Shown here piece by piece: positions 1 to 56,268 of a stretch of DNA of 56,268 bases. Source of the DNA: a virus. Under the pieces are notes generated by a model. That model was not told where the DNA came from. It made no database searches and saw nothing but the letters and a program-made list of their open reading frames with translations. Numbering within the stretch: the first letter of the stretch is position 1; each line of letters starts with the position of its first letter. Position numbers and translations under genes: made by a program. The DNA is taken from positions 1 to 56,268 of IMG/VR virus record IMGVR_UViG_3300036832_001266; one strand, written 5' to 3'.

Positions 1-3000
1 GTCAGGCGGTTGCCACCCCATCGGCGGAAACTGCGGTACATTCTGGGTGACGTAGGGCTCCGTTGGCGTCATCTGAACAAGCTGCTCCGGTCCAGATGGA
101 CCTCCTGGCAATCCAGGCACACCACCAGCCTCGCCAAGACCAGCGCCGCCACCAAATTCTGCGATCGGGGTAATTCCACCAGGCCCCTCTGCGCGCCCAG
201 GCGAAGCACCAGGCGTCATTGGTACAGGCCCAGCAGGCGCAGTGGGCTCAGTTGCCACCGCTGGTCCGCCGGGTCCTTGTCCGATTGGCCACAGACCTTC
301 TGGCCGATCCTGCGCAGCTTGTGTGAATGCCTGCATCGCCCTGTCATTAGCTTGTTGCAGCGCGCGGTCGCTGGCGACACTTTGCTTGTAATCGTTGATG
401 ACCTGTTGCAGCCCTTGCACGGCCTGCTGGACGGTTTGCTGGCCAACACCAAATGGCATCCCCCCTTCGCCTGTCTTCTTGATGGTGTCTGCGGAATACT
501 TGCCTCCAGACGATCTCGACATAAATTCGTAAATGTTCATTTTCCCATCGACCAAGGCTTGCCTTAGTTGTGGGGTAACATTCTGCTCATACTGTCTTGC
601 CTGTGTCCGTTGCTCTGCTGTCATGCGCTGGCGGCCACGTTCGAACGCTTCGGTCGCACGCTGCTGGGGCGTTCCCACCTTAGCCAGTTCCGGCGGCCCC
701 GGACCTGGCACTAAATCTGGCGGCCACTCGCCTTCCGGTGGGGCCTCAGCCGGCGGCTCGCCTTCCGGTGGGGCCTCAGCCGGCGGCTCGCCTTCCGGCG
801 CTGTCTCAGGCGGCTCCAGCGGTTCTTGATCAGATGGCGACAGCGGCGGTGCCGGCGGGATATCCACCAACGGCCCGCTAGTTACTTGTGGCGGAATGGT
901 CTCGCCGATATGCCCACCTGGTGGGATGTTGATGAGACCCGCCAGTTGTTCGAGTGTCGGTTGCGTCTCGGTCGCGGCATCTGTCGCACCCGCAACGGGC
1001 GGCCGTTCTGTCTCTCTCCCAATGCCAACACCAAGCTCTTCAGCGGTTGGCGCTACCGCCTCCGGCAAACCTGTAGGCAACGGACCACCAGGCTGCACTG
1101 GAGCAACTGGATAGCCAGGTCCCTGCGGCACGGGCCCGTAGGTCTGATAGGGCGCTGTCGGCTCGTAAGCACCGCCGCGAACATCAGCACCACCTTGGGG
1201 TGCTGAGATCGCTGCGGTGAGGCCACCGCCAAGCTCTTCAGCTGTAAGAGGCGCTGCCACAAGGCCCGACAGCGGCGCTGCTCCAGAAGGGCCGCCGCGC
1301 AAACCAGACACGCCACCGGCCTCACCAAGACCAGCGCGGCCTCCGAATGGAGGACTGGTCGGCGGTACCGGCAGCTGCATCGCCGGGGGCATCGGCACCG
1401 GCGCTGCAGGTGCCGGCGCAGATGGCGGCGTAGGTGCCTGCATCGGAGGTGCCGGCGCTGGTTGCGGCTCTGCTGCTGCTGGGGGCGTAGGTGCTTGCGG
1501 CGTCGTTGGCTCAACAACACGTGTCGGGGGTGTCCCTGTCGTTGTCGGGATTCCCGATCGTGCTAGCTCCGTTGGACTTTGTTCGATCCCTAAATTCCGC
1601 AGCGCCTGCGCCAACGGCACACCTTGATTCCCGACCCGATCATAAAGCTCCCAAGCCTGTCGATATTGCTCATCTGTGATGTGCTGATTGACAGCGTTGT
1701 TCTCGCCCACGTTGATTGCGCGAGCAATGGCAATAGCCATAGCCGGATTGTTGCGGATGAGGGCATCGTTAATCCGCATGTCACTAGGAAAGACCTCGCG
1801 TCCACCCGTCGTCGTGGTGCGATTCTCGCCTGTGTAGCTGCGAACTACAGCTCCAACAGTCCGATTGTTTCCCCTGTTCGCCAGGACCTGGAGCTGTGCC
1901 GCAATACCTTGGACAACGGTCGGAAATCCGGCTGAAGAATTGTAATTCCCCCTTGTTCGCCCGACGTCCTGAAAAACAGTTGCTCCGTATTGTCTCATCT
2001 CGGAAGGCCGGCCCCGCCCTTCGCCTATCGGTGGCGGCCCCAATGCTGAAAGTCCTCCCGGGTTATTCAGGCGTGATGCAACGCTTCCCTCTGGTCCAGT
2101 CCGATGCGTATTTTGTTGCCATTGCAGGCCAGAAACACGCTCGGCCGCACGAGACGCACCAGTGCGGCCGCCAGCAGCAGCAGGACCAATAGGCCGTGGC
2201 CCCGCCTGCCGAATAGCTTGGTTTCGCTGTTGCCGAGAAGACATTGGACCACGCTGTCCACGGCGCCCTTGCTCTCCGCGGCCGCGTGCTGGCCCGGGCG
2301 CCTCCGCTGCCTCCGCCGACGATGCCGCGATATCGGCTATCGAAGGCGGTCTTCCTTCCGCTGCCGGTTGCTGCGCCGCTCGTCGCTCTGCTGCTGCTCG
2401 ATCTCGCTCTCGCTGTTGTCGCTCTTGCTCTCGCTGTTGTTCTCCAGTTGGCCCGGGCGCGAGCCCAGCCAGCTGCCCTTGCGGTGCGAGCCCAACCTGT
2501 GACGAGAGATCAGTCGGCGTTGTTCCTGGCGCGAGACCGGCTGTTGTGCCTGCTTGTGTTGTAGGACGCTGAAGCAGCGGCTGCTGTGCCTGCTGAGGCG
2601 ATACGCCTGTTGGCGATGGCTCCGGTGTCGGAACCAGCGTCTGACCGGACGTGTCACCGCGCTGCGTAAAGCTCGGCTGCTGCCCTCCCTCAAATCCGCC
2701 TGGTTGGAAGCCTGGACTTGCTACTTGTCCCTTACCACCGCCACCTGGCTCCAATCCTCCCGGTGTGAATCCTGGTTCCCGCCCTCCCGGAGGCCCTCCA
2801 AACGTACCTTGCCCTCCTAGCCCGCCGATGCTTGGGGGGGCTGTTGGTGGTGGCGGCGCTGTCGGTGGCCCCGGCAGCGGTCCACCCGGCTCAGGCGTCG
2901 GCGTCTGCACGTTCACCGGCGGCACATCACTTCGTTCAGGAGGAGCGATGGGAATCGTTCCTGTAGGGTCTGGCGTTACCCCTCCTCCAGCCGGTCCAAC

Positions 3001-5157
3001 TGGGGCAAGTTGGCTAGTGCCTTTCTCGTCTGTCGGAGCTTGTGGCTGTGAAGGCGGACCCGGACCCGGCTCATACGGGGTGCCGCTCTCCATCATCTTG
3101 GTTTCTTCGTCTATCGCCCGTGCAACATCTGGGCTCGTGGCGGTGTACGAACGCTGCGATCCCAACTCGAAATCGCCCGGCGCAGGCGTCGCCGCAGGCG
3201 GCGCATTGCCCAACGGTCCTCGATTACTGTCACCGAAAATCCCACCCTCGCGTCCTGCCGAGTCGCCGGCTGGTACAATCTGATTTGCCTCGCCCGTCTT
3301 CGCCGCGTAAAGCTGACTGCCTGGCCCAAGGATTTGATTTTCGGGTCGTGCCCCTTCCAGTCCCGGCACCAACTGGTTGCGATCGCGATCACTTGCATCA
3401 GTTCGCACGTTGGGATCAGTCAAAGCCGCGAATTGCTGCAAACCACCAAGCGGCTGATCGCTGCTGGGCGTCAGCAAGTCCATGGTGTCAGGCGCGAACG
3501 CGCCGCCGCCAATGACGTTGTCACCACCGATTAGGCCGCCGCCGCTCGGGACAAAGTCTTGGTTAAGACTCGCGACCTGCGCGCCGCCCTGTGATGGCGC
3601 CTGACCAAACATCTGACCGCCCGACAGCAAATCCAATGTGTCAGCAGAAGGAGCGAACGTGTCAGCAGAGGGAGAAAACGTGTCCGGCCCCAGGCCTGCT
3701 ACTTGTGTCTGATCGGGCGCAGCTGCTGCTGGTGGCTCGAAGTCAGGCGAAACCATTTGACCGCCGGTGTCCCCAAGCCCGGCGACCTGCTGGACATCTC
3801 CAAGGCCGACATTTTGGTCTGCTGCCTGCGTATCCGGCACGTTTCCTGTTAGCACCTTGACGCCCTGCCCGGGCGGTGACGGCGCTGGTATGCCTATTGG
3901 TGCTGCTGGTGAACCAAATTGACCAAACGGCCCACTAGGCGACACCCCCATTGCCTGGGCAGCGGCTAGGACTCCGGAGAGCGACGTCGCCTGCGCCACC
4001 GCGGCAGTCACCGCAGGTACCTGCGATTGGGGAGCGTTCAAGATGGCATTGGATGCAGCCGCGTTCTGTGTACCGAGAACAGAAGTACCAAGCTCGACCG
4101 AGGCCTCGGCCGGGCTGACGGCGAAGCCGGTCGCAGCTGCAAGCGCGCTCGGGCTGCTCGGGGTGACGCCAGCTATCACATCTTCCATGGACATGCCGAA
4201 ACCCTCGGGGTCAGCCTGGGCTGCGCCAAAGGCCTGGCCGATGTCCATTCCAGGGGTAGCACAGGCGAAGCCGGCCTGCCCAAAGCTGCCCAAATCCTGG
4301 CCGCTGAGGCCGCCGAAGCCGCCGCTTATGCAGCCTGCTGCCGTATCAGCAGCTGCACTTGCGTCGACACTTGTCCCGGCAGCTGCAGCAGCAGCTGCGC
4401 TTTCTGCAGCAGAACCGAAATCAGGACCGCCTGCTGGGGTGCAGCCGCCGGGAACACAACCGCCAACATCAGCCGACGGGCTGGCACCAACATCGACCCC
4501 GCTGCAGGAACCGCCTTGACCAGTGCAAGAACCGCAGCCACCGACGCAGCCGCCGCCGCCACAGGCACAGGCACCGCACGCACCCGTGCCACAGGCACCG
4601 CCGGTGCAGCCGCACGCGCCCCCGCCGCAACTGCAGGCACAGCCACCACAGCCGACGTCAGCACCGCAGGAGCCAGAGCCACAGCCAGTATCGCCACAGC
4701 CAGAATCGCCACAGCCGCCATCGCCGCAGCCGCAGCCGCCGCCGCCGCCACCGCCACCGCCACCGCCACCGATATCGGCGCAAGCACTGCAAGCGACCTG
4801 GGGCCGATCGACTATCAGGAAGGTTCGACCGTTGACTTGGCACCAGTCCTCGTTTGGCCCCATTAGCCGACGACGGCGCAAATTGACGTTCAATCGCCCT
4901 CCGTGAGACCACCTGGCAGCGCCATATCCATACTGCACGCCGCGTGCCGCATCGGTCATGGAAGGTGCAGGGAGCTGGCGCGGACGCTTCGGCGGCGGCC
5001 GGTATCCCTCCGGCAGCTCAGCTCTGCTCTTTAGGAAAAAACCGTCTGGCAGCGGTGGCGGGCGATGGCTGCGGAGACCACCGCCCGCCTGGCGCGCCTT
5101 CCGACGCCGTGGACAGTGCGTCGTCAGGCTTCCCTGTTTTCTAGCCTTCTTCGCCAT
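1..5157 (-). CDS. Giant Gly/Pro/Cys-rich virion protein with lysozyme-like domain (C-terminus off the left edge)
   Basis: The frame has no stop from the ATG at 5157 to the left edge, so at least 1,719 codons are open and the C-terminus is missing. Order seen: a basic N-terminus (1-75), a short ordinary segment near 80-117, a poly-Gly run leading into a Gly/Cys block (about 118-235, some two dozen Cys in patterns such as GCGDSGCGDTGCG), long Ala/Gly/Pro/Gln linkers, a peptidoglycan-hydrolase-like segment at about 1035-1180 (RLNNPGGLSALG, QGIAAQLQVLANRGNNRTVG, VVRSYTGEN), then Pro-rich linkers with EGEPPAEAPP repeats. It is the last gene of the late operon and overlaps the upstream stop by 17 nt. 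Its own Shine-Dalgarno is weak, so translational coupling is likely. Large virion proteins with a murein hydrolase domain are ejected with DNA in many podoviruses; that role is inferred. The GC-rich opposite strand also has open frames, judged to be antisense shadows. Confidence 0.75.
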   Translation of the reverse strand, partial: MAKKARKQGSLTTHCPRRRKARQAGGGLRSHRPPPLPDGFFLKSRAELPEGYRPPPKRPRQLPAPSMTDAARGVQYGYGAARWSHGGRLNVNLRRRRLMGPNEDWCQVNGRTFLIVDRPQVACSACADIGGGGGGGGGGGGCGCGDGGCGDSGCGDTGCGSGSCGADVGCGGCACSCGGGACGCTGGACGTGACGACACGGGGCVGGCGSCTGQGGSCSGVDVGASPSADVGGCVPGGCTPAGGPDFGSAAESAAAAAAAGTSVDASAAADTAAGCISGGFGGLSGQDLGSFGQAGFACATPGMDIGQAFGAAQADPEGFGMSMEDVIAGVTPSSPSALAAATGFAVSPAEASVELGTSVLGTQNAAASNAILNAPQSQVPAVTAAVAQATSLSGVLAAAQAMGVSPSGPFGQFGSPAAPIGIPAPSPPGQGVKVLTGNVPDTQAADQNVGLGDVQQVAGLGDTGGQMVSPDFEPPAAAAPDQTQVAGLGPDTFSPSADTFAPSADTLDLLSGGQMFGQAPSQGGAQVASLNQDFVPSGGGLIGGDNVIGGGAFAPDTMDLLTPSSDQPLGGLQQFAALTDPNVRTDASDRDRNQLVPGLEGARPENQILGPGSQLYAAKTGEANQIVPAGDSAGREGGIFGDSNRGPLGNAPPAATPAPGDFELGSQRSYTATSPDVARAIDEETKMMESGTPYEPGPGPPSQPQAPTDEKGTSQLAPVGPAGGGVTPDPTGTIPIAPPERSDVPPVNVQTPTPEPGGPLPGPPTAPPPPTAPPSIGGLGGQGTFGGPPGGREPGFTPGGLEPGGGGKGQVASPGFQPGGFEGGQQPSFTQRGDTSGQTLVPTPEPSPTGVSPQQAQQPLLQRPTTQAGTTAGLAPGTTPTDLSSQVGLAPQGQLAGLAPGPTGEQQREQERQQRERDRAAAERRAAQQPAAEGRPPSIADIAASSAEAAEAPGPARGRGEQGRRGQRGPMSSRQQRNQAIRQAGPRPIGPAAAGGRTGASRAAERVSGLQWQQNTHRTGPEGSVASRLNNPGGLSALGPPPIGEGRGRPSEMRQYGATVFQDVGRTRGNYNSSAGFPTVVQGIAAQLQVLANRGNNRTVGAVVRSYTGENRTTTTGGREVFPSDMRINDALIRNNPAMAIAIARAINVGENNAVNQHITDEQYRQAWELYDRVGNQGVPLAQALRNLGIEQSPTELARSGIPTTTGTPPTRVVEPTTPQAPTPPAAAEPQPAPAPPMQAPTPPSAPAPAAPVPMPPAMQLPVPPTSPPFGGRAGLGEAGGVSGLRGGPSGAAPLSGLVAAPLTAEELGGGLTAAISAPQGGADVRGGAYEPTAPYQTYGPVPQGPGYPVAPVQPGGPLPTGLPEAVAPTAEELGVGIGRETERPPVAGATDAATETQPTLEQLAGLINIPPGGHIGETIPPQVTSGPLVDIPPAPPLSPSDQEPLEPPETAPEGEPPAEAPPEGEPPAEAPPEGEWPPDLVPGPGPPELAKVGTPQQRATEAFERGRQRMTAEQRTQARQYEQNVTPQLRQALVDGKMNIYEFMSRSSGGKYSADTIKKTGEGGMPFGVGQQTVQQAVQGLQQVINDYKQSVASDRALQQANDRAMQAFTQAAQDRPEGLWPIGQGPGGPAVATEPTAPAGPVPMTPGASPGRAEGPGGITPIAEFGGGAGLGEAGGVPGLPGGPSGPEQLVQMTPTEPYVTQNVPQFPPMGWQPPD
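721..810 (-). repeat. Three tandem 30-bp repeats coding EGEPPAEAPP
   Basis: Positions 721-750, 751-780 and 781-810 are direct copies of one 30-bp unit. The first two differ only near their start and the third diverges at its end. In the minus-strand giant frame each copy encodes a Pro/Glu/Ala decapeptide, giving an extended linker. A related duplication in the same protein is GLGEAGGV.GL.GGPSG, encoded near 100-150 and again near 1290-1340. Confidence 0.85.
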
Positions 5158-5656
5158 CTCTTGCGGCCAGCTCGCTGTAACCGAGAACCCTCAGTTCAAC
5201 CTCGGTCGGTTGCGGGCCCATCAAACTCTTCACCCGCGTCGTACCGTGCGACATCCAGCCGTCAAGCACCCGCAGCCATCCTCTGCGGCCGTAGGCAATC
5301 ATTCGATGACATCCCGCCTGCTTACCCCAAGCCTCCATCTTGGGATAAAGCCCGTCTCTGACCTCCTTCAAATTGCCGCCGACCAACCAGACGTGCAGCT
5401 CTTTTAACCCGGTCGGCCAAAGCGCCACCCTGACGACCGCAGCGCAGTGTGGCATCGAAAAGAAGAAGACGTTACGCCTTGCAGAAAGCTCCTGCCAGAG
5501 CTGTTCCATGTCGTGCGTTCGTCCGAAGCGGGAGATCGCGCCATCGAGCCATGGCCAACAGCGCTCGTATTCCGCACGAAACCGCCGTAGCCGTTCGAGC
5601 ATTTCAGGTGAGACAAGAGTCCCCGGCGCTCTCGCTATCTCCTGGCCCGAATCCAT
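5141..5656 (-). CDS. GNAT-like phage protein of the late operon
   Basis: 171 aa. The C-terminal two thirds has the pattern LHVWLVGGNLKEVRDGLYP, then EAWGKQAGCHRMIAYGRRGW.RVL. This W..GG / EAW...GC / GR.GW layout is seen in small phage proteins encoded next to internal virion proteins and resembles the end of a GNAT acetyltransferase fold. No acetyl-CoA pyrophosphate loop (R/Q..G.G/A) is evident, so enzyme activity is doubtful. It lies between the PP-loop gene and the giant virion gene, and its stop overlaps the giant gene's start. The function is unknown; a structural or ejection-related role is inferred from position only. Confidence 0.7.
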   Translation of the reverse strand: MDSGQEIARAPGTLVSPEMLERLRRFRAEYERCWPWLDGAISRFGRTHDMEQLWQELSARRNVFFFSMPHCAAVVRVALWPTGLKELHVWLVGGNLKEVRDGLYPKMEAWGKQAGCHRMIAYGRRGWLRVLDGWMSHGTTRVKSLMGPQPTEVELRVLGYSELAARDGEEG

Positions 5657-5667
5657 GCCTCAGCCTA

Positions 5668-6762
5668 TCACACGAAGGCGTTGTCCTTAGCGTAGAAATC
5701 CTCGAGCGCAACCTGTTTGTGGAAGCCAAACTTGTCGTCGATGAAGTTGTTCGCGATCTGGCCCAAGATGAGAAACTTCAGCGAGCCGCGTTTAATCTTG
5801 GTGTCGCGGTAATTGGCGTCCTTGGTGAAATTGAAGATCAGCTCCTTTGCCGGCCACTTGTAGCTGCGCCATCCGTTGGTGAGCCGCTGCTCGGTGTTGC
5901 CCATACTCCAGAGCTGAAAGCCCTCCGTGTTGTAGAACGGCGCATAGAACTTGCGCAGATACGTTTCGGAAAGCAGGCGTGCGTTCCGCTCCGCCGTGTA
6001 GTTTAGCATTCGCATATAAACCGTCTGCCATTTCAGCACGAAATTGATCCACCAAAAATGATCGTAGTTTGTGCTTAAAGTAATGGGCGCGTTGTCGCAC
6101 AGGCGCTCGAACAGTTCGACGTAGCGCGGTGCATCATCACCCATTCCTTCTCCGCTCAATCCTTCTACAAAAAACGCCGCGAAAAGGTTCCGGTTGTACG
6201 GCCCGCAAACAGCATCCGCGCCAAAACGATTGATCGCCGGCGCGATGATATCGGAACCGAAGAGTTGATCGTTGTGCTCACCATTCACGAGCACGACCGG
6301 CGTCCCGATAATGTAGGGGAACAGCATTGCCGACTCGCGACGCAGCTGTCCGCGAATGTACTTTTGATAGAACAGCGGATATTCGGCAATCGACTCTTCC
6401 GACATCAGCACGACCAGCCGCTCTTTCTGCGCCGGGCTCGCGTTCTTGAGCAGCGACACCAGAAGACAGGTGCTATCAATACCACCGGACCAGAATGCAT
6501 AGAGCCAAGTGTCTAGTCTTTCCGCGCGCGCGAGCAGCTGCTGAGCACGCTCGTTACACAACTCCTCGTAAGTCTTGGTGAACATACGCATCTGCGGTAG
6601 CGGGAACATCGAGCGCATCCGCACGGGAAACTTGAGCACGCCGCTACGGTCAACGGGCGCAGTGGTCGGGCCATACACTTTGAAATACGAAAGAAAATGC
6701 TTGATGCACGGAGAATCCTGATATCTGGCAAGGTAGTTTGCGTTGTAGAACGTGAATCTCAA
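5668..6762 (-). CDS. Asparagine-synthetase-like PP-loop ATP pyrophosphatase
   Basis: 364 aa from a TTG start at 6762. The TTG overlaps the upstream TGA (TTGA) and has CAGGAG about 8 nt upstream. The nucleotide loop is FWSGGIDSTCLL (residues 90-101), the SGG.DS signature of N-type ATP pyrophosphatases. Downstream, LVNGEHNDQLFGSD (158-171) matches the GEG.DELFGG motif of class B asparagine synthetases. There is no N-terminal Cys2 glutaminase domain and no QueC-type Cys cluster, so this is a synthetase domain alone. The family activates a carboxylate or carbonyl with ATP and adds an amine. Sitting inside a coupled virion operon, it might modify a virion or cell-envelope component, which is inference. 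The PP-loop fold is well supported; the substrate is unknown. Confidence 0.8.
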   Translation of the reverse strand: MRFTFYNANYLARYQDSPCIKHFLSYFKVYGPTTAPVDRSGVLKFPVRMRSMFPLPQMRMFTKTYEELCNERAQQLLARAERLDTWLYAFWSGGIDSTCLLVSLLKNASPAQKERLVVLMSEESIAEYPLFYQKYIRGQLRRESAMLFPYIIGTPVVLVNGEHNDQLFGSDIIAPAINRFGADAVCGPYNRNLFAAFFVEGLSGEGMGDDAPRYVELFERLCDNAPITLSTNYDHFWWINFVLKWQTVYMRMLNYTAERNARLLSETYLRKFYAPFYNTEGFQLWSMGNTEQRLTNGWRSYKWPAKELIFNFTKDANYRDTKIKRGSLKFLILGQIANNFIDDKFGFHKQVALEDFYAKDNAFV

Positions 6763-7412
6763 AACGCCGATCTCCTGTACATGTCCCAACGAAAGTCTTT
6801 GAGGATGGTGTCTAGCCCATCTTCGGCGTCCCGCACCAAGTTGAAATACTTCAGCCGCAGCAGTTCGCTTTTCAGGAGGCCATCATCGTCTAGCTTCGCT
6901 TTGAACAATATTTCGTCAGCCGCAGCACGCAGCGTGAGCCCGGCAAAATCAGCATACTGCAGCACGTAGGGATACAGCAGTATGTCGATCTCTGGATAGC
7001 CCAGGTCCTTGAACCGCTGCGCCTGTGTCTTTTTGGTTTGGTAGATGGTCTCCTGCATGATGAGGCCGCGCCAGAGCGGATAACGCGCGACCGACAATTC
7101 GTAGATGATCTCCTGAAGCGCTGAACACTTTCTAACCGCTAACGCTGCGCGCCGCTTCAGCTCATCGGTGAGCAGCTCCTTTGCTGTCGGCGAAAAAAGC
7201 CGGGCTGTTTCGTGCCAGGTCCAATTTGGGTAGGCCTTATGAGCTTCATTCGCGAGTATGAAATTGCTTCGGTAGTTGGGCCAGTTGACGCCGTGCCATT
7301 CCTCAGCCTCAAGCGGCTGTGACCGCGCAAGAAACGAGATGATGTTCGGCTGTGTGCTCAAAGAAAGCAGCGCCGATGTCGAAGCATCGACGAGCGCGCT
7401 GAAGGGCGTCAT
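6759..7412 (-). CDS. Late-operon protein with AADEI-type helical C-terminus, function unknown
   Basis: 217 aa, mostly helical. The C-terminal part ADFAGLTLRAAADEILFKAK followed by LLKSELLRLK resembles a segment widespread in phage virion-operon proteins (AADEI-, then R..G...R..I..A). It overlaps its neighbours at both ends (ATGA with the upstream gene, TTGA with the PP-loop gene), so the three are translationally coupled. I do not recognise a catalytic motif. It may be the partner of the PP-loop protein or a minor virion protein. Confidence 0.72.
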   Translation of the reverse strand: MTPFSALVDASTSALLSLSTQPNIISFLARSQPLEAEEWHGVNWPNYRSNFILANEAHKAYPNWTWHETARLFSPTAKELLTDELKRRAALAVRKCSALQEIIYELSVARYPLWRGLIMQETIYQTKKTQAQRFKDLGYPEIDILLYPYVLQYADFAGLTLRAAADEILFKAKLDDDGLLKSELLRLKYFNLVRDAEDGLDTILKDFRWDMYRRSAF

Positions 7413-7807
7413 TTCACATAGCCGCCCATCCAGTAGGCCAGACCGCCGAGCCAGAAGCGGCGCAGCATGTCACGCTGCATCGGGTGCATAGCGTTGAGCC
7501 GCCTCTGGCCCTCCATCAGGCGCTGGATGGTCGCGATGTAGGCCGGGTCTTGATAGCCCTGCGGCATCGGCATCATGGGCTCCAGGCGTACGGGGTCCTG
7601 CGCCGGCGGCAGATCGGGATCGCGGTTGTGGTCGACCAGGCCGCCGACCGGGCCGCCCTCGGCACGACCGGCGCGGCGCTGGGTCTCATAGGCGATCGCA
7701 AGCGCCTGCTCGCGCGATTGCACATGCGGGGACTTGCCGACCTCGCCCATCAGGGTGCGGATGTTCTGCTGACGGGCGGCGTCGCTACCCGATTTGATCA
7801 GAGGCAT
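7409..7807 (-). CDS. Small virion-operon protein with MPLIKSGS / AIAYETQRRAGRAEGG N-terminus
   Basis: 132 aa. The first 55 residues, MPLIKSGSDAARQQNI then REQALAIAYETQRRAGRAEGG, match a short N-terminal module common in phage and environmental viral proteins (MPLIKS..KKA...NI...K...QA.AIAY...R, DUF6496-like). The rest has Pro/Met-rich and aromatic segments ending in LGGLAYWMGGYVK. A GGGGTGA Shine-Dalgarno lies inside the end of the upstream gene, with a 23-nt overlap. The function is unknown. Confidence 0.72.
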   Translation of the reverse strand: MPLIKSGSDAARQQNIRTLMGEVGKSPHVQSREQALAIAYETQRRAGRAEGGPVGGLVDHNRDPDLPPAQDPVRLEPMMPMPQGYQDPAYIATIQRLMEGQRRLNAMHPMQRDMLRRFWLGGLAYWMGGYVK

Positions 7808-8210
7808 CTTCGATCACCCCATCTGGGCCGATCTTGATCCAACCAGTGTTGTGCGCCTCCGGCTCGGGATATTTCTGCGGCGGCGGTATGTCCTTTGCCG
7901 GCTTCTCCATCAGCACGAGGCCCCCGTCCTCGATCCAATAGGTATTCGGGGCTGTCTGCAGGTGCAGGTGTCGTTTTGCCGGCACCGGCTTCCAGCCAAC
8001 CTCGATCATCTGCGCGATGTTGCCCAGGTCCGGCTCATCGGCCGTGATGAAAATCCGCTTCCACTGGTAGACCATGCCGAGCGGTGGTTCCAGCTTCATC
8101 GCTATGGCAGTTACTGTCGGCTCGGGGAGCACCTCCACAGCTGCTACTTTAGCAGCCGGAATAGCCGCGGCCGCGATGCCGAACATCTTGAGAATCTCAC
8201 GACGGTCCAT
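7785..8210 (-). CDS. Virion-operon protein with Tat-like N-terminus and GW.PV...LMEKP domain
   Basis: 141 aa, start supported by GGAGGAGGACA before ATG. The N-terminus MDRREILKMFGIAAAAIPAA looks like a twin-arginine signal (RR-x-I/F-LK plus a hydrophobic Ala stretch ending AKVAA). The central part IAQMIEVGWKPVPAKRHLHL and then GGLVLMEKPAKD matches a conserved phage module of the form GW.PV..(15-25)..G(L/M).LMERP. The same module occurs in the gene at 23876-24466. A Tat-type leader on a virion-operon protein is unusual and could instead be a membrane anchor. The function is unknown. Confidence 0.72.
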   Translation of the reverse strand: MDRREILKMFGIAAAAIPAAKVAAVEVLPEPTVTAIAMKLEPPLGMVYQWKRIFITADEPDLGNIAQMIEVGWKPVPAKRHLHLQTAPNTYWIEDGGLVLMEKPAKDIPPPQKYPEPEAHNTGWIKIGPDGVIEDASDQIG

Positions 8211-8436
8211 TGTCCTCCTCCTTCTTAAAACGGTCCCGCAACGCTATCAGCGCGCGCCGGTTCTGGTAGGAAACAAAATCCCGGCTGGCGAGATGGGCAC
8301 CCAGCCGCAAGGCGTCGATACGCGCGATCTGCGCCTCGACCTCTTTCAGATCGACCTGCGGCATCTCAACCATCACCGACTCGCCCATAACATCCCGACG
8401 ATAGGCCTGCGCGAGGTAGTCGTTCAAGTCGATCAT
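8197..8436 (-). CDS. Small hypothetical late protein
   Basis: 79 aa from ATG 8436 (MIDLNDYLAQAYRRDV). The upstream sequence in the same frame is open but has no good start. The C-terminus RRALIALRDRFKKEEDNGPS is charged and helical. The stop overlaps the start of the Tat-like gene by 14 nt. No family recognised. Confidence 0.55.
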   Translation of the reverse strand: MIDLNDYLAQAYRRDVMGESVMVEMPQVDLKEVEAQIARIDALRLGAHLASRDFVSYQNRRALIALRDRFKKEEDNGPS

Positions 8437-8501
8437 GACATTTCTGGTTGATCTTCGTAGTGCCCTCGATAGCACTTCTTGCTCTAAGGCAGACAAATGC
8501 C

Positions 8502-8663
8502 TCACTTGCCGATCATCCTGTTTTGCAGCGCCGCATGCAGCCGCTGGAACGCCTGCACGGTCAGCAGCATTTCCTCGCTTAATTGATCGATCCAAAGAAA
8601 GCCCTCAGTCTGTGAAACAGGAGGTGGTACCGAAACAGGAGCAGTCGTCGGCGTCGAGATCAT
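8502..8663 (-). CDS. Small hypothetical late protein (53 aa)
   Basis: Begins at ATG 8663, one base after the TGA of the upstream gene, with GGGAG six bases upstream of the ATG. It has a Thr/Pro-rich N-terminus and an amphipathic helix (LSEEMLLTVQAFQRLHAALQ). Too short for a family call. It sits between a fibre-tip cassette gene and the 8197-8436 gene. Confidence 0.55.
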   Translation of the reverse strand: MISTPTTAPVSVPPPVSQTEGFLWIDQLSEEMLLTVQAFQRLHAALQNRMIGK

Positions 8664-8664
8664 C

Positions 8665-8925
8665 TCACGCTCCCACCACTGTCCAATTCGCGCCATTGTA
8701 GAAGGCGAGTACGGTGTGTGTCCCGCTTCCGGCTATGACGCTACCCCAGGTGTTGACGGTGCTATCACTGATACACGCGATCGCGCCGGTTGTGATCGGC
8801 GCCGGCAGACTGGCGAATGTAACCGGCGTGAGCGCATAACCGGTTGCCTGCTCGATGTGATCGGCCAGCGCGTACACCGCTTGCGTTATCAGGCGCTGCC
8901 GAGAAGCAAGGGCGTCACCTCTCAT
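8665..8925 (-). CDS. Short fibre protein ending in the FASLP...NWTVVGA cassette
   Basis: 86 aa. After a helical N-terminus (RQRLITQAVYALADHIEQA) the last ~48 residues (FASLPAPITTGAIACISDST ... FYNGANWTVVGA) repeat the C-terminal cassette of the two tailspikes at 14542 and 15882. Such a module at the end of tail fibres forms a trimeric tip or chaperone-like knob in other phages; here that is inferred. It follows the large tail hub gene after 19 nt. Confidence 0.7.
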   Translation of the reverse strand: MRGDALASRQRLITQAVYALADHIEQATGYALTPVTFASLPAPITTGAIACISDSTVNTWGSVIAGSGTHTVLAFYNGANWTVVGA

Positions 8926-8944
8926 GACACATCTATGCTCCGCA

Positions 8945-11722
8945 TCATGGCCTGCGTCCTGCTGGTTTCACCAGATAGGTGGTTGCGCCGACGCGGGCCG
9001 AGAAGCCAAGCAGCGGCGACCAATCATAGCGCATCGCCACATAACGCCCACGCGCACGTGGATTGAAGAACTGCGTCGTTGGCGTCATCGAGAACGGGCC
9101 AAAGTGCTGCTCCGGCCCTTCAGGGTAGCTCCGCATCTTGAGCGAAACCTTCACCTCGCCATTGTTCCCGAACCACTTGAAGTCGGGATGACACTGATGG
9201 ACGGAAAGCATCTGCGAGCCATCGCTCAGCTCGGTGAAGCCGCTCTCAACAAACACGTCCTCCATCGGGTTGCCATCATCGTCAAAACCACGCTCATGCT
9301 GCTGCACCAAGTTATTGCCATCGGCACCAAGCGGCGTGCCCCATATGCTAGTATCGATCCATGCCGAGCGATCTAGGGTGCCGCTATCCCAGGCATTCTC
9401 GATCGTGTTGTATTTGATGTAGTGGACCGTCTCGTTCTGCAGGATTTGATCACCCGTAACGGTATATTCCAGCAGCGCGCCGCCGACGTTGAGCTGTGCG
9501 CCCCAGACATGGGCAAACTGCCCGCTGCCAGGGTAGCTCACCTGCGTGCCATTGGTCAGATTGATGGATGTGGTCATGCTTTCGCTGTCATCGGTCTCGA
9601 ACACCATGAAGTAGCGTAACCAGCCATCGATTGCGATCCCGCCTGCAAAATCGTCAGTTGTCTCTCCCCAGCTGATGACCTTGAAGCCACCAGCTGCACC
9701 GTTGGCGACCTCGGTCCCATTGGTCACATTAAACGTCACGAACGCATTGCTACCCGACGACGATCTGGCCTCCAACGTGATGTTGCGTGTGCTGTCCTTG
9801 TAGGCATAGATCGACAGCGTAAAAATCTGCGGCTCGCCAAACTTCAGGACTTCCTGCTGGACCAGATGTACGCCATTGCTGTTGTCCTCCAGCAGCGTCA
9901 TCGCCGCGAAGGTACCGTCAGGTGCCGTCACCGTAGAACTGGGCTTTGCCTGCACATCGCGATCAAGCCAGGAAATCGTCGCCAGGCCGTTGTCGTCGAA
10001 CCAGCCGAGCGCTACGTACTCCGGTTCATAGACATAGCTAGTGTTGAAGTTGACCAGCAGGAATGCGCCTAGCCCCAGCGGCGTCCATGCCGGGCCCGCG
10101 AAGTTCTGCGAGTCCGCCAGCAGGTTCGGCTGGTCGAGCGCCTCCGACTTGGCGACGAAGTAGAAGGCAATCTCGCCGGTGGTCGAATTGGCAGCGCCGT
10201 GGCACTTCCTAATGTTGATGGGATCGAGGTTCTCGAAGATGGTATCCCACACCGAACACGGCATCATCTGCACGCCCTGGTCACCGAACGACCACACGTT
10301 TCTCAGCGACAGCCAATAGGTGGTCTTGCCGAGCGTGACGATCGCATGCGGCGCGATCGCCCCGCAGCCCGTTCCCATGACGGTAAAGCCATAGATCAGC
10401 GGCGGCCCGATATAGCTCATCGACCACAAGTCCATGTCGGTGATGAGCAGCGTGGTCTGCGGCGCCTGGATGCCCGCGACGATCTTGGAGCCGCGCGAGA
10501 GCCGATAGCTGCCGGCCTGGTTGCTGACCGTCGCGCTGTAGACGTCATAGGTGCCGGCATCGGACCAGCGCACGAGCAGCGGATCGATGTCGCCGGAGCC
10601 CATGATAGGCTCGCTTCCGAACAATACCACCTGCGCTTGCGGCATGGTGGTGAACATGCCGTTGCTATGCTGCGGTGTCGTTGGCGGCGTACTGTTCGCA
10701 CCGACGATCGTCGTGAAGGGTCCATTTGCGATCGGCGGGATGTAGGCCTGAAGCGGGCCGCCCGTGCGCAGCGCCAGACCAGTCTCACCGAGATTATCGA
10801 GGAACCAAGTGTTTTGCTGCGAGTTGCCCAGCGATTCCAAGACCGGGATGCCGAGCACATTCGCAGCCTGGCTGATGAAGGGACCACCGGTGTTGTCCTG
10901 GACAACACAGCCGTCGTAGACCTGCCTGCCGCTGCCGTTGCCGGTGAACGGCGCCGGCATCGGGAATGTGAAGGTGTCTGCATCGATCACGGCGTTAACC
11001 GTGGCTGTGCTGCCTGCTGTAGGATAAAATTCCACGACCTCGTAGTTCAACGAAGCCGAGCCCGCTTCCAATATAGTTTGCTGATTGAATGTGATGACGC
11101 TGCCCGCCGACAGCCCATGCGCCTTCCAGGTGCAGGTGATACCGTTGACGACGGTGTTCTTGAACAGGCGCGTGCCATAAGTGCCGGTCTCCGTATAGGC
11201 AGCAGCCTGCGGCATATCGAACATGAACCAGCTGCCGGCAAGGGTGTTCTTGACCGTAAAGCTTGACTTGGCCGGGATGATCCGACCACCGATCGAAAGC
11301 GGCAGCAGCGTATAGAAGGTCTCACCTATCGGTATTCCGACCAGCGTGTTCACCGTTACCGTGGTCGAGCCGCTAGTGACGCTGAAGGTCGTGGTGCTGG
11401 ATGTCGGACCAATCTCGACAATGATGCCGCCCAGCAAATTGAACTGATGCCCGAGGGTGTACTTGGTGTTCTGGACGAGAATCTCCAAGCCGAGATCACT
11501 TCCAACCAGAAGATTTTTTTCATTCTCAAGGTCTAGCCACGCATGCATGCGGCGGATGCGGGAAAGGAATGGCGTGCCGTAGAGCCGTATCCATCCGCCC
11601 ATCTTCTCCAGGAGACCGAAGCGCCAGCGCACGAGGTTGCCGGCAAACCAGGCACCGGCGGCCTGCACCTGGCTCGCCTGCGAATTGAAACCGGGCTGGG
11701 CTGCAGGCTTGACTAACGGCAT
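8945..11722 (-). CDS. Tail hub / DNA-stabilisation-like protein with inserted carbohydrate-binding-like domain
   Basis: 925 aa. The N-terminus (NLVRWRFGLLEKMGGWIRLY, then RIRRMHAWLDLENEKNLLVG) and the middle (PLLVRWSDAGTYDVY, KIVAGIQAPQTTLLITDMDL) match the P22 gp10-like phage stabilisation protein family, which plugs the head-tail channel and attaches tail parts. The family is usually about 450-700 aa; the extra length is an insertion at about 530-758 that begins PNLLADSQNFAGPAW and carries TAPDGTFAAMTLL, IFTLSIYAYKDS and HVWGAQLNVGG, typical of jelly-roll carbohydrate-binding modules of phage tails. The start overlaps the upstream stop (TGATG). The C-terminus FNPRARGRYVAMRYDW... returns to the core family. 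Confidence 0.82.
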   Translation of the reverse strand: MPLVKPAAQPGFNSQASQVQAAGAWFAGNLVRWRFGLLEKMGGWIRLYGTPFLSRIRRMHAWLDLENEKNLLVGSDLGLEILVQNTKYTLGHQFNLLGGIIVEIGPTSSTTTFSVTSGSTTVTVNTLVGIPIGETFYTLLPLSIGGRIIPAKSSFTVKNTLAGSWFMFDMPQAAAYTETGTYGTRLFKNTVVNGITCTWKAHGLSAGSVITFNQQTILEAGSASLNYEVVEFYPTAGSTATVNAVIDADTFTFPMPAPFTGNGSGRQVYDGCVVQDNTGGPFISQAANVLGIPVLESLGNSQQNTWFLDNLGETGLALRTGGPLQAYIPPIANGPFTTIVGANSTPPTTPQHSNGMFTTMPQAQVVLFGSEPIMGSGDIDPLLVRWSDAGTYDVYSATVSNQAGSYRLSRGSKIVAGIQAPQTTLLITDMDLWSMSYIGPPLIYGFTVMGTGCGAIAPHAIVTLGKTTYWLSLRNVWSFGDQGVQMMPCSVWDTIFENLDPINIRKCHGAANSTTGEIAFYFVAKSEALDQPNLLADSQNFAGPAWTPLGLGAFLLVNFNTSYVYEPEYVALGWFDDNGLATISWLDRDVQAKPSSTVTAPDGTFAAMTLLEDNSNGVHLVQQEVLKFGEPQIFTLSIYAYKDSTRNITLEARSSSGSNAFVTFNVTNGTEVANGAAGGFKVISWGETTDDFAGGIAIDGWLRYFMVFETDDSESMTTSINLTNGTQVSYPGSGQFAHVWGAQLNVGGALLEYTVTGDQILQNETVHYIKYNTIENAWDSGTLDRSAWIDTSIWGTPLGADGNNLVQQHERGFDDDGNPMEDVFVESGFTELSDGSQMLSVHQCHPDFKWFGNNGEVKVSLKMRSYPEGPEQHFGPFSMTPTTQFFNPRARGRYVAMRYDWSPLLGFSARVGATTYLVKPAGRRP

Positions 11723-12462
11723 CAGGGCGCTCTCGGCTGTGCTGCCGGCGCCGGCGGCTCGGCGGTGAAGCCCGGGCCCTCGCCGCGCATGCGCGCCACC
11801 TCAAGCATGACGCCACTCTTGAGATAATCATACTGCGCCTGCCAGCTCTGCGCGCGCTGCGGATCATCGGCCTGCGCCCCGAAATCACGCTGATAGCCGG
11901 CGGCGAAGATCATGCAGGCGCACAGGAACAGCTCGGGATAGGTCACGCTCAGATACGTTGTCGGATTGGCTGGAGATAGCGGATCGGGACGAATGTCCCC
12001 CAACACCTCGATGAGATAGGGCTGATCTGGTGTCGGCATGAACCGCAGGACATGCTGCATCATCTGCGGTGGTGACGCCGACGCCACCCCACCGATCATA
12101 GCATACTTTTGCGGGACGTTCGGCCGATACAACGGCTGCGGCCACAGATAATCAAGCACCTGCGGCGGTATGCGCTCCAACGGAGTACGTATCGTATTCA
12201 TGGTGATCGAGGTCGTCACCGGCGTACAAATGTTAACGCCGCGCAGATTTATCACCGCAGGCGGCAGCACGACCTCGCGATTGCGCGCGCTAAGCTGCAC
12301 CGGCTGCGTGATCTCGTTCGCCAGGAACAGCAACTCGCGATAGATGCGCCCATCGGCATAGAGGAACATCGCCGGCACAATGCGCTGAAAATTATCGTCA
12401 CTGCCGTTCAGCGGCACCTCGCACATCGTTTGCAGCGAGGAGACAATCTCGTCATACGTCAT
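11722..12462 (-). CDS. Head-tail adaptor-like protein (MTYDE family)
   Basis: 246 aa from ATG 12462 (GAGGAG about 10 nt upstream). MTYDEIVSSLQTMCEVPLNG, IVPAMFLYADGRIYRELLFL and VVLPPAVINLRGVNI fit the phage adaptor family (SU10 adaptor / gp4-like) that sits under the portal: an N-terminal helix pair followed by a small beta sheet. The C-terminus is Pro/Ala-rich. The gene overlaps the 12459-12791 gene by 4 nt and the hub gene by 1 nt, so the three form a coupled neck module. Confidence 0.75.
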   Translation of the reverse strand: MTYDEIVSSLQTMCEVPLNGSDDNFQRIVPAMFLYADGRIYRELLFLANEITQPVQLSARNREVVLPPAVINLRGVNICTPVTTSITMNTIRTPLERIPPQVLDYLWPQPLYRPNVPQKYAMIGGVASASPPQMMQHVLRFMPTPDQPYLIEVLGDIRPDPLSPANPTTYLSVTYPELFLCACMIFAAGYQRDFGAQADDPQRAQSWQAQYDYLKSGVMLEVARMRGEGPGFTAEPPAPAAQPRAP

Positions 12463-12791
12463 GTCACGGAGACTCCTCGGATGTGAGTCCACAGGTTCCG
12501 CAAGTTGCCGCTGTCGGTAGTGATCGAGGCATGTAGCGCATAAGTCACACCGGGAAGAAACCCACCCATGCGTTGTATGGTCACCGTCGGCAAAGCGCTG
12601 CCATCTGTCGTCCACAGGCTCGATGGTCCCTGCAGATGGACGCTGGGGTTAGGATCAACCCCCACAATAACGATAATCGTCCAACTCGAGGACAGCAGCT
12701 GTTCGGTGGGATCGAGGTCGTTGACAAAGTCGAGGCCATAGACCTGGCTCTCGCTTTGCTCGACGGGATCGAAATCTCTGCCAACGTAGAT
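12459..12791 (-). CDS. Small virion protein with probable non-AUG (ATC) start
   Basis: 110 aa if translation starts at ATC 12791. The frame from there reads TIYVGRDFDPVEQSESQVYG, LDFVNDLDPTEQLLSSSWTI and so on without an ATG, GTG or TTG before GTG 12665. The N-terminal part (VYGLDFVNDL....L.SSSWTI) is typical of a phage protein family encoded next to adaptor genes, so it is surely coding. A perfect AGGAGG sits 5 nt before the ATC and overlaps the stop (TAG 12801-12803) of the upstream gene, which is in the same frame. Alternatives: readthrough of that TAG, or a shorter 68-aa product from GTG 12665. Confidence 0.7.
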   Translation of the reverse strand: MYVGRDFDPVEQSESQVYGLDFVNDLDPTEQLLSSSWTIIVIVGVDPNPSVHLQGPSSLWTTDGSALPTVTIQRMGGFLPGVTYALHASITTDSGNLRNLWTHIRGVSVT

Positions 12792-12800
12792 TGTCGCCTC

Positions 12801-13088
12801 CTACTTCTCGTGACTCAGAAACGTAATCCTCCTGATCTCGTTCTTGAGCATGTGATCCGGTTGTTTAACCACAAAAACTCGCGGCGCAAAAAAACGGCTC
12901 ACATTGACGACAAGCTGCGGAAAAATCTCGATCTCGATTATCGGCGAAAAAAACAGATTAGTGTTGACAAAGAGCGGCACCCCCGCATTCGCGTCGGCGA
13001 GATTGCGATCGTACCACGACCATGGCGATAGATTGGCCTGGTCCTGCCAGCCCCAAGGAACGTACTGCGGCTCATAGACATAGTACAT
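12801..13088 (-). CDS. Small virion protein with YVYEPQYVPWGW motif
   Basis: 95 aa. The N-terminus YYVYEPQYVPWGWQDQANLS then WSWYDRN closely parallels a segment of the large hub protein (YVYEPEYVALGWFDDNGLA, SWLDRD, about residue 565). The two are also similar at DNA level (13063-13084 versus 10016-10037). The C-terminus is hydrophobic then basic. The frame is continuous with the 12459-12791 gene through a TAG, so a readthrough fusion is possible. Function unknown; a role in tail or fibre attachment is inferred. Confidence 0.65.
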   Translation of the reverse strand: MYYVYEPQYVPWGWQDQANLSPWSWYDRNLADANAGVPLFVNTNLFFSPIIEIEIFPQLVVNVSRFFAPRVFVVKQPDHMLKNEIRRITFLSHEK

Positions 13089-13100
13089 TTATCCGCGGCC

Positions 13101-13262
13101 TCACGGCCCCCCGAGATACATGCTGTTTGTCTTATGATTGAATTTCATCGCTGGCAGTGTCACCGGCGGCGAAATCGGAGGAAGCGGCTCGAAATAAATA
13201 AGGTTAACCGTCTCCGCCGGCACCAGAGCAATGTTGGCATCCGGCGGAGGGCCGTTGCTCAT
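13101..13262 (-). CDS. Short proline-rich virion-operon protein (53 aa)
   Basis: ATG 13262 overlaps the TGA of the preceding gene (ATGA). The product is MSNGPPPDANIALVPAE, then LPPISPPVTLPAMKFNHKT, ending GGP. Position and overlap indicate a genuine, coupled gene. No family recognised. Confidence 0.55.
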   Translation of the reverse strand: MSNGPPPDANIALVPAETVNLIYFEPLPPISPPVTLPAMKFNHKTNSMYLGGP

Positions 13263-13612
13263 CGCAAACCTCCAGGTATGCTATCGGTCACATCCGGCGT
13301 CACCGTAACCGGCCCAGCGGCTGGCGTAGACACCTGGCCCGAGACATAGGTTAGTTGAAGGTCCCACGCCCCCTTTGCCGGCAGAAGCTGGCTGTCAGTC
13401 GCAGCCAGCTGTACATCAACGATGTTAGGCAGCGTGACCGTACAGATCAGGTTCGTGATCTGCGCGCCGCCCGGCTTATCGCGTATCTGGCTCTTGGCCG
13501 TGACCCCAGTGAGATCGGCCGGCTGCGTGTTTGCGGTATCCGTAAAAAACGCAAAGCGCCACCGTCCGGAGTCTCCGCGGTAGATATTCAACGAAAACGG
13601 TGACGGCTGCAT
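13259..13612 (-). CDS. Tail/baseplate-type beta protein
   Basis: 117 aa. The sequence NIYRGDSGRWRFAFFTDTAN, PADLTGVTAKSQIRDKPGG and LPAKGAWDLQLTY follows the pattern RGD..W.F....D...DLTG....QIR...G.....G.W..QL of a widespread phage tail family of all-beta N-terminal domains. It lies in the run of small genes between the adaptor and tailspikes and probably forms part of the tail tip or fibre attachment site. Confidence 0.7.
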   Translation of the reverse strand: MQPSPFSLNIYRGDSGRWRFAFFTDTANTQPADLTGVTAKSQIRDKPGGAQITNLICTVTLPNIVDVQLAATDSQLLPAKGAWDLQLTYVSGQVSTPAAGPVTVTPDVTDSIPGGLR

Positions 13613-13621
13613 TGTCGGCTC

Positions 13622-13927
13622 TCATCGGAAAAACTTGTTCTCGTTGACGACGAACGGCGCCCTGACAACCTGCGTGAAAGGAAACACTGAGCGGCGCATC
13701 CCGCTCACTGGATCGTAGTGATGATCGAGCAGCAACGTCTTGGCGCGTCCGGTCCAGTCATCCAGTTCTGCCTCGGCTTCCCGACGTGTCGGGGTTGATT
13801 GCCGAATACAGTGAACCATCAAGTTCATGGCTAAGCTCTTCACCAAATCCATCGAGGCACCCGCGCAGATGTCCATCATCTTGCTCAGCAGCTCGTACTC
13901 GGGCCCTTCGGTCAGCGGATCGTTCAC
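13622..13927 (-). CDS. Hypothetical late protein (101 aa)
   Basis: Helical and acidic at the N-terminus (MNDPLTEGPEYELLSKMMDI), with an REAEAELDDWTGRAKTLLLD helix and an aromatic/basic C-terminus. ATG 13927 overlaps the upstream stop (ATGA). No family recognised; context suggests a minor virion protein. Confidence 0.6.
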   Translation of the reverse strand: MNDPLTEGPEYELLSKMMDICAGASMDLVKSLAMNLMVHCIRQSTPTRREAEAELDDWTGRAKTLLLDHHYDPVSGMRRSVFPFTQVVRAPFVVNENKFFR

Positions 13928-14376
13928 AGCTGAAATATCCCTCGGCTATCCCACGTCACGATCACGTTGCCACCATTGGCAGAGACTGGAAATCCAACCA
14001 CGCCAGTGTCTTCGTACATCGCCAGTCGCCAGCTGCTGTTGACACCACTATTGTGCCGATAAGCCACGAGCGCGCCAACCGGCGCTCCGCTGACATTGAC
14101 GAACACCACCGTGCCACCCTTGAACACGCCACCCGCCACCGTATTTGTCAGGATTGGCTGATCGATTCCCTGCACGTTGTTCAAATCGGTGTAAAACTGA
14201 TGCGCCGCCGAGTAGACATATCCAGGACTGATCGCAACCAGCGCAAGATAGGGTGCGTCGACGCCCGCGCCGTCCATCCCGTTGTTGAGATCGGAGGCCG
14301 TCATCACGCTCTGTTTCCAGAGCGGGTAAAGTGCGTTGGTCACGTTATTGCGCTTCCGCCTGACTGTCTTCATCAT
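13924..14376 (-). CDS. Phage minor structural protein (SDLNNGMDG family)
   Basis: 150 aa. After a basic start come SDLNNGMDGAGVDAPYLALV, GGVFKGGTVVFVNVSG and NGGNVIVTWDSRGIFQL. These belong to a family repeatedly found beside tail fibre genes of alphaproteobacterial phages: a small beta-rich domain. Two ATG codons (14376, 14373) are possible starts. It overlaps the 14345 gene by 32 nt. Its exact role is unknown. Confidence 0.7.
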   Translation of the reverse strand: MMKTVRRKRNNVTNALYPLWKQSVMTASDLNNGMDGAGVDAPYLALVAISPGYVYSAAHQFYTDLNNVQGIDQPILTNTVAGGVFKGGTVVFVNVSGAPVGALVAYRHNSGVNSSWRLAMYEDTGVVGFPVSANGGNVIVTWDSRGIFQL

Positions 14377-14539
14377 CTCGGGTTATGCGAACCCGCGACC
14401 TACCAGAAAACCCAGCAACAGGAGTAGTTCCGCCGCTAGGACAGACCAAGAAGTTTCCGAGATCATCTGTAAATCCACATGCCGAAGCATCATCGACAAA
14501 GATTGACTGACCGCTGTCGTCTACGATTTGAACAGGCAT
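14345..14539 (-). CDS. Small hypothetical late protein (64 aa)
   Basis: ATG 14539 lies just after the TAG of the tailspike gene, with GGGAG in that gene's last codons. The sequence (MPVQIVDDSGQSIFVDDASA...) is acidic and ends RDDEDSQAEAQ. It overlaps the next gene by 32 nt. Probably a short fibre-associated or assembly protein; not recognised. Confidence 0.6.
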   Translation of the reverse strand: MPVQIVDDSGQSIFVDDASACGFTDDLGNFLVCPSGGTTPVAGFSGRSRVRITRDDEDSQAEAQ

Positions 14540-14541
14540 CG

Positions 14542-15885
14542 CTATGCTCCCATCACTGTCCAGTTCGTTCCATTAAAGCGCCCGAGAACATAATTGGTCC
14601 CGCCACCGGCGATCGCTACGCCGAATGCCGCCGTATTGCTGTCTGTGATGTTGGCCTGCATCCCTACACGTCCGGTCGGCAGCGATGCAAATGCGCTAGT
14701 CGGTGCGTGCCACGTCAGGTGGCCAGTAAAGGAGCCAAAAGGAGTACCACTGGTAAGGGTTACGTCTCTCATTTCTACATCACCACCCCCCTGCACTCCC
14801 CAAACGGGACATTGCACAATGCAGTGCTGGCTTCCTGCTTCGGCAGCGGAGAAAGCAATGCCCCCGCTGCTGCTAGCGCAATCGATTATGTAGCAGCCAG
14901 TATGTTGGGATAGAACTCCGCTCGGCAGAATGCAGCCACTGATAAACATTGGAAAAAATGTTTCTATGTCCCAACCGCCATTACCAGAAAACGTAACGCC
15001 AGCTACATGGCTCAGCCCAAACCTGGTGTATATACCAACATCGACGCAATTGCTGACGGTGCCGCCGTAAAGATCGTGCGCAAGCACATTGGCTTGTAGA
15101 CAATTCAATCCACGATAGCAGCTCGTAAAGACACAGCCGATGAAGATCGCAGTATCACACTCCTGCCCAGTGTTTCCGCCAGGACCGCTCGTGCCATTAG
15201 GCGGCAGCGTTGCTGGGAAGTTCGGCCCGGAGCACCAGCCGAAGGTAGCGTTTGTGAATTTGCAGTTGATGATTTGCAGATAAGTCGTCTGTTGGTCTAC
15301 ATTGTTGGCGCCAAAAGTGACGCCCCCATCCCAGTTCCAATTAAATCCACAAGTGCCATCTGCGAGCAACGACCCACGCCAAGGGCCGCCCATGTCAATG
15401 CACAAGTCCCTGATGGTGGCAGAGGCAAAGCCATTGGTCAGGAACATGTTCGTCATAGTTCCAGCGGTGCCAGAATAGACACCGGTAAGATCGACTGAAC
15501 CACCGGGCGGCATAGCAGCCCATTTCAAGACAGTCGCATCCATACCGTCGCCAAAAAACAGCACTCCACGAACGCCTAGGATGTTGATCTGTGACTTGAT
15601 GTTGTAAGTACCAGCAGGAAAATAGACCGCCAGATTCTTCCAGTTCTGACCGTTCTTGGTGTTATTGGGCGAGAACCAGTTGGCACCACCAAACGCTGCC
15701 GTCAGCGCATTCTGAATTGCCGGTCCAGAATCACCGCTGCCGCCAGTATTGTCTGCACCGAAATCCAGCACATTCACGCATTTATGCGGATAGAACAGCC
15801 CGCGCCCGAGACGATCCCGGAAAGCACGAGATGTCACTGCAGGCGATGGCGCCGTTATCGGCGAGTCCGTGAAATTGACTGTCAT
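14542..15885 (-). CDS. Tailspike with pectate-lyase-like beta-helix (447 aa)
   Basis: Start ATG 15885 overlaps the TGA of the upstream tailspike (ATGA). After a short N-terminus, CVNVLDFGADNTGGSGDSGP then AIQNALTAAFG and LAVYFPAGTYNIKSQINI is the classic entry into a right-handed pectate-lyase-3 beta-helix (DFGA...D....A...A.......FP.G.Y). Repeating coils with many Cys and Asn follow. The last ~49 residues (FASLPTGRVGMQANITDSNT ... RFNGTNWTVMGA) are the shared C-terminal cassette. Such spikes bind and often depolymerise surface polysaccharide; the catalytic residues cannot be assigned here. Confidence 0.85.
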   Translation of the reverse strand: MTVNFTDSPITAPSPAVTSRAFRDRLGRGLFYPHKCVNVLDFGADNTGGSGDSGPAIQNALTAAFGGANWFSPNNTKNGQNWKNLAVYFPAGTYNIKSQINILGVRGVLFFGDGMDATVLKWAAMPPGGSVDLTGVYSGTAGTMTNMFLTNGFASATIRDLCIDMGGPWRGSLLADGTCGFNWNWDGGVTFGANNVDQQTTYLQIINCKFTNATFGWCSGPNFPATLPPNGTSGPGGNTGQECDTAIFIGCVFTSCYRGLNCLQANVLAHDLYGGTVSNCVDVGIYTRFGLSHVAGVTFSGNGGWDIETFFPMFISGCILPSGVLSQHTGCYIIDCASSSGGIAFSAAEAGSQHCIVQCPVWGVQGGGDVEMRDVTLTSGTPFGSFTGHLTWHAPTSAFASLPTGRVGMQANITDSNTAAFGVAIAGGGTNYVLGRFNGTNWTVMGA

Positions 15886-17099
15886 ACACCCATCACCGTC
15901 CAACCTGTGCCAGAACGATAGCGGAGCCGCTTGTAGAGCAAGCCGCCGCCAGCCTCTACGTGGCCGAAAGTAATCGTTGCGTCGCCATCCGTGATGTTTG
16001 CCTCCATGCCGTTATAGCCCGTCGGTAGGCTGGCAAAAGTTGTCGTCGGCACGAGCCAATGCGTCAGAATGCCGGTGAAGCTCGACAAGAAATTAGCAGT
16101 AAAATTATTGATGTTGCGAAGCTGGAGTATGCCATTGCCGCTAATCGGAGATGGGTCGGACACAACATCAAAGCAATCGAGATAAAGTCTACCGGGACTG
16201 TTCACCACTCCGATCTGCCCTGGATTTGCTATGGAGAAGCCTACAACGGAGAGCGAACCACCTGTCACTTTGAAGGATTGGCCAGCAGTACTGATCTCCG
16301 ATCGGCCGCCTGCTACAACGGTATTGCCAGCGTCTATTTGAATGCCCACGCCGATAGGATCGGCAACGGTCACATCGGTGATTGCACTGATCCCACCGGC
16401 CGCAACCCAAACGCCAATGCCGCTACTTGCCGCTGTCCCGATGGAGGTACATTGGTTGATAAGATTGCCGACCGCTGTCGCCGCATTGACCTTTAAGCCA
16501 GTACCAGTGCCAGTCGGAATAAATTCGCAGCCGATGAAACAGTTAGCATTCCCACCAGCTGCCGTCGTCGGTTGAATGAGCACACAGTTCGTAGCGCAAT
16601 GTGTAAACAGACAGCGCACAAAAGTGTTATTCGACAGACCGACGGCTACCCCTCCTGCTTGCAGGTCTAAAACCAAACCATTGCCGGCTTGGCCATTGCC
16701 ATCGAAGCCCAGCCCCTCAATGAAACAATCTTGTAGTCCATCTGTCCTGAGTATGTTGGCGCCGGGGCCGTTCAGCCGCAACACGCTCACATCCGGCCCA
16801 TCACCGAAAATGCGTCCACCCAGCACCCGGGTCAGCGTCAGGCTGTTGCACTGATACATCCCAGCCGGGAAATAAACCGGCTTGTTCAGCGTCGCATTCG
16901 TGCCATGCGGTGCGCCGGCAGTACCGAACGCCGCATTGAAGGCATTTTGGATTGCTGTAGTGTCATCCGTCGCGCCATTGCCCGCTGCATTAAAATCCTT
17001 GACGTTGATGACCTCAGCAAGCCGAGCAGAAAGCGGGCGAGTGACTGCACCCGTGGCGCCGGGAAAGCTGGTGACTGTAGCAGTGGTGAGAGTTGGCAT
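15882..17099 (-). CDS. Second tailspike with pectate-lyase-like beta-helix
   Basis: 405 aa. EVINVKDFNAAGNGATDDTT then AIQNAFNAAFG and KPVYFPAGMYQCNSLTLTRV marks the start of a pectate-lyase-3 beta-helix, followed by coil-like repeats. The C-terminus TTFASLPTGYNGMEANITDG ... GTGWTVMGV is the cassette shared with the neighbouring tailspike and the 8665 gene. Tandem, overlapping spikes suggest a branched receptor-binding apparatus or alternative host receptors. The start overlaps the LamG-like gene by one base. Confidence 0.85.
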   Translation of the reverse strand: MPTLTTATVTSFPGATGAVTRPLSARLAEVINVKDFNAAGNGATDDTTAIQNAFNAAFGTAGAPHGTNATLNKPVYFPAGMYQCNSLTLTRVLGGRIFGDGPDVSVLRLNGPGANILRTDGLQDCFIEGLGFDGNGQAGNGLVLDLQAGGVAVGLSNNTFVRCLFTHCATNCVLIQPTTAAGGNANCFIGCEFIPTGTGTGLKVNAATAVGNLINQCTSIGTAASSGIGVWVAAGGISAITDVTVADPIGVGIQIDAGNTVVAGGRSEISTAGQSFKVTGGSLSVVGFSIANPGQIGVVNSPGRLYLDCFDVVSDPSPISGNGILQLRNINNFTANFLSSFTGILTHWLVPTTTFASLPTGYNGMEANITDGDATITFGHVEAGGGLLYKRLRYRSGTGWTVMGV

Positions 17100-17854
17100 T
17101 AACCTCCTCCTGCCGCATAGAGTGCTGCAACATCGGCCGCACTCAGCGCACGATTATAAAGTCGAACTTTTTGCAGCCGCCCTGTGAGCATGCCGTCTGT
17201 GCTGGTCATCGCCCCCATATTGTCGCCAACACCAGTACCAGGAGCCGCGCCGAAGTCGCCGTTTTGCGCAGCAGTAGCGAGAAGCACACCATTGGAATAC
17301 AAATTCATTGCGCCGCCTGCGCCACCACCCAAATTGGTGCCGACGAGGTGTATCCAAGTGTTCGACACAACGGTCGTAACGGCCGTCGAAATGCCCGTAG
17401 AGGAAGTGCCGAAGTAGACCCCGCCAGGTCCGGTGATGCGGTTGGAGATACGCACATAGTTCGACCCGTCCCCAACCAGATCGCTGTAAAAGAATGTCTG
17501 GCCACCACCGGCCGAACTGTTGAGTGAGTTATTCGTGACCAATCCCCAGAGCGCAATCGAGAAGCTACCGGCGGTATTCCAATTGCGCGGATTGGTGCTG
17601 AGCGCCAGTCGAGTGCCTACTGCACCATCGAGCGCGCGTGCCGTTGCAAGCGAACTCGCGGGCGGGCCTGCAGCACTGGTAACGGTACCAACATTAGGCC
17701 AAAGAGCGTTATTACCTGCGAAAACATCCGCTACGGTCTGTCCTGCCACATTCGTATTGGCGTCGTCCATCGGCCAATAATTGATCAGGCCAGTGGCATA
17801 ATCACCACCACCTGTCACCACCACTCGATCGGTAAGAACGCCCATCATCGTCAT
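17099..17854 (-). CDS. LamG / concanavalin-like domain fibre protein
   Basis: 251 aa from ATG 17854, which overlaps the upstream TGA (ATGA). The layout GLINYWPMDDANTN, ATARALDGAVGTRLALSTN, SFSIALWGLV, TWIHLVGTNLGGG, MNLYSNGVLLATA, GRLQKVRLYNRALSAADVAAL is a LamG/Laminin_G_3 jelly roll from first to last strand. These domains bind glycans in phage tail fibres. It sits between the repeat fibre and the two tailspikes. Confidence 0.85.
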   Translation of the reverse strand: MTMMGVLTDRVVVTGGGDYATGLINYWPMDDANTNVAGQTVADVFAGNNALWPNVGTVTSAAGPPASSLATARALDGAVGTRLALSTNPRNWNTAGSFSIALWGLVTNNSLNSSAGGGQTFFYSDLVGDGSNYVRISNRITGPGGVYFGTSSTGISTAVTTVVSNTWIHLVGTNLGGGAGGAMNLYSNGVLLATAAQNGDFGAAPGTGVGDNMGAMTSTDGMLTGRLQKVRLYNRALSAADVAALYAAGGG

Positions 17855-19692
17855 GTGTTTTGTACCCAGAGCGCAGTAACATTGAGGGTCGTGACTGCCG
17901 TGCCACACGTCGCTGTCCAATTGCTGGCAGCTGTCGCCTGTGGAATTGCGCTATCGACCGACAACATGAACCCGCGAGTATCACCGGCTGGCACTTCTAG
18001 CACTGCCCGTGTCGTACCAACGGTAGCATCCTTGATCGTTACTAAAGTAGCCGTTGCGCTGTTGTTGGCTAGGATTAGACCGTAGAGATCGTTGAAAACG
18101 CCGGCCGCACCTGCAGCAATGATCGTGGTCTCGGTATTGACCGTGATCGCCGTCTGGGTGACACCCTTGAGAATACGGATTGCCCCGACCGTTACCAGCT
18201 TGCCGAGCTTGTCAGCGATGAGGTTCACCCGCTGACCGTCAGTCACCGCCGTTGGATTAGCAGTGTGGCCCACGGCGCCGATTTTGATGGGATTGCCAGA
18301 ATCGGTTGCACCAGCAGCGATATTGCCAACGACCGGACCAATATAATCGCTAGCCGGAACCACCGGCGAACTGTTCGCCATCGTGGCCTGGCCGTTGAGG
18401 TTCTGCGAGTTCGGAGAGATCGCGACAACAAGTGCTGCGTCGGTATTAAGCGGGGTTGTAGTTTTGAACACACCGTAGTTTGTTCCATCCCAAAGCTTCA
18501 ACGCAGCCGAATTTGGTGATAACGAAGTAACCAAGGCCGGATCAGCTGGTACTGGATTAGCAGTGGCTGCCTTGACGGCAGCGGTATTGCCGCCTTGTGC
18601 AATCGAAACGGGGTTCGACGGCGAATTAGGAGAGAGTGTCACAACCAACGCCGGATCAGTCGCAACCGGCGCCGTGCTCGCGGCCTTAACAGCCGCGGTG
18701 TTGCCGCCCTGTAGGATTGCAACCGAACCACTTGAGACTGTGATCGCTCCGCTGATCGGCTGCGTCACAGCAGAATTATCAACCCGAAGCGCACCTGTAG
18801 TCGTGAGCGACAACGGGCTGATCAGACCAGCGCTATAGGCTGGAGCAGCGGTCGTCACGCTGCCGGCCACCATCTGCTCTTGAACTGCTCCAAGCGCCGT
18901 ACCAGGAGCAACCAGCGACGCACGGATGGCGGCAAGATTGCCGCCAGTCTCCAGAGCCAGCGCTCCAGCGGCCCCGATGTTGGCTGTGACCGTGCCAGAA
19001 ACAGTCACCGACCCCGCAATAGAGACCGGTTGGGTGACAGTAGAACCATCAACTCTCAGCGCGCCCCCTGCCGACACAACTGCAGTGTTACCGCCCTGTG
19101 CGATTGAAACCGAGCTGGCAAGCGTCGGAGAATTGGGCGAGATCGCCACGACCAGTGCGGGATCGCTCGTAAGCGGCGCGCTTGAGGCTCCCTTGACTGT
19201 AGCAGTGTTGCCGCCTTGGGCGATCGCAACGGAGCTGGCAAGCGTCGGCGAGTTGGGTGAGATTGCCACGACCAGCGCAGGATCAGCGGCAACGGGCGCA
19301 GTCGAAGGCGCTTTGACGCTCGCAGTATTGGCGCCCTGCGCAATTGAAACCGAGCCTAGCGTAAGTGCCGAATTTGGCGAGATCGCCACCACCAGCGCCG
19401 GATCGGACGCAACCGGACCAATCGACGGCGGCTTAACGGCTGCGGTATTGGCGCCCTGAATAACCGACACGCCGCCGCTTACGGTGACCGTTCCAGAAAA
19501 CGAGACCGGCTGGATAACGCTGCTGCCGTCAACCTTGAGCGCATTCGTCGGCGTGATGGCGGCAACATTGGCGCCAGCCAAGCCGTCGACGATGACGTGC
19601 GCCCAAGTTTTGGACGGCGTAGGAACATTCAGAACCTGGATCGGGACGGCAGTGCCGGTGCCGTCGAGGACAGTAAAAGTTTCGAGTGCCAT
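17851..19692 (-). CDS. Tail fibre with ~38-residue tandem repeats
   Basis: 613 aa. The N-terminal ~60 residues (LETFTVLDGTGTAVPIQVLN) look like an attachment domain. Residues ~70-420 hold six or seven degenerate repeats of VSIAQGGNTAAVKAAST, then PVA.DPALVVAISPNS, with a related LRVDGSTVTQPVSI.G spacer motif; the DNA of the copies is also alike. The last ~180 residues (IRILKGVTQTAITVNTETTI ... TALWVQNT) form a different beta-rich end domain. Probably a trimeric fibre shaft; copy number may vary between relatives. The start is ATG 19692, although a GTG lies immediately upstream. Confidence 0.82.
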   Translation of the reverse strand: MALETFTVLDGTGTAVPIQVLNVPTPSKTWAHVIVDGLAGANVAAITPTNALKVDGSSVIQPVSFSGTVTVSGGVSVIQGANTAAVKPPSIGPVASDPALVVAISPNSALTLGSVSIAQGANTASVKAPSTAPVAADPALVVAISPNSPTLASSVAIAQGGNTATVKGASSAPLTSDPALVVAISPNSPTLASSVSIAQGGNTAVVSAGGALRVDGSTVTQPVSIAGSVTVSGTVTANIGAAGALALETGGNLAAIRASLVAPGTALGAVQEQMVAGSVTTAAPAYSAGLISPLSLTTTGALRVDNSAVTQPISGAITVSSGSVAILQGGNTAAVKAASTAPVATDPALVVTLSPNSPSNPVSIAQGGNTAAVKAATANPVPADPALVTSLSPNSAALKLWDGTNYGVFKTTTPLNTDAALVVAISPNSQNLNGQATMANSSPVVPASDYIGPVVGNIAAGATDSGNPIKIGAVGHTANPTAVTDGQRVNLIADKLGKLVTVGAIRILKGVTQTAITVNTETTIIAAGAAGVFNDLYGLILANNSATATLVTIKDATVGTTRAVLEVPAGDTRGFMLSVDSAIPQATAASNWTATCGTAVTTLNVTALWVQNT

Positions 19693-19707
19693 CACGGTCC
19701 TCCAAGA

Positions 19708-20010
19708 TCAAGGTATCTGCGGCGGTTTGTAGGGCGGCGTGGTCGGCGGGACTTCCTGCGTCTCCGACCGCGGATTGAGGATTGGCGGCGGATCAGCCGG
19801 CACCACGATCGGCCGCAAGGTCGGATTGGGAATGTCGGTGCAGGTCGAGCAGACCAGATATCCGGTCCTGCGTATCTCGCGGCCGCGATACTGCGTATCC
19901 CACTTTAGATCGCGATGATTGTACTGGAAGCCGCAGCGTTCACAGATCGCAAATGCCGCTGGATGCTGCGGATCGAGCTTGGCATGGCCTTTTGGTGCGA
20001 AACCGCCCAT
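19708..20010 (-). CDS. Zinc-ribbon virion-operon protein (CERCGFQYNHRDLKW family)
   Basis: 100 aa from ATG 20010 (or 105 aa from ATG 20025). ICERCGFQYNHRDLKWDTQY and LVCSTCTDIPNPTLRPIVVP form two CxxC knuckles separated by ~25 residues, then a Pro-rich tail. This is a very common small protein between adaptor and fibre genes of proteobacterial phages. Its role is unknown, perhaps assembly of the neck. ATG 20010 is preferred because it follows the upstream TGA closely. Confidence 0.78.
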   Translation of the reverse strand: MGGFAPKGHAKLDPQHPAAFAICERCGFQYNHRDLKWDTQYRGREIRRTGYLVCSTCTDIPNPTLRPIVVPADPPPILNPRSETQEVPPTTPPYKPPQIP

Positions 20011-20011
20011 T

Positions 20012-20710
20012 TCAGTATGCTGCATCCGTGTAGCCGCCGAGCGCCGGAACGATGCGCAGCGGCGCATTCTCAACGTCGCGCTTCTTGGCCTTGTCGAGGG
20101 CACCGAGCGCGCGCGCCGCCAGCTCTTCCATGCGCGCCGGGGCATAAAGCTCGGCGAGCTTGAACGCCAAGCCGGCAACATAAGCTTCGAGAAAACGGTA
20201 AGGCACCTCGGGCGTCAGGCCGCCTGGCACCGATGCGTCCTGGATTTGCCGCGCACGATAGAAATTCAGCGTATAGGGCTCTTCATCGTTCGGCGGTTGC
20301 CACACCGTGATCGATGGGGTGATCAGATGATCAAACCAATAGACCGTCACCCGCCCCGGCGTCACCTTGTCGGGATAGCTGGCGTAGGTATCGCGATCGA
20401 CCGAGGTGATGATGCGGTCTTTGGGCGGATTGGTTCCGGTCGTGATGTAGGCCGCCATGATCATCACGGTTGCCGGATCGACGTCATAGGTGGCCGTGAA
20501 CGGCTTCAGCACTATGGTCTGCAGATCGACGGTCCAGAGATTGACCTGCTCGTTCGACCAGTCGACCTGCAACAGGTTTGCCGCCATGGCGGCGTCAATG
20601 AGATGATCAATGCCGATAGCGTTGCGACGAACCTGACAGCGCCCGTACGCCGCAAAGACGATGTCAGCGAGGGCTGGGTACCATGCGAAAGTGCCAGTGG
20701 TGCCATTCAT
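20012..20710 (-). CDS. Head-tail connector/adaptor protein
   Basis: 232 aa. YGRCQVRRNAIGIDHLIDAA, VDWSNEQVNLWTVDLQTIVL, TYDVDPATVMIMAAYI, DTYASYPDKVTPGRVTVYWF and YTLNFYRARQIQDASVPGG correspond in order to a conserved phage family placed under the portal in podovirus-like genomes (head completion or tail-tube-A-like adaptor). The C-terminal helix LEAYVAGLAFKLAELYAP is typical. It precedes the zinc-ribbon gene by 1 nt. Confidence 0.75.
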   Translation of the reverse strand: MNGTTGTFAWYPALADIVFAAYGRCQVRRNAIGIDHLIDAAMAANLLQVDWSNEQVNLWTVDLQTIVLKPFTATYDVDPATVMIMAAYITTGTNPPKDRIITSVDRDTYASYPDKVTPGRVTVYWFDHLITPSITVWQPPNDEEPYTLNFYRARQIQDASVPGGLTPEVPYRFLEAYVAGLAFKLAELYAPARMEELAARALGALDKAKKRDVENAPLRIVPALGGYTDAAY

Positions 20711-20711
20711 C

Positions 20712-21272
20712 TTAGCTCTGCAATATCTTCCATTCGACCGGCGCGCTCAGCGCCGTGATCGTCAGCAGCAACGCTGTTATCGGACTGCTGTAGGTCGTCT
20801 GCTTTTGCCCAGTCGTGCCGGCCGGTATGGCGGTGTCGTTGATCCAGCGCACGTTCGCCGGCAGCGTGTTCATCACATCGTCGAGCGTGTACTGCAATCC
20901 GTAGGTGCCGGTCCCGGTCGGATTGACAAGGACATCCATCTGGAACGGCTCCTGCATCCAATCGCAGGCATACAGTTGCGGGGCCGGCACCGAAGCAACC
21001 CAGGTCAGATTGAAGGTTGCACCGGTACCGGCGCCATTGGTCGACACCTGGGCCTGCGGGTTTGCCGGCGGCGATTGTCCCGCCGGGATATTGCCTCCAC
21101 TGGTGACCGTGACAGTAGCAACCGCGCTGACCGAAAGCGTCGCGACCGTGAGAACGACACCATTGGCCAGCGTGATGGTGTTACCGACGGCATAGCCGGA
21201 GCCGCCGGCCGCAACAGCAGCCGCGCTCACATTCTGGTTGCCGCCAACAATCTTGTTCTTGATCGTCGCCAT
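20712..21272 (-). CDS. Beta-rich virion protein with GGSGYAVGNTITL repeat
   Basis: 186 aa. AAGGSGYAVGNTITLANG, LTVATLSVSAVATVTVTSGG and STNGAGTGATFNLTWV make up a motif found in many phage decoration or fibre proteins (GGSGY..GD.I.....G........V....G....V.V..GG). The C-terminal half (VNPTGTGTYGLQYTLDDVMN) is a second beta domain. It lies after the capsid genes, so a head decoration or fibre role is inferred. Confidence 0.72.
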   Translation of the reverse strand: MATIKNKIVGGNQNVSAAAVAAGGSGYAVGNTITLANGVVLTVATLSVSAVATVTVTSGGNIPAGQSPPANPQAQVSTNGAGTGATFNLTWVASVPAPQLYACDWMQEPFQMDVLVNPTGTGTYGLQYTLDDVMNTLPANVRWINDTAIPAGTTGQKQTTYSSPITALLLTITALSAPVEWKILQS

Positions 21273-21295
21273 CTTACTCTTGCCTTAAACGGTTT

Positions 21296-21384
21296 GGAGA
21301 GGCTGGATCGCTACCCGTGTAAGAGGAGGACTTTGGATAGACCCAGCCTCTCCTGTCCCTGCGCGGCTGGATGTGGCGCAGGGA
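21296..21384. other. Two tandem inverted repeats between late genes
   Basis: The 115-bp gap between 21272 and 21388 contains a perfect 11-bp inverted repeat (GGAGAGGCTGG 21296-21306 / CCAGCCTCTCC 21343-21353) and a 9-bp one (TCCCTGCGC 21356-21364 / GCGCAGGGA 21376-21384). Neither is followed by a T-tract on either strand, so intrinsic termination is unlikely. RNA processing or transcript stabilisation between capsid and adaptor genes is possible. Confidence 0.7.
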
Positions 21385-21387
21385 AAG

Positions 21388-21942
21388 TCATTCGCCTCCG
21401 ACATCGATGTCCGGATACTTCGCCTTCACCTTACGCTTGATCGTCGCCAGCTCGCCTGGGCCCGCGTGTTGAGCACCGCGTGCGAGCGCATTTCTTGCGC
21501 GGTTTTCGGTATCGATCGGGTAGGAACCGGGGCCTTTTCCCCCGGCCCCCTTGCCTTTGCCGGGCAGCGCGAAATCGCCCGACGGCAGCGCCTTGCGCTG
21601 TGCCGTCGTAATCTTGCCGCCACCACGGTAGCCGCCGGCCGCGGGGTCTCTCGACACGCGATGGACCGTCGTGCTGCGATGACGCATCGGGTCACCATGC
21701 GCAACGTCTCTGACGACGGCGTGAGAAACCCTGCCGCCAACCTGGAATTTCTGTTTCACGGCACCTTCTTCTGGCGCAGTGCGCTCATCTGGGTCCTGGC
21801 GTTCGCCGTAGGCCTTGCTGACCGCACCACCGCGAGCCTTGCGATCGGGGCGATGGCGAGCGGCCGCACCCTCGACGTTGCTTTGAAACGGTGGCGCCTT
21901 TTTCTTCTTCTTGAGGAAAGCTGGAGGAAGTCTGCGTTTCAT
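21388..21942 (-). CDS. Virion-operon protein with LP..DFALPG...YPIDTENRARNALAR C-terminus
   Basis: 184 aa, basic. The start is supported by GGGAGGTCGCAA before ATG. The N-terminal half has KARGG and FQVGGRV motifs like those of the KRGG-repeat protein at 26236. The C-terminus LPSGDFALPGKGKG then YPIDTENRARNALARGAQHA and ELATIKRKVKAKYPDI matches a short module (LP...FA.P....YPI.D..HARNAL.R.......I..KV..KYP) found in phage head-gene clusters. The role is unknown; packaging with the capsid is a reasonable inference. Confidence 0.72.
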   Translation of the reverse strand: MKRRLPPAFLKKKKKAPPFQSNVEGAAARHRPDRKARGGAVSKAYGERQDPDERTAPEEGAVKQKFQVGGRVSHAVVRDVAHGDPMRHRSTTVHRVSRDPAAGGYRGGGKITTAQRKALPSGDFALPGKGKGAGGKGPGSYPIDTENRARNALARGAQHAGPGELATIKRKVKAKYPDIDVGGE

Positions 21943-22178
21943 TTGCGACCTCCCTTCATGAAATGCCCGCGCCGATAGGTCGGCGAGCGATCGGCACGCT
22001 TGCGCGCGGGATCGCCGCTCACCTTGGCATGAAAGGTGTTGGTCGTGATGCGCTTGGGGTTCGGCGGCCAGCGCGGCGGTGTGCCGCCTTTCGCCGGCTC
22101 GGCCGCTTCCCCGATGAAGTCGTCACCGAGGTCACGCGGGGAATTACCGATCGGGCCTCGCGTTGACTGCCGTGCCAT
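21939..22178 (-). CDS. Small basic protein downstream of capsid gene
   Basis: 79 aa. It begins MARQSTRGPIGNSPRDLGDD and ends RRGHFMKGGRK. It is very basic and Pro-rich, with GGGAG before the ATG, and overlaps the next gene by 4 nt. It may be a capsid-associated or DNA-contacting protein, inferred from charge and position. No family recognised. Confidence 0.62.
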   Translation of the reverse strand: MARQSTRGPIGNSPRDLGDDFIGEAAEPAKGGTPPRWPPNPKRITTNTFHAKVSGDPARKRADRSPTYRRGHFMKGGRK

Positions 22179-22207
22179 CGGCGTTTCTCCCCGCCTGGGT
22201 ATTGCTC

Positions 22208-23119
22208 TCAGCTCGTCGGGAAGCTGCCGTACACCGCACGCCAGTCGAAGTAGCTGAAGGCGTACCGCTCTCTACCCTTCACCTTCAAATTATCTGTATC
22301 AAAATCGACGTACATATCCATCTCAAACGGAACGCGATCGTAGTAAATTAATCCACGCTTATCCGTTTTGATGAACCACGCGAACGGCGATGTGAGAAAT
22401 TCGTCGACGATGTAGTCGCGTAGTCCGCCGCCAACGTGCTGAATGGCGTTGACGTCGTTGTCGTTGGTTCCAGGGCGAAGATCGGTTCGCAGCAACCGAA
22501 CGATCACTTGCTCCAGCGCTGCCGGCACCAGCACCAGCTCGGCGCGCGCGGCGATCTTGATGTTGCGCTCGTCGACCCAGGTGTTCCTGATGTTGGTCAT
22601 CGCGGTGAGCAGCGTCGACTCGTTGAGATCGACGTCGGCCGACGGCCGGTTGGCAACCACGCCGACATCGATCGGATGGTTGACTGAGAACAGCGCTTGC
22701 TGATCACCACCGACGTTCGGATCGAAGACGGTGCCGACGTTGAAGATGTTGGCGGCGTAGATTTCCTTGGTGACCGCGAACACGTCCTGCAGACCGAGAT
22801 TCGACGGATTAAATTCCGTCTTGTACTGGTTGTCCTCCACGGCATTGCGGGTGATGATGTAACCGAGCGACAGCTCCTTCATTTCCGCCGTGTACAACCA
22901 GCGCTCGCCGGCCTTCTCATCGAAGTAGGTCGACTGCGCCTCCTTCTTCTCGCGCGCCAGCGGCAGGAACGCCATCTGGGTGCGGCGTTCCAGCGCCATC
23001 TTTGATGTGCGCTTCTCGAACAAGCGCGACCACTTCGTCTCGATCTTCTTGTAACGCCCTTCGACCGCGGCCAGGCCGGGGAAAAGTTCGTTTTTGATCG
23101 ATGCCATATCGACAGCCAT
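22208..23119 (-). CDS. Major capsid protein (Mu gpT-like)
   Basis: 303 aa. SIKNELFPGLAAVEGRYKKI at the start, ELSLGYIITRNAVEDNQYKT, ALFSVNHPIDVG, AARAELVLVPAALEQVIVRL and WFIKTDKRGLIYYDRVPFEM fit the Mu gpT-like HK97-fold capsid family, and ~300 aa is the usual length. It has a strong AGGAG before the ATG and lies downstream of the scaffold and decoration genes in the usual order. No maturation-protease gene was recognised nearby. Confidence 0.88.
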   Translation of the reverse strand: MAVDMASIKNELFPGLAAVEGRYKKIETKWSRLFEKRTSKMALERRTQMAFLPLAREKKEAQSTYFDEKAGERWLYTAEMKELSLGYIITRNAVEDNQYKTEFNPSNLGLQDVFAVTKEIYAANIFNVGTVFDPNVGGDQQALFSVNHPIDVGVVANRPSADVDLNESTLLTAMTNIRNTWVDERNIKIAARAELVLVPAALEQVIVRLLRTDLRPGTNDNDVNAIQHVGGGLRDYIVDEFLTSPFAWFIKTDKRGLIYYDRVPFEMDMYVDFDTDNLKVKGRERYAFSYFDWRAVYGSFPTS

Positions 23120-23150
23120 AACCTGCTCCTCTCACGATTTCCCTGAACCG

Positions 23151-23732
23151 TTAGATGCCAGCGCCCGGAAGCATGAACATGCTGTTCCAGGACACTTCGA
23201 CGATGTTGTTGGCACTGGTGGCGTCGTAGCCATCGCTGATGTTGACGCCGCCGTTGCCGAGCCGGACGATTCGCCAAGGGGTGGTGGCGGCGACGCCAGC
23301 TGCGCCGAGCGCCCACTTGGAGAAACCGGTGGTCGAGGCGGTGACAACGATGTCGCAGGTGGCACCGACGTCGGCTTGCGTGAACGGGCCGGCCGCGGCC
23401 TGCACCTCGTAGACCACGAACGGATCGGTGATCACGAAGACGTCGATCGGTGCCACACCCAGCGCGCCCGAGCCGGGCCAATAATTGCTCCAGATCGGGT
23501 AGCCGAGCGCGGCGGAAAGGTAGTGGCAACCGATGTAGACACCGGTCACGATATGACCATCGGCGGCGGCAGATGCTTGCACGGTGCCGTCGGCGAGCCG
23601 CGAGACCATATCGCCGCGGTTGAGCGCGCCGACGGTAGGTTGCGCCTTCAAGACGTCGAACTGACCAGAGTAGGCCGCGCCATCAACGCGGCGGATGGGC
23701 CGGAAGCCAAAAGGTGCGACGGTGTTCGCCAT
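23151..23732 (-). CDS. Putative head decoration protein
   Basis: 193 aa, beta-rich. It starts ANTVAPFGFRPIRRVDGAAY and contains LNRGDMVSRLADGTVQASAA, VTGVYIGCHYLSAALGYPIW and FKMP-like core strands such as VQAAAGPFTQADVGATCDIV. This pattern is shared by a family encoded immediately upstream of gpT-like capsid genes and thought to decorate the head. GGGAGC precedes the ATG. Confidence 0.78.
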   Translation of the reverse strand: MANTVAPFGFRPIRRVDGAAYSGQFDVLKAQPTVGALNRGDMVSRLADGTVQASAAADGHIVTGVYIGCHYLSAALGYPIWSNYWPGSGALGVAPIDVFVITDPFVVYEVQAAAGPFTQADVGATCDIVVTASTTGFSKWALGAAGVAATTPWRIVRLGNGGVNISDGYDATSANNIVEVSWNSMFMLPGAGI

Positions 23733-23823
23733 AAGCGAAGCTCCCCAGTGGTTAGGGTTGCCGGGCTTTGGCGAGCAGCGCCGCTGTCCGTGCGGTTGCG
23801 GATGATGTCAGTATGTCAGCTTC

Positions 23824-23863
23824 GCCCGAGCAGCGGGCGTAGTCGCACCCGAGCAGCGGGTGC
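23824..23863. other. Twin hairpins with identical AGCAG loops
   Basis: The gene-free stretch 23733-23875 carries GCCCG-AGCAG-CGGGC (23824-23838) and GCACCCG-AGCAG-CGGGTGC (23845-23863), two perfect stems 6 bp apart with the same pentaloop (CTGCT in the transcribed minus strand). No T-tract follows. Their place between the capsid block and upstream genes suggests an RNA-processing or protein-binding site, or a partial transcription barrier. Confidence 0.7.
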
Positions 23864-23875
23864 GCGAGGGGGGCG

Positions 23876-24466
23876 CTAGTCCTCGGGAATGTCGATCGCT
23901 GTACGCACGGTGCGATCAGCGAGCACCATTCGCGGCGCGTGGCCCTCCGGCGTCTGCCCCATGCTTTCACGATTGACACGCATGGCGCGAGTCGCCGCGT
24001 CTATTTCCTCATTTCTGGCGACGACTGTCAACCTCATCGGTCGTTCCATCAGGATCATGTCCTTGACGACGACCGGTCCTGAAGTCCCAGGCGGAGCAAA
24101 ACGGCTGGGAAACATCTCGTGCATGACCTCGCGCCAACCTTGCTCGTGATAGCCCTGCAGCTCGGCGTAATCGCGGCGCCCATAGGTCTCGTAGCGCTTC
24201 CAGTTGAAGTCGATCTCGTTGTCGATGTTGCCCTTGCGCGGATCACCCCGCGTCGGCGCGTAGATGCGGACCAGGTCGGAAATGTCGTAAGGATCGACAT
24301 TGGCCAGGCCGGAACGCGCGCGCGCGCGGGTGAGATCGACGGCGAGGCGCATCGGTGGCCGGAGCTCACGAGCATCACCGTCACGCGGGCCTTCGCGCAG
24401 TCCCTGGATCGGCGGGACCGATTGCGCGTCCTCGCCCCAGTCCGGGGACGACACCCTATCGTTCAT
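23876..24466 (-). CDS. Capsid-cluster protein with GW.EV...LMERP domain
   Basis: 196 aa from ATG 24466 (AGGAGG five bases upstream). Central motifs DFNWKRYETYGRRDYAELQ, YHEQGWREVMHEMFPSRFAP, then VVVKDMILMERPMRLTVVAR define a family conserved in front of capsid genes of rhizobial phages. It shares the GW..V / LMERP module with the 7785-8210 protein. A structural or scaffold-partner role is inferred. Confidence 0.75.
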   Translation of the reverse strand: MNDRVSSPDWGEDAQSVPPIQGLREGPRDGDARELRPPMRLAVDLTRARARSGLANVDPYDISDLVRIYAPTRGDPRKGNIDNEIDFNWKRYETYGRRDYAELQGYHEQGWREVMHEMFPSRFAPPGTSGPVVVKDMILMERPMRLTVVARNEEIDAATRAMRVNRESMGQTPEGHAPRMVLADRTVRTAIDIPED

Positions 24467-24475
24467 GTTCACCTC

Positions 24476-25477
24476 CTAGGTGATCGGCGTTATGCGCCCT
24501 TGCTTCAGCAGGCTGATGTAATTGTTCACCCATTCCTTGACCGGAACACCCTGCTCCTCGGCCAGACGTCGCATCTTGGCCGTCACCGTAAAGGTGCTCC
24601 CATCGGCGCTGACGCCAGGAATGTTACTACTACCAGGGGCAGCGCCACGCTCGACCGGTGCCGCCATCGTCGGAGCACGCTGCCGTGGAGCTGGTGCTGG
24701 TGCGCCTTCTGCAGCACCATTTCCACCACCGGCTGGACTGATGGCGCTCTCGATGTAGGCAAAATAGCCGGGCGTATCGACGGCGTGGCCGGCGTCGAGC
24801 GCCTGGTCGTGGGCGTCGATGGCAGCGCGCTTGAGGCTACCGTCGCCGCGGATCAGATCGGGGTGCTTGCGCAGAAACGCCTTTGTGGGCTCGGTGCGGT
24901 TGGCAATCGCGCGCTCAAGCGGATCGACTGCCGCGGGAGCCGCCGGACGCTGCAGTGGCTGACGGTGTTGCTGCGTCATCTGCTCGCGCTGGCCGGCGAG
25001 CGCCGCCTTTCTTTCCTCCGCGAGCGAGAGATCGGAATTGAGCTTGCCCATCTTGCGCTGCAACGCCGAGGCGGTCTTGAAATCGCCGTCGGTCATTGCC
25101 TGCTCGTGCTGGGCTTGCATCATATCGAGCTGCTCGGTCAGCGCCACGATCTGGTTGTCATTGGCCAACTCGATGGTCGAGACGCCGCGTTGCTCGGCCG
25201 CCTGAGCATAGCGAATGGCGTTGTCGCGCTCGGCCAATAGGCGCGCGTTCTCGCTGGTGACACGCAGGCGCTCGGCGCGCTCGTTGGCGAGATGCGTTTC
25301 GAGGTCCTTGAGCCCCACCTGCGGAGCCGCCGGCTTTGCCTGCTCCTGTGAAGTACCGGGCGCCGGCACCGGCGGAGGCTTCGCCGGTGCTTTCGCTTGC
25401 GGTTTCTCTGCAGCCTTTGGCTCCTCGTCTTCGAGATCGGCGAGGCTTATTTCCTCATTCTCGTCATCGTCCGCCAT
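24476..25477 (-). CDS. Putative scaffold protein
   Basis: 333 aa from ATG 25477 (GGAG about 8 nt upstream, after the TAA-side end of the GroES-like gene). An acidic N-terminus (MADDDENEEISLADLEDEEP) is followed by Pro/Ala/Lys linkers, a long coiled-coil region (~75-165: THLANERAERLRVTSENARL, ALTEQLDMMQAQHEQAMTDG) and a C-terminal segment with MRRLAEEQGVPVKEWVNNYI. Position between portal and capsid genes, helical composition and a basic/aromatic C-terminus are those of phage scaffold proteins. Confidence 0.75.
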   Translation of the reverse strand: MADDDENEEISLADLEDEEPKAAEKPQAKAPAKPPPVPAPGTSQEQAKPAAPQVGLKDLETHLANERAERLRVTSENARLLAERDNAIRYAQAAEQRGVSTIELANDNQIVALTEQLDMMQAQHEQAMTDGDFKTASALQRKMGKLNSDLSLAEERKAALAGQREQMTQQHRQPLQRPAAPAAVDPLERAIANRTEPTKAFLRKHPDLIRGDGSLKRAAIDAHDQALDAGHAVDTPGYFAYIESAISPAGGGNGAAEGAPAPAPRQRAPTMAAPVERGAAPGSSNIPGVSADGSTFTVTAKMRRLAEEQGVPVKEWVNNYISLLKQGRITPIT

Positions 25478-25491
25478 GTTCGTGCTCCAGC

Positions 25492-25971
25492 TCAGTAAAC
25501 CAATCGCGGGTCGTCCCATTTCGCCATGATCTGGACATCCCTGAGATAACGGCAATGAACACGATGTACGCTGGATTGCCGGGCATCATGAATATCCCAC
25601 TGGACCCAATCGCCGATTTCGACATTAGCGCCGTGAAAATAGACCTTGAGTTCAGGCTCGTCGACAAAAGCCATGGGCCCTTTAGCGATCACGAGGCCGA
25701 CCTTGCCCTGCCAGGCGGCCTCGTCATGGCTTTTATCGGTGCGGTACCACTTCTGTCCGTTCGACATAATGTCATAGGGCGGCGCGAAGTAGGTCGCGCA
25801 CAAAACCAGGCTTCCCAGGAGGTGACAGCTCGGGGTCCACAGCGCACAGCGATCGAGCAAAAACTGCTTGGGATCGCGGACATACTCGTCGGCCACTTCC
25901 GAATCCGGGTCCTTGCCCCAAGGCGGCTCGGGTGCCTGCTGTATGGTGGTGATCCTGGGGACTTCCAGCAT
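25492..25971 (-). CDS. GroES-like co-chaperonin-fold protein
   Basis: 159 aa from ATG 25971, overlapping the upstream TGA. The C-terminal ~85 residues follow a GroES-like order: QGKVGLVIAKGPMAFVD, VYFHGANVEIGDWVQWDIHD, then VHCRYLRDVQIMAKWDDPRL (compare G.V.A.G.....VK.GD.V......Y.I.R..DI.A). The N-terminal 70 residues are extra. Phage proteins of this type may help the host chaperonin fold the capsid protein, as T4 gp31 does, which fits its place next to scaffold and capsid genes. Fold assignment is moderately sure; function is inferred. Confidence 0.65.
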   Translation of the reverse strand: MLEVPRITTIQQAPEPPWGKDPDSEVADEYVRDPKQFLLDRCALWTPSCHLLGSLVLCATYFAPPYDIMSNGQKWYRTDKSHDEAAWQGKVGLVIAKGPMAFVDEPELKVYFHGANVEIGDWVQWDIHDARQSSVHRVHCRYLRDVQIMAKWDDPRLVY

Positions 25972-26222
25972 CAATTTATCCTCGGCGCTTGCTGCCGTTG
26001 CGATTCCTCATCCGCCGTGTTCATGCGGCGGGCGATTTCGCGCATGAGCTTGAGCACCTCCTCGTAGGTAAGAATGCTGCCTTTGGTGAACATGAACGCA
26101 TCCCAGTTCGCGCAACCAAGCACGGTGCGAAAGAGCCCGTGGACGTCCTGCGTGCCGTTGAGACGGCGCAGAATTTCGCGCTCCAGCTGTTGAGCGAAGT
26201 TCAAGTCGTCGCGTTCGAGCAT
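25971..26222 (-). CDS. Small helical late protein (83 aa)
   Basis: Begins MLERDDLNFAQQLEREILRR at ATG 26222, 14 nt after the upstream stop. An upstream extension in the same frame would run into the previous gene. Contains ILTYEEVLKLMREIARRMNT. All-helical and unrecognised; it overlaps the GroES-like gene by one base. Confidence 0.62.
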   Translation of the reverse strand: MLERDDLNFAQQLEREILRRLNGTQDVHGLFRTVLGCANWDAFMFTKGSILTYEEVLKLMREIARRMNTADEESQRQQAPRIN

Positions 26223-26235
26223 CAAAGCCAGACCT

Positions 26236-27537
26236 TCAAAGTTCAGTCTTGTCCGGCACCTTGGCGGCGGTCTTGGTAGCTCGCAGGCGGCCGAGCCCGC
26301 TGCCGGCACCGCCCACGAGCCCTCCGCGGGCATAACCCTTGCCCTGCTGGTGATAGATGCCGCTGCCGGCGAGGCCGGGATCGGTGCTGTCCTGGTTCTT
26401 GGGGGTGAAGCCGGCGCTGCCGCCGCGTTTGCGCTTTTTCACCTTTTCCTCCTTCGGCTCCTTCGCTTCCTCCTGCTTGTACAGCTTCTTGAACAGCTTT
26501 TTGTCCTCGGCTTCGTCGCCGTGCTTCTCGGTTTTGCCACCCTTCTTGAAACCGACGGTCGTGCCTGGCGCCGGGCGCGTGCGGTAGGCGGCGAGGTTGG
26601 CCGGCGTCGGCACCATGAGCGGCTGCGCCGGGCGCGCCGCGCGGCCGGAGATCGTCGGTGGTCCCGGTTGCGCCGGCGTCGCTTGCGAGCCCGGGCGCGT
26701 CATGCCGAAGAGGCCGCCGCCGGCCTGGCGTTTTTTGACCGCGCCGCCACGCTTCTGCATGTTCGGCATGCTCGACGGCAACTGGCTCGATGCCAGGTTC
26801 TGCGCGGCCGCGCCTGGGCCGCCGCCTTGCTGCAAGACCGCCGTGTCGTCGTCGTCGTCTTGCTTCTTGCCGGGGGCGGCGCCGCCGTATTGGCGCCTGC
26901 CGATGCGACCGCCGCGTTTGTGCGCCGACACGGCGCTGTCGGTCTCGGTGGTCGGCGAATGCGGGAAGCCGCGGTAGGCCTTACCCTCGGTTTCGCCGCC
27001 GATCTTGCGCTTCTTGACGACGCCGCCGCGCTTCATGCCGGGCGGACGCATCGGCGGGACGGCACCGGGCGGCATGCCGGCGCCCGCTGCGATCGGCGGC
27101 CGCGGCAGCATCGGCGCACCCATCGCCGCCATCGGTCCCATCGGCGCGCCCATCATCGGCCGCGGCGGCACCACCGGCGGTACGACCGGCGGCGCACCGG
27201 GCGCGATCGGCGGCCGGATCGGCATTCCACCACCAACGGCTGGGACGCCAACCCCGCGGCCGCCGGCACCGCCGGGTGCCGCGATCACGATGTTGGTGGT
27301 GTGGTGACCTTTTTTGCTACGGGTCTTGATGGTCCCGCCGGTAGCCATGCGGTCGGGCCGGCGCCTGCCTTTGCCGCCCGCGATCGTCATCTCACGTTGG
27401 GTACCGGCGTTTTTCTTGGGATACGACGTTTTGTCGTACATGCTGGACGAACCCCACGCCTTGCCGGCGGTGGCGCCCAATCTGCGCAGACGCGCCTTTT
27501 GCGATGCCTTCGCCTGGCCAGCCATGGGATGTGCCAT
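26236..27537 (-). CDS. KRGG-repeat, Gly/Pro-rich virion-operon protein
   Basis: 433 aa, strongly basic and low in complexity. It carries at least six copies of a Lys/Arg-Gly-Gly motif at intervals: MKRGGVVKKRKIGG, HKRGGRIGRRQYGG, MQKRGGAVKKRQAGGG, FKKGGKTEKHG, KKRKRGGSAGF, YARGGLVGGAGSG. Between them is a Pro/Met/Gly linker (residues ~95-170) and an acidic KQDDDDD patch. AGGAG precedes the ATG. Related KRGG/RAEGG motifs recur at 21388 and 7409. Proteins with scattered KRGG or ARGG motifs occur near portal genes of many uncultured phages; their role is not known. DNA binding or capsid-interior packing is a guess from charge. Confidence 0.7.
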   Translation of the reverse strand: MAHPMAGQAKASQKARLRRLGATAGKAWGSSSMYDKTSYPKKNAGTQREMTIAGGKGRRRPDRMATGGTIKTRSKKGHHTTNIVIAAPGGAGGRGVGVPAVGGGMPIRPPIAPGAPPVVPPVVPPRPMMGAPMGPMAAMGAPMLPRPPIAAGAGMPPGAVPPMRPPGMKRGGVVKKRKIGGETEGKAYRGFPHSPTTETDSAVSAHKRGGRIGRRQYGGAAPGKKQDDDDDTAVLQQGGGPGAAAQNLASSQLPSSMPNMQKRGGAVKKRQAGGGLFGMTRPGSQATPAQPGPPTISGRAARPAQPLMVPTPANLAAYRTRPAPGTTVGFKKGGKTEKHGDEAEDKKLFKKLYKQEEAKEPKEEKVKKRKRGGSAGFTPKNQDSTDPGLAGSGIYHQQGKGYARGGLVGGAGSGLGRLRATKTAAKVPDKTEL

Positions 27538-27563
27538 TTGCGTGCTCCTGTTTTAGACCCGTT

Positions 27564-29873
27564 CTAAAGAATACGCCCCTGACCTTGCGGATACACCGGT
27601 CCCGGCCACAGCTGGGCGAAGGTCTGCGCCACCGGCGTCGCCTCCGGATGGACCAGGGCGCCTTCCGCCATCTGCATGCGCTCGTTGGCGAGCTTGGCAG
27701 ATTCGATGCGCTCCAGCGACTCGCGCTGCTCGCGATTGTTCTGCAGCTGCATCTGCTGGGTCAGGAACTTCATCTTTTCAGAGAGCAGCTGGAGTTGACC
27801 CTTTTGCTCGATGTCTTTGCTGTTCTGCGCCAGCTCGGCCATCTTGGTCTGCATGTCGCTCATCGCCTTCATCGCCTTCGGATCGGACTGCTGCTGGTTC
27901 TGATCGGGCGAGGCGAACAGCTCGTCGACGTTGCCCATTCCGACCATGGTCGCAACGCGGCGAACGACCGCCTGCAGGTTCCACATCTGCGGGTTCATCT
28001 GCACCAATTGAACAAGCGCCACAGCCTTCATTACACGAATCGTATGACTCGGCGTGTTGGGATCGGCGCGCGGCGAGAGCGTGCATTCGTTGAGCGCCCT
28101 GATGATATCTTCGCGCTCCCATTGCGCCGACGGCGTTGGCGCGGCGCACAACAAGGCATCAGGGTCCTCGACGAACAGATCGCGTAGCAGCGCAAATTCC
28201 TCGGACTGGGCGATGTGCATGCCTTTATGCACAGAATCCAAGACTTTGACGGCTTGGTCCAGCATCGCCAGCGTGGTCCCGACCGGCACGTCCTGGCGGC
28301 CTTCGCCCACCATCAGTTCGGGGGTGCCGCCGACGCGGCGGGCTTCGTCTTCGATGTGTTTGGTGACCTGAACCAACCCCGCCGTGACGTCCTTGTAGGG
28401 CAAGGACATGACATTGTTGCCGATGGGCTGGCCACCGGTGTTGATGCGACAGCCGCCGCCGAGGGGGACACGGAAAGTCATCGTGTCCTGTCTGCCCACG
28501 GTTTCACTGTAGAGAAAGCCCGGCCAGGACGAGAATCCGGCGCTATCGAGCGCCAGCCGCCAGGCGGTGGTGATGGCAGCGGTCGCATTGCCCATGATTT
28601 GCAACAACCCGATGCCGTAAAACCCGAGGCCGTCGACGAAGGGGTATTTCACAATCGGCATGCGTTTGAGGTAGCGATCATCGCCCTCGTTCCAGTTGCG
28701 CCGCACCTCCATGACGGTCTGGCTATCCTTGTCGATCGCCACCTTGTAGGGCAGCGCCAGCCCGGTGAAATGCCCGTCTTCCTTGTGCTCGAAACCGGCA
28801 ACGTCGAGCTCGCAATAGCATTCGTAGACCGTGTGCTTGTAATCCTCCGGACGCTGGGTAAAGACCGAGAGCCCGGCGACATCGCGCTCGGCCTGGTCGA
28901 CGGCATCGACGTCGGGCGGGATCGGCGGTGTCAAATCGGTGTTGATGTATTGTCCGGAGAGCTGCATGCGCCGCATCACGGACTGTCGCATATGGATACG
29001 ATGGGTGACGCGCCCGCAGTCGTGCAGCGAGACCTCGTTGTCGGAGACGATGATGTCATCGGCGTCGATCGAGCGCGCCACCGGCCGGCGCCGGATCGGG
29101 CAGCGATAGACTTTTTTGAATCCCGAGCCGCCGAACCCCTGCAGGAAGAACATCCTGGTCGAATCGGGATAATACTCGCGATCGACGATGGTCAGATAGC
29201 GGTTGAACAGCATCTCCAGGTCTTCGGCCAGGATATCGCGATCGTTGCCCGTGTCCTGCCGCGGCTGCTGCGTCTGCTGCTCCAGAAATTGCCGGCGCGG
29301 GGTCTTGGTGGTTGAGGTGTTCTGGATTTTGACCGGGCCGCCGGCGGGCAACAATTCTCCCCGCGCATTGGCCTGATGCCGCATCACGGCGTCAAGCAGG
29401 ATGGGCGTTCGCACCGTGGTCTGGCCCTCGACCGCGGTGTCGGCGTCGGCGGTGGGCGAGCGCGGGTTTTCGACCTTCAGGGCGAGGTGCTTGATGCCCT
29501 GCGCGCGACGCTCGATCCAATCGCGCCGGGTCTGGATATCGGCGTCGATGCCGTTGAGCAGGTCGTCGCAGATGCGCGCCAATTCGCGCGCATCGATAAA
29601 ATCTGCCAGGTTAGCGTCGTGGTTCTTGGCGTTGCCGGTCGGCTCGCGGCTAATCTTCTTGCCGTCGAGACGGATCAGCAGCGAGCCGTCGGCGCGCTCG
29701 ATGCCGATCTCCTCGACCGGCGCCTCGGCGTCTTCCTGCAGGACGATGGTGATGTCCTCGCCGGTATCGGTCGGCGGGATTTGGCCAGCGATGTCGTCCA
29801 GGTTGCGGTAATGCTCGGTCGGCGTTACCGGGCCCAATCCCCTACCATTGATCGGCGCACCGTTGGCCATCAT
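27564..29873 (-). CDS. Portal protein
   Basis: 769 aa. Within the clip-to-wing region are DADTAVEGQTTVRTPILLDA, RYLTIVDREYYPDSTRMFFL, DDIIVSDNEVSLHDCGRVTH, KYPFVDGLGFYGIGLLQIMG and AAITTAWRLALDSAGFSSWP, matching large podovirus/P22-type portal proteins in size and order. The C-terminal ~120 residues are Gln-rich coiled coil (MQLQNNREQRESLERIESAK), as in a portal barrel. Position between terminase and scaffold supports the call. Confidence 0.85.
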   Translation of the reverse strand: MMANGAPINGRGLGPVTPTEHYRNLDDIAGQIPPTDTGEDITIVLQEDAEAPVEEIGIERADGSLLIRLDGKKISREPTGNAKNHDANLADFIDARELARICDDLLNGIDADIQTRRDWIERRAQGIKHLALKVENPRSPTADADTAVEGQTTVRTPILLDAVMRHQANARGELLPAGGPVKIQNTSTTKTPRRQFLEQQTQQPRQDTGNDRDILAEDLEMLFNRYLTIVDREYYPDSTRMFFLQGFGGSGFKKVYRCPIRRRPVARSIDADDIIVSDNEVSLHDCGRVTHRIHMRQSVMRRMQLSGQYINTDLTPPIPPDVDAVDQAERDVAGLSVFTQRPEDYKHTVYECYCELDVAGFEHKEDGHFTGLALPYKVAIDKDSQTVMEVRRNWNEGDDRYLKRMPIVKYPFVDGLGFYGIGLLQIMGNATAAITTAWRLALDSAGFSSWPGFLYSETVGRQDTMTFRVPLGGGCRINTGGQPIGNNVMSLPYKDVTAGLVQVTKHIEDEARRVGGTPELMVGEGRQDVPVGTTLAMLDQAVKVLDSVHKGMHIAQSEEFALLRDLFVEDPDALLCAAPTPSAQWEREDIIRALNECTLSPRADPNTPSHTIRVMKAVALVQLVQMNPQMWNLQAVVRRVATMVGMGNVDELFASPDQNQQQSDPKAMKAMSDMQTKMAELAQNSKDIEQKGQLQLLSEKMKFLTQQMQLQNNREQRESLERIESAKLANERMQMAEGALVHPEATPVAQTFAQLWPGPVYPQGQGRIL

Positions 29874-29880
29874 CGGCGCC

Positions 29881-30234
29881 TTATACGTGTTGGACCTGGA
29901 GGCCGCCCATATCGGTCAATTCCAGCATCTCGCCCGGTTTGAGCGAGGCGTTGTAAATCGGCAACGTCAACGTCCCGTCGAAGACCTGGACCGTGATGCC
30001 GCAAAGCAGCGTAACATCCTTGTTGCGCACGTGCAGCGTCTTGACGTTGCGCTGCGCCGAGCTCGCGGGCGAGCCGACCGCGATCGTGGTCGCCGCCGCC
30101 GCGATATGGGTGTTGGTGCGTCCCGGCGTGATGGTGGCACCCAGCGTGTCGATCCAAGTCGCGTGCACGTCGATCGACGCCGCCGCGCTGGTGACGAGCT
30201 GGAGCTGATCGCTGGTTGAGGTTAGCAGCAGCAT
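29881..30234 (-). CDS. Small beta-domain virion protein, paralogue of the next gene's N-terminus
   Basis: 117 aa. LLLTSTSDQLQLVTSAAASI then DVHATWID and PGRTNTHIAAAATTIAV align over the whole length with the first ~110 residues of the 30236-31129 protein (LILASATDKLQIVTGSAGQI, NVHASYLD, PGRKNTQITTATTTDVVL). Such single-domain proteins near the portal may be head decoration or fibre base units, which is inferred. It is separated from the portal by 7 nt. Confidence 0.72.
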   Translation of the reverse strand: MLLLTSTSDQLQLVTSAAASIDVHATWIDTLGATITPGRTNTHIAAAATTIAVGSPASSAQRNVKTLHVRNKDVTLLCGITVQVFDGTLTLPIYNASLKPGEMLELTDMGGLQVQHV

Positions 30235-30235
30235 C

Positions 30236-31129
30236 TTACTTGGCTATCCCGTAAAGTTTGATGGTTCCACCGGCGATGGTATTGCCGCCGGTTGCCAGCA
30301 GAAACTGGATGCCGTTGATGGGATTGGTGTCGGCGTAATACATTCCACCCCAGACCAGGCGGCAGATACCGAGCGCGGGGTGATAGGCGACCGCATCTCC
30401 CATGATGTGTTTGGTCAAAGAGGAGCTGGCGGGAAACACCATAGTGATACGGTCATTGAGGTTGAAGAAGGCGGAGGCCGACATGGAGGGGGACGCCAGC
30501 ATTCCGGTGTCGATGTTGCTCACCGCGTGGAAGGTGGGGGCGCCGCCCTCATAGCCGACGAACATGGTAGTCCAGACGTAATTGGAAGCGCCTTGTTTCC
30601 AGGTTGCGCCGTTGTCCTGGGAGATGCGCATTTTGAGAAAGTCGTCAGCGCTTGGGCGCAGGGCCAGGATGTGGATTTCGTATTCGTCGTAGGTGGCATC
30701 GATGCCGGCCGTGAACTGAATAGAAGGGACGGGCGTGGTGACGACCTGGGAGGCGATGAGGACATGAGCACCGGAGATCGGTGCGGCGGCGATGAGAAAG
30801 CCGATCTCGTCGATATATTGCAGCGTGGCTTGCGCGCCGAGCGTGACCTGGTGGAGCTGGACGGCGGTGGCGCCGTCGGTGTGTTGCAGGATGACGGTGT
30901 TCGCTCCGGCACCGGCGTTGTAGATTTGCATAGTCTTGAGATTGCGATAGGTGCCGCCGGCGGGGGCGAGCACCACGTCGGTCGTGGTCGCGGTGGTGAT
31001 CTGGGTGTTCTTGCGGCCGGGCACCACCGTGCCGGCGATGTTGTCGAGATAGCTGGCGTGGACGTTGATCTGCCCGGCGCTGCCGGTGACGATCTGCAGC
31101 TTGTCGGTGGCGGAGGCAAGAATGAGCAT
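30236..31129 (-). CDS. Two-domain beta-rich virion protein
   Basis: 297 aa. Residues 1-110 are the domain shared with the 29881 gene. Residues ~115-297 are a second beta domain with FTAGIDATYDEYEIHILALR, LKMRISQDNGATW and SSLTKHIMGDAVAY, ending in NTIAGGTIKLYGIAK, a pattern seen at the ends of phage tail or capsid fibres (one-sided jelly roll ending GTI.LYG). A head-fibre role is inferred from its place between terminase and portal. Confidence 0.74.
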   Translation of the reverse strand: MLILASATDKLQIVTGSAGQINVHASYLDNIAGTVVPGRKNTQITTATTTDVVLAPAGGTYRNLKTMQIYNAGAGANTVILQHTDGATAVQLHQVTLGAQATLQYIDEIGFLIAAAPISGAHVLIASQVVTTPVPSIQFTAGIDATYDEYEIHILALRPSADDFLKMRISQDNGATWKQGASNYVWTTMFVGYEGGAPTFHAVSNIDTGMLASPSMSASAFFNLNDRITMVFPASSSLTKHIMGDAVAYHPALGICRLVWGGMYYADTNPINGIQFLLATGGNTIAGGTIKLYGIAK

Positions 31130-31185
31130 CGGTTGCTACCCCGGGGCGCGCAACCATAGCCTCTAAGCCATGAGATTCGCTAGGC

Positions 31186-31356
31186 CTATCCGCCGCGCCC
31201 TTCTATGGCTCGGCGGGTGATCATATAGCCCAGCGCCAATTCCTGCTTTGCCGCCCTCATATAGGCACGCCGTTGCGCACGTTTACGCGCGGCACGGCGG
31301 ATGCCGCGCAAGATGGCGGCGCGGGTTTTGCGATCAGCCCAAGGGTTTTTTCTCAT
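31186..31356 (-). CDS. Small very basic protein (56 aa) after terminase
   Basis: ATG 31356 overlaps the TGA of the terminase gene (ATGA). The product, MRKNPWADRKTRAAILRGIR ... KQELALGYMITRRAIEGRGG, has about one third Arg/Lys and is helical. The coupled start and codon pattern argue for a real gene. A DNA- or RNA-binding role is plausible from charge only. Confidence 0.6.
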   Translation of the reverse strand: MRKNPWADRKTRAAILRGIRRAARKRAQRRAYMRAAKQELALGYMITRRAIEGRGG

Positions 31357-33041
31357 CCCCAATGACCGTGCGCCGGGTACATCGGCGGCGCCAGCTTGTG
31401 ATACTTGTTGGCTTCCTCCGCATCGAGGTCGTCTTCATCCGGCAGCGTCGCGAGGCCTATTGCGCGCAAGTGCGCAAGGGCTTGCGACATGGCGTCGGCG
31501 AGATCGTCGTGCTGGCCCTTGCCGAGCACCTCGCATTCACCAATGACCTTGTCGGCCCAGTCCTTGAACACAATTTCCGCACCCACGCCTTCGGCGGGGG
31601 CATAGATCAGCCCGCATTCGAACAGGTTCTGCACCGCGTACATGCGCGCGATCTTGTCGCCTTCTGGGGAGATAAGTTGCACGCCGAAATCCGCGCGATC
31701 GAGGGTCTTGGGATTCTTTGCCAGCCGTTCGGCGATGGTACGGCCGCGCCGGCGCAGCTCCTGGGCGACCGGATAGCCTGACGCTTTGTCCTCGATGAGG
31801 ACTCTGTCGACCTTGTACTTCTTGCAGGTCTCCTCGATCTTCTTGATCAGTTCGTACAGCTCCAGCCGCTCGCTCCAGCCCCACATCAGAATGAGCCGGC
31901 GGTTTTGCCAGATATCTCTACATACACCGAGAACCACCGCGGCCGAGGGATCGTTCTGCTTCTTCTCGGTCTGCGCGGTGTCGAGCGAGAGCACCGTGTA
32001 GCTCATGATCGGGAACTTGGGCCAGGGCATCCCAAACTTCCCACATTCGTCGGGCGTGTACGCGCGCCAGTGCTCGCGTTTAATGACGCCGCCGCCACGC
32101 GGTGCTGGGCGCTGCTGGTATTGACCGGCGTAGGCCCACGAGCCTTTTTCTTTTTCGATGGTGGCGACGGCTTCGGGCGAGAACCGCTCCGGCCATGCCA
32201 GGTCACCGTCTTCGGTGCGCGGATCGGTCCAGCCGAGCGCATTGAAAGGTTCCCGCCCGGCTTCGTATTCCATCGGCACCATCAGGTGGGTGTAGGGCCA
32301 GCCCTGTTCGAGGATGAAGCCGGAAATGTCACCTTGATGCACCCGCTGCATGATAATGACGATGGCACTATCATCAAGATTATTGAGCCGGTCCGTGATC
32401 GTTTCGCGAAACCAACGCACAGTATCGGTTCTAACGATATCGCTTTCTGATTTATGTACGTCATGGGGATCGTCGATGACAACCCGATCGCCGCGTTCGC
32501 CAGTGCCGATGCCCTTGACCGACGACGCGAACTTCGAGCCGGTCTTGTCGTTGGTGATCTTGATTTCGCCTTCCTTTTCGAGCGCGAATTTGTCACCCCA
32601 CAGCTCCTTGTATTTTTCGCTCATGACGAGCTTGCGGAACTTGGTGTTGTCACGTTCGGTCAACCCGCTGGAGTAGGAGAAGGACACGAAGCGCAGGTGG
32701 GGCATGCCCATCGGGCCCCATTCCCAGGCTGGCCAGAACACGTTGACCATGAGCGATTTCATGCTGCCGGGCGGGACGTTCACCAATAATCTTGTGATCT
32801 TGCCGAAGGTGATGGCTTCGAGATGTTCGGCGATGGCGTCGAGCAGCCAGCCCTCGACCAGTTTGGTTTCCGGTTCGAGCACGCTCCAGAAGTAGCGCAC
32901 GAAACTTACCAGGCCTTCGGGTCGGGCCTGGACCGAGCGCTCGCGCCGCACGCGGATTTCGTCCTGCAGCGCCTGCAGCGAGGCTTCCGCGACCTCAGGG
33001 GCGACCAGCTTCTCCAGTTCGGTTTTCTTGCGACGCGGCAT
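31353..33041 (-). CDS. terL: Terminase large subunit
   Basis: 562 aa. Walker A NVPPGSMKS (residues 88-96), Walker B RVVIDDPHD (186-194) and coupling motif region VIIMQRVHQGD form the ATPase. The RNase-H-like nuclease shows VLSLDTAQTEKK (first Asp), RVLIEDKASG (second acidic residue) and GKGQHDDLADAMSQAL (last Asp pair). The enzyme translocates DNA into the prohead at the portal and cuts the concatemer. It starts 1 nt after the upstream stop. Confidence 0.95.
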   Translation of the reverse strand: MPRRKKTELEKLVAPEVAEASLQALQDEIRVRRERSVQARPEGLVSFVRYFWSVLEPETKLVEGWLLDAIAEHLEAITFGKITRLLVNVPPGSMKSLMVNVFWPAWEWGPMGMPHLRFVSFSYSSGLTERDNTKFRKLVMSEKYKELWGDKFALEKEGEIKITNDKTGSKFASSVKGIGTGERGDRVVIDDPHDVHKSESDIVRTDTVRWFRETITDRLNNLDDSAIVIIMQRVHQGDISGFILEQGWPYTHLMVPMEYEAGREPFNALGWTDPRTEDGDLAWPERFSPEAVATIEKEKGSWAYAGQYQQRPAPRGGGVIKREHWRAYTPDECGKFGMPWPKFPIMSYTVLSLDTAQTEKKQNDPSAAVVLGVCRDIWQNRRLILMWGWSERLELYELIKKIEETCKKYKVDRVLIEDKASGYPVAQELRRRGRTIAERLAKNPKTLDRADFGVQLISPEGDKIARMYAVQNLFECGLIYAPAEGVGAEIVFKDWADKVIGECEVLGKGQHDDLADAMSQALAHLRAIGLATLPDEDDLDAEEANKYHKLAPPMYPAHGHWG

Positions 33042-33266
33042 TCAGCACTTCACCGGGATCGGCTTTTCCTTTTTCCACCGCTTGCGTGCTTTTACCAGAT
33101 GTTTGGCGGCCGGAGAATTGACGAAATCCGCCAATTCCTTTGTGGCTTCCGGGTGTTCCATTGCGTCGATGATCTCTGCGGCAATGATCTCCCCGAGCAG
33201 ATGCGTGGCTCCTGCCGCCGTCAAGACTTCCATCAGCTTGCTCAACGGCTTTTCTTTCTTTTTCAT
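33042..33266 (-). CDS. Small protein upstream of terminase large subunit
   Basis: 74 aa. GAGGTGAGGC precedes the ATG and the stop abuts the terL start. Helical with a charged N-terminus (MKKKEKPLSKLMEVLTAAGA), an acidic middle (AAEIIDAMEHPEATKELADF) and a basic end. Position recalls a small terminase subunit, but it is short for one and has no clear HTH; the DUF5681-type protein at 37215 is a better candidate. Function unknown. Confidence 0.6.
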   Translation of the reverse strand: MKKKEKPLSKLMEVLTAAGATHLLGEIIAAEIIDAMEHPEATKELADFVNSPAAKHLVKARKRWKKEKPIPVKC

Positions 33267-33294
33267 GCCTCACCTCGTGATGCCGACGCGATAT

Positions 33295-33471
33295 TCACCC
33301 AGGGTCATTACCATGCCCCATCTTACGGGCTGCGGCGATCAGCTGCATCCGCATCCAGCTGGAGAGCGCGAGCCCCATCTTATTTGCACAGCGCTGAAAG
33401 ACGGTGCGCTCTTTCGATGTCACCCGCAGCATGATGGCGACATCGCGATTTTCCGGTTTTTGCCTAGCCAT
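33295..33471 (-). CDS. Ribbon-helix-helix-like protein (58 aa)
   Basis: ATG 33471 to TGA 33295. MARQKPENRDVAIMLRVTSK is followed by ERTVFQRCANKMGLALSSWM and RMQLIAAARKM. A short beta strand (VAIMLRVT) followed by two helices with the A..MG.ALSSW.R..L pattern is typical of RHH/MobC-type DNA-binding proteins. It is the first gene of the terminase cluster and lies opposite the plus-strand group at 33511. A palindrome (33494-33507) lies in the shared 39-bp divergent gap and could be its operator. Confidence 0.65.
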   Translation of the reverse strand: MARQKPENRDVAIMLRVTSKERTVFQRCANKMGLALSSWMRMQLIAAARKMGHGNDPG

Positions 33472-33493
33472 GATCTTGCCAGCCTATCGCGCA

Positions 33494-33507
33494 GCGTTTA
33501 CAAACGC
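33494..33507. promoter_or_regulatory. Palindrome GCGTTT-AC-AAACGC in a divergent intergenic gap
   Basis: The arms are perfect 6-bp complements within the 39-bp gap between the minus-strand RHH gene and the plus-strand gene at 33511. Extended to TTTACAAACGCAACA (33497-33511) it resembles TTTACGAAACGCAACA (35590-35605) upstream of the HPI-repeat gene. Probably an operator or promoter element; the binding protein is unknown, and the adjacent RHH protein is the obvious candidate. Confidence 0.5.
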
Positions 33508-33510
33508 AAC

Positions 33511-33717
33511 ATGAGCAGCGCCGGAAAATGGACCATCGAGGTCACCCAAAGCTATCCTGTCTGGTGTTTAATCCGCTACCATGATCCTGGTCGCGAAGCG
33601 CGAGAAATCAATCTCATCCGGCACAACGACTTGCGCGACCTCGCCTATGCCATTGAGCGCGCCATCAAACAGGCGCGCGATAACCTATCAGAACCGTACA
33701 AGCATGAGATGGATTGA
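33511..33717 (+). CDS. Small hypothetical protein (68 aa), embedded plus-strand group
   Basis: Product starts MSSAGKWTIEVTQSYPVWCL and ends KQARDNLSEPYKHEMD: one beta hairpin followed by a helix (LRDLAYAIERAIKQARDNL). Its stop TGA overlaps the ATG of the next gene. With the next two genes it forms a coupled operon opposite to the surrounding late genes. No family recognised. Confidence 0.6.
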   Translation: MSSAGKWTIEVTQSYPVWCLIRYHDPGREAREINLIRHNDLRDLAYAIERAIKQARDNLSEPYKHEMD

Positions 33718-34154
33718 TGGCAAACCACAAAGACTGGGAACTCGCGGACCTCCACACCAGCGAAACCGCCAGGCTGCGCAAAGATAATGAGCGCCTCTTG
33801 GTCGAGATCAAACGGCTGGCTTCGCTGTGCGACAGCTTCGGCGTTGACGCGATCAACGATGAGGCCAAGATCGAGGAACTGCGGCGCGAGATCGGCTATC
33901 TGATGGAGCAAAATAGCGAGATCAAGCGTGAGCACAACGAGGCGGGTGTGACGCTCGAAGCAATGCGCGCCCAAGGTGCGCTGATCGTGCATGCGCTGGA
34001 TTGCGCCATCCGCTGGGCCGAAGCATTGTTTGCGTTCTGGCCGGCGGGCACGCCGATGCATCCCGATGTCGGCGCCTGCAAACATCAGCTCGACGAAGCC
34101 ATGAGCAAGATCGGCGCGCGTGGGCCGGTTGGGTCCAGCGGAGAAAAATCATGA
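33717..34154 (+). CDS. Coiled-coil protein, embedded plus-strand group
   Basis: 145 aa from ATG 33717 (TGATG overlap). Residues ~10-80 form a coiled coil (ETARLRKDNERLLVEIKRLA, EELRREIGYLMEQNSEIKRE). The C-terminal part, containing ALDCAIRWAEALFAFWPAG, is more hydrophobic. ATGA overlap with the following gene. Function unknown. Confidence 0.65.
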   Translation: MANHKDWELADLHTSETARLRKDNERLLVEIKRLASLCDSFGVDAINDEAKIEELRREIGYLMEQNSEIKREHNEAGVTLEAMRAQGALIVHALDCAIRWAEALFAFWPAGTPMHPDVGACKHQLDEAMSKIGARGPVGSSGEKS

Positions 34155-34417
34155 GCCAGCTGCCCGAGCCAACCCCCGAGCCGGCGCCCGACGACCCCGA
34201 GCGGCTCAAAAACGCGCTCAAGATCGCCGGCGCCAACATCGCCGAGCTCAACGATAAATGTGCGGCGCTGGTCGTGACGCTCAACAGCGCGCTCCTCCTG
34301 ATCGACCTCATGATCAACGATCTGCGGCAGGCCAACGTCACGCCTTCGATAGCCATCGTGGTTGAAAAGGCCAAGCTCGACCAAGCCATGCGCAAGTTGC
34401 TGCGAAAGGAAAGCTAA
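34151..34417 (+). CDS. Small helical protein, embedded plus-strand group
   Basis: 88 aa from ATG 34151. A Pro/Glu-rich N-terminus (MSQLPEPTPEPAPDDPERLK) precedes helices (ALKIAGANIAELNDKCAALV). The stop overlaps tail-to-tail by 4 nt with the minus-strand gene ending at 34414. Function unknown. Confidence 0.62.
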   Translation: MSQLPEPTPEPAPDDPERLKNALKIAGANIAELNDKCAALVVTLNSALLLIDLMINDLRQANVTPSIAIVVEKAKLDQAMRKLLRKES

Positions 34418-34758
34418 TGCAGACCTGTGAGCTCCTCGCCGGCCACCGTCGCTGCCTTCTCTCCGGCAGGACCGGCGATGTCGGTTGCCAGCATCGACGG
34501 CGACGGCGATACCCCGCCGGTCAGGCGGATGTTGGTCCACATCGCCTCGCAGAACGCCGTCGACGGCCGGAAGCTGCGGTCGCAGAACAGCACGCCTAAT
34601 ACCGCGCTGCCAACCCCGGCAGCGCTGAGCACGAACAGGTCGAAGTGCGTGCCATCCGGGACATTGACCACGATCGCCGCCTGCGGCGTGGCCGCACCAG
34701 CGTTGGCGTAATACCGCAGCATACTGCCGACCACCGGCGTCGTCATCGATCTCGGCAT
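34414..34758 (-). CDS. Beta-rich virion-type protein (114 aa)
   Basis: Begins MPRSMTTPVVGSMLRYYANA at ATG 34758. Contains AAIVVNVPDGTHFDLFVLSA and GSAVLGVLFCDRSFRPSTAF, alternating hydrophobic strands as in small decoration or fibre proteins. Convergent with the plus-strand gene ending at 34417. No family name can be given. Confidence 0.62.
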   Translation of the reverse strand: MPRSMTTPVVGSMLRYYANAGAATPQAAIVVNVPDGTHFDLFVLSAAGVGSAVLGVLFCDRSFRPSTAFCEAMWTNIRLTGGVSPSPSMLATDIAGPAGEKAATVAGEELTGLH

Positions 34759-34898
34759 GATAGCCTCCTGATGCTCAAAAAGATTGATCGTCGACCAACC
34801 ATAGCACAATCGATCGACGCGGAAGGCCGCTGTGGTGCGGTGTCAAAACCTGCGGCCTTGTCGGGCGGCCACGCCCTATCCGCGTCGAACGCGATGCT

Positions 34899-35525
34899 TT
34901 ACTTCGACGGAGTTGGGTGCGGCACGCTAGGAACGCCGACCACGACCCAGCCGGTATCCGGGCTCCAGCCCACCTTCCATTCGATCAGCGGCGGCCGCTC
35001 GCTTCCGGGCGGTGGCAACACAATCGGATGTGTCGGTAGATTGACATCGCCCCAGATACCCAGCGGCGGCACTGGCGGCAGCACGATTGGATGTGCCGGC
35101 ACACCCGGCGAGATCGCATCCGGCGGAATGACAATCGGATGCGCCGGATGGCCCGGTGACGGCCAAATCTCGGGTGGTGGGAGTACGATCGGGTGCGTCG
35201 GAACGCCCGGTGCGATCGCCCCCGGCGGGATCACGATCGGGTGCGCCGGATAGACCGGAATGTAGATCGGATGCGCCGGTACTCCAGGAGAGATTGCATC
35301 CGGGGGAACAATCACGATCGGGTGGGCAGGTACAGGCGGTGGACCACCCGGAGCGATTGGATGTGCTGGATACACTGGTCCACCCGGGCCAGGCCACACC
35401 ACCGGTGGCGGCCCACCAGGCGCTATGGGATGTGAGGGGAACGGACCTCCCGGCATCGGCCCGCCGCCAACACCGACATCCGTGTAAGTCATCGTGCCTA
35501 TGATCGTGACTGGAATACTCGCCAT
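34899..35525 (-). CDS. Proline-rich protein with nine P-x-HPI repeats
   Basis: 208 aa. GGAGGATGAAAA precedes the ATG. A short N-terminus (ASIPVTIIGTMTYTDVGVGG) leads into nine imperfect repeats of the core P(S/A/T)HPI followed by (A/V)(P/I/L)PP.. or PPDAISPGV segments (residues ~31-175). The C-terminus (LIEWKVGWSPDTGWVVVGVP, then HPTPSK) is a small conserved-looking end domain. The repeats should form an extended polyproline-II-like rod. Similar proline-rich proteins with a GW..V.VP..PHPTP tail are, to my recollection, frequent in uncultured rhizobial phages, but I know of no function. Confidence 0.68.
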   Translation of the reverse strand: MASIPVTIIGTMTYTDVGVGGGPMPGGPFPSHPIAPGGPPPVVWPGPGGPVYPAHPIAPGGPPPVPAHPIVIVPPDAISPGVPAHPIYIPVYPAHPIVIPPGAIAPGVPTHPIVLPPPEIWPSPGHPAHPIVIPPDAISPGVPAHPIVLPPVPPLGIWGDVNLPTHPIVLPPPGSERPPLIEWKVGWSPDTGWVVVGVPSVPHPTPSK

Positions 35526-35622
35526 TTTTCATCCTCCGAGGATTTGTTTGATCGTTCGCGACGCGACAATACCAAGCTACCGCGAAACATTTACGAAACG
35601 CAACACAACATTCGTCAATTCG

Positions 35623-35940
35623 TCACGGCACCGCTGCGTTGAACACCTTCGCCACCGCCTTCTCCACAATATCAAGCGCCTCGGCGCGGGTGATCCCCGG
35701 GGCCGAGCGCACGATCCCCTCGACCGCCTCGATGACGCTCGGCGGCAGCGAGAGATAGTTGATCTCACCGGTCAACTCGGCGATCTTGGCCTCATAGTGG
35801 AATAGCCGCTGCTGGTCGCCCGCGCGGTCCGCCCGCAGCCGCTCAATCTCGTCAGCAGCTTGGGTATCGAGAAGGATGTCGGGGTTGATGTCCGTGGCAA
35901 CGGCGCGGCGGCGCAGGTGGACAACAATGTCATCGCTCAT
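35623..35940 (-). CDS. Coiled-coil protein with DTQAADEIERLRA motif
   Basis: 105 aa. The N-terminus MSDDIVVHLRRRAVATDINP, then LLDTQAADEIERLRADRAGD, repeats in the early gene at 41669 on the other strand (MSDIVFHLRRRA, LDTQAADEIERLLAE), so the two are paralogues. The C-terminal half (SVIEAVEGIVRSAPGITRAE) is a different helical segment. The start overlaps the upstream 45-aa gene (ATGA). Role unknown. Confidence 0.65.
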   Translation of the reverse strand: MSDDIVVHLRRRAVATDINPDILLDTQAADEIERLRADRAGDQQRLFHYEAKIAELTGEINYLSLPPSVIEAVEGIVRSAPGITRAEALDIVEKAVAKVFNAAVP

Positions 35941-36074
35941 CGCCGCGTTTCCCGTGAAACCTGCAGCCCAGCCGCCGCTAAGCGCTTGGCATACCGCCGA
36001 CGCGCCTTCTTGGCCGCCGCTACCCGCCGCCGAAGCTCCGCCGCACGCGACCTCTGCACCAACCGCTTGCCCAT
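35937..36074 (-). CDS. Arg/Lys/Ala-rich small protein (45 aa)
   Basis: MGKRLVQRSRAAELRRRVAA, then AKKARRRYAKRLAAAGLQVS, ending RETRR. About 40 % Arg/Lys, probably a single basic helix. The stop overlaps the start of the next gene by ATGA, which supports it as real. Nucleic-acid binding is inferred from charge. Confidence 0.5.
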   Translation of the reverse strand: MGKRLVQRSRAAELRRRVAAAKKARRRYAKRLAAAGLQVSRETRR

Positions 36075-36087
36075 CGCTTAAGCCCCC

Positions 36088-36282
36088 TCACCAGCCATAC
36101 AAATCACGGTGCCGCTCACGCATCCGCCGCACCAAAAGCCCCAACAAATACTCGTTCACACCCTCCACCACCGCAATATAATCCGCCATCGTCTTGCCGC
36201 CCGCCGCATCCTCAATGCACAACCGGGCCGCCTGCTCCTCTATCGACGGATAAGGCCCCGAACACAAACACCGCATCGCCAT
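36088..36282 (-). CDS. Small hypothetical protein (64 aa)
   Basis: ATG 36282 with AGAGGGGG seven to eight bases upstream. The product (MAMRCLCSGPYPSIEEQAAR, LCIEDAAGGKTMADYIAVVE, LVRRMRERHRDLYGW) is helical with two Cys near the start. Its start codon lies in the same CCATGG palindrome as the start of the plus-strand gene at 36281, so the two are divergent and overlap by two bases. Confidence 0.55.
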   Translation of the reverse strand: MAMRCLCSGPYPSIEEQAARLCIEDAAGGKTMADYIAVVEGVNEYLLGLLVRRMRERHRDLYGW

Positions 36283-36649
36283 GGAAATCCCCCTCTGCAA
36301 GCTCTGCAACACCCGCCACTGGACCCGCATCTGCCCAGGTATCACCCCCTCGCACGGCTCACCCCGCGTCGAAACCAAACCCCTTGCCCCCACACATGCC
36401 CCCTCCAAACGCCGCGCTCCGCTGATCCCAGCAAAACCAATCACCCATATCACCCCCATCCGCTACACCATCACTAAAGAAACCGTTACCAAAACTACCC
36501 CCACCCCACCAGAAAAGCCACCCCTTTCCGTAACCCCAGCCGCCCCGCCAAAGAAAAAAATCGGCCGCCCACCCAACCCCAACAAACCCTCCAATGCCGA
36601 AAAACAACGCGCCTACCGCGCCCGTAAAAAAGCCCACCACAGGCCTTGA
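36281..36649 (+). CDS. Zn-finger/AT-hook-like basic protein ending NAEKQRAYRARKKA
   Basis: 122 aa. The N-terminus MEIPLCKLCNTRHWTRICPG has a CxxC...C finger-like arrangement. The middle is Pro/Thr/Lys-rich, and the end KKKIGRPPNPNKPSNAEKQR then AYRARKKAHHRP carries an AT-hook-like GRP core and the NAE.QR.YR.RKK motif that ends many small phage DNA-binding proteins. No Shine-Dalgarno is visible before the ATG, which is shared head-to-head with the minus gene. The coding strand is extremely C-rich. Probably a DNA-binding regulator, by inference. Confidence 0.6.
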   Translation: MEIPLCKLCNTRHWTRICPGITPSHGSPRVETKPLAPTHAPSKRRAPLIPAKPITHITPIRYTITKETVTKTTPTPPEKPPLSVTPAAPPKKKIGRPPNPNKPSNAEKQRAYRARKKAHHRP

Positions 36650-36981
36650 TGGCGCAACCTGCTGGTCCGGTAAACGACGTCTGGCTAAACTCGAATGCTA
36701 TAGTTTTGAAGCCATGGAAGAAAGCGCCCCAGCAAAATCCCCAGCAAAATCCTGCCATTAGGTGGTCAGAACGAAAACAAGCCACCCTCACCCCTCTACC
36801 ACCAAACACCCGCAATACCGACAATACCCCCACCCCACATCACCTACCCTCGCACGGTGCCCAAATAACCTACACCGGAGCCACATCAGTATTGTCCATA
36901 ACCCAATCATATCAGTACCTTACCACCCAGGAGCGAAAAAATGCCAGAGGTGTCCAAATTGTACAAAACTGTCCAAACTAA
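36649..36981 (+). CDS. Doubtful ORF following the AT-hook-like gene
   Basis: 110 codons from ATG 36649, which overlaps the upstream TGA. The product (MAQPAGPVNDVWLNSNAIVL, Asn/Pro/Thr-rich middle) has no recognised features. A second frame over 36650-36760 reads GKRRLAKLECYSFEAMEESA and is at least as protein-like, so the true gene structure here is uncertain. Confidence 0.28.
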   Translation: MAQPAGPVNDVWLNSNAIVLKPWKKAPQQNPQQNPAIRWSERKQATLTPLPPNTRNTDNTPTPHHLPSHGAQITYTGATSVLSITQSYQYLTTQERKNARGVQIVQNCPN

Positions 36982-37214
36982 AATCCCAAGCAATTTCAAT
37001 ATGATGGGCGCCAGGAGCGAAAAAAGACGTGGCATTTGGAGGAGGGGCCAAGGGTAAAAAAAGTTTTTCTTTCCGCCCCCCCCCCCCCTCGCGGTGGGGT
37101 GCCCCAGCGTTGAGGCATGGGAGCCGAGGCCTCGATCACCGAATCGCGAATCGCGAATCCGAAAATGCACAATGTGCAGAAACCCCATCCGCCTCCATAC
37201 CTTGATGTTATTGG
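36982..37214. other. Gene-free stretch with C13 tract, GAATCGC repeats and a palindrome
   Basis: No convincing gene. It contains a run of 13 C (37076-37088), three head-to-tail GAATCGC-type repeats (37141-37161) and the palindrome TGCACA-A-TGTGCA (37166-37178). The 14-bp sequence CCAGGAGCGAAAAA occurs at 36928-36941 and again at 37011-37024. Just upstream of this region in late-transcription order is the TerS-like gene. Possible regulatory or origin-like site; the C tract may also be a sequencing or phase-variation hot spot. Confidence 0.5.
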
Positions 37215-37661
37215 CTAATCCGGCGCATGCTCGATCTTGCCCACATCGGCGCCCATGCCGGCCTTGACCTTGCACCCAGCCGGCAGCGCTCGCTGGTGCC
37301 CGATCACCTTGGCACCAGCGCCCGCGGCGCGCGCGGCCAGCATGCTCTGGATAGCTTCGATCGCAGCCTCGATCTGCTCGTCGCTCATGCTTTTGATGAT
37401 ATTGCTGTGCGTGACGTCCAACTCGCGTGGGACCAGCAAAACCAATAGCTTAAGAAAGACCGCCGGTTGCTGCTTCATCACCTTGTCAATGGCCTTTCGC
37501 CCACCGCGGTTGAACGCAAGATGCATTTCCTTGATCGTGTCGTGGGTTAGCGCACGACGGGCCCGACCGGGGTCACCACCTGGCCAGCCTGACGACCCCT
37601 TAACGTACTGGCCTTTAGTGTTACGGATTGGGTTTGGGTTAGGTGCTGGCTGGGAGGGCAT
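37215..37661 (-). CDS. DUF5681-type protein, candidate small terminase subunit
   Basis: 148 aa. RNTKGQYVKGSSGWPGGDPG at residues 13-32 is the (F/Y).KG.SG.PGG.. signature of DUF5681-type proteins. The body DTIKEMHLAFNRGGRKAIDK, VMKQQPAVFLKLLVLLVPRE and SDEQIEAAIEAIQSMLAARA is helical. In many proteobacterial phages such proteins occupy the small terminase slot and recognise DNA for packaging; here it is 3.5 kb from terL, so the role is inferred. No clear Shine-Dalgarno precedes the ATG. Confidence 0.72.
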   Translation of the reverse strand: MPSQPAPNPNPIRNTKGQYVKGSSGWPGGDPGRARRALTHDTIKEMHLAFNRGGRKAIDKVMKQQPAVFLKLLVLLVPRELDVTHSNIIKSMSDEQIEAAIEAIQSMLAARAAGAGAKVIGHQRALPAGCKVKAGMGADVGKIEHAPD

Positions 37662-37727
37662 GGGGTGGAGGCTATAGGCTTAATCAGGTAGGGATGGAGG
37701 GTTATTAGGTCGCGGCCTTCTCAGAGG

Positions 37728-38144
37728 TCACCGCTGAGGCATTACGCGGCCTTCTGCGGCTAGCGGTATGTCATGTGCTGGAACGTAGGGTGGGCTGAGC
37801 GCATTGGAGGTGCTGGGCATCCATTTAGCATCACCGCTGTAGGTTGCCGTCACCGCGGCGGTGGGCATAGCGGCCACGGTCATGGTGCCGTCGACGGTCA
37901 CGGTGGCAATGACCTTTGTGCCATCCTTGAAGGTGATCGTACCGGTGGGTGCCGGGCCGCCGCCTTGTTCGGCTTCGACCGTGGCAGCGAACACCACTTG
38001 ATTGGCAGCGACGTCGTTGGTCGCCGCGAGCGTCGTTATGCTCGGCTTTGGCTTGGGAGCTCGGACGGTTGTTGCCATGGCTTTTGCTTTCGGTTTCGCT
38101 TTCGGTTTTGCTCTCGCTGCCGGTTTTGCTCTGCTTGCCGGCAT
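37728..38144 (-). CDS. Secreted/virion Ig-like domain protein with basic N-terminus
   Basis: 138 aa, GAGGAG about 8 nt before the ATG. The N-terminus MPASRAKPAARAKPKAKPKA is a Lys/Ala/Pro tail. Residues ~38-115 are a bacterial Ig-like domain (Big_5 type): TTLAATNDVAANQVVFAATV, GTITFKDGTKVIATVTVDG, AAVTATYSGDAKWMPSTSN. Ig-like domains on phage virions mediate weak binding to carbohydrate or mucus. There is no signal peptide, so this is more likely a virion-surface protein bound through its basic tail. Confidence 0.75.
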   Translation of the reverse strand: MPASRAKPAARAKPKAKPKAKAMATTVRAPKPKPSITTLAATNDVAANQVVFAATVEAEQGGGPAPTGTITFKDGTKVIATVTVDGTMTVAAMPTAAVTATYSGDAKWMPSTSNALSPPYVPAHDIPLAAEGRVMPQR

Positions 38145-38213
38145 TGGTCTTGCTCCTCGATCATGGTGATGAGCTCTTTGCAGGTCGCGCGGCGCGATCG
38201 GGACCTGGCATGG

Positions 38214-38492
38214 TCACGGCGATTGTCCTCTAACCTCGGCACGCAGCGCAAGGATGTGCCGCTCCCACTCATGCATTTCGCCGCGCTGTTCGCGCTCACG
38301 CTCGATCTCCGCTCGGAGTTCCTCACCTATACGCCGGCCGGCCTTGCGTGCCCATGCGAGCGTTTCGTCTCTGGTCCTGAGCGCGCGCCAGCGCGGGCAC
38401 ACGAACACGCGAGCAGCTCCATCGGGACCGCGGCCGCAAACGTCGCAGACGATCGATGGTCCGGTGATAACTCGTCCGTGCCAGTGCGCCAT
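38214..38492 (-). CDS. Small protein with CDVCG knuckle and helical tail
   Basis: 92 aa from ATG 38492 (TGATG overlap with the upstream stop). VITGPSIVCDVCGRGPDGAA has one CxxC, with another Cys at VFVCPRW. The remainder is a charged helix (RIGEELRAEIEREREQRGEM). Probably a zinc-knuckle protein; function unknown. Confidence 0.58.
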   Translation of the reverse strand: MAHWHGRVITGPSIVCDVCGRGPDGAARVFVCPRWRALRTRDETLAWARKAGRRIGEELRAEIEREREQRGEMHEWERHILALRAEVRGQSP

Positions 38493-38707
38493 CACTTCGC
38501 CCCGTAACGCGCCTTCAACTCCGGCGTCACCTCAACCTTACGCACCTCACTTGCTGGACCTTGAGAGCCGTCGCGGCGCTCAATTGCTTTAGCAACCTCG
38601 ACTGATGCGTCGACCAAGTAGCGACCCATACGGCGCTGAAACTTGTTGCTGGATCGCACCTTTCCTAAACCAGTTTTGAGCCATGATCCCCCTGTCGAAA
38701 GCCCCAT
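38492..38707 (-). CDS. First gene of the leftward arm, hypothetical (71 aa)
   Basis: GGAGAAACGCG precedes the ATG. MGLSTGGSWLKTGLGKVRSS is followed by NKFQRRMGRYLVDASVEVAK and a C-terminus VEVTPELKARYGAK. It directly follows the control region and overlaps the next gene by one base. No family recognised. Confidence 0.58.
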   Translation of the reverse strand: MGLSTGGSWLKTGLGKVRSSNKFQRRMGRYLVDASVEVAKAIERRDGSQGPASEVRKVEVTPELKARYGAK

Positions 38708-38781
38708 CGCGTTTCTCCATAGGCTGCGCTCCTTCGCTAGGGGAGGGAGGCCACTTGCTTGCCTTCCTGCTCTCTCTCCTA

Positions 38782-38816
38782 TCTATTGGAACCGGACATT
38801 GCGTTCGCAATTCCAA
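38782..38816 (-). promoter_or_regulatory. Possible late-arm promoter under a nested palindrome
   Basis: On the minus strand TTGCGA (38805-38810) is followed after exactly 17 bp by AATAGA (38782-38787), about 75 bp before the first leftward gene. The same bases form nested inverted repeats: ATTGCG-TT-CGCAAT (38798-38811) inside TTGGAA (38786-38791) / TTCCAA (38811-38816). The -10 is poor, as expected for an activated or repressed promoter. Inferred only. Confidence 0.35.
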
Positions 38817-39096
38817 ACAAGCGAGAGTAGAAACCCTAGGGAGAACTTCGCCGTACTCGCTCGGGTGTCCGTTGAGGGGGCGTCCTTTTCGGCACGCTGT
38901 GGTGGACCGTTCCACAAGTACGACGTTGGCTCGTCGCGTTATCCCAATCCAGCCCGAGCTATCGCTAGACCCATCTCCATCGGCTAGCGGGGGCGAAGGA
39001 CCCTTGCGGGCAGGAAACCCCCGGCGTGGTGTTGCGCGTCAGTGCTAGATGGGATAAGGAAGGGTCGCTGTCCCAAACGGCAAATCCAATCTAGCC

Positions 39097-39124
39097 AGGC
39101 CCCGTAGCGCAAGCTCTGGGGCCT
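39097..39124 (+). terminator. Intrinsic terminator-like hairpin
   Basis: AGGCCCC (39097-39103) pairs with GGGGCCT (39118-39124), with a 14-nt loop, followed on the plus strand by TCATTTGTTG. A moderate T-rich tail. It would stop rightward transcription entering the control region. Confidence 0.5.
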
Positions 39125-39315
39125 TCATTTGTTGTGGGCGCTCAATAGCTTATTACGAAAAGCTGGTAACCCGCACAACTTCATCATGCCAGCACTGCGC
39201 GCTGATTCGCTCAAGTAAATTCCGCAGATATCTCCGATATTATCCGTGATGTCCCCGATATCCCCACAATCCACAAATCGCAGTTTGTTCCCGGAATGGT
39301 TGCTAAGGGCAACTA

Positions 39316-39696
39316 TCAGACGTCGTAACCAGCGATGAGCGCTTCTGCCAAATCACGTTCCCGCATTTCTTTCAGAACACGTCGCAGCGCTTTGCCACTC
39401 TGCTGTGAATTTTCCCGCTGCGTCTTCGGCTGCAAGTGAGCCGGGTTCACGCAAAGCGTGTTGAAGCAAAGATGATCGAGCGTGTGACCTGACTCGATTC
39501 CCCCCACTAACAGTTCATAAACGACACGGTGCGCGAGATAGGTGCCAGATGGCGATGCCGTGGTCGTGCGGCCATAGCTCCCACTGACAGGGCCGCGCCA
39601 ATGCCAGCATCCATCCTCGTTGGATTTATCAATCCAAGCCAGAACACGATCGTACCACGCATCCCAATCCCTTGCCTTAACACGTCTGTAAGCCAT
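39316..39696 (-). CDS. HNH endonuclease (homing-type)
   Basis: 126 aa from ATG 39696 (a GTG at 39705 is an alternative). CWHWRGPVSGSYGRTTT and YLAHRVVYELLVGGIESGHT lead to the HNH core LDHLCFNTLCVNPAHLQPKT: His/Asp pair, Asn and the final His within a CxxxxCVNPAHL zinc-bearing motif. Such small HNH_3 enzymes are often free-standing homing endonucleases. It is a lone minus-strand gene in the control region, divergent from the early arm, which fits an invasive element. Confidence 0.85.
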   Translation of the reverse strand: MAYRRVKARDWDAWYDRVLAWIDKSNEDGCWHWRGPVSGSYGRTTTASPSGTYLAHRVVYELLVGGIESGHTLDHLCFNTLCVNPAHLQPKTQRENSQQSGKALRRVLKEMRERDLAEALIAGYDV

Positions 39697-39732
39697 TGTA
39701 TTCACTTGCCTTAATTATTTAATACTGACATA

Positions 39733-39761
39733 TTGACATGATGTCAGAGTGAGAATATAAG
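39733..39761 (+). promoter_or_regulatory. Early-arm promoter with palindromic operator
   Basis: TTGACA (39733-39738), 17-bp spacer, TATAAG (39756-39761): a near-consensus sigma70 promoter 43 bp before the first early gene. The perfect 13-bp palindrome TGACAT-G-ATGTCA (39734-39746) covers the -35, and CTGACAT (39725-39731) pairs with ATGTCAG (39741-39747) as a wider dyad. A repressor or activator very likely binds here; the HTH protein at 41028 is a candidate. Confidence 0.75.
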
Positions 39762-39803
39762 GCAAAACATCAGGTAAGGCAACCCAAGCAAAGGGAGACC
39801 AAC

Positions 39804-39983
39804 ATGCGCAAAATGACAAAGCCCGAACGGATGGTGTGGAACCGCACGCATCCCGATTATCGCTGCCGCGTCGGCGGCGTGCCCTACGTGCTGGAACTGA
39901 ACTTGGATAACGGCGCCACCGAGCTGGTGCCGTTGGCATCGTCACGCAAGCTGAAACAGCTGCAGGGCGAAACCGCGCGCTAA
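39804..39983 (+). CDS. First early-arm gene, hypothetical (59 aa)
   Basis: AAGGGAGACCAAC precedes the ATG. MRKMTKPERMVWNRTHPDYR is followed by CRVGGVPYVLELNLDNGATE and LVPLASSRKLKQLQGETAR, a small alpha/beta protein. First gene after the strong promoter. No family recognised. Confidence 0.62.
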   Translation: MRKMTKPERMVWNRTHPDYRCRVGGVPYVLELNLDNGATELVPLASSRKLKQLQGETAR

Positions 39984-40036
39984 TGCGCGGTCGTGCCGTG
40001 AGCGGCACCTGATGAGCCCAAACACAGGAGACCAAG

Positions 40037-40252
40037 ATGTCCAACCCAAAACTTTCGCTCGATGTCGCGAGCCCGATCGAAGTGGCCCGCGTGCTGCGCC
40101 AGGCCGCTGACACGTTCGGCAGCGATGCGCTCGGCCTCGAAGCCTCATGGCAGGAGGTAGGTCCAGGTCGCGTGTGGATGCGCATCGCTCGTGAGCTGGA
40201 TCGTGCCGCGATGCGCTGCGAGCAGATCACGAACCAGGAGGGCTGGCGATGA
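40037..40252 (+). CDS. Early hypothetical protein (71 aa)
   Basis: CAGGAGACCAAG precedes the ATG. The product contains ASPIEVARVLRQAADTFGSD and WMRIARELDRAAMRCEQITN; helical. The stop overlaps the next start by ATGA. Function unknown. Confidence 0.62.
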   Translation: MSNPKLSLDVASPIEVARVLRQAADTFGSDALGLEASWQEVGPGRVWMRIARELDRAAMRCEQITNQEGWR

Positions 40253-40440
40253 GCGATCTGATTGTGAACAACCACGGCTCCATCTTCCTGCTCTCGCCGG
40301 TCACCGAGGCCGGCGAGGCCTGGATCGATGAGCACATCCCCCAAGACGCAATGACTTGGGGCGGCGCCGTCGTTGTCGAACACCGCTACATCGAGGCCAT
40401 CGTGGCCAGTGCGCTCGCCGATGGGCTAGAGGTGAAGTGA
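40249..40440 (+). CDS. Early conserved phage protein (SIFLLSPVT...EHRYI family)
   Basis: 63 aa. NNHGSIFLLSPVTEAGEAWI and DEHIPQDAMTWGGAVVVEHR follow the pattern GSI.LL.P.T..A..W..EH......W.GG...VEHRY of a small alpha/beta protein common in proteobacterial phages and prophages. Its function is not known. Overlaps both neighbours. Confidence 0.72.
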   Translation: MSDLIVNNHGSIFLLSPVTEAGEAWIDEHIPQDAMTWGGAVVVEHRYIEAIVASALADGLEVK

Positions 40441-40625
40441 TGCGCGGTCTTTTTATCAGCTCACCCACCGGCGGCCGCATCTACGTGGCCGAGCGCTCGC
40501 GCAAAGGCAGCAGCAAACTGTTGTGGTCCGTCATGCCCGCGCACGACGGGCCCGACGTTCGTATCGAAGCCGGTAACGTACCCTACCGCATCCGCCGGCA
40601 GGGATACAGACATCTAGGAGACTGA
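40440..40625 (+). CDS. Early hypothetical protein (61 aa)
   Basis: ATG 40440 overlaps the upstream TGA. MRGLFISSPTGGRIYVAERS then KLLWSVMPAHDGPDVRIEAG, mainly beta. Function unknown. Confidence 0.55.
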   Translation: MRGLFISSPTGGRIYVAERSRKGSSKLLWSVMPAHDGPDVRIEAGNVPYRIRRQGYRHLGD

Positions 40626-40626
40626 C

Positions 40627-40695
40627 GTGGTTAAGCCGTTCACACTGGTCAACTACAATCCAGCCGACATCTTCAACGACGACATCCCGAGCTGA
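40627..40695 (+). CDS. Possible micro-ORF (22 aa)
   Basis: GTG start with TAGGAG about 10 nt upstream. Peptide MVKPFTLVNYNPADIFNDDI plus PS. It has few distinguishing features and rests on the ribosome site and location alone. Confidence 0.3.
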   Translation: MVKPFTLVNYNPADIFNDDIPS

Positions 40696-40746
40696 GGAGG
40701 GACACGCTGTCGTTGCCATGGTGACGACAGCGTGTCATGATAGCGA

Positions 40747-41031
40747 ATGGCTACGAAAGCAACAGCGAGCATCTCGCGGCAGATCAGCCAGGCCGAGCGC
40801 GACCTGCAGAAATATGCGGCCGGCAAAGCCTACAAGCTCATGCAAGATGTCGCGCAATTTGCCGATATCGCCGAGCTAACGACAGGCGCCGCTTCGTCTT
40901 GCCTCGGCTCGACGTTTCTGCGGTTGGCTGCAACCATCGCAGTCAATTCCAATGTTTCCAGAGATTGGTGGCTGCAAACGTGCGCTGCGACTTATGACTG
41001 CTGCGACGAGGTCAAGGAAAAAGTGGGATGA
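40747..41031 (+). CDS. Early helical protein (94 aa)
   Basis: MATKATASISRQISQAERDL, YKLMQDVAQFADIAELTTGA and a Cys-containing C-terminus (WLQTCAATYDCCDEVKEKVG). Overlaps the HTH gene by ATGA. No family recognised. Confidence 0.6.
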   Translation: MATKATASISRQISQAERDLQKYAAGKAYKLMQDVAQFADIAELTTGAASSCLGSTFLRLAATIAVNSNVSRDWWLQTCAATYDCCDEVKEKVG

Positions 41032-41279
41032 CGCCTTCTCAATACCGCGCCGCGCGCACCGAGCTGGGCTGGAGCCACGCCAAGACCGCTCAGGTGCTCG
41101 GCGTGCATGAGCGCACGATATTTCGCTACCAAGCCGGCCAGACGGAAATCCCGGAGCCCGCAGCGCGCTTGCTGCGTCTGCTGGTCCGTCTGCACCTGAC
41201 TATTCCCGCCTACAAGTTCAATGACATCGTCGAGGAGCTGGACCATGGCCACAAGTATCAACCTGCTCGCCGAGCTTGA
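41028..41279 (+). CDS. Helix-turn-helix DNA-binding protein
   Basis: 83 aa. MTPSQYRAARTELGWSHAKT, AQVLGVHERTIFRYQAGQTE and IPEPAARLLRLLVRL give a classic XRE-like HTH (helix 2 AKTAQVLGV, turn, recognition helix ERTIFRYQAG). This family is a frequent small transcription factor in rhizobial phages. It is a candidate for the palindrome over the early promoter. It overlaps the next gene by 35 nt. Confidence 0.78.
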   Translation: MTPSQYRAARTELGWSHAKTAQVLGVHERTIFRYQAGQTEIPEPAARLLRLLVRLHLTIPAYKFNDIVEELDHGHKYQPARRA

Positions 41280-41406
41280 GCGCATCGCCAGCGAGATCGA
41301 CCACACCGCTTCCGATCTGCAGTTGCTGCGCCGGCAGGTTTTCAGCTTGGTCATGGCGCTCAAGAAGGCCGAAGGCATCGGCCGCATGCTGGGCGACATC
41401 CCATGA
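41245..41406 (+). CDS. Small coiled-coil early protein (53 aa)
   Basis: GAGGAGCTGGACC precedes ATG 41245. MATSINLLAELERIASEIDH and LQLLRRQVFSLVMALKKAEG form a continuous helix. Lies inside a run of overlapping early genes. Confidence 0.55.
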   Translation: MATSINLLAELERIASEIDHTASDLQLLRRQVFSLVMALKKAEGIGRMLGDIP

Positions 41407-41672
41407 CCGCCGTCATGAAATGCGCGGGCATCGCTGGACCGTTTCACTGCGCCGACGTCGGTCGCTATCTCAAGTGGTGTGACTTCGAAGCTCTCAACGG
41501 CCGCGGTCTTGCGCTCTTCACCGACGATGTCGACAAGGCGATGAAGTTCACGAGCAAGTTCGAGGCCCTGGTGTTCTGGCGCACACAATCGAAGACCATG
41601 CCATATCGATTTGATGGCAAGCCCAATCGACCGCTCACCGCCTACCACATGGAGGTCACGGACGTACCATGA
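41403..41672 (+). CDS. Early hypothetical protein (89 aa)
   Basis: ATGA overlap at both ends. KCAGIAGPFHCADVGRYLKW, CDFEALNGRGLALFTDDVDK, AMKFTSKFEALVFWRTQSKT and PNRPLTAYHMEV form an alpha/beta protein with DD-K-A-F and A-FW motifs seen in small phage proteins. Function unknown. Confidence 0.65.
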   Translation: MTAVMKCAGIAGPFHCADVGRYLKWCDFEALNGRGLALFTDDVDKAMKFTSKFEALVFWRTQSKTMPYRFDGKPNRPLTAYHMEVTDVP

Positions 41673-41917
41673 GCGACATCGTTTTCCATCTGCGCCGCCG
41701 GGCTGCCATTTGGGACAACCATCCCGGCCGCCGAGACGGAAGGCACAGTACTCTCGATACCCAAGCCGCCGACGAGATCGAGCGGCTACTGGCTGAGATC
41801 AAGCAGCTCCGCGCAGAACGCGCCCTGCTCTGTCCCCACGGGGTCGACATTTCCCGCTTCGACTGCCCATCCTGCGCATCTCGCGCACTCGATCACCGGC
41901 ATCGCACACATGACTGA
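41669..41917 (+). CDS. Early coiled-coil/zinc-knuckle protein, paralogue of the 35623 gene
   Basis: 82 aa. MSDIVFHLRRRAAIWDNHPG and LDTQAADEIERLLAEIKQLR match the N-terminus of the late-arm protein at 35623-35940. The C-terminus RFDCPSCASRALDHRH adds a CxxC. It overlaps the helicase start by 8 nt. Confidence 0.65.
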   Translation: MSDIVFHLRRRAAIWDNHPGRRDGRHSTLDTQAADEIERLLAEIKQLRAERALLCPHGVDISRFDCPSCASRALDHRHRTHD

Positions 41918-43457
41918 GCTTCGCCCCTATCAGGAAGAGGCTCTGGAGGCCATTAGAGAGACCGTGGGGCAGGGGGTGAAGCGCTTGGTAGTCCAAGCCC
42001 CGACCGGCTCCGGAAAAACGCTCCTGGCGGCCGCCATGGTCGAGGGCGCCCGCCGCAAGGGCAACCGACTGGTGTTCGTGGTCCCGGCACTGATGCTGAT
42101 CGACCAGACCGTCGAGATGTTCCACGCCGAGGGCATCCGCGACATCGGCGTCATCCAAGCTAACCACGTCATGACGGACTGGTCGAGGCCTGTGCAAGTG
42201 GCGTCGATCCAGACCATCCGAGCGCGTGGGGCCTACCCCGAGGCCAAGCTCGTAGTGGTCGATGAATGCCACCAGCTGCATCAGCAGCACGCCAAATGGA
42301 TGGGGCATTTCGACAAGGAGACTGGCCTGCTCGTGAACTGCGCTGAAGGCTGGGAAAATGTGCCGTTCATCGGATTGTCGGCAACGCCCTGGACCAAAGG
42401 TTTAGGACGCTATTTTGAGAGCCTGCTGGTGATGAGCACTACGGCCGATCTGATCGAGCTGGGCTTCTTATCCAAGTTCAAGGTGTATGCCGCTGACCAC
42501 CCAGACTTGTCTTCGGTCAAGACCGTGGCTGGCGACTACCACGAGGGACAACTGTCTGCGGTTATGCAGGAGAGCCCGTTAGTGGCCAACGTGGTCGAGA
42601 CCTGGCGCAAGTTATGGAACAAGGACAAAACGCTGCTGTTCGCCGTCGATTGCGCGCATGCGCAAACGCTCCGCGATCGTTTCGTCGAGGCTGGCATCGC
42701 CTGTGGCTATCAGGACGCCAACACGCCAAGCAGCGAGCGCGCCGCGCTCAAACGCGCGTTCCACAATGGCGAGCTTAAGGTGATTGCAAACATCGGCACG
42801 CTGACCACCGGCGTCGACTGGGATGTACGTTGCCTGCAACTCGCGCGACCGACCAAATCCGAAATGCTGTTCGTGCAGATCATCGGCCGATGTTTGCGTA
42901 CCGCGGAAGGAAAAGAACATGCGCTGATCCTCGATCACACTGACACGACAGAGCGCCTAGGCTTTGTCACAAACATTCACCACGAGCACCTTGATGGTGG
43001 TCGCCTCGACAAGAACCAGCCAACCAAGCGCGGGCCGCCGCTGCCAAAACCTTGCCCGCAATGTGCGTACCTGATCCCGGTCGGGTGCAAGATTTGTCCC
43101 GAATGCGGATTCGAACGCAAGGTGGTGTCCGGCATCTTTGAACGCGAGGGTGAACTAGAAGAGCTTAGCTTCGATGGGCGTCCAAAGAAGATGCGCAACG
43201 GTGCGCTGTTTCCTTATACCAATGCGGAGAAGCGCGCGTTCTATCTCCAGCTCAAGGCCTACGCCCTGACCAAGCCGCACTACAAGCCGGCGTGGCCGGA
43301 CGCAACCTTCCGCGACAAGTTCAAGGAATGGCCACGATGGACATGGAAGCAACTTCCGCCCGCGCCCATGGTCGGTATCGAAGTGCATCAATTCATCCGC
43401 GCTAAGTTCATCGCCTGGGCAAACGATCCGCGCAACCCGAACCGCAAGCAAGCATGA
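41910..43457 (+). CDS. SF2 DEAD/DEAH-type helicase with C-terminal zinc ribbon
   Basis: 515 aa. Motif I QAPTGSGKT (29-37), motif II VVVDECHQ (116-122), motif III LSATPWT (156-162), motif V NIGTLTTGVDWD and motif VI VQIIGRCLRT are all intact, so ATP-dependent translocation is expected. After the helicase core a zinc ribbon (CPQCAYLIPVGCKICPECGF) and a ~100-aa C-terminal domain (WPRWTWKQLPPAP) follow. It resembles type III restriction Res-subunit-like helicases that serve as phage replication helicases; with no polymerase in the window it is the main replication enzyme recognised. Confidence 0.92.
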   Translation: MTELRPYQEEALEAIRETVGQGVKRLVVQAPTGSGKTLLAAAMVEGARRKGNRLVFVVPALMLIDQTVEMFHAEGIRDIGVIQANHVMTDWSRPVQVASIQTIRARGAYPEAKLVVVDECHQLHQQHAKWMGHFDKETGLLVNCAEGWENVPFIGLSATPWTKGLGRYFESLLVMSTTADLIELGFLSKFKVYAADHPDLSSVKTVAGDYHEGQLSAVMQESPLVANVVETWRKLWNKDKTLLFAVDCAHAQTLRDRFVEAGIACGYQDANTPSSERAALKRAFHNGELKVIANIGTLTTGVDWDVRCLQLARPTKSEMLFVQIIGRCLRTAEGKEHALILDHTDTTERLGFVTNIHHEHLDGGRLDKNQPTKRGPPLPKPCPQCAYLIPVGCKICPECGFERKVVSGIFEREGELEELSFDGRPKKMRNGALFPYTNAEKRAFYLQLKAYALTKPHYKPAWPDATFRDKFKEWPRWTWKQLPPAPMVGIEVHQFIRAKFIAWANDPRNPNRKQA

Positions 43458-43738
43458 TGCGGACATCCGACGCCCACTATGTGGTCAAGCTCCTCCAGAT
43501 GGAGGGCTTTAGCGAAACCGAAGCTATGCAGCTGTTCGGGCTGCGCGATCTGTGCGGCTGCGCCTGCTGGGACTGCGTGATCGCGCTCAATAAGGCGGTG
43601 AGGAGACACTTCAATGAAAGACAAAAAACAACCGTTGCTGCTGGACCTCGCGTTGCGCGAGAGCCTAAGAAAGGCACGACCGTGGAGGCCACAAAGCGTC
43701 GCCCGCTCAACTACGCAGTTGTTACTAAACGCACGTAG
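43454..43738 (+). CDS. Small Cys-rich early protein
   Basis: 94 aa. MQLFGLRDLCGCACWDCVIA holds a CxCxxC cluster after a helical N-terminus (YVVKLLQMEGFSETEA). The last 41 residues are basic. ATGA overlap with the helicase. The basic tail overlaps the next gene by 125 nt, an unusually long overlap, so one of the two ends may be misjudged. Confidence 0.6.
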   Translation: MMRTSDAHYVVKLLQMEGFSETEAMQLFGLRDLCGCACWDCVIALNKAVRRHFNERQKTTVAAGPRVAREPKKGTTVEATKRRPLNYAVVTKRT

Positions 43739-44696
43739 GTTCGTTCTCAATAAAGAAGCGAGTGCGTTTCTCTACGACCTGGCGCACGAAAACTTTCGTG
43801 GTATGTCGGCAAAGCGTGCGCGAATGGCGATAGAAACAACGCGAACACTAGCCCGCTTACCGCACAAGATTTGTTGGTTCGAGATCGATCAAGACGCCAT
43901 GGACGACCACCATCAAGAATTGCACGGCGAATTACCGAAAAGAAATCGCAGCGACCTTGACGATGGCGGCCTGATCCTGCACGACGATACGTCAAGAGTC
44001 GGTTGGCTCCTGCGCCGAGCTGACGAGACCGAGACCGCAATACGTGCATCGATCTTTACTCTTGGCGGAAAGGGGGCATGCACACAGCAGCCTCTAGACG
44101 TCGCCTGGACGACCGACAACACAACTTGGGGCCCGATAGAGGGCGAGATGCTGATACAGGTGCATAAACTTTTCCAGGAATGCTTTGGAGTTCCTACCAG
44201 CAGTATTGCTTTGTTGAGCAATGACATGACGCATCTTTGGGACAATCGCGGCTACACCGTCAATGCGCGAAACTATTTTGTCGCTTCGCTTGGCTATGAA
44301 TTGCGGCGCATACTCACCCTAGTTGCTTGCATCAACGACATCCCTATGGGCGTCAAAGAGGTAAAGGCGACGCATGGCTTTGTGGCGGCTGGCCGTTATC
44401 ACAAGTTCCTCGATCACAGCATCATCACGCTGGAACTGCCAAAGGGCCGCGATCCGATCAAGCTCGCCCGTTCGATCATTGCCCGTATTCGCCGTCGTGC
44501 CCATCAGGTACGCGGCCATTGGCGCGATGATTGGCGCCAGCCAGTTAACAAAACCTGCCTCCACGATTTCGATGAGCACATGGTTTGCAGGCAATGCGGG
44601 GGGCATCAGATTTGGGTACACGAGCACCAGCGCGGCGATGCTAGCCTGGGATTTGTTGTGCATGACTATGACGTGCGTCATGACAACCCAGATTAG
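43614..44696 (+). CDS. Conserved alphaproteobacterial phage protein (360 aa), function unknown
   Basis: GAGGAG lies nine bases before ATG 43614. The body shows ARLPHKICWFEIDQDAMDDH, a variable central region, GYELRRILTLVACINDIPMG, RAHQVRGHWR, a CxxC element (MVCRQCGGHQIWVHEHQRGD) and the end ASLGFVVHDYDVR. The RGHWR ... W...H.RGD.SLG..H.DY.V ending is characteristic of a family recurrent in rhizobial phages, next to replication genes; no enzyme motif is visible. The 125-nt overlap with the upstream gene leaves the N-terminus uncertain (MSAKRARM at 43803 is an alternative). Confidence 0.75.
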   Translation: MKDKKQPLLLDLALRESLRKARPWRPQSVARSTTQLLLNARRFVLNKEASAFLYDLAHENFRGMSAKRARMAIETTRTLARLPHKICWFEIDQDAMDDHHQELHGELPKRNRSDLDDGGLILHDDTSRVGWLLRRADETETAIRASIFTLGGKGACTQQPLDVAWTTDNTTWGPIEGEMLIQVHKLFQECFGVPTSSIALLSNDMTHLWDNRGYTVNARNYFVASLGYELRRILTLVACINDIPMGVKEVKATHGFVAAGRYHKFLDHSIITLELPKGRDPIKLARSIIARIRRRAHQVRGHWRDDWRQPVNKTCLHDFDEHMVCRQCGGHQIWVHEHQRGDASLGFVVHDYDVRHDNPD

Positions 44697-44733
44697 AGGC
44701 TTGCGACTCAGGGCCGCCAACTATACGTGTCTG

Positions 44734-44754
44734 GCTACCTCGTGCGGAGGTAGC
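44734..44754 (+). promoter_or_regulatory. Hairpin sequestering the ribosome-binding site of the next gene
   Basis: GCTACCTC (44734-44741), GTGCG loop, GAGGTAGC (44747-44754): a perfect 8-bp stem that buries the GGAGG Shine-Dalgarno of the ATG at 44756. Translation of the downstream gene should depend on opening this stem, for example by a ribosome, a protein or temperature. Confidence 0.6.
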
Positions 44755-44755
44755 T

Positions 44756-44965
44756 ATGCGGTTTCATCTCGCGGGACAGGCCGAGTACTGTCGCAAGCGC
44801 GCTGCGCGTTGTCGTAGGCTGCGACTACGCGACATGGAGCTGCATTGGCTCCACCTCGCCGAGAGCTATGAGCTTGCCGAAAAGGTCAGCGGCTTCCTGC
44901 AATGGAACGCACAGCGGCTGGCGCCGCCGGAGGCTTTCGGCTACAATGAGCGCGTGAAGGTATGA
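44756..44965 (+). CDS. Small host-type protein (AEYCRKRAARCRRL family)
   Basis: 69 aa, helical. GQAEYCRKRAARCRRLRLRD then LHWLHLAESYELAEKVSGFL resembles a short chromosomal protein family frequent in Bradyrhizobium and relatives (EYC...A..C..LA....D...R..LL.LA..Y..LA). Its presence supports a Rhizobiales host and suggests gene uptake from it. The ribosome site lies in a hairpin. Confidence 0.68.
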   Translation: MRFHLAGQAEYCRKRAARCRRLRLRDMELHWLHLAESYELAEKVSGFLQWNAQRLAPPEAFGYNERVKV

Positions 44966-44998
44966 AACCAATCTGTGTCAGTCTTCTTTGATTGGGCG

Positions 44999-45029
44999 AC
45001 GGCCTCGTCTCGTTGAGGGACGGGGCCGT
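44999..45029 (+). terminator. Hairpin between early genes, terminator or attenuator
   Basis: ACGGCCTCGTC (44999-45009) pairs with GACGGGGCCGT (45019-45029), 11 bp with one G-T wobble, followed by only TTTC. It lies just upstream of the Shine-Dalgarno of the 45046 gene. Partial termination of the early operon or RNA processing is likely. Confidence 0.5.
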
Positions 45030-45045
45030 TTCACGGAGGCAACCC

Positions 45046-45372
45046 ATGCGAGTCGAGATGACGGTTCCGTTGACGGTTGAGGTGGTGGTTTCCTGGTTAC
45101 GCCGGCAGAACCCGGACGAGGAATACATCTGGTCAGACCCGGTGTTTTGCTTGATGGGACGATATCTGGCTGATCATGGGTCGAGCTGGGGAGCGGTCGA
45201 CTATCGCGCCTTGCCGCACTACGAGGAAATCGCGCGGGCCAAACCATGGACATATGGAGCGGCGTTAGAGCGGGCGGAGCGATTGGCTTTGCCGCCGCCA
45301 GTGCCGCAGATTGCGCCACCGGTCCCGCAGATCGCTTCGGCGTCGCGCGAGTTGGTCATTGCAAGGGAGTGA
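45046..45372 (+). CDS. Early hypothetical protein (108 aa)
   Basis: GGAGG six bases before ATG 45046. TVPLTVEVVVSWLRRQNPDE, EYIWSDPVFCLMGRYLADHG then a Pro/Gln-rich linker with a duplicated PPVPQIA, ending SASRELVIARE. The aromatic YIW..P..C...RYL motif suggests a small folded domain; family not recognised. Confidence 0.6.
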   Translation: MRVEMTVPLTVEVVVSWLRRQNPDEEYIWSDPVFCLMGRYLADHGSSWGAVDYRALPHYEEIARAKPWTYGAALERAERLALPPPVPQIAPPVPQIASASRELVIARE

Positions 45373-45589
45373 TCCAATACGAGTCCAGGTCGTTGTACTA
45401 GCTATGGTCATAGGGATTCTGGTAATCTTTGTGATCTATGGGAGGTTCTAATGCATATGATGTGGAGGACATGACATGACGGGAGCAGAGCGCTGAATAA
45501 ACAGTGCGGCCGGACAGGGGCCCGGCCGCACCTCACGCCACCACTGACACAACACAACGACGGGACATCATATGGTGATGGCGTATCTC
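45373..45589. other. Intergenic stretch between converging early genes
   Basis: No convincing gene. One short plus-strand frame (45404-45451) would encode the hydrophobic 15-mer MVIGILVIFVIYGRF, followed by very short MHMMWRT and MTGAER peptides, each behind a GGAGG-like element; these may be decayed or leader peptides. The strong hairpin at 45504-45531 lies here. Confidence 0.45.
45504..45531 (-). terminator. Intrinsic terminator of the 45590-46524 minus-strand cassette
   Basis: GTGCGGCCGG (45504-45513) and CCGGCCGCAC (45522-45531) form a perfect 10-bp stem with an 8-nt loop. Read on the minus strand it is followed by TGTTTATTC, giving the U-rich side for leftward transcripts. Confidence 0.7.
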
Positions 45590-45997
45590 TTACGCAGCAG
45601 CTGCGTCAGCTGCCTTATCCTGCTCCTGGAATGCTGCGATCTCTTCCGCGACGTCGGTTCTAAATTCATCTCTGATTGTCGTCAGGCCAGCCGCCGCTTT
45701 GCGATTGCGCTTCGTCGCACGCAGAATTGCATCAGCCTGCCCACGCGCCACTTCACGGATATTGTTGGCTAGTCGCTGACAATCACCGGCAAGCTTCGTA
45801 GCCTCCAGCTGCACCTCGGCGCCGCATCGCTCGATGTGGACAGCCGCCGCCTCCGCGAACTTCAGCAACGGTTCAGCGGTGAGATTGCCGAAGTCCTCGA
45901 CAATAGGTTCCTCACTTGTCGGCGCTTCTCCGGTCGCTTCTCGTGTCTGCTGTACCGCGCGAGAGACAGCCTCATAAGCAGCCTTGTCATCCAACAT
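45590..45997 (-). CDS. Ala/Glu-rich helical protein, minus-strand cassette
   Basis: 135 aa. GGAGGACGACGC precedes the ATG. Helical throughout: AYEAVSRAVQQTREATGEAP, PLLKFAEAAAVHIERCGAEV, GDCQRLANNIREVARGQADA, ending KAADAAAA. Similar small helical proteins are common in rhizobial phages. Function unknown. Last gene before the terminator. Confidence 0.65.
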   Translation of the reverse strand: MLDDKAAYEAVSRAVQQTREATGEAPTSEEPIVEDFGNLTAEPLLKFAEAAAVHIERCGAEVQLEATKLAGDCQRLANNIREVARGQADAILRATKRNRKAAAGLTTIRDEFRTDVAEEIAAFQEQDKAADAAAA

Positions 45998-46172
45998 TGC
46001 GTCGTCCTCCTGTGAAGCGCTCGATCAGTTCAACAACCAAAACAAAGACACCGAGCAGGATTAAGCAAGCGATCAGAATCCCGATGACCGCCGGTACAAG
46101 ATTGCCAGCCTTGAAGTGTTGGCCAGTCCAAATGGCGACGATTAGCGATTGCCCCGGCAACTTTAATAGCAT
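45987..46172 (-). CDS. Small membrane protein, possibly frameshifted N-terminus
   Basis: 61 aa from ATG 46172. One clear transmembrane helix (LVPAVIGILIACLILLGVFV) follows a weaker hydrophobic stretch (SLIVAIW), with a basic C-terminus. The only good Shine-Dalgarno (AGGAGG, 46192-46197) instead serves ATG 46185 in another frame (MKTWNAIKVAGAIANRRHLD, ending at 46030). Joining the two frames at the GGGG run near 46153 would give one smooth two-helix membrane protein, so a frameshift or sequence error is possible. It could be holin-like, but lysis partners are not evident. Confidence 0.5.
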   Translation of the reverse strand: MLLKLPGQSLIVAIWTGQHFKAGNLVPAVIGILIACLILLGVFVLVVELIERFTGGRRNVG

Positions 46173-46251
46173 TCCAAGTTTTCATATCAGTCCTCCTGTG
46201 AGGACGCGAAACCTTCCGATCGGGCGTGGCGGATTTATGACGAGAAGGTCA

Positions 46252-46524
46252 TCATTGCTTCCGCATCGTCTTACTGAGACCTTCGATGATCAGCTTCTCG
46301 TTGCGCGGGATCAGCCTGCGAACCTGCGCGATGTGCGCGGTAAGTAGCGCCTCGCGCATCTTGTCCGTTTCCTCGGGATTGTCCGCAAGATAGTGGCCAG
46401 CCAAAAACATAGCCAGCAGATCGGCCAGCACTGTGCCTTGGATATACGGATGATGCCCCTTCAAAGCTGCAGCCATGAGGTTGAGCAACTCCGTCGTCTC
46501 GGCAGCAAATTCAGTCACCTTCAT
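46252..46524 (-). CDS. Small helical protein, first gene of the minus-strand cassette
   Basis: 90 aa from ATG 46524. MKVTEFAAETTELLNLMAAA, TVLADLLAMFLAGHYLADNP and EALLTAHIAQVRRLIPRNEK. The LADLLAMFLAGH segment is known from small phage and Rhizobiales proteins without a function. Divergent from the PEP-CTERM-like gene across 149 bp. Confidence 0.66.
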   Translation of the reverse strand: MKVTEFAAETTELLNLMAAALKGHHPYIQGTVLADLLAMFLAGHYLADNPEETDKMREALLTAHIAQVRRLIPRNEKLIIEGLSKTMRKQ

Positions 46525-46672
46525 CGTTGCACCTGTAACCAAATCCAAAAAATAAACCCTAGCATGATATGCACGTATAGCCTAGCGTCGGAGGCGCCGA
46601 TTTCGGAGGAAAACGGCAAACACCCCAGAGGCGGAACGGCACAAAGCCGACGCCTCGTTGTAGGAAGCTCGA

Positions 46673-47473
46673 ATGAAAGCAAAATCTCTACTGCTTGCTA
46701 CGGCTTTGGCTTCGGTCGCGTTCGCGCCCGCCGCTAAGGCTGACCTGATGATTGCCGAAAGCACGTTTGCCGATCTTGGGGCAACCGGCTTCGGCAATGC
46801 TCCTCGCCTCTTGACGTTGCAGAACAACGGCTTCGAGGCAGGCGGAACGGTTGCCGGTGCAGGAGGGACCACCCTCTTTACCGGCCCCACGGGTGCGGCT
46901 TGCACCGCAGCCACATGTCCAGTCGGTGAACCACGGACTGGAACCAACGAGAGCTTGGTTGTCTCGTTGAATAGTCTTGGCTGGACTTCGGGAAGCCACG
47001 TTGGCATCGGCCTCGATACCAACGAAACCGGCAACGTCGTTGGTCTCACGTTCGATACCTTGGTGCTGAAAATCTACAATTCAGCCGGGACCGTTCTTGG
47101 GACTTTCAACGGCGATGGTCCAGTCAACATCACCGCCGCCCAACTAGCTCAACAGCAGGGCAACGGGAACAGTGTGTTCGACATCATACTGTCTCCCGTT
47201 GAGCAAACGCAGTTCAACGCTATCATCGCGGCGAACGGCGGGACAGCAAACGGTCTATTCGAAGGTCTCAGTGCGTCCTTCGGATGTCCTAGCACCATCA
47301 GCCCTTGCTTCGGAAGTACCGATGGTGCGGAGTCGTTCCTAGGCTTCAACCAAGCAGCGGTCCCCGGTCCAATCGCGGGTGCTGGCCTGCCGGGTTTGAT
47401 CGGCCTTGGTCTTCTTGGTCTGGCCAAATTGCGCCGTCGCAAGAATTGGTGGCAGTATAAGCGGACGGCCTGA
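46673..47473 (+). CDS. Exported protein with PEP-CTERM-like sorting signal
   Basis: 266 aa. A Sec signal peptide (MKAKSLLLATALASVAFAPA, cleavage near AKA-D), a beta-rich body (FDTLVLKIYNSAGTVLGTFN; paired Cys in CTAATC and CPSTISPC), and a C-terminal tripartite signal: VPGPIAGAGLPGLIGLG, a hydrophobic helix and RRRKN. This is the Rhizobiales variant of PEP-CTERM, normally read by an exosortase that anchors or secretes proteins in exopolysaccharide-producing bacteria. It is a bacterial-type gene in the middle of a phage early arm, with its own terminator downstream, so recent acquisition from a host is likely. Its role in infection is unknown. Confidence 0.82.
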   Translation: MKAKSLLLATALASVAFAPAAKADLMIAESTFADLGATGFGNAPRLLTLQNNGFEAGGTVAGAGGTTLFTGPTGAACTAATCPVGEPRTGTNESLVVSLNSLGWTSGSHVGIGLDTNETGNVVGLTFDTLVLKIYNSAGTVLGTFNGDGPVNITAAQLAQQQGNGNSVFDIILSPVEQTQFNAIIAANGGTANGLFEGLSASFGCPSTISPCFGSTDGAESFLGFNQAAVPGPIAGAGLPGLIGLGLLGLAKLRRRKNWWQYKRTA

Positions 47474-47496
47474 CTCGCTGGCCTTGGCAACAGTTT

Positions 47497-47521
47497 CCCG
47501 TCGCGCACGCGCGGCGGGTTT
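47497..47521 (+). terminator. Intrinsic terminator after the PEP-CTERM-like gene
   Basis: CCCGTCGCGC (47497-47506) and GCGCGGCGGG (47509-47518) form a 10-bp stem with one G-T pair, followed by TTTA. It is 24 bp after the stop codon, as in a self-contained host gene unit. Confidence 0.55.
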
Positions 47522-47545
47522 ACTCAAAAAGAAAGGCTTGAAACC

Positions 47546-47779
47546 ATGCGACATGACCTCCTAGGCATCACACCACCATTGCTAATTGGAACGAGAATTA
47601 GGTCCAACAATCTCGGCACGGGCACAATCATCATTCCATCGCACCGTCTATTGAACACCGACTGGCCGCACGAGGACAACGACGTCGCCGTCGCTTGGGA
47701 TCATCCCGTTGGCAGCGAAAGTTGGATTGACCCTAAACGCTTGTTCAGAGTCCATTTTATCTTCTTCGCAACGCAATGA
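47546..47779 (+). CDS. Early hypothetical protein (77 aa)
   Basis: GAAAGG ahead of the ATG. LLIGTRIRSNNLGTGTIIIP and DNDVAVAWDHPVGSESWIDP form a small beta barrel-like pattern (G..I.....G.GTI.......VAWD). Resembles short host or phage proteins of unknown role. ATGA overlap with the next gene. Confidence 0.62.
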   Translation: MRHDLLGITPPLLIGTRIRSNNLGTGTIIIPSHRLLNTDWPHEDNDVAVAWDHPVGSESWIDPKRLFRVHFIFFATQ

Positions 47780-47964
47780 CGAACCGCATAGTACTAGCAA
47801 TAAAAAAGGCCGCCCGCTATAAAACACTGATAACAGCGGGACGAGCATTCGACACTCGATTTGCTTGGCTAAGGCTCACGTTTTTGTATGTTGGCTTACT
47901 GATCGGCGCCATGAGTGTCGCATGGATAGCGCGGGTAGTGGCCGAAGGAATTGGATTGAAATGA
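47776..47964 (+). CDS. Small membrane protein A (62 aa)
   Basis: A basic N-terminus (MTNRIVLAIKKAARYKTLIT) and one transmembrane helix (FLYVGLLIGAMSVAWIARVV). Overlaps the next small membrane protein by ATGA. The pair could be holin-like; no endolysin gene is adjacent. Confidence 0.6.
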   Translation: MTNRIVLAIKKAARYKTLITAGRAFDTRFAWLRLTFLYVGLLIGAMSVAWIARVVAEGIGLK

Positions 47965-48137
47965 CAAAGATGAGCGCGTGGGAATGGCTCGCCATCCTCG
48001 CAACCTTTGGCACACTTGGTTATTACTTCTCTTACGCTGGCGTCACCTGGCAGAGCGTGCTGTTCGCAGCCGTCTTGATCGTCGCAGGGTTTCTTTCTGC
48101 CGACATGCTTTACGGCTTATGGTTCGGACGCAGGTAG
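47961..48137 (+). CDS. Small membrane protein B (58 aa)
   Basis: Two transmembrane helices (WLAILATFGTLGYYFSYAG and VLFAAVLIVAGFLSADMLYG) with a short basic tail (WFGRR). The hairpin topology and coupling to the preceding one-helix protein resemble phage holin pairs, but the evidence is only topology. Confidence 0.58.
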   Translation: MTKMSAWEWLAILATFGTLGYYFSYAGVTWQSVLFAAVLIVAGFLSADMLYGLWFGRR

Positions 48138-48157
48138 TCTCAAAAGGCAACGCTACA

Positions 48158-48667
48158 TTACTTAAGTTTTCCACGCAGGACAGCAGTTGTCAGACACGAG
48201 ATATCCTCCAACTGATCCCGAAACATGAACTTCGTGCCGGGATCAAGATCGGGAGGGGGGGCGGTATGATGCTCACGGATGAATCTCTGTTTCGTTACCC
48301 ATCCCAAGATCAGAACAATGGGATCATTGTGGAAGAACCAATCCCGAGCACAAACGCCGACAAGGATGTCTGCCGGGCTTTTCGCAAGAAAACGATTCTT
48401 GGTCACCGGCCAAATTAGAAACATGGTCTTTGATCCCTTCACGTCGATCAGCTTCTTCCGGTAGTTGACGTCCCATCCGCGGTCGCATTTACGCCCCCAA
48501 TCAAGCGTCTTGGGATCACGGCCAATATAGAGGCAGAATGCACATTCGCAGACCTTGCCCATCGCCTGATGACGCACGCTCTTGTCGATCCCGGGCCGCG
48601 CAAGGGCACGGGATTTCTCCTTTTGCTTTTTGGCGTAACCCAGAACCGAGCGCTCGCCCCATCCCAT
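48158..48667 (-). CDS. PD-(D/E)XK-like nuclease next to a DNA methyltransferase
   Basis: 169 aa from ATG 48667 (TAAGGA four bases upstream, inside the last codons of the methyltransferase). Its core, CDRGWDVNYRKKLIDVKGS then KTMFLIWPVTKNRFLAKSPA and DILVGVCARDW, has the arrangement G.D......(I/L)DVK of a PD-(D/E)XK nuclease: acidic residue, hydrophobic strand, D-V-K, then a conserved strand. A CAFCLYIGRDP segment precedes it. Adjacent to a methyltransferase and an RHH protein it could be a restriction-like or host-degrading nuclease. The catalytic assignment is by eye only. Confidence 0.62.
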   Translation of the reverse strand: MGWGERSVLGYAKKQKEKSRALARPGIDKSVRHQAMGKVCECAFCLYIGRDPKTLDWGRKCDRGWDVNYRKKLIDVKGSKTMFLIWPVTKNRFLAKSPADILVGVCARDWFFHNDPIVLILGWVTKQRFIREHHTAPPPDLDPGTKFMFRDQLEDISCLTTAVLRGKLK

Positions 48668-48674
48668 CGATTCC

Positions 48675-49778
48675 TTAATCCATTCCAGCGGGACGTCGAC
48701 CTCGACGGGTACTGCCGGTAGGAGCAGCCTCGAATCCCACACAGGTCCAGCCCTCCATTTGTCCGCGCGCAAATAATTCGATCTTGGTTTCGGGCGTGTC
48801 GAAATACGGATACATCTGCTCGATTGCCTGCCGGATTTCCGGCGGCTTGGCACTGTGCTTAGTACGTCGATGGCAAAACACCGACGAAAACAACTTGACC
48901 GGCTTTGGCATATCGCCGCGCGTACCGGCGAGCAGCACCTCATGCCGATTGCGAAACAGCAGCCCGGTGCCAATCCGCATTTTGTCCCATATGGCATGGG
49001 TTTTGTAGGTGAAGCCCCAGCTTTCAATGATGTCGATGGCACGAAAAATATTCGATGATGTACACCACAAGAACAGAATCGCGTCTTTGGCTGCCAGATC
49101 GCTGATTGATTGTTTACCGATCTTAAATGCCGCAATCTCTTCGTCCGACATCACCGGATAATGATCCTCCGGCATGCGATGCGATTCGTGGCCCTTTGGC
49201 GTATAGGTCTCGAACGTCCACGGTGGGTCGGCGTAAATCAGCGGGAAAGGCCCGAGCCTATCGGACGCAATCCTTACTTTGGCCCTGGTCGCAATCTTCT
49301 GATGCCGCTCCTCCCGACGCTCCTTGTACCAATAGGGCGATGCCTCCTCGATCAGCCACTCCATCGTCGGCAATATCTCTTGCTGTTTGGCCTCGGCGTA
49401 GACCTTGCGGCGCTCACCAATCGGCAGATAGCTCGCGCGCTGGCACTCGATAGCGCGGGCCTTTTGGAGATTAAGCCGCAGAAGCTCAGCCGTGAAACTA
49501 GGAGCGCTCCGCTCCTCATTTTTCTTTGGCCGGCCGGTTTGACCCCGCAGCATCTTCCGCAGCATAACGCCAAGACTGCAGCGAGCATCAAGATAAAGCT
49601 CGCGCACTGGTCGAAGATGCTCAGGGCGATAGAAACCGGCGCTCTTAAGGGCCGCTTCCAGGCCAGCGGTTGCAGCGCCAACTTGGATCACCTGCTCGGG
49701 CTCTTTGGCTGCCATCAGCCCCCGCCGCAACGCCGCGATCTGCCTCGGTAGCTCGGCAACAATGATCTGCTTGTTCAT
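48675..49778 (-). CDS. MT-A70-family DNA N6-adenine methyltransferase
   Basis: 367 aa. The catalytic motif IV is PLIYADPPWTFETYTPKG (DPPW at 184-187). Further MT-A70 elements are ILFLWCTSSNIFRAIDIIES, WGFTYKTHAIWDKMRIGTG and ETKIELFARGQMEGWTCVG. The N-terminal ~170 residues are helical with a basic RGQTGRPKKNEER hinge, as in ParB-linked phage MT-A70 enzymes. It likely protects phage DNA from host restriction or controls its own cassette. It is encoded between an RHH protein and a nuclease-like protein. Confidence 0.9.
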   Translation of the reverse strand: MNKQIIVAELPRQIAALRRGLMAAKEPEQVIQVGAATAGLEAALKSAGFYRPEHLRPVRELYLDARCSLGVMLRKMLRGQTGRPKKNEERSAPSFTAELLRLNLQKARAIECQRASYLPIGERRKVYAEAKQQEILPTMEWLIEEASPYWYKERREERHQKIATRAKVRIASDRLGPFPLIYADPPWTFETYTPKGHESHRMPEDHYPVMSDEEIAAFKIGKQSISDLAAKDAILFLWCTSSNIFRAIDIIESWGFTYKTHAIWDKMRIGTGLLFRNRHEVLLAGTRGDMPKPVKLFSSVFCHRRTKHSAKPPEIRQAIEQMYPYFDTPETKIELFARGQMEGWTCVGFEAAPTGSTRRGRRPAGMD

Positions 49779-49792
49779 CTAGTTGTTCTCGT

Positions 49793-49996
49793 TCACCGGT
49801 TGCGCCGAGCTTCATGTCGCTGTTCCTCCAGCTCCAGCAGCGCCAGCTCGATACCCCTCGCAATTAGGTCGGTCTGCGACGGGCCCGATGGCGGCCATTG
49901 CCGCCGGCCGCGTGTCACCTGGCGCAGTCGCTTAAGTAGTTGCATCGGTAACCGAAAGGAAACCTGGGCCCGGTTTTTTTCCGCTTGATTGGTCAT
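49793..49996 (-). CDS. Ribbon-helix-helix regulator of the methyltransferase cassette
   Basis: 67 aa. AQVSFRLPMQLLKRLRQVTR is a beta strand plus first helix, SQTDLIARGIELALLELEEQ the second helix: an Arc/CopG-like RHH fold with an insertion between them. It is the first gene of the minus-strand cassette, so it probably controls it; its partner operator was not identified. Confidence 0.75.
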   Translation of the reverse strand: MTNQAEKNRAQVSFRLPMQLLKRLRQVTRGRRQWPPSGPSQTDLIARGIELALLELEEQRHEARRNR

Positions 49997-50023
49997 AGCA
50001 TTGCTTGTATAGCAAGGAGAATC

Positions 50024-50473
50024 ATGCGACGCAAGCGCATCAGCTGGAAAACTAAATATGCGTCAGCATTGCTGGCCCTTGATGATATTCTTTACACCCA
50101 CGCCACCAAGATGACCGAGGACCATATCATCAGCCTCTATCACATCGACCATAACATCCTGCATGAGACGGGCCATCCCGATCGGAACAAGTTCTGGAAT
50201 CTGACGCCGAAGCTGATCGCCGAGCATCGCGAGAAGACCAAGCAAGACCTCAAGATCATCGCCAAGAGCAGGCGCATACGCAATGCCGCAGGAGCCGGTA
50301 ACCATGAAGCCCGGCTAGGGAAAGCTCCGCTGCGGACAGGGCCGGATGGGGTGAACGGGGTAAACTTTAGGCGCCCAAGTATCCGTTCTTCATCCGGCCC
50401 GCACAAAATCCGCTCGCGCGGTTTCGACAAGACGCGCAAGCGCAAGTGGGACGGCACGGTGGTGAGACGATGA
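50024..50473 (+). CDS. HNH-like endonuclease
   Basis: 149 aa from ATG 50024 (AAGGAGAATC upstream). LYHIDHNILHETGHPDRNKF, WNLTPKLIAEHREKTKQDLK and IIAKSRRIRNAAGAGNHEAR follow the HNH order (DH, N, H plus K..D..I.AK..R..), and the tail IRSRGFDKTRKRKWDG is typical of phage HNH enzymes of this type. It opens the recombination block (50.0-53.5 kb). One of the expected His positions is displaced, so activity is not certain. Confidence 0.7.
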   Translation: MRRKRISWKTKYASALLALDDILYTHATKMTEDHIISLYHIDHNILHETGHPDRNKFWNLTPKLIAEHREKTKQDLKIIAKSRRIRNAAGAGNHEARLGKAPLRTGPDGVNGVNFRRPSIRSSSGPHKIRSRGFDKTRKRKWDGTVVRR

Positions 50474-50919
50474 CAAAAATGGTTACCGCAGAGCAACTGG
50501 AAAGAGAAGAGAAAAGAGTCGAAGGGCTTCAGCAGCGCTTCCGTGATGCTCAGTGGGAAATCTGCTCAGAGCCGAGCGCCGCAGAAGCCACCGTTGCAGT
50601 GCTGATGGATATCCGCTCACAGCTCAAGCATATGAATCGGCTGCTAACGGAAATGCGTGACTGGACGCAAAGCTCCTGCGGGCATGTCAATCGGATTCGC
50701 GAATTTGTAGTGGACCTCAAGCACCAGAACGCCCGCGATCTCGAAATCATCCGCAACAGCACCGTTCGTCACGGTGTGGTCGTGAGCGAGGTCGGGCATG
50801 CCCAGGTTGAACTGATGAAGGAGCTTGTGGCGTACACCAAGAAGAAGGTGCGCAAACATGACCGAAAAAAAGAGGTATTCCGGCATCGGAACACGGCATC
50901 AAGGAGAACTAAACAGTGA
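50470..50919 (+). CDS. Coiled-coil early protein
   Basis: 149 aa from ATG 50470 (ATGA overlap). Helical: TAEQLEREEKRVEGLQQRFR, VAVLMDIRSQLKHMNRLLTE, IREFVVDLKHQNARDLEIIR, with a basic C-terminus. Function unknown; linked to the recombination genes. Confidence 0.66.
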   Translation: MTKMVTAEQLEREEKRVEGLQQRFRDAQWEICSEPSAAEATVAVLMDIRSQLKHMNRLLTEMRDWTQSSCGHVNRIREFVVDLKHQNARDLEIIRNSTVRHGVVVSEVGHAQVELMKELVAYTKKKVRKHDRKKEVFRHRNTASRRTKQ

Positions 50920-51821
50920 GCGACTGGCAATGGTGGCAAGACAAGCTTGCCGGCAAACCGGTACAAGCTAATCCGGATTTGCCGCAGTGGGGATTTTACC
51001 GTCAGTCCTACAAGGCGTTCTATGGTGCGCGTAAAACATTCACACCTGTCGCATATTATCCTGATGCCAACACCGGTGAGATGCGCTGCCGCATTGGCGA
51101 TGAGGACATCAGTGGTGACTCGATCAGGGCAACGAGAATGTGGAACCATGTCCACAACAACCCTGTCACCTTCGAGGCTTTCAACGACGTAGCCGAGAAG
51201 GGCGAGCTGTGGCCAGACGAGCATGAGTTGGTACGGATGGCCAGCGATAATCAGCCACCCGAGGACAACAGCTTTGAAGGCCTGCGTGATGCGATCGAGG
51301 ACCTCGCCCACGAAGCCGAGCGGCGCATCGAAGGACCGCCGATCGCAGATCAGAACGAGGCCGACAAGATCGCCAATTTGACCGATCGGCTGAGCGAGCT
51401 GTGGAAGAAAGCGGACGAGGCGCGCAAGGAAGAGAAGCGCCCCTTCGATCTCGGCGCTCAAGCTGTACAGAAACGATGGGCACCGGTCATGTTGCTGGCC
51501 GAGACCTACAAAAATCTCAAGTACAAGCTGCTTACGCCTTGGCTCAAGCGACTCGATGACGAGCGCAAAAAAGAGGCCGAGGCGGCCGCGGCCGCGGGTG
51601 CTCCGATCGAAATGAAACGGCCCCGAGCGGGCACCCGCGGTCGTGCGATGAGCCTCAAGTCGCTCAAGCGCGCTGAAATCTACGACTACGAAAAATGCCT
51701 CGCGTACTTCGCCGAGAGCCCCGATGTGAAAGCAACCGTGCAAGACCTGGCCAATCGGGCAGTCCGTGCCGGCATTACTGTGCCAGGTGCCAAGGTGCTG
51801 GAAGAAACCCAGGCCGTGTGA
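50916..51821 (+). CDS. Conserved phage protein upstream of ERF recombinase
   Basis: 301 aa from a GTG that overlaps the upstream TGA, with AAGGAG ten bases upstream. The N-terminal part (WWQDKLAGKPVQANPDLPQW, GFYRQS, MWNHVHNNPVTFEAFNDVAE, KGELWPDE) and a coiled-coil second half (LTDRLSELWKKADEARKEEK, PFDLGAQAVQKRWAPVMLLA) match a family commonly placed just before ERF genes in alphaproteobacterial phages. Probably an accessory to recombination or replication; no enzymatic motif. Confidence 0.76.
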   Translation: MSDWQWWQDKLAGKPVQANPDLPQWGFYRQSYKAFYGARKTFTPVAYYPDANTGEMRCRIGDEDISGDSIRATRMWNHVHNNPVTFEAFNDVAEKGELWPDEHELVRMASDNQPPEDNSFEGLRDAIEDLAHEAERRIEGPPIADQNEADKIANLTDRLSELWKKADEARKEEKRPFDLGAQAVQKRWAPVMLLAETYKNLKYKLLTPWLKRLDDERKKEAEAAAAAGAPIEMKRPRAGTRGRAMSLKSLKRAEIYDYEKCLAYFAESPDVKATVQDLANRAVRAGITVPGAKVLEETQAV

Positions 51822-51979
51822 TGTCTGACCATCCCCATCTCGATAAGCTGCTCTTGGAAGCAAAGCGACTTGTGAGCCTGCTGGAAGAGCCCGAATTAGG
51901 ACTCGCGACCTGGCATATGATGGTCGGTGACGTCTTACGTGAGATAGCAGAGTATGCACCCCAGAAGGACAGAAAATGA
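51821..51979 (+). CDS. Small early protein (52 aa)
   Basis: ATG 51821 overlaps the upstream TGA. MSDHPHLDKLLLEAKRLVSL and LATWHMMVGDVLREIAEYAP, helical. ATGA overlap with the next gene. Confidence 0.6.
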   Translation: MSDHPHLDKLLLEAKRLVSLLEEPELGLATWHMMVGDVLREIAEYAPQKDRK

Positions 51980-52335
51980 TGGGACGCACCAAGGTCACGC
52001 TTGATCTTAGTGATTGGGAACTGGCGGAGTGGCCAGAAGAGCTTTGGAAAGCGGTCGAGGTTACGAAAAACGATTACGCGATCAACATCGAAATCAACGC
52101 TTCGATCATGGAAACGGCCGCTCGAAAGATTATCAAGCAGGGTATTGAAACATATTTGAACGACGCAACTTTTTGGTTTTCGGAAAAAGGACTCGAAGTT
52201 GCCGACATGAATTGTGAAACGGAGTTCGTGGTGCCGTGGGACAACGTATTGTTCCGGACAGAGGCCATGTTGAATCAGGTCGAAAAGATGCTTGCCGCAA
52301 GACGCCAAGAACTCAAGGACGAAGAAGGAGATTAG
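51976..52335 (+). CDS. Early hypothetical protein (119 aa)
   Basis: TKVTLDLSDWELAEWPEELW, VEVTKNDYAINIEINASIME, TAARKIIKQGIETYLNDATF and ETEFVVPWDNVLFRTEAMLN: an alpha/beta protein in the recombination block. Not recognised. Confidence 0.62.
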   Translation: MMGRTKVTLDLSDWELAEWPEELWKAVEVTKNDYAINIEINASIMETAARKIIKQGIETYLNDATFWFSEKGLEVADMNCETEFVVPWDNVLFRTEAMLNQVEKMLAARRQELKDEEGD

Positions 52336-52337
52336 AG

Positions 52338-53456
52338 ATGGATGACATCAAGCCCCGCCGCTTGCCGATGGTGCCGGGACCGCCCGATCCGCAGAAGCTG
52401 CCGATCTCCGCTGCTGTGCAAGTCAACGAACGGCAAACTGCCGAGCGACCGCCGCTCTTCCAAATTGGCCCTGTCGGCAACCTCGCCAAGGCGATTGCGG
52501 AGGTGATGTCCAAAGTCGGCACGATTCCCAAGCGCGGCTTGAACAAATTCCACAACTACCACTACGTTCTGATGGAAGACGTTTTGAACGCGGTGACGCC
52601 GTTGATGGGACAAGCTGGGTTGGCAATTATTCAGAACGAGATCAAAATCAATCAGATCGAGAATAACCGTGTTGCCGTGGTCTACGAATTTCACCTCATT
52701 CACGAGAGCGGAGAAACCTGGCCTCCGATGCGGGGTACGGGCATGGCGATGGCGCGTGACAGTAAGGGAAATATCGACGACAAAGCCATCAACAAATGTC
52801 ACACGGCCGCGAGAAAATATTTTGTCTCCAGCTTGTTTCAGATTCCGGCAGGAGACTTCCCCGATGTTGATAGTGACGAAGATGTTAACGCGAATCAACG
52901 TAAAGAGCGCGGTCCTGTGCCAGGGCCATATCCGGCACAGACAAGCCAGCCCACCGCTGGCCTGGGAAGAAGTGAGGGACAGGGTTTCGGACCCGGCAAA
53001 ATAGAAGCAATACCCCACAAGCTGATGCTGGGCCCCGGACATGACGCCGACGATTATGCCTCTGCCTATATCCGAGCGATCGGAGCTGCCCAATCGCAAG
53101 AAGAGATCGAGCAATGGGATAAGCTCAATGATTCCATCCTGCAGAAAATGAGCGACACACGCTCAGAGCTATACGACAGGATCAGAGTCGCGGTTGAGCG
53201 CCGGCTGTCAGACCTGGTCAAGACCACGCCTGACGGCATGCCCGATCCGAAGGTGGACCCGCAGGACAGTATGAACTGGATCGCCGCGCAGCTGCAGGCC
53301 ATGAGCACCTACGAGGCTGCCGAGGCGTTCTGGAACGAAATGGTTGCGCCGCTTGAGAAGCAGTTCGACATCGTCGACTGGAGCATGTTGCTGGACGAAT
53401 TTACCCGCGCTGAACACCGGCTGAACCCGCCGGCACCGGAGCCGGAGGCAGCATGA
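52338..53456 (+). CDS. erf: ERF-family single-strand annealing recombinase
   Basis: 372 aa from ATG 52338 (GAAGGAGATTAGAG upstream). The N-terminal ERF domain shows NLAKAIAEVMSKVGTIPKRG, LNKFHNYHYVLMEDVLNAVT, PLMGQAGLAIIQNE and RGTGMAMARDSKGNIDDKAI followed by KCHTAARKYFVSSLFQIPAG, i.e. the K...KF...Y.Y....D....V.P.L...GL and KA...A..Y.L..LF signatures. The C-terminal half is a linker plus a helical domain. ERF proteins anneal single strands in phage recombination and genome circularisation. Confidence 0.92.
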   Translation: MDDIKPRRLPMVPGPPDPQKLPISAAVQVNERQTAERPPLFQIGPVGNLAKAIAEVMSKVGTIPKRGLNKFHNYHYVLMEDVLNAVTPLMGQAGLAIIQNEIKINQIENNRVAVVYEFHLIHESGETWPPMRGTGMAMARDSKGNIDDKAINKCHTAARKYFVSSLFQIPAGDFPDVDSDEDVNANQRKERGPVPGPYPAQTSQPTAGLGRSEGQGFGPGKIEAIPHKLMLGPGHDADDYASAYIRAIGAAQSQEEIEQWDKLNDSILQKMSDTRSELYDRIRVAVERRLSDLVKTTPDGMPDPKVDPQDSMNWIAAQLQAMSTYEAAEAFWNEMVAPLEKQFDIVDWSMLLDEFTRAEHRLNPPAPEPEAA

Positions 53457-53806
53457 TGCGTGATACGCGGGTACGGCGCTCGTTCTGTCTGCACTGCGGC
53501 AAGGAATTGGACTGCGCAATGCATTTTGCAAATGCCGTGCCAAATCAAGGAGATTTTACGGTCTGCATAGCCTGCGGACATCTCATGGTGTTCGGCAAGA
53601 AGATGCGTCTGCGCAATCCAAACCGTGCTGAACAGATTGCGATCGCTGGCAACCCGAAACTACTGATCATCCAAAAGGTGTTGGCTGCTTACAAGGAGAG
53701 TATCGATGTCAAAGACCAAGAAGGCCGAGAAGCTGATTCGCAAAGAGATCAAGAAGCATCGTCGGCAGAAACCGTTCAGGCTCAACAAGGTCGTAGCCAA
53801 AGGTAG
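53453..53806 (+). CDS. Zinc-ribbon early protein
   Basis: 117 aa. RRSFCLHCGKELDCAMHFAN and FTVCIACGHLMVFGKKMRLR give two CxxC knuckles ~25 residues apart, typical of small phage zinc ribbons, then a helix and an acidic/Gln-rich tail (EGREADSQRDQEASSAETVQ). The tail overlaps the next gene by 101 nt. Function unknown. Confidence 0.7.
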   Translation: MMRDTRVRRSFCLHCGKELDCAMHFANAVPNQGDFTVCIACGHLMVFGKKMRLRNPNRAEQIAIAGNPKLLIIQKVLAAYKESIDVKDQEGREADSQRDQEASSAETVQAQQGRSQR

Positions 53807-53906
53807 ACACCGCGGCTTGCCGATGACCTTTGCCATCTGGAATCTCAAGAGCGCCGGTGAACTGCGCGCCACGGCCGCTCGCGGACATTATCTTCGTGGG
53901 GCCTGA
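53706..53906 (+). CDS. Small basic early protein (66 aa)
   Basis: CAAGGAGAGTATCG precedes the ATG. MSKTKKAEKLIRKEIKKHRR, QKPFRLNKVVAKGRHRGLPM, about one third Lys/Arg. It lies within the 3' end of the zinc-ribbon gene in another frame; the strong ribosome site and the TGATG overlap with the next gene support it. Confidence 0.55.
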   Translation: MSKTKKAEKLIRKEIKKHRRQKPFRLNKVVAKGRHRGLPMTFAIWNLKSAGELRATAARGHYLRGA

Positions 53907-54364
53907 TGGCTGTCGAAACCTTCCTCACGAAACGCCGAGCGCTCTACAAGGGCGAGCTTGGATTGTTTGCCGACAACGAGATGGCTGAAGAGGATTTCCG
54001 CTTGTTCAGTCTGGGGGAAGTGTTCTTCAAGGGGTATCAACCGAAGACCCTGAAAGCACAGCAGTTTCTGTGGGGTCTTGTGTACAAGACTTGGCAGAAC
54101 ACCGATTACTGGATTGATCATCACCGTGCGATGATAGCCTTGAAGAAGCGCGTTAATTTCACCAAGGCGGTTCGCAATCCCGAGACCAAGCAGATGGAGC
54201 CAGCCGTTAGGTCGATAACGCGAATCGACGGTGAGCAGCTCCGTCTGCTGACGGAGCGAATCAAGGATGTCATCTGCGCTGATATTCTGCCTGGGATGAA
54301 TCGCAACGATTTGACGCGCGAGGTTGAGGAGATGTTAGGCATACGAGGAGGAAAGCAATGCTGA
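53906..54364 (+). CDS. DUF1367-like phage protein
   Basis: 152 aa. EMAEEDFRLFSLGEVFFKGY, TLKAQQFLWGLVYKTWQNTD, VRSITRIDGEQLRLLTERIK and CADILPGMNRNDLTREVEEM follow the course of DUF1367 (Nin-region) proteins: K.G.......(H/Q)F.W.L....W...........K....S...M....F......... . Accessory recombination or replication role is inferred from neighbours only. Confidence 0.66.
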   Translation: MAVETFLTKRRALYKGELGLFADNEMAEEDFRLFSLGEVFFKGYQPKTLKAQQFLWGLVYKTWQNTDYWIDHHRAMIALKKRVNFTKAVRNPETKQMEPAVRSITRIDGEQLRLLTERIKDVICADILPGMNRNDLTREVEEMLGIRGGKQC

Positions 54365-54477
54365 TCTTGGGATGGTGCGCCGACAAGCTCGCACGCAGAC
54401 CTGACATCGCGAGCATGGTCGGGCTGGCACTGCTGGCTGCAACCGTCATCGCGTTCCTTGCAATCATGTTCCTCTGA
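54358..54477 (+). CDS. Small single-pass membrane protein (39 aa)
   Basis: GAGGAGGAAAGCA directly before ATG 54358. MLILGWCADKLARRPDIASM followed by a transmembrane helix (VGLALLAATVIAFLAIMFL). Overlaps the upstream stop. Function unknown. Confidence 0.55.
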   Translation: MLILGWCADKLARRPDIASMVGLALLAATVIAFLAIMFL

Positions 54478-54486
54478 GAGGCGCAA

Positions 54487-54720
54487 ATGAGGAAAGTCAA
54501 TTCAAATAATAAGTCAGGGGAACCATGCGTGTTCTGGAATGCCCAACGGGAAAAATGGCAGGTCCAAATCACAATCCATGTCGGCCTTTTTCAATCCTTG
54601 AGAGAGGCCATAGCCGCACGCGACGAGGTCCGTAATGGAAACACTAGCCCTTCTCATCGTTCTTCAGAGCGAACCGTGGTGGCAGAAATGCGAGAGCGCA
54701 GCGCTCGATTTCGGCTATGA
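54487..54720 (+). CDS. AP2-like DNA-binding domain protein
   Basis: 77 aa. NKSGEPCVFWNAQREKWQVQ, ITIHVGLFQSLREAIAARDE: three strands and a helix with the G.. .W....KW...I....G.F.....A..ARDE pattern of the AP2/ERF-type domain found in phage HNH enzymes and integrases. Here it stands alone with a basic C-terminal tail. The tail overlaps the next gene by 86 nt. Confidence 0.6.
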   Translation: MRKVNSNNKSGEPCVFWNAQREKWQVQITIHVGLFQSLREAIAARDEVRNGNTSPSHRSSERTVVAEMRERSARFRL

Positions 54721-54895
54721 CACTGGAGCAATCAACCTCGGCGTCGACATGGCACTTAACTGCCGGTATGCACCCCTAGCCGGACGACTCCGATCTGACG
54801 TTGAGATTTTAATTCTTGGATGGTGCGCAGAACATCCAAATGCACCTTGTATCGAGCTACTCAATGCCGCAGCTATGATCGAGAGAGGAAAATAA
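54635..54895 (+). CDS. Early hypothetical protein (86 aa)
   Basis: GAGGTCCGTA precedes the ATG. METLALLIVLQSEPWWQKCE, SAALDFGYDTGAINLGVDMA, LRSDVEILILGWCAEHPNAP. Helical with a hydrophobic start. Not recognised. Confidence 0.55.
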   Translation: METLALLIVLQSEPWWQKCESAALDFGYDTGAINLGVDMALNCRYAPLAGRLRSDVEILILGWCAEHPNAPCIELLNAAAMIERGK

Positions 54896-54896
54896 A

Positions 54897-55088
54897 ATGC
54901 CGCTGATATGCGACTACAGCAACTGCGTTAACGTCATACCCAAGAGCGGGTTCAGGTTGATGGTGACAGAAATCGCCGACGACAACCAGGTCACCGAGGT
55001 AGTTTTCTGTTCCTACGAGCACGCGATCCTGTACCTTGAGAGGCGATCCAGCGACGGTGAAATCCTGCGCGCGCAATATGGCACATGA
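54897..55088 (+). CDS. Small early protein (63 aa)
   Basis: LICDYSNCVNVIPKSGFRLM, VTEIADDNQVTEVVFCSYEH: three Cys and a His in a C....C ... CS..H arrangement, like a small treble-clef or zinc-binding fold (compare phage proteins carrying C..C..........FCS..H). ATGA overlap with the transporter gene. Confidence 0.58.
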   Translation: MPLICDYSNCVNVIPKSGFRLMVTEIADDNQVTEVVFCSYEHAILYLERRSSDGEILRAQYGT

Positions 55089-55816
55089 TTGCCAGCGCGG
55101 TCGCCATAGTCTGCCTTGGCCTTGCTAAGGGCGGCTTCGTCGGACTTGGTCTGCTTGCCACACCAATACTGATGCTCTCATTGCCACCGCTCGACGCAGT
55201 TGCGGTGCTCATCCCCGTCATGCTGGCCCAGGATATCTTCTCGGTGTGGGCTTATCGACGCGAGTACGATCCCCGCAACCTCCGCATCATGCTGCCGGGC
55301 GTTCTAATCGGCATAACCGTTGCGTGGCTCTTGCTTGTGGAGATAACGCACATTCGACTACTCGTGGGGCTAACACTGCTTTGGCTCGTAATCACGCAGA
55401 CATTCGGTCCATCATCGCACCGATCTTCCCCCGTCGTTGGAACCTTTTGGGGCGTCGCGTCGGGCTTCGCTGGTCTCGTCTCAAACGCCGGTAGCATAGG
55501 CTTTCTGATGTACGTATTTCCACAACGCCTTGCGCCCCGCGTCTACGCTGGGACCATGGCTATCTTCTTTGCCGTGGTCGATCTGGCGAAGCTGCCCCCG
55601 TTCATCGGAATGAGACAATTCACACAGGAAAATCTTGAGCATTCGGCGTTCCTGATTCTGCCGGCCCTGGCAATGAACTGGATCGGAATCATTCTCGTCC
55701 GTCGCATCAACCCTCGACTGTTCTACCGACTAGCAACCGCCCTGGTCTTCTGCATAGCCGTCATCTTGATATGGCAGGATTGGAGTCAATCTGACGGGGC
55801 GCCGAGGACCGAATGA
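55085..55816 (+). CDS. TauE/SafE (TSUP)-family membrane transporter
   Basis: 243 aa with about seven or eight transmembrane helices. LAKGGFVGLGLLATPILMLS is the signature of the first TSUP half, PLDAVAVLIPVMLAQDIFSV the following helix, and GTFWGVASGFAGLVSNAGSI the matching segment in the second half (G...G...GL...GS). The usual ~250 aa length is complete. TSUP proteins export or import sulfite, sulfoacetate and related anions. In a phage this is an auxiliary gene; the substrate cannot be told. Overlaps both neighbours (ATGA), so it is a real member of the early operon. Confidence 0.85.
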   Translation: MIASAVAIVCLGLAKGGFVGLGLLATPILMLSLPPLDAVAVLIPVMLAQDIFSVWAYRREYDPRNLRIMLPGVLIGITVAWLLLVEITHIRLLVGLTLLWLVITQTFGPSSHRSSPVVGTFWGVASGFAGLVSNAGSIGFLMYVFPQRLAPRVYAGTMAIFFAVVDLAKLPPFIGMRQFTQENLEHSAFLILPALAMNWIGIILVRRINPRLFYRLATALVFCIAVILIWQDWSQSDGAPRTE

Positions 55817-56199
55817 GAAACCTGAACCTGCTCGATCTATATCGTGACCGCGACGCCGCTCACCGTGTTTACGGTCATCCAGGCGACCATGGTTGCGGTG
55901 TGTTCAACGTGCCTTCGTCAATCGACAAAGGGCTGCTTACAGTCGTCGCATCGGATGGCGGTGAATGGGATCACGTCTCGGTATCCCGTGCAAACCGCTG
56001 TCCAAACTGGCCGGAGATGGAGCACATCAAACGCCTGTTCTTCAAAGATGATGAGGTGGCGATGCAGCTCCACGTGCCACCAGCGGACCATCTCAACATG
56101 CATCCGTATTGCTTGCATCTCTGGCGCCCGCAAAATGCACCGATCCCCCGTCCGCCTGGATGGATGGTTGCACCCGCTTCCACCAAGCCCTCCATCTGA
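55813..56199 (+). CDS. Conserved phage protein of the WDHVSVS...HP.CLHLWRP family
   Basis: 128 aa. GEWDHVSVSRANRCPNWPEM, EHIKRLFFKDDEVAMQLHVP and NMHPYCLHLWRPQNAPIPRP match a small protein very common in tailed phages (DUF7694-like): WDHVSVS....C..W.EM..IK.LFF..E..V.Q.H......HP..LHLW. Its function is not known. Last rightward gene, convergent with the minus-strand fragment at the edge. Confidence 0.78.
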   Translation: MRNLNLLDLYRDRDAAHRVYGHPGDHGCGVFNVPSSIDKGLLTVVASDGGEWDHVSVSRANRCPNWPEMEHIKRLFFKDDEVAMQLHVPPADHLNMHPYCLHLWRPQNAPIPRPPGWMVAPASTKPSI

Positions 56200-56206
56200 A
56201 GAAAGC

Positions 56207-56268
56207 TCAAGCTTCGGCGTCGGCAGAAGGAGCAGGATAGATCACCTCGACCTGGTCATCGGTCGTGA
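56207..56268 (-). CDS. C-terminal fragment of a minus-strand gene entering from the right edge
   Basis: Twenty codons reading TTDDQVEVIYPAPSADAEA then TGA (56207-56209); the N-terminus is outside the window. The composition (acidic, Pro/Ala) resembles the tail of the giant left-edge protein. It would be the last gene of the leftward arm if the genome is circularly permuted. Too short for a firm call. Confidence 0.35.
   Translation of the reverse strand, partial: TTDDQVEVIYPAPSADAEA

Follow-up and report, generated by a model that had tools for sequence, protein, structure and literature searches.

What are three minus-strand genes doing within the plus-strand early region of a phage genome? 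The window, by which we mean the whole 56,268-base stretch of DNA analysed (record IMGVR_UViG_3300036832_001266), carries portal, terminase, helicase and ERF genes, and the trio is flanked by plus-strand genes, with a helicase at 41.9-43.5 kb on one side and exonuclease/ERF genes at 50.9-53.5 kb on the other. On the minus strand, an RHH-like ORF of 67 aa (49793-49996) is followed by an MT-A70 methyltransferase gene of 367 aa with a DPPW motif (48675-49778) and by a nuclease-like ORF that ends at 48158 and runs either from an ATG (48158-48667, 169 aa) or from a GTG (48158-48742, 194 aa). All three ORFs are coding, since their codon-position GC matches the pattern of the window's other genes and since homologues of the methyltransferase and the nuclease lie adjacent and overlapping in another phage, L021, with 43% identity over 343 columns for the methyltransferase and 50% over the aligned part for the nuclease. 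The layout is as originally predicted.

The middle gene is clearly recognisable as encoding an adenine methyltransferase of the MT-A70 family, the partner of the third gene. Its PF05063 domain scores 72.4 bits against a curated cut-off of 23.9, which bears out the earlier assignment, and the predicted catalytic domain (residues ∼176-351) contains the motif ADPPW and is preceded by an N-terminal region (residues ∼1-170). The DPP of this motif is invariant in seven relatives. The L021 enzyme (6749-7825) has DPPT in place of the DPPW seen in the others, and the MT-A70 gene of a further locus, L077 (4908-6030), is split over two frames, possibly by a sequencing error.

The nuclease gene probably starts at the GTG at 48742 and not at the ATG at 48667. 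The first helix of the AlphaFold2 model spans residues 19-37 with high confidence and the ATG, which corresponds to residue 26, falls inside it, while residues upstream of the ATG are also present in the nuclease homologues. The GTG start gives a 68-bp overlap with the methyltransferase gene. The 169-aa ORF of the original prediction thus exists, but the protein is likelier to have 194 residues, and our residue numbers follow this longer form.

The AlphaFold2 model, built with six sequences (pLDDT 86.2, pTM 0.84), has an αβββαβ core in which the elements are ordered helix (E66), strand (D91), strand (D100 and K102), strand, helix and strand. The four predicted catalytic residues are identical in all 12 aligned homologues, as are L109, W111 and F154. 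Model and alignment together thus contain what defines the PD-(D/E)XK enzymes, an alpha-beta-beta-beta-alpha-beta core with an acidic, an acidic and a D-x-K residue set, and the core that had been claimed from the motifs is found. The modelled fold supports a PD-(D/E)XK nuclease-like protein outside the curated families, and the invariance of the predicted catalytic residues argues for an active nuclease. No match was obtained in Pfam, NCBIfam, PADLOC, PHROG or PDB sequences and no named restriction enzyme or resolvase family was matched, in agreement with the earlier view that the protein is not an evident member of a known restriction family; tblastn of phage and plasmid records and scans of genome contigs also returned no relatives. 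In Foldseek searches of the PDB, the top matches were mostly PD-(D/E)XK enzymes (Hjc-type resolvases, DpnI, HincII and Eco15I), none of them at E<=0.001, whereas viral models gave 47 matches at this threshold (best E=5.5e-9). Nearly all of these are uncharacterised phage proteins, some are from pandoraviruses, and two are named restriction endonuclease. A remotely related phage family carrying EHWD...IDVKG motifs aligned to the nuclease with an HHalign probability of 85% over 73 columns, and its flanks, as fetched, showed no methyltransferase-like motif.

The invariant residues also bear on a reading in which the MT-A70 enzyme works on RNA in a complex with its neighbour, whose nuclease-fold protein would serve for targeting or as an RNA-directed nuclease. 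METTL3 and other mRNA m6A methyltransferases are among the closest solved relatives of the methyltransferase profile, and for an MT-A70 enzyme of an E. coli prophage, methylation of 16S rRNA has been reported in complex with another protein of the phage (PMC10810198). That partner, however, is encoded upstream and is described as a winged-helix protein, unlike the window's nuclease, and a pure binding subunit would have no need of the residues kept in 12 of 12 homologues, so that we consider an RNA-directed complex improbable.

How closely the two genes are tied together was assessed from their relatives. L021 came from a motif scan of viral contigs, and a scan with the methyltransferase profile then gave seven loci, one of which (L075) is L021 again and two of which (L076 and L078) carry the same ORFs. 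A related nuclease ORF overlaps the methyltransferase gene on its 3' side in L073, L074, L076 and L079, and L077 has a more divergent 3' candidate whose relation to the window's nuclease lacks statistical support. A wider methyltransferase scan added the pair in L080 and L083. In L081, a methyltransferase of the same subfamily is followed by a different gene with an acidic ESK motif, as judged by eye. Scans for the nuclease motifs, independent of the methyltransferase, gave L173 and L174, each with an MT-A70 gene directly upstream, and L169 and L178, in whose contigs, which may be incomplete, none of PF05063 (MT-A70), PF01555 (N6/N4), PF00145 (C5) and PF02086 (D12) was matched. Leaving out two repeats of known sequences (L166 and L179) and a truncated near-copy of L174 (L168), in 10 of the 12 homologous nuclease lineages the gene immediately 5' is an MT-A70 gene of the same strand, in most cases with overlap, a fraction that is biased upward because most lineages were found through the methyltransferase. 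The expected co-occurrence with methyltransferases is thus present, and, given the two homologues with no methyltransferase detected, the pairing appears to be frequent and not obligatory. Three of the nucleases (L021, L076 and L174) share an additional C-terminal segment in which Cys and His residues are conserved (GFVGYxxxGxxxHYCxCG...GxWFCxxHKP) and which the window's protein lacks.

Among these relatives the nuclease diverges more than the methyltransferase (22-46% versus 46-73% identity). Restriction enzymes usually diverge faster than their methyltransferases. The two proteins co-diverge weakly (r=0.31, permutation p=0.067), and this, together with the two methyltransferase-less homologues, speaks for a reading in which the pair is early-region cargo carried by chance and lacks a common function. 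We find this quite improbable, since order, strand and mostly also the gene overlap are kept in 10 of the 12 lineages despite low identity.

The reading that we prefer, and to which we give an even chance, is that the MT-A70 enzyme and the PD-(D/E)XK protein are a phage-carried restriction-modification-like pair that spares phage DNA and cuts unmodified DNA. The methyltransferase would mark a specific sequence of the phage DNA by adenine methylation, and the product of the overlapping 3' gene would be an endonuclease that cuts DNA without that mark. Made early in infection, the pair would act on unmodified host DNA or on the DNA of competing phages, and genomes methylated in the previous round would escape cutting. 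In this scheme we infer DNA as the methylation target, the cleavage activity, the shared recognition site, the timing and the benefit. It is suggested by the invariant catalytic residues, which point to an active nuclease, and by the overlapping modification gene, which points to self-marking, on the background of the frequent linkage of an MT-A70 domain protein with a predicted nuclease fold. The stronger divergence of the nuclease also speaks for it, and the chlorovirus and marseillevirus systems (PMC7019647, PMC7253447) are precedents among viruses. Counted against it are the two lineages lacking a detected methyltransferase, the weak co-divergence, the absence of a match to any named restriction enzyme, the distant EHWD...IDVKG family with no methyltransferase-like motif in its fetched flanks and the prophage MT-A70 enzyme reported to act on 16S rRNA (PMC10810198). 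A modification-dependent, type IV-like nuclease is less likely, because the phage's own methyltransferase would then mark its genome for cutting.

Another explanation is that the nuclease serves phage replication or recombination as a structure-specific enzyme, beside a methyltransferase that either has a task of its own or assists it. In the PDB the nuclease most resembles the Holliday junction resolvase ST1444 (E=0.094), genes for recombination or replication are found near the pair, and of the two nucleases with no methyltransferase detected that of L169 is downstream of a helicase-like ORF, as seen by eye. We nevertheless think this explanation rather unlikely, and rank a resolvase role below restriction-modification because a separate RuvC- or RusA-like resolvase is encoded in five loci that carry the pair or its methyltransferase subfamily (L021, L073, L074, L076 and L077); it would also leave unexplained why a methyltransferase gene immediately precedes the nuclease gene in 10 of 12 lineages. 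The nuclease matches no resolvase family, and its resemblance to ST1444 falls short of significance.

The first gene of the trio is a possible regulator. The only PHROG match of the RHH-like ORF is phrog_876, a transcriptional repressor (E=0.054), and no match was found in Pfam or NCBIfam; its sequence hints weakly at an RHH regulator. We searched for an inverted repeat that could serve as an operator upstream of this ORF and found none, scanning the region for promoters and terminators gave little above the level of shuffled sequence, and by eye no RHH-like gene stood next to the pair in those relatives that were inspected. Of the trio that was to be looked for in other phages, the methyltransferase and the nuclease do so but the RHH-like gene was not seen with them, and for the self-regulated circuit that had been proposed it is gene order alone that points that way.

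Several further features of the window and of L021 were recorded. Near the pair in both (window 46673-47473 and L021 9585-10430, plus strand) is a protein that, by eye, has a signal-like N terminus and a PEP-CTERM-like C terminus (VPGP/VPEP, a hydrophobic stretch and a basic end), for which the window's copy gave no Pfam or PHROG match. At the right end of the window, a plus-strand gene (55085-55816) encodes a TauE/SafE membrane protein (PF01925, E=2.5e-27), a cellular-type gene that is perhaps phage cargo or marks a provirus edge. Positions 36001-37000 have a GC skew of -0.45 and an AT skew of +0.33, far off the rest of the window.

The 3' neighbours of MT-A70 genes in ∼80 loci form several clusters, three of which, besides that of the window, carry acidic-x-K motifs of the PD-(D/E)XK type (VDEK/A9, EIK-D and VEVK). 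HMMs of these three clusters matched 26 times, in each case immediately 3' of an MT-A70 gene in fetched DNA, and not once in 0.61 Mb of loci picked regardless of methyltransferases; this is supportive and not conclusive, because the HMMs were built from methyltransferase neighbours and the VDEK HMM from 7 of its 12 members. The model of the VDEK/A9 family (L093 and relatives) has a pLDDT of 90.4, its best PDB resemblances are I-Ssp6803I and a RecU-type resolvase (E ∼0.01), and the family also looks to be PD-(D/E)XK. The EIK-D and VEVK families may be called PD-(D/E)XK-like from their sequence motifs alone. When compared as profiles, the other neighbour families showed no significant relation to the nuclease of the window. 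Small 3' ORFs with PD-(D/E)XK-like motifs were seen in L084, L086, L093, L096, L101, L114, L122, L125, L129 and others, for a count by eye of ∼27 MT-A70 loci with such a neighbour, and in L085 the 3' neighbour matches the MjaI restriction enzyme family below threshold. We tentatively suggest, as a possibility well short of an even chance, that phage MT-A70 enzymes are commonly paired with an exchangeable 3' partner belonging to one of several families of small PD-(D/E)XK-type proteins, an unrecognised class of restriction-modification weapons among so-called orphan methyltransferases.

Neither the nuclease family nor its pairing with MT-A70 enzymes was found in the literature searched, outside which most subscription papers fall. 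If the pair restricts DNA, this phage would carry a self-versus-other discrimination like that of bacterial anti-phage systems, many phage methyltransferases now counted as solitary may be accompanied by a nuclease that has gone unrecognised, and the small nuclease family would be a new one with a testable cognate methyltransferase.

The window and its relatives have, as in type II restriction-modification, adjacent genes for a methyltransferase and a PD-(D/E)XK-type nuclease; unlike in those systems, the nuclease matches no named restriction enzyme and two homologues have no detected methyltransferase. Restriction-modification encoded by phages is already known, and the reference list of PMC6536676 includes phage P1 and Sau42I of phage phi42, which we liken to the window's pair by description and not by sequence, as restriction-modification genes on a bacteriophage; to go by its title, Sau42I differs in being BcgI-like. 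The E. coli prophage enzyme is likewise a phage MT-A70 protein co-expressed with a partner, although its reported target is RNA and the partner is upstream and described as winged-helix (PMC10810198). A survey of jumbo phages described Mom-nuclease fusions predicted to spare phage DNA (PMC7824862), which also join a phage modification enzyme to a restriction-endonuclease-fold domain, but as one fused protein instead of two genes and with Mom acylation instead of methylation. Chloroviruses and marseilleviruses, viruses of eukaryotes that we liken to the phage pair by description, also encode a methyltransferase next to a nuclease, and there the restriction-modification systems have experimental support, with proposed roles in host DNA degradation in chloroviruses and in competitor exclusion in marseilleviruses (PMC7019647, PMC7253447).
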